Part shown: one piece after another, positions 1 through 6,085 of the stretch
Layout of the letters: the number at the start of each line of letters is the position of its first letter
Numbering within the stretch: the first letter of the stretch is position 1
Source of the DNA: Akkermansiaceae bacterium
GTDB taxonomy: Bacteria > Verrucomicrobiota > Verrucomicrobiia > Verrucomicrobiales > Akkermansiaceae
Length of the DNA stretch: 6,085 bases
Direction of reading: 5' to 3'
NCBI GenBank assembly: GCA_023300205.1
Contig: JALZVD010000216.1
Span: 1 to 6,085, forward strand
Made by a program: the position numbers and the translations under genes
The notes under the pieces: generated by a model
Database searches by the model: none
The model's input: only the letters and a program-made list of their open reading frames with translations
Told to the model about the DNA's origin: nothing

Positions 1-1
1 C

Positions 2-61
2 CACGTCACCAAAGAACGCCTCCGCACCGCCTACAACAACGCCCACCCCCGCGCAAAATAA
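2..61 (+). CDS. C-terminal end of an unrecognised upstream gene (partial)
   Basis: Reading from base 2 gives HVTKERLRTAYNNAHPRAK and then TAA at 59-61. The codons are C-ending (CTC, CGC, ACC, GCC, TAC), like the hsdS and hsdR remnants further on, and the composition is basic and protein-like. The other two forward frames are also open here, so the frame rests on codon style and on the stop falling just before a hairpin. In a type I restriction locus the gene before hsdS is often hsdM or an interposed accessory gene, but 19 residues are too few to assign it and I do not recognise the family. Confidence 0.4.
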   Translation, partial: HVTKERLRTAYNNAHPRAK

Positions 62-68
62 TATGGAG

Positions 69-88
69 CACGGGCGTCCCGCCCTGTG
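69..88 (+). terminator. GC-rich hairpin after the upstream stop codon
   Basis: CACGGGCG (69-76) pairs with CGCCCTGTG (80-88) across a TCC loop, giving eight base pairs with one bulged T at 85. It starts 8 bases after the upstream stop codon, a position that suits a transcription terminator. No T-run follows it, so an intrinsic terminator is not well supported. A dispersed REP-like element or an mRNA-stabilising hairpin would fit equally well. Confidence 0.3.
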
Positions 89-112
89 TCCCCGCCCCCA
101 ACCAAGCCTCTC

Positions 113-136
113 CCAATCGTCCAATCGTCCAATCGT
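113..136. repeat. Three tandem copies of CCAATCGT
   Basis: Three perfect head-to-tail copies of the 8-base unit CCAATCGT are followed by a partial copy (CCAT) and then the polypyrimidine tract. It lies in non-coding DNA, so unit-number changes would not affect a reading frame. No function is evident from the sequence. Confidence 0.75.
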
Positions 137-184
137 CCATTCTCTCCTCTTGCCCCTCCCCCTCTTTCCTCCTATCAATTCCAT

Positions 185-208
185 AGTGTCACGACCTCCG
201 TCGTCACT
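185..208. other. Imperfect hairpin upstream of the hsdS remnant
   Basis: AGTG(TC)ACGAC (185-195) pairs with GTCGTCACT (200-208) across a four-base CTCC loop: nine base pairs with a two-base bulge. It ends 30 bases before the first in-frame ATG of the hsdS remnant. It could be a regulatory RNA structure or a chance inverted repeat. Nothing else around it decides between these. Confidence 0.25.
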
Positions 209-238
209 CATCATCCAGCTCCCTCTCAAGACCTCTAC

Positions 239-355
239 ATGCCCGCTAAAAAGAAAGCCGCTCACATCTTGGGCACCTTGGATGACAAGATTGAATTGAA
301 TCGGCGGATGAATGCGACGCTGGAAGGGATGGCGCAGGCGCTCTTCGAAAGCTAG
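239..355 (+). pseudogene. hsdS: hsdS central-region remnant ending at an in-frame TAG
   Basis: The frame reads MPAKKK and then [18 protein letters not shown], followed by [13 protein letters not shown] and TAG. The segment from [10 protein letters not shown] onward is the classic central conserved region of type I specificity subunits, which links the two target-recognition domains and forms the coiled coil that contacts HsdM. In the family the next residues are a W-F-V-D-F-D-P type run. Here TAG (353-355) replaces the tryptophan TGG, and the same frame continues as FVNFDP and into the ORF at 374. The roughly 150-200 residues of the first recognition domain that should precede this region are missing. 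Upstream DNA is unrelated low-complexity sequence, so the gene is both 5'-truncated and interrupted. The ATG at 239 lacks a clear Shine-Dalgarno sequence. Confidence 0.8.
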
Positions 356-373
356 TTTGTTAACTTTGACCCG

Positions 374-1147
374 ATGATCGACAACGCCCTCTCCGCCGGT
401 AACCCCATCCCCGACGAACTCGCCCCCCGCACCGAAGTCCGCCGCCAAGCCCTCGCCGATGGCACCGCCAACCGCGAAGCCGCCAAACCCTTCCCCGCCG
501 CCTTCCAAGAAACCGAATCCATGGGCTGGATCCCGGAGGGGTGGACGACGGAACCACTAGGAGAGATTGCATCTATTCTGAATGGTTACGCTTTCCAGAG
601 TGGAGACTACACTGACACCGGCATCTTTGTTTTGAGAACAAAGAACTTTGACGCGAACGGGCTCTCATCAAGGAGGAGTGACGACGTTTTTCTTCCTGAT
701 TCATTTGCTGAATCACACAGCGCCTATTTGTCGCAGCCATTCGATTTTCACTTAGTTATGGTTGCCGCCAGTATTAGTAAAACGTCTCTCCTGCTGCCTC
801 ACATGCTCCCCGCACTACGAAATCAGAATATGTGGTGTTTTAGACCAAAAACAACATTCCAAAGCAGGAGTTACCTCAATCTCGCTGTTCAAAAAAAGGT
901 GTCAGAAGTAATGACTTGGGCATCAGGTAGCGCTCGTTCCTTTTTCAGAAAAAGCGATTTTAAGGCCCATGAAATATTGGTCCCCTCAGAAAACTTACTT
1001 ATCGCTTTCGAAGATCAAGTTGGACCGATGTTTCTAGGTATCTCCAATAAATCGGCGGAATCCGAAAACCTAGCAAGTCTCCGCGACACTCTGCTCCCGA
1101 AACTCATCTCCGGCGAACCCCGTATCCCGGACTCTGAAAAACTTTAG
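374..1147 (+). CDS. hsdS: HsdS C-terminal half: second target-recognition domain of a type I R-M specificity subunit
   Basis: HsdS gives type I restriction-modification complexes their DNA sequence specificity. This 257-residue ORF is the surviving downstream part of the interrupted gene, in the same frame as the remnant before the TAG. Residues 1-47 finish the central region. GWIPEGW (51-57) opens the second recognition domain (about 51-225), which contains LNGYAFQSGDY, a VMVAASISKTSLL stretch and NQNMWCFRP. ESENLASLRDTLLPKLISGE (229-248) is the C-terminal conserved helix. A full HsdS has about 400-450 residues and two recognition domains. Natural half-size HsdS proteins can dimerise, so restart at this ATG could give a working half subunit, but no Shine-Dalgarno sequence supports it. 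Codons are C-rich to about base 540, AT-richer through the recognition domain, and C-rich again at the end, which suggests domain exchange. It may be simply dead. Confidence 0.8.
   Translation: MIDNALSAGNPIPDELAPRTEVRRQALADGTANREAAKPFPAAFQETESMGWIPEGWTTEPLGEIASILNGYAFQSGDYTDTGIFVLRTKNFDANGLSSRRSDDVFLPDSFAESHSAYLSQPFDFHLVMVAASISKTSLLLPHMLPALRNQNMWCFRPKTTFQSRSYLNLAVQKKVSEVMTWASGSARSFFRKSDFKAHEILVPSENLLIAFEDQVGPMFLGISNKSAESENLASLRDTLLPKLISGEPRIPDSEKL
1079..1117 (+). repeat. hsdS-tail repeat, left copy
   Basis: These 39 bases encode LRDTLLPKLISGE, the C-terminal conserved motif of HsdS. They match bases 3577-3615 at 31 of 39 positions by hand count. The two copies flank the Septu-like gene pair, together with the hsdR head that precedes the right copy. 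Confidence 0.7.
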
Positions 1148-1162
1148 AATATTGAGCACCTA

Positions 1163-2650
1163 ATGCATCTATCTACATTATCTTTAATCGATGTTCGACA
1201 GTTTGAGGAGCGAGGTTTTGAGTTCGCTCCTGGGTTCAACCTGCTAATCGGCGAGAACGGCCATGGCAAGACAACCATTATTCGTGCATTACTTGCCGCT
1301 GTGGGTGGATCCAACCAAACAGGCCTATATCCGAAGCTCGCGGATGAAGATATTCGACTGAATAAGAAGCAAGCCAAAGTTGAGGCCGAAGTGCTTCAAT
1401 CAGATGGAACCTCAGAGAAATTTCGCTACAAAAAGAGTCTCTGGACGCGTGCATCTCGATCACACACGCGGAACCAGAGGCCTCTTGTGTTAAGCTACGC
1501 ATCCAACGAAGCGACCTGCTCTTCGATGAACTTGAAAGACGTAAAACGAGTCCGAGGGACAAGGGGCAACGATATTCGTAGTTTTGAAGAGTTTCTCTTC
1601 TACGGCGATGAGAGGGAGTCTTTCCAAAGGAGACGCGATCGGTCCTACAGCCGATTCGGAAACAGCCACACGGTACGTAAGTTTGTAGGTAAGGTTCTGT
1701 CAACCTTCTCCCCTGATTTTCAGGATTTCTATTGGCGCTTTGAGCCCTACGATTGCTCTGTTGTGCTTTCTTCGGGCGAATCCAGGGAAGAGGTTTTTGA
1801 TGGCAAAATTGAGAACGTGATTCGATCTGCAGCTTTGCGCCATTTCCAAGAAGATTGGCCTAGAAGACGAAAAATCCCATATGATTGGCCGGATCAAGAG
1901 AAAGTGATTTTATATCCACAGGATGAGGGAAAACGTGGCAGGTATAATCTACCCGATCTCCGTGATATTTGGCAGGGAAAGGAGTCTGGCATCTCGGCAG
2001 ATACTCGGGAGATTTTGCAAGATATGCCTCTAGAGGTGAAATTGACGCCACGAATCATGATCCGTCGGGAGGCAGGTCCCCTTAGCCTTAAGCAACTATC
2101 CGACGGAGAGCAGCGTCTCTTTTCACTCTTTGTCGATATCGCGCGAGAGCTTTCTATTCAGGAGGGATCTGATGGAGGAATCGGAGGCGGTAAAGCCATT
2201 GTGCTTATTGATGAGATTGACGTGCATCTCCATCCAAAGTGGCAGCGGAACATTGTTCCCGCACTGGAAGATCTATTTCCTGATTGTCAGTTCATCGCCA
2301 CCACTCATTCGCCATTTGTGATTCAATCGATGCGTGGCGGAAAATTGATTTCTTTGGATGGAAAAATCGAAGCTGAGTATGCCAACCAAAACATTGAAGA
2401 TGTGGCAGAAGACATCATGGGAATTGAGATACCACAACGTTCCAATCGCTATGTAGAAATGATGAAAATTGCCAGCCGCTACTATCGAGCTCTAAAAAAA
2501 GCGGAACAGGATTCAAATGTTGATGTGGCGGATCTCAAAATGGAGCTGGATGCCATATCCGTGAGGTATTCAAATGATCCATTTTTTGCTGCAAATCTAG
2601 ATTTTCAGTGGGAAACTTTTATTGCCAAAATGGAGATTTCAGAGTCATGA
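1163..2650 (+). CDS. ptuA: Septu-like ABC/AAA-type ATPase (PtuA family)
   Basis: A 495-residue SMC/RecF-like ATPase, the nucleotide-driven partner of the HNH nuclease encoded directly after it. The Walker A motif GENGHGKTT is at 30-38, after the N-terminal strand LLIG. The ABC signature LSDGEQ is at 312-317. Walker B AIVLIDEID is at 345-353, with catalytic E351. A D-loop-like HLHPKW follows, and the switch histidine is H382 in TTHSPFV. All ATPase motifs are intact. No Toprim domain follows, which argues against an OLD-family nuclease such as GajA. Size, motif order and the adjacent HNH gene match the Septu defence system, in which PtuA and PtuB form a complex that degrades DNA on infection. 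It starts 15 bases after the hsdS stop with only a weak GAG as possible ribosome site. The ATG begins a natural MHLSTLSLIDVRQF strand. No retron reverse transcriptase or ncRNA is seen, so this is a stand-alone type. Confidence 0.85.
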   Translation: MHLSTLSLIDVRQFEERGFEFAPGFNLLIGENGHGKTTIIRALLAAVGGSNQTGLYPKLADEDIRLNKKQAKVEAEVLQSDGTSEKFRYKKSLWTRASRSHTRNQRPLVLSYASNEATCSSMNLKDVKRVRGTRGNDIRSFEEFLFYGDERESFQRRRDRSYSRFGNSHTVRKFVGKVLSTFSPDFQDFYWRFEPYDCSVVLSSGESREEVFDGKIENVIRSAALRHFQEDWPRRRKIPYDWPDQEKVILYPQDEGKRGRYNLPDLRDIWQGKESGISADTREILQDMPLEVKLTPRIMIRREAGPLSLKQLSDGEQRLFSLFVDIARELSIQEGSDGGIGGGKAIVLIDEIDVHLHPKWQRNIVPALEDLFPDCQFIATTHSPFVIQSMRGGKLISLDGKIEAEYANQNIEDVAEDIMGIEIPQRSNRYVEMMKIASRYYRALKKAEQDSNVDVADLKMELDAISVRYSNDPFFAANLDFQWETFIAKMEISES

Positions 2651-3348
2651 GGCCGGTAAATAAAGGAGTCGATCAAGGTGCTTTCAACCCTTATCAGGAC
2701 GCGCAACAGCCATTGAAAACACAGCTGGGTGAATTCTGCTCATATTGTGAACGCTGGATCGCGTCAGGTATTCATGTTGAGCATAAATTGCCAAAGGATC
2801 TATACGTCAGTGAAAAGTATAAGTGGACTAATTTCCTCCTCTCTTGCCCAAACTGCAACAGTGGTAAAGGATCTGGTCAGTTAAACCTCGCAGACTACTT
2901 ATGGCCGGACGCTGACAATACCTTTCGTGCATTTACCTATGACGCAGAGGGTCGAGTTACGGTTTCTTCACCGCTCTCAGCGCGAGAAAGCACTCTTGCT
3001 GAATCCACCTGGAAAATGGTTAATCTAAACAAACATCCAGACGTGGATTCCGGATTCGAAGCGCCTACACCAAAGGATGAACGGTGGCTGCACCGCAAAC
3101 AAGCATGGGCAATTGCTAGCAGGCAAAAAGCCAGATTAGATTCTCTATCAAATCATCCCGAGATTGACAGCTTTCGAGAGGATGCAGCGATCATTGCACG
3201 AGAGCGCGGTATGTTTTCTGTTTGGATGTCGGTTTTCGAATCTGACCCAGAGATGAAAGAAATTCTCATCCGAGAATTTGAAGGAACTGCCGCGAATTGC
3301 TTCAATGGCGACGGCGACGCTGTCGCACGTCCAAACGGTCAACTCTAG
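2647..3348 (+). CDS. ptuB: Septu-like HNH endonuclease (PtuB family)
   Basis: The 233-residue product is an HNH nuclease of the PtuB/TIGR02646-like type. It begins MRPVNKG, typical of the family. The zinc-binding pair C31-x2-C34 (FCSYCERW) is followed by EH (45-46) in HVEHKLPKDLY, then the HNH asparagine region WTNFLLSC and the second zinc pair C67-x2-C70 with N71 (CPNCNSGKG). WPDADNTFRAF (86-96) and the C-terminal GTAANCFNGDGDAVARP are also characteristic of the group, so the protein looks full length. The start is set at the ATG overlapping the ATPase stop as ATGA, which implies translational coupling. An in-frame GTG at 2608 would add 13 residues that look like an out-of-frame reading of the ATPase tail. 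It should act with the upstream ATPase as the DNA-cutting effector of Septu. Confidence 0.88.
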   Translation: MRPVNKGVDQGAFNPYQDAQQPLKTQLGEFCSYCERWIASGIHVEHKLPKDLYVSEKYKWTNFLLSCPNCNSGKGSGQLNLADYLWPDADNTFRAFTYDAEGRVTVSSPLSARESTLAESTWKMVNLNKHPDVDSGFEAPTPKDERWLHRKQAWAIASRQKARLDSLSNHPEIDSFREDAAIIARERGMFSVWMSVFESDPEMKEILIREFEGTAANCFNGDGDAVARPNGQL

Positions 3349-3361
3349 AACTCGGACAAAC

Positions 3362-3463
3362 ATGGATACTATAGTTAAGAGACCAAACCGTATCGAACCG
3401 ATTCCCAGAACGAGCTTAGGATCGCTAGAATTCAATGTTGCTCTCTGGGAGGGCAGCGAATGA
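3362..3463 (+). CDS. Possible 33-residue peptide or gene remnant before the hsdR head
   Basis: ATG at 3362 opens a 33-codon frame starting MDTIVKRPNRIEPIPR and ending WEGSE. Its TGA (3461-3463) overlaps the ATG of the hsdR head as ATGA, the coupling also seen at the two well-supported junctions here. No Shine-Dalgarno sequence precedes the ATG and I recognise no family. It could be a small gene, the 3' remnant of a lost gene that once sat upstream of hsdR, or a chance frame. Confidence 0.2.
   Translation: MDTIVKRPNRIEPIPRTSLGSLEFNVALWEGSE
3447..3453 (+). promoter_or_regulatory. Shine-Dalgarno GGGAGGG for the hsdR head
   Basis: GGGAGGG sits 6 bases before the ATG of MKFTEAQLE, close to ideal spacing, and is the best ribosome site in the window. 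It fixes the start of the hsdR-derived ORF at 3460. Through the overlap at 3641 it may also bring ribosomes to the TIR gene. Confidence 0.6.
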
Positions 3464-3576
3464 AATTCACCGAAGCCCAACTCGAATCTGCCATCATCGA
3501 GCTCCTTGGAGCCGAGGGCTATCCGCAAGTGCTGGGCGAAGCGATTGAGCTCCAGCCGAAAGAAATTCTTACCAAA
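3460..3576 (+). repeat. hsdR-head direct repeat, copy A
   Basis: The first 39 codons of hsdR, repeated at 4651-4767 without gaps. By hand count 100 of 117 bases agree, and most differences are at third codon positions. The proteins agree at 33 of 39 residues. This pattern fits two diverged hsdR alleles rather than a recent duplication. Confidence 0.85.
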
Positions 3577-3615
3577 CCCCGCAACACCATCCTCCCGAAA
3601 CTCCTATCCGGTGAA
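3577..3615 (+). repeat. hsdS-tail repeat, right copy
   Basis: Encodes PRNTILPKLLSGE and matches 1079-1117 at 31 of 39 bases, with a run CTCCCGAAACTC identical in both. It begins immediately after the hsdR-head repeat ends, which fixes the chimera junction at about 3576/3577. Confidence 0.7.
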
Positions 3616-3640
3616 ATTGCGGTATGTAACAAAACTTATC

Positions 3641-4624
3641 ATGCCTGAAGAAGCTTACCCTATTTCAATTGACGAACTGGCGGCTACACTCCGAGATCTC
3701 AGTCATCATGGTGCCGACCGGAAGATTCAACAGGTCCTCGAAGAATCTTCTTGGAGTCTCCCCTTTGTCCATGCGGATGACTGGAATGGAGGAACAGATT
3801 ACTTCCTTCTCAACCTTGCCGTGCCCACTGCGCTGTTCGCGGCAATCAGGGAATCGAAAGAAGATGCGGAAAACGAGATACTCGGGATGGCGGGTGACAT
3901 CGACGCTGCCTACGATAACCACACTATCTCTAGAGTTCTGCTAACTCCAAAATTGGGAACGCTGCCTCCAAAAGGAAACTTACCGGCGGGAGTTGTCCGT
4001 GAGATCTGGGAGGAAGGCCATTTCAAGCTCTTCTTAAGCCATCTGGCGACCAATAAGGAGAACGTCCACAATCTTAAATATGCTCTGAAATGCTATGGGA
4101 TTGATTGCTTTGTAGCGCACGACGATATTACCCCAAGTCGTGAATGGCAGGAGCAAATTGAAAATGCCCTTCGGAGCATGGATGCATTAGTTGCGTTAGT
4201 TGAGCCAGATTTCATTAGGAGCCAATGGTGCGATCAAGAAGTTGGTTGGGCGCTCGGTAGAGGGCTCCAAGTGATAGGTGTCCGACTCAACGCAAATCCA
4301 CATGGATTCATCGGGAAATTCCAAGGAGTTTCAGGAAGCCTCGAATACCCAAAACCTCTGGCCAAAAGTATCTTCGAAGCCCTTAAAACACAGCCGACTC
4401 ATCGAACCAGGCTAAATCAGGGTCTCGCCTACGCATTACTCAACTCGAAATCATTCTCTGACTCTATCGCTTTGAGTAAAATCATTGAACTTTGCAATGA
4501 CTTCACGCCCGCAGATAAGCAGATTCTCTGGGAAGCCTGTCGCACCAATAACCAAGTCTACCAAGCTCATAAAGTCACTGAGAAGGTTTATGGTCTCATA
4601 GGAGAGCCACCAGTGCCAGCCTAG
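3641..4624 (+). CDS. TIR-domain defence protein with unassigned N-terminal domain
   Basis: The 327-residue product has three parts. Residues 1-122 are an N-terminal region I cannot assign, with HADDWNGGTDYFLLNLAVP at 44-62. Residues about 126-250 form a TIR domain: FKLFLSH (128-134) is the first strand and box 1, DCFVAHDDITPSREW (155-169) the second strand and BB loop, ALVALVEPDF the next strand, and SQWCDQEVGWALGRG (194-208) carries E200, which aligns with the catalytic glutamate of TIR NADases. The remaining 75 residues are a mostly helical tail. Bacterial TIR proteins commonly destroy NAD or make cyclic ADP-ribose-type signals on infection. Here the catalytic site looks intact, so an NAD-consuming effector is a reasonable inference. 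I chose ATG 3641, which overlaps the chimera stop (3646-3648). An upstream in-frame ATG at 3506 would translate hsdR/hsdS DNA out of frame. No Shine-Dalgarno sequence is visible, so coupled translation is likely. There are no membrane segments. Confidence 0.8.
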   Translation: MPEEAYPISIDELAATLRDLSHHGADRKIQQVLEESSWSLPFVHADDWNGGTDYFLLNLAVPTALFAAIRESKEDAENEILGMAGDIDAAYDNHTISRVLLTPKLGTLPPKGNLPAGVVREIWEEGHFKLFLSHLATNKENVHNLKYALKCYGIDCFVAHDDITPSREWQEQIENALRSMDALVALVEPDFIRSQWCDQEVGWALGRGLQVIGVRLNANPHGFIGKFQGVSGSLEYPKPLAKSIFEALKTQPTHRTRLNQGLAYALLNSKSFSDSIALSKIIELCNDFTPADKQILWEACRTNNQVYQAHKVTEKVYGLIGEPPVPA

Positions 4625-4627
4625 GGA
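4623..4627 (+). promoter_or_regulatory. Shine-Dalgarno AGGGA for the second hsdR fragment
   Basis: AGGGA starts in the TIR stop codon and lies 8 bases before the ATG at 4636. The next in-frame ATG (4651, the family's usual MKFTEAQ start) has no such site at normal distance. Translation therefore probably starts at 4636 and adds MQHAK. Confidence 0.4.
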
Positions 4628-4650
4628 ACTCACTAATGCAACATGCTAAA

Positions 4651-4767
4651 ATGAAATTCACCGAAGCCCAACTCGAATCAGCGATCATCGAACTCCTCGG
4701 AGTCGAGGGCTATCCGCACGTGTTGGGCGAGGCGATTGAGCGTCAGCCGCAGGAGGTGCTCATCAAA
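4651..4767 (+). repeat. hsdR-head direct repeat, copy B
   Basis: Partner of the copy at 3460-3576. Beyond codon 39 this copy continues as genuine HsdR (ADLRAFLAKRY), whereas the other jumps to HsdS sequence, so this is the less rearranged copy. The two copies bracket the TIR gene. Confidence 0.85.
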
Positions 4768-5067
4768 GCCGACCTGCGCGCCTTCCTGGCCAAGCGATAC
4801 GCCGCCGACCACATCACACCGCAGGAAATCGAGGCGGTGATCAAGCAGCTCGAAGCCTACTCCGCCGCCGATCTCTACGAGAGCAACAAGGCGGTCATGA
4901 AGCTGATCTCGGATGGCTTTCTGCTGAAGCGGGAAGACCGCAGCCAGAAGGATCTGTATATCCAGTTGATCGATTACTCGGAGCTGGTGGCGTTTCGGGA
5001 ACCGAATCCCGGCGAAGTGCCGTCCATGGTCGGGCTTCTCGAAGCCGAGGCCTGCCCGCATGTGATT

Positions 5068-5110
5068 GTAGGAGTCGCCTACACCCTTCAGGCGAGCCTG
5101 AAGGGTGTGG
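5068..5110. repeat. REP-like palindromic element with GTAG head
   Basis: GTAG at 5068-5071 is followed by a perfect 13-base inverted repeat: ACACCCTTCAGGC (5081-5093) and GCCTGAAGGGTGT (5096-5108), separated by only two bases. A GTAG-type tetranucleotide at the foot of a hairpin is the layout of REP sequences mobilised by RAYT (REP-associated tyrosine) transposases. No RAYT gene is in the window. It lies about 36 bases after HsdR similarity ends, inside the read-through tail of the fragment, so its insertion or a deletion beside it may have caused the truncation. There is no T-run after it, so it is not a clear intrinsic terminator. Confidence 0.6.
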
Positions 5111-5155
5111 ACATCACCACAAACTGTCAAGCGGTTCCTGACTCGTTCGAAATTC

Positions 5156-5183
5156 TTCACAAAAAGACCCTTCAATTTGTGAA
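5156..5183. promoter_or_regulatory. Inverted repeat upstream of abiEi, possible operator
   Basis: TTCACAAA (5156-5163) and TTTGTGAA (5176-5183) form a perfect 8-base inverted repeat with 12 bases between, ending 21 bases before the abiEi start. AbiEi antitoxins are known to repress their own operon by binding inverted repeats ahead of it, so this is a plausible operator. The A-run after the right arm rules out an intrinsic terminator on the + strand, and I cannot place a convincing -35/-10 pair. Confidence 0.35.
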
Positions 5184-5204
5184 AAAAAACATTAAGCAAT
5201 AGAC

Positions 5205-5816
5205 GTGCAATCCATTGAAAATAAAACCTCTTCGAGGATTTACGGCAACCAGAGGGGTTGGGCGTTTTCCAAGATCGATTTTTTGGATTTGGGGAGTGAT
5301 GCTGACATCCGAAAAGCGCTCTCTGAATTGGCAGCAAAAGGAACCATCCGTCGGGTCTTACGAGGGATCTATGACTACCCTCGAATCAGCAAGCTTCTCA
5401 CTACCGAGATCGGACCTGATCTGGATCAACTGGCACGCGCCTTGGCCCGTAAATCCGCTTGGCGGATTCAGCCCTCAGAAAATACCGCGCTCAACTTCTT
5501 AGGTCTCTCCACCCAAGTCCCCGCGCAGACCGTCTACCTTTCCGATGGCCCAAGCAAAACGTATGAGATCGGCAAGCAAGAGCTTGTCTTTAAGAAAAGA
5601 ACGCTCAAAGAATCGGTTTTCAAACACAAGGAAAGTGAACTTGTGGTGCAAGCCCTGAAGGCCTTGGGGCAAGAACGAGTTGATGCAGAAATCCTCCAAA
5701 AACTTGCCGGCACCTGGACGCCAAGTATTTGGAAAAAAATTCTCCGCGACACCAAAACCGCCCCGGCTTGGGTCAGTGACCTGATCCGCAACATTTCAAT
5801 GCGCTCTGATTCATGA
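5205..5816 (+). CDS. abiEi: AbiEi-family antitoxin (DUF6088-like) of a type IV toxin-antitoxin system
   Basis: The 203-residue protein opens MQSIENKTSSRIYGNQRGWAF, the usual start of the DUF6088/AbiEi group. Residues 5-60 form the winged-helix DNA-binding domain: a KIDFLDLG helix, then DIRKALSELAAKGTIRRVLRGIYDYP as recognition helix and wing. The rest (NTALNFLGLSTQVPAQTVYLSDGPSKT at 93-119, then a lysine-rich strand and a helical end) matches the antitoxin C-terminal domain. The start is GTG, chosen because the family begins exactly there. No Shine-Dalgarno sequence is seen, and the preceding stop is two bases upstream. The role is to repress its own operon and neutralise the AbiEii toxin without a stable complex, as known for type IV systems. 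It overlaps abiEii by ATGA. The length is normal and nothing looks broken. Confidence 0.88.
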   Translation: MQSIENKTSSRIYGNQRGWAFSKIDFLDLGSDADIRKALSELAAKGTIRRVLRGIYDYPRISKLLTTEIGPDLDQLARALARKSAWRIQPSENTALNFLGLSTQVPAQTVYLSDGPSKTYEIGKQELVFKKRTLKESVFKHKESELVVQALKALGQERVDAEILQKLAGTWTPSIWKKILRDTKTAPAWVSDLIRNISMRSDS

Positions 5817-6085
5817 ACGGTATCGCGACTTTATCCGAGAAGGAGCGGAACGAACTTTTCACGCTCACGGCCCAACAACGCGGCATCGGCTCGATCGCGA
5901 TCATTGAAAAAGACTTCTGGGTCTGCTGGACGCTGAAGCAGCTTTTTGAACATCCTGAACTCTCCAAGCAACTCATCTTCAAAGGCGGCACCAGCCTCTC
6001 GAAAGTCTATGGACTCATCAATCGCTTTTCAGAAGACGTCGACCTCGTTCTGGATTGGAGAGAGGTCAACCAGGCTGAAGACCCG
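5813..6085 (+). CDS. abiEii: AbiEii-family nucleotidyltransferase toxin (3' end outside window)
   Basis: The first 91 codons are present and open to the window edge. The protein shows the nucleotidyltransferase core: KGGTSLSKVYGLI (57-69), with the GGTSLSK motif at 58-64, and RFSEDVDL (71-78), whose D75 and D77 are the expected metal-binding acids. The N-terminal helix includes EKDFWVCWTLKQLF, also family-typical. AbiEii toxins are DNA polymerase beta-like nucleotidyltransferases, related to MenT enzymes that add nucleotides to tRNA ends, and they arrest growth. The ATG overlaps the antitoxin stop as ATGA, so toxin output depends on antitoxin translation. The catalytic motifs visible here are intact, but the second half cannot be judged. 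Confidence 0.88.
   Translation, partial: MNGIATLSEKERNELFTLTAQQRGIGSIAIIEKDFWVCWTLKQLFEHPELSKQLIFKGGTSLSKVYGLINRFSEDVDLVLDWREVNQAEDP

Follow-up and report, generated by a model that had tools for sequence, protein, structure and literature searches.

The window, a stretch of 6,085 nucleotides that makes up one whole MAG contig (C216; 6,085 of 6,085 bases), carries three predicted cargoes in an old type I locus with hsd scars between them, and the later cargoes were probably added by recombination at the 5' end of hsdR. In the window itself one can read the scars directly, with their order, strand and joints, and in relatives we observed use of the hsdS-hsdR gap, recurrent scars and, in locus L011, an allele switch. 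The Septu and TIR proteins of the window look like ordinary members of their families, and the novelty appears to lie in their arrangement.

All features of the window lie on the forward strand. At its left edge, positions 1-95 are shared without mismatch with the end of another contig of the same MAG, C316. Positions 1-261 are 83% alike to C316, and the match runs on in C316 into an HsdM N-terminus (tblastn E 3e-4). An hsdM start-like scrap (MPAKKKAA; 240-261), too short to score, adjoins the middle of hsdS. The hsdS remnant (264-1147) lacks its N-terminal half and consists of a central region, an in-frame TAG at 353-355 and an ORF at 374-1147 that covers the C-terminal half (PADLOC Specificity_I, E 4e-38) and contains the first hsdS tail (LASLRDTLLPKLISGEPRIP; 1070-1129; tail HMM 42.0 bits). 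The first cargo is Septu, with adjoining genes for the PtuA ATPase (1163-2650; PADLOC PtuA 1.8e-64) and the PtuB HNH nuclease (2647-3348; PADLOC PtuB 7.5e-75; Pfam HNH). A 33-aa ORF at 3362-3463 had no above-chance match in the six-frame set and was dropped as a candidate piece of another cargo.

To the right of Septu, an hsdR head scrap of codons 1-39 (3460-3576; head HMM 64.2 bits, E 6e-14) is fused in frame to a second hsdS tail (3568-3624; tail HMM 24.8 bits, E 0.002). The join falls within codons that read LIK in the second hsdR copy and LTK in many hsdS tails. Six Specificity_I models match only the end of the resulting chimeric mini-ORF (3460-3648; PADLOC, 3e-4 to 8e-4), and its stop falls inside the start of the second cargo, a TIR-domain protein of 327 aa (3641-4624; Pfam TIR_2 1.6e-15; 469 homologues). 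A second hsdR head follows at 4651-5031 with codons 1-127, after which it diverges, matching ending at about 5031; the corresponding ORF (4636-5199) is identified as a type I REase (PADLOC 2.2e-23) with HSDR_N (Pfam). A possible third head-like segment at 5024-5064 is weak (75% over 41 nt, blastn E 0.03). The third cargo is an AbiE unit (5082-6085), to which L022 is 90% identical over 1,006 bp, with adjacent genes for AbiEi (DUF6088; 5205-5816; PADLOC AbiEi 8e-62; Pfam DUF6088 4e-38) and AbiEii (5813-6085; PADLOC AbiEii 3e-36), the latter cut by the contig end. Because the window is the entire contig, an intact hsdR would be out of sight; we predict that hsdR, whether intact or truncated further, lies immediately beyond the right end, comparable to what follows AbiEii in L018 and L022.

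The two hsdR heads form a repeat of 121 nt at 85% identity (3459-3579 and 4650-4770; blastn E 8e-35), and the two hsdS tails a repeat of 54 nt at 72% (1064-1117 and 3562-3615; blastn E 7e-4 for a 37-nt core). An earlier note on this DNA had described two defence cargoes, each bracketed by an hsdS tail and an hsdR head. The order and positions of these elements were confirmed by the repeats, blastn, PADLOC and Pfam, and the hsd-like segments do align with HsdR and HsdS families (PADLOC Specificity_I and type I REase; Pfam HSDR_N). Its reading of the restriction genes as debris beside intact cargo also holds: hsdS is halved and hsdR is present as heads only, with the cargo reading frames open. 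The cargo matches the Septu (PtuA/PtuB) and TIR defence families. Thoeris consists of a TIR gene paired with ThsA. The window TIR protein matches ThsB models only weakly, and it was rejected as Thoeris since no ThsA match was found among the eight window proteins scanned.

For comparison we used 80 loci fetched by their HsdR head. In 71 of these the hsdR frame reaches 400 codons, and in 9 it does not; hsdS was visible in 67, and in the other 13 the "gap" denotes all sequence left of hsdR. The hsdS-hsdR gap measured at least 681 bp in 48 of the 67 loci and at most 145 bp in 19, which bears out the proposal that it is a cargo site; in the window, too, the cargo is flanked by hsdS and hsdR, all three sharing one strand. 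A single-cargo version with Septu exists in L013, where Septu alone fills the gap. In keeping with a TIR gene in the gap, a relative lies directly after hsdS in L139, a type I locus of another family, and a weak HsdR-like start comes after it. In a phylum scan of 387 genomes (29 matching, G000 included), two of three other TIR relatives (L140, L141) had no hsd gene within about 6 kb; the scan and the 80-locus set are not independent, because at least two of the 29 matching genomes are species common to both (G240 is L009 and G336 is L012). No case of Septu and TIR next to each other without hsd scraps was found among the fetched loci. The arrangement of an hsdR scrap followed by AbiE is common to the window, L022 and L018, with different cargo to its left (TIR, AAA_13 and RhuM, respectively).

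Cargo in the hsdS-hsdR gap has been described before, and earlier work refers to this site as a potential recombination hotspot. The available sections of the published reports place DarTG2 of EPEC (PMC12255303) and tgvAB of V. cholerae VPI-2 (PMC11411939) between hsdS and hsdR of type I operons, and prrC inside the type I operon EcoprrI (PMC3874165), and in this the window is alike. Those same sections describe single insertions and do not mention hsdR-head or hsdS-tail scars, stacked cargo or a mosaic hsdR, whereas the window has both scars and stacking.

Scars like those in the window recur. Truncated copies of the hsdR head were found in 15 of the 80 loci, each of them upstream of hsdR and in its orientation; hsdS is visible to the left of the scrap in 14 of these loci (the exception being L042). 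The zone searched for scraps upstream of hsdR comprised 171,020 bases, and the sequence elsewhere 825,116. The head HMM was built from 69 seeds, five of which were hsdR C-termini included by mistake; these explain the matches to hsdR tails, including the lone outside match in L082. The scrap of L077 (15 codons) is supported by the HMM alone. Slice and tblastn controls were independent of the head HMM. Slices of 60 codons were taken from 55 HsdR proteins that are 1,000 aa or longer, and eight over-long hsdR frames (L007, L013, L015, L023, L025, L036, L054, L062) were omitted from them and also as queries in the long-remnant search. Across 63 sequences, the slice of codons 1-60 was matched in 15 (14 scarred loci and the window) and that of codons 61-120 in five, while slices 121-180 and 181-240 were matched in L011 alone; beyond codon 240 no slice was matched in these sequences, except in L043 at 3017-3193, inside an ORF of 1,039 aa. 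In L009, L018, L036, L047, L052 and L073, there is a 4-nt overlap between the first cargo and the ATG of the scrap that follows it.

Simple duplication of the head within a locus was rejected as a general cause, since for 11 of the 16 scraps (15 loci and the window) some other hsdR head is closer than the intact one of the same locus. The own head is clearly not the closest, and duplication is therefore disfavoured, in L009, L011, L022, L039 and L042, where the own head ranks 8 to 63; in L008, L010, L018 and the window the nearest foreign head is just slightly closer than the own one. Local duplication is possible for the scraps of L007, L036, L047, L052 and L073, to judge by an own head of rank 1 with an identity of 0.87-1.00.

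The best mechanistic evidence comes from L011. Its scrap, codons 1-197, is 91% identical to L013 and 53% identical to its own intact head. The intact L011 hsdR, by comparison, reaches 66% identity to L013 within codons 1-197 and 88% beyond codon 300. Its head-body discordance (0.213) is the largest of 64 loci (median 0.052), and a breakpoint scan placed the switch at codon 204 (0 of 500 block permutations). The intact hsdR of L011 is foreign up to about codon 204 and resident-like beyond, the scrap beside it is codons 1-197 of a resident-type hsdR, and the switch thus lies close to the codon at which the scrap ends. L011 is the one locus of seven scarred loci tested with a clear breakpoint at the scar. 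No significant allele switch was seen in the breakpoint tests of L008, L009, L010 and L022, and L007 gave a weak local signal (38 of 2,000 permutations) with a strong switch elsewhere, at codon 282. L042 split locally at codon 76 (2 of 2,000), but the unscarred outgroups L016, L017 and L021 dip at the same codon, and its status as a second mosaic was lowered to suggestive. The proposal that conserved hsd ends serve as homology arms is thus upheld for the hsdR 5' end, in one locus, and is unsupported for hsdS tails. We also looked for a locus before and after insertion. An E. coli immigration-control type I locus (L133) had matches in 862 of 5,426 genomes; among the 40 matches listed, 39 span hsdS and hsdR and one covers hsdS only, two of the spanning matches carry an IS1 element with the rest about query length, and no before/after pair was found. 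Among plasmids, eight records matched, none of them in two places.

From these observations we propose that the incoming unit consists of cargo plus an hsdR 5' end and recombines into the 5' end of the resident hsdR. One side of the insertion would be a homologous exchange inside hsdR, acting as an anchor. The other would be an illegitimate join of the microhomology type, at which the old hsdR head stays in place and in some cases becomes fused to the hsdS tail that arrives with the unit; the direct in-frame joints of the window, L007 and L011 fit this. To the right of the new cargo a complete hsdR start would be restored with every addition, and the next unit could therefore land there. In the window, the bodies of hsdM, hsdS and hsdR would have been lost afterwards, with the cargo reading frames kept open.

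A less probable reading, though one with an appreciable chance of being right, is that complete type I loci once stood in tandem and that deletions removed the hsd bodies, with the ends kept beside selected cargo. Joints of an hsdR head to an hsdS tail do exist: the chimeras anticipated by the earlier note were found as direct in-frame joints in L007 and L011, as in the window, and as a longer joint in L026 (hsdR codons 1-253, then hsdS 207-451), a long remnant of the kind that deletion would leave. Internally deleted hsdR genes also occur, with codons 1-52 joined to 1057-1076 in L118 and 1-181 joined to 711-1092 in L031, and because these keep the hsdR ends, plain deletion can also make short heads. 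Against this, no fused hsdS tail was found in 13 of the 16 scraps, and gaps with a visible hsdS, where searched, contained no piece of hsdM. All 16 scraps end by codon 197 of about 1,070, with odds of about 2e-12 for single deletions with evenly spread ends, a figure to which L026 (codon 253) does not contribute and which repeated deletions, by shortening scraps, would alter. Direct overlap of the head scrap with the hsdS stop in L039 and L045 means that the cargo there entered hsdR itself. Taken with the allele switch at the scar in L011, these points favour addition at the hsdR 5' end, and the joining of two loci end to end, as first suggested for the window, is not supported as a general rule.

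It is unlikely that the short hsdR-head ORFs were kept as working leader or coupling cistrons that pass ribosomes between cargoes. The position of the mini-ORF stop within the TIR start and the in-frame state of all three direct joints would suit such a role, but an early stop interrupts the L047 scrap at codon 10, the reading frame of the scrap closes 66 to 179 bp short of the next ORF in L022, L045 and L052, and scrap lengths vary from 15 to 197 codons. Still less likely is a transposon or site-specific recombinase that puts cargo at the hsdR start: an IS200-like Y1 transposase is present in the gap of L011, but no recombinase was found among the eight window proteins scanned and, because the scrap ends are variable, no fixed core is seen. 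Least credible is an assembly artefact of a fragmented MAG (388 contigs, 83% complete, with a contig end common to C316), since structures of this kind are also present in Roseibacillus persicicus (L009) and Kiritimatiellaeota B1221 (L036), records not labelled MAG, and on the 346-kb contig of L011.

Addition at the hsdR 5' end resembles the T6SS immunity-gene arrays of Vibrio cholerae, for which homology-facilitated illegitimate recombination has been proposed (PMC5361080). There too, modules recombine into a conserved locus, displaced old ones are kept and remnants record the order. In those arrays the conserved anchor is on the upstream side and old genes move downstream, whereas here the side of hsdR stays constant, with the older cargo upstream; different genes are involved as well. 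Integron cassette arrays, compared in the same work, share serial addition at a fixed side of the array, but no integrase was found among the eight window proteins scanned, and a fixed attachment core was not seen.

The hsd scars, the stacking order and the mosaic hsdR look new in the literature searched, and they bear on the growth of defence islands in the absence of an integrase. The hsdR 5' end could be an integrase-free landing pad and type I loci ratchets that collect defence genes and trade them between phyla, with scars giving the order, a generalization we put forward with somewhat less than even confidence. If hsdR heads mark each addition, one could read from the scars in which order cargoes were acquired and in which direction the island grew, and place the crossover from a mosaic hsdR. 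If true, this also provides a search rule, in which any gene flanked by an hsdS tail and an hsdR head, whether intact or a scrap, would be a candidate for defence.

The window, a complete contig of 6,085 bp (C216), carries three cargoes, that is, predicted defence genes in the hsdS-hsdR gap of a type I restriction locus; the third is cut by the contig end. It comes from a fragmented MAG whose 388 contigs total 2.47 Mb, with completeness at 83%. Near the left end, an hsdM-start-like segment (240-261) is followed by what is left of hsdS, which is interrupted by an in-frame TAG (353-355) and retains an ORF at 374-1147. PtuA (1163-2650) and PtuB (2647-3348) precede a first hsdR head (codons 1-39, 3460-3576), which continues in the same reading frame into an hsdS tail reaching about 3624. 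Next come the TIR gene (3641-4624) and then the second hsdR head (codons 1-127, 4651-5031); last is the AbiEi/AbiEii pair, which starts at 5205 and runs off the contig end. Aligned over 121 nt, the two heads share 85% identity; for the two hsdS tails the figure is 72% across 54 nt. The earlier note had placed each cargo between an hsdS tail and an hsdR head; this was confirmed, and the arrangement belongs to a recurrent pattern, with truncated hsdR heads (scraps) upstream of hsdR in 15/80 loci, always on the hsdR strand.

Three further observations concern the window itself. A 33-codon ORF (3362-3463), whose end overlaps the hsdR-head ATG (ATGA), matched nothing in those of the fetched loci that were searched. 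At 5024-5064, where the second head match stops, 41 nt are 75% like an hsdR head (E 0.03) and perhaps form a third scrap. Window bases 1-95 recur without mismatch on contig C316 of the same MAG (L004, reverse strand from 7114), where they lead into a broken hsdM head of about 35 codons. Beyond it lie an SMC/LmuB-like ATPase and two proteins, one of 555 aa that weakly matches PDC-S05 and one of 618 aa with no match; L004 may be a second form of the window locus with other contents.

To place these features in context, we used the second hsdR head as query against GTDB species genomes, fetched flanks of up to 10 kb and retained the best 80 of 160 stretches encoding a relative. hsdS was visible in 67 of these 80 loci, and its distance to hsdR was ≤145 bp in 19 (mostly -4 to 24 bp) and at least 681 bp in 48. 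The hsdM-hsdS distance was ≤59 bp in 46 of the 59 loci measured and at least 158 bp in 13. Because long distances separate hsdS from hsdR in 48/67 loci versus hsdM from hsdS in 13/59, the hsdS-hsdR interval is the favoured cargo site. In locus L013 the gap holds only Septu, and scans of a selected subset of gap genes identified RhuM, Schlafen/AlbA_2, Fic, SIR2, prokaryotic Argonaute, FRG-domain, AAA ATPase and reverse transcriptase families. L139 belongs to a different type I family; there a TIR relative (34% identity) directly follows hsdS, and after it lies an HsdR-like start in a broken frame, a weak call (E 0.007; unlisted at 0.01 in another scan). No hsd genes were found across 14 to 17 kb of sequence in L140 and L141 (TIR relatives from the same scan) and L138 (family scan), or on the 4.7-kb contig L137.

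The scarred loci are L007-L011, L018, L022, L036, L039, L042, L045, L047, L052, L073 and L077. hsdS is visible left of the scrap in 14 of the 15, the sequence of L042 starting within the gap; the hsdR of L018 is frame-broken and that of L039 is cut by the contig end. No genuine hsdR scrap was found outside the gap in the fetched loci; a candidate in L082 was an hsdR C-terminus, matched via a seed error. When 55 HsdR proteins were cut into 60-codon slices and searched against 63 sequences, codons 1-60 matched in 15 (14 scarred loci and the window; L077 was missed), codons 61-120 in 5, and codons 121-180 and 181-240 in L011 alone. Past codon 240 there was no match in the 63 sequences except L043 3017-3193, within a 1,039-aa ORF. 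Whole-protein queries (71 HsdR, 64 HsdS, 56 HsdM) found hsdR heads and hsdS tails in gaps with visible hsdS, and no HsdM piece. The remaining gap matches were only to a long HsdR frame containing an insert (L011, L016, L073), that in L011 being an IS200-like Y1 transposase (Pfam).

A phylum scan added L125, a further stack. Here hsdS is followed by an ORF of 1,223 aa that contains a reverse-transcriptase domain, then by an hsdR scrap (codons 1-22), four further ORFs and an hsdR start; the frame of this start stays open for 272 codons and stops close to the contig end. Lone hsdR heads with no intact hsdR in the fetched stretch occur in L117 (codons 1-204, with stops), L119 (1-28) and L122 (4-47), and are possible landmarks of lost loci.

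The clearest case of mosaicism is L011. Its scrap (codons 1-197) has 91% DNA identity to L013 but 53% to the intact L011 head, and the intact hsdR of L011 matches L013 at 66% over codons 1-197 and at 88% from codon 300 on. The head-body discordance (0.213) is the largest of 64 loci (median 0.052), and a scan of 15 loci placed the breakpoint at codon 204 (t 11.7, 0/500 block permutations); the scrap ends seven codons away. Most simply, an incoming unit that joined an hsdS tail and cargo to the 5' end of a foreign hsdR would have split the resident hsdR near codon 200, and its right side would have recombined into the resident gene. In the same scan the unscarred L012 switches at codon 55 (0/500), as expected of a clean swap. 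Other breakpoint results count against this mechanism: L007 switches at codon 282 (1/500), distant from its scar, and weakly at the scar (38/2,000); L042 gave 22/500 in the scan and 2/2,000 in a local test, but outgroups have their dip at the same codon, which confounds the result; and L008, L009, L010 and L022 have no significant switch at their scars. For 11/16 scraps an allele from elsewhere is closer than the locus's own intact head, which ranks eighth or lower in L009, L011, L022, L039 and L042; the own-versus-nearest difference is slight in L008, L010, L018 and the window.

The joints can be described more closely. Direct in-frame hsdR head::hsdS tail fusions occur in the window (codon 39), L007 (codon ~134) and L011 (codon 197). 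L026 has a longer joint, in which some 160 bp of other DNA separate hsdR codons 1-253 from hsdS codons 207-451, and L008 holds an hsdS tail and an hsdR head separately within one gap. At the window switch point hsdR copy 2 encodes LIK where many hsdS tails have LTK, which fits, without proving, a short-homology join. The scrap of L039 and that of L045 begin before hsdS has ended, overlapping its stop, and thus cargo entered hsdR itself. The left cargo and the scrap ATG share 4 nt in L009, L018, L036, L047, L052 and L073, as in a seamless operon predating a later insertion. Short palindromic or repeated intergenic sequences lie at or near several joints (window 60-95 and 5081-5108; L018 ~4218-4290; L026 ~10840-11000).

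The AbiE unit bears on a possible exchange of the left cargo. The window unit (from 5082) has 90% identity to L022 over 1,006 bp and 76% to L018 over 998 bp, each with an hsdR scrap on its left, and the cargo left of that scrap is TIR in the window, AAA_13/PDC-S06 in L022 and RhuM/PDC-S05 in L018. This fits exchange with the scrap as arm; independent insertions are a possible alternative. In L024 (13369-14978) the intact hsdR has an AbiE pair of this type on its downstream, not its upstream, side.

The main rival to recombination at the hsdR 5' end is a history of tandem loci and deletion, because L118 and L031 show deletions too: in L118 (7886-8099) hsdR codons 1-52 are joined to 1057-1076, an internal deletion with both ends kept, and in L031 codons 1-181 are joined to 711-1092. 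Deletion alone leaves unexplained that all 16 measured scraps end by codon 197 (L026, outside the set, reaches 253) and that 13 of the 16 have no fused hsdS tail.

Payne and colleagues have reportedly worked on embedded defence. A literature search by titles and abstract openings, with preprints and most subscription papers outside its scope, returned no paper on hsdR-head scars. In published examples, DarTG2 lies between hsdS and hsdR, with another pair there in four genomes, at a site called a 'potential recombination hotspot' (PMC12255303); tgvAB lies within a type I operon (PMC11411939), prrC within EcoprrI (PMC3874165), and homology-facilitated illegitimate recombination is proposed for T6SS arrays (PMC5361080). 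As the usual route, the end-to-end joining of whole type I loci proposed in the earlier note does not hold for this sample; what stands of its interpretation is that the hsdS-hsdR gap is a cargo site and that the end of hsdR can serve as a recombination arm.
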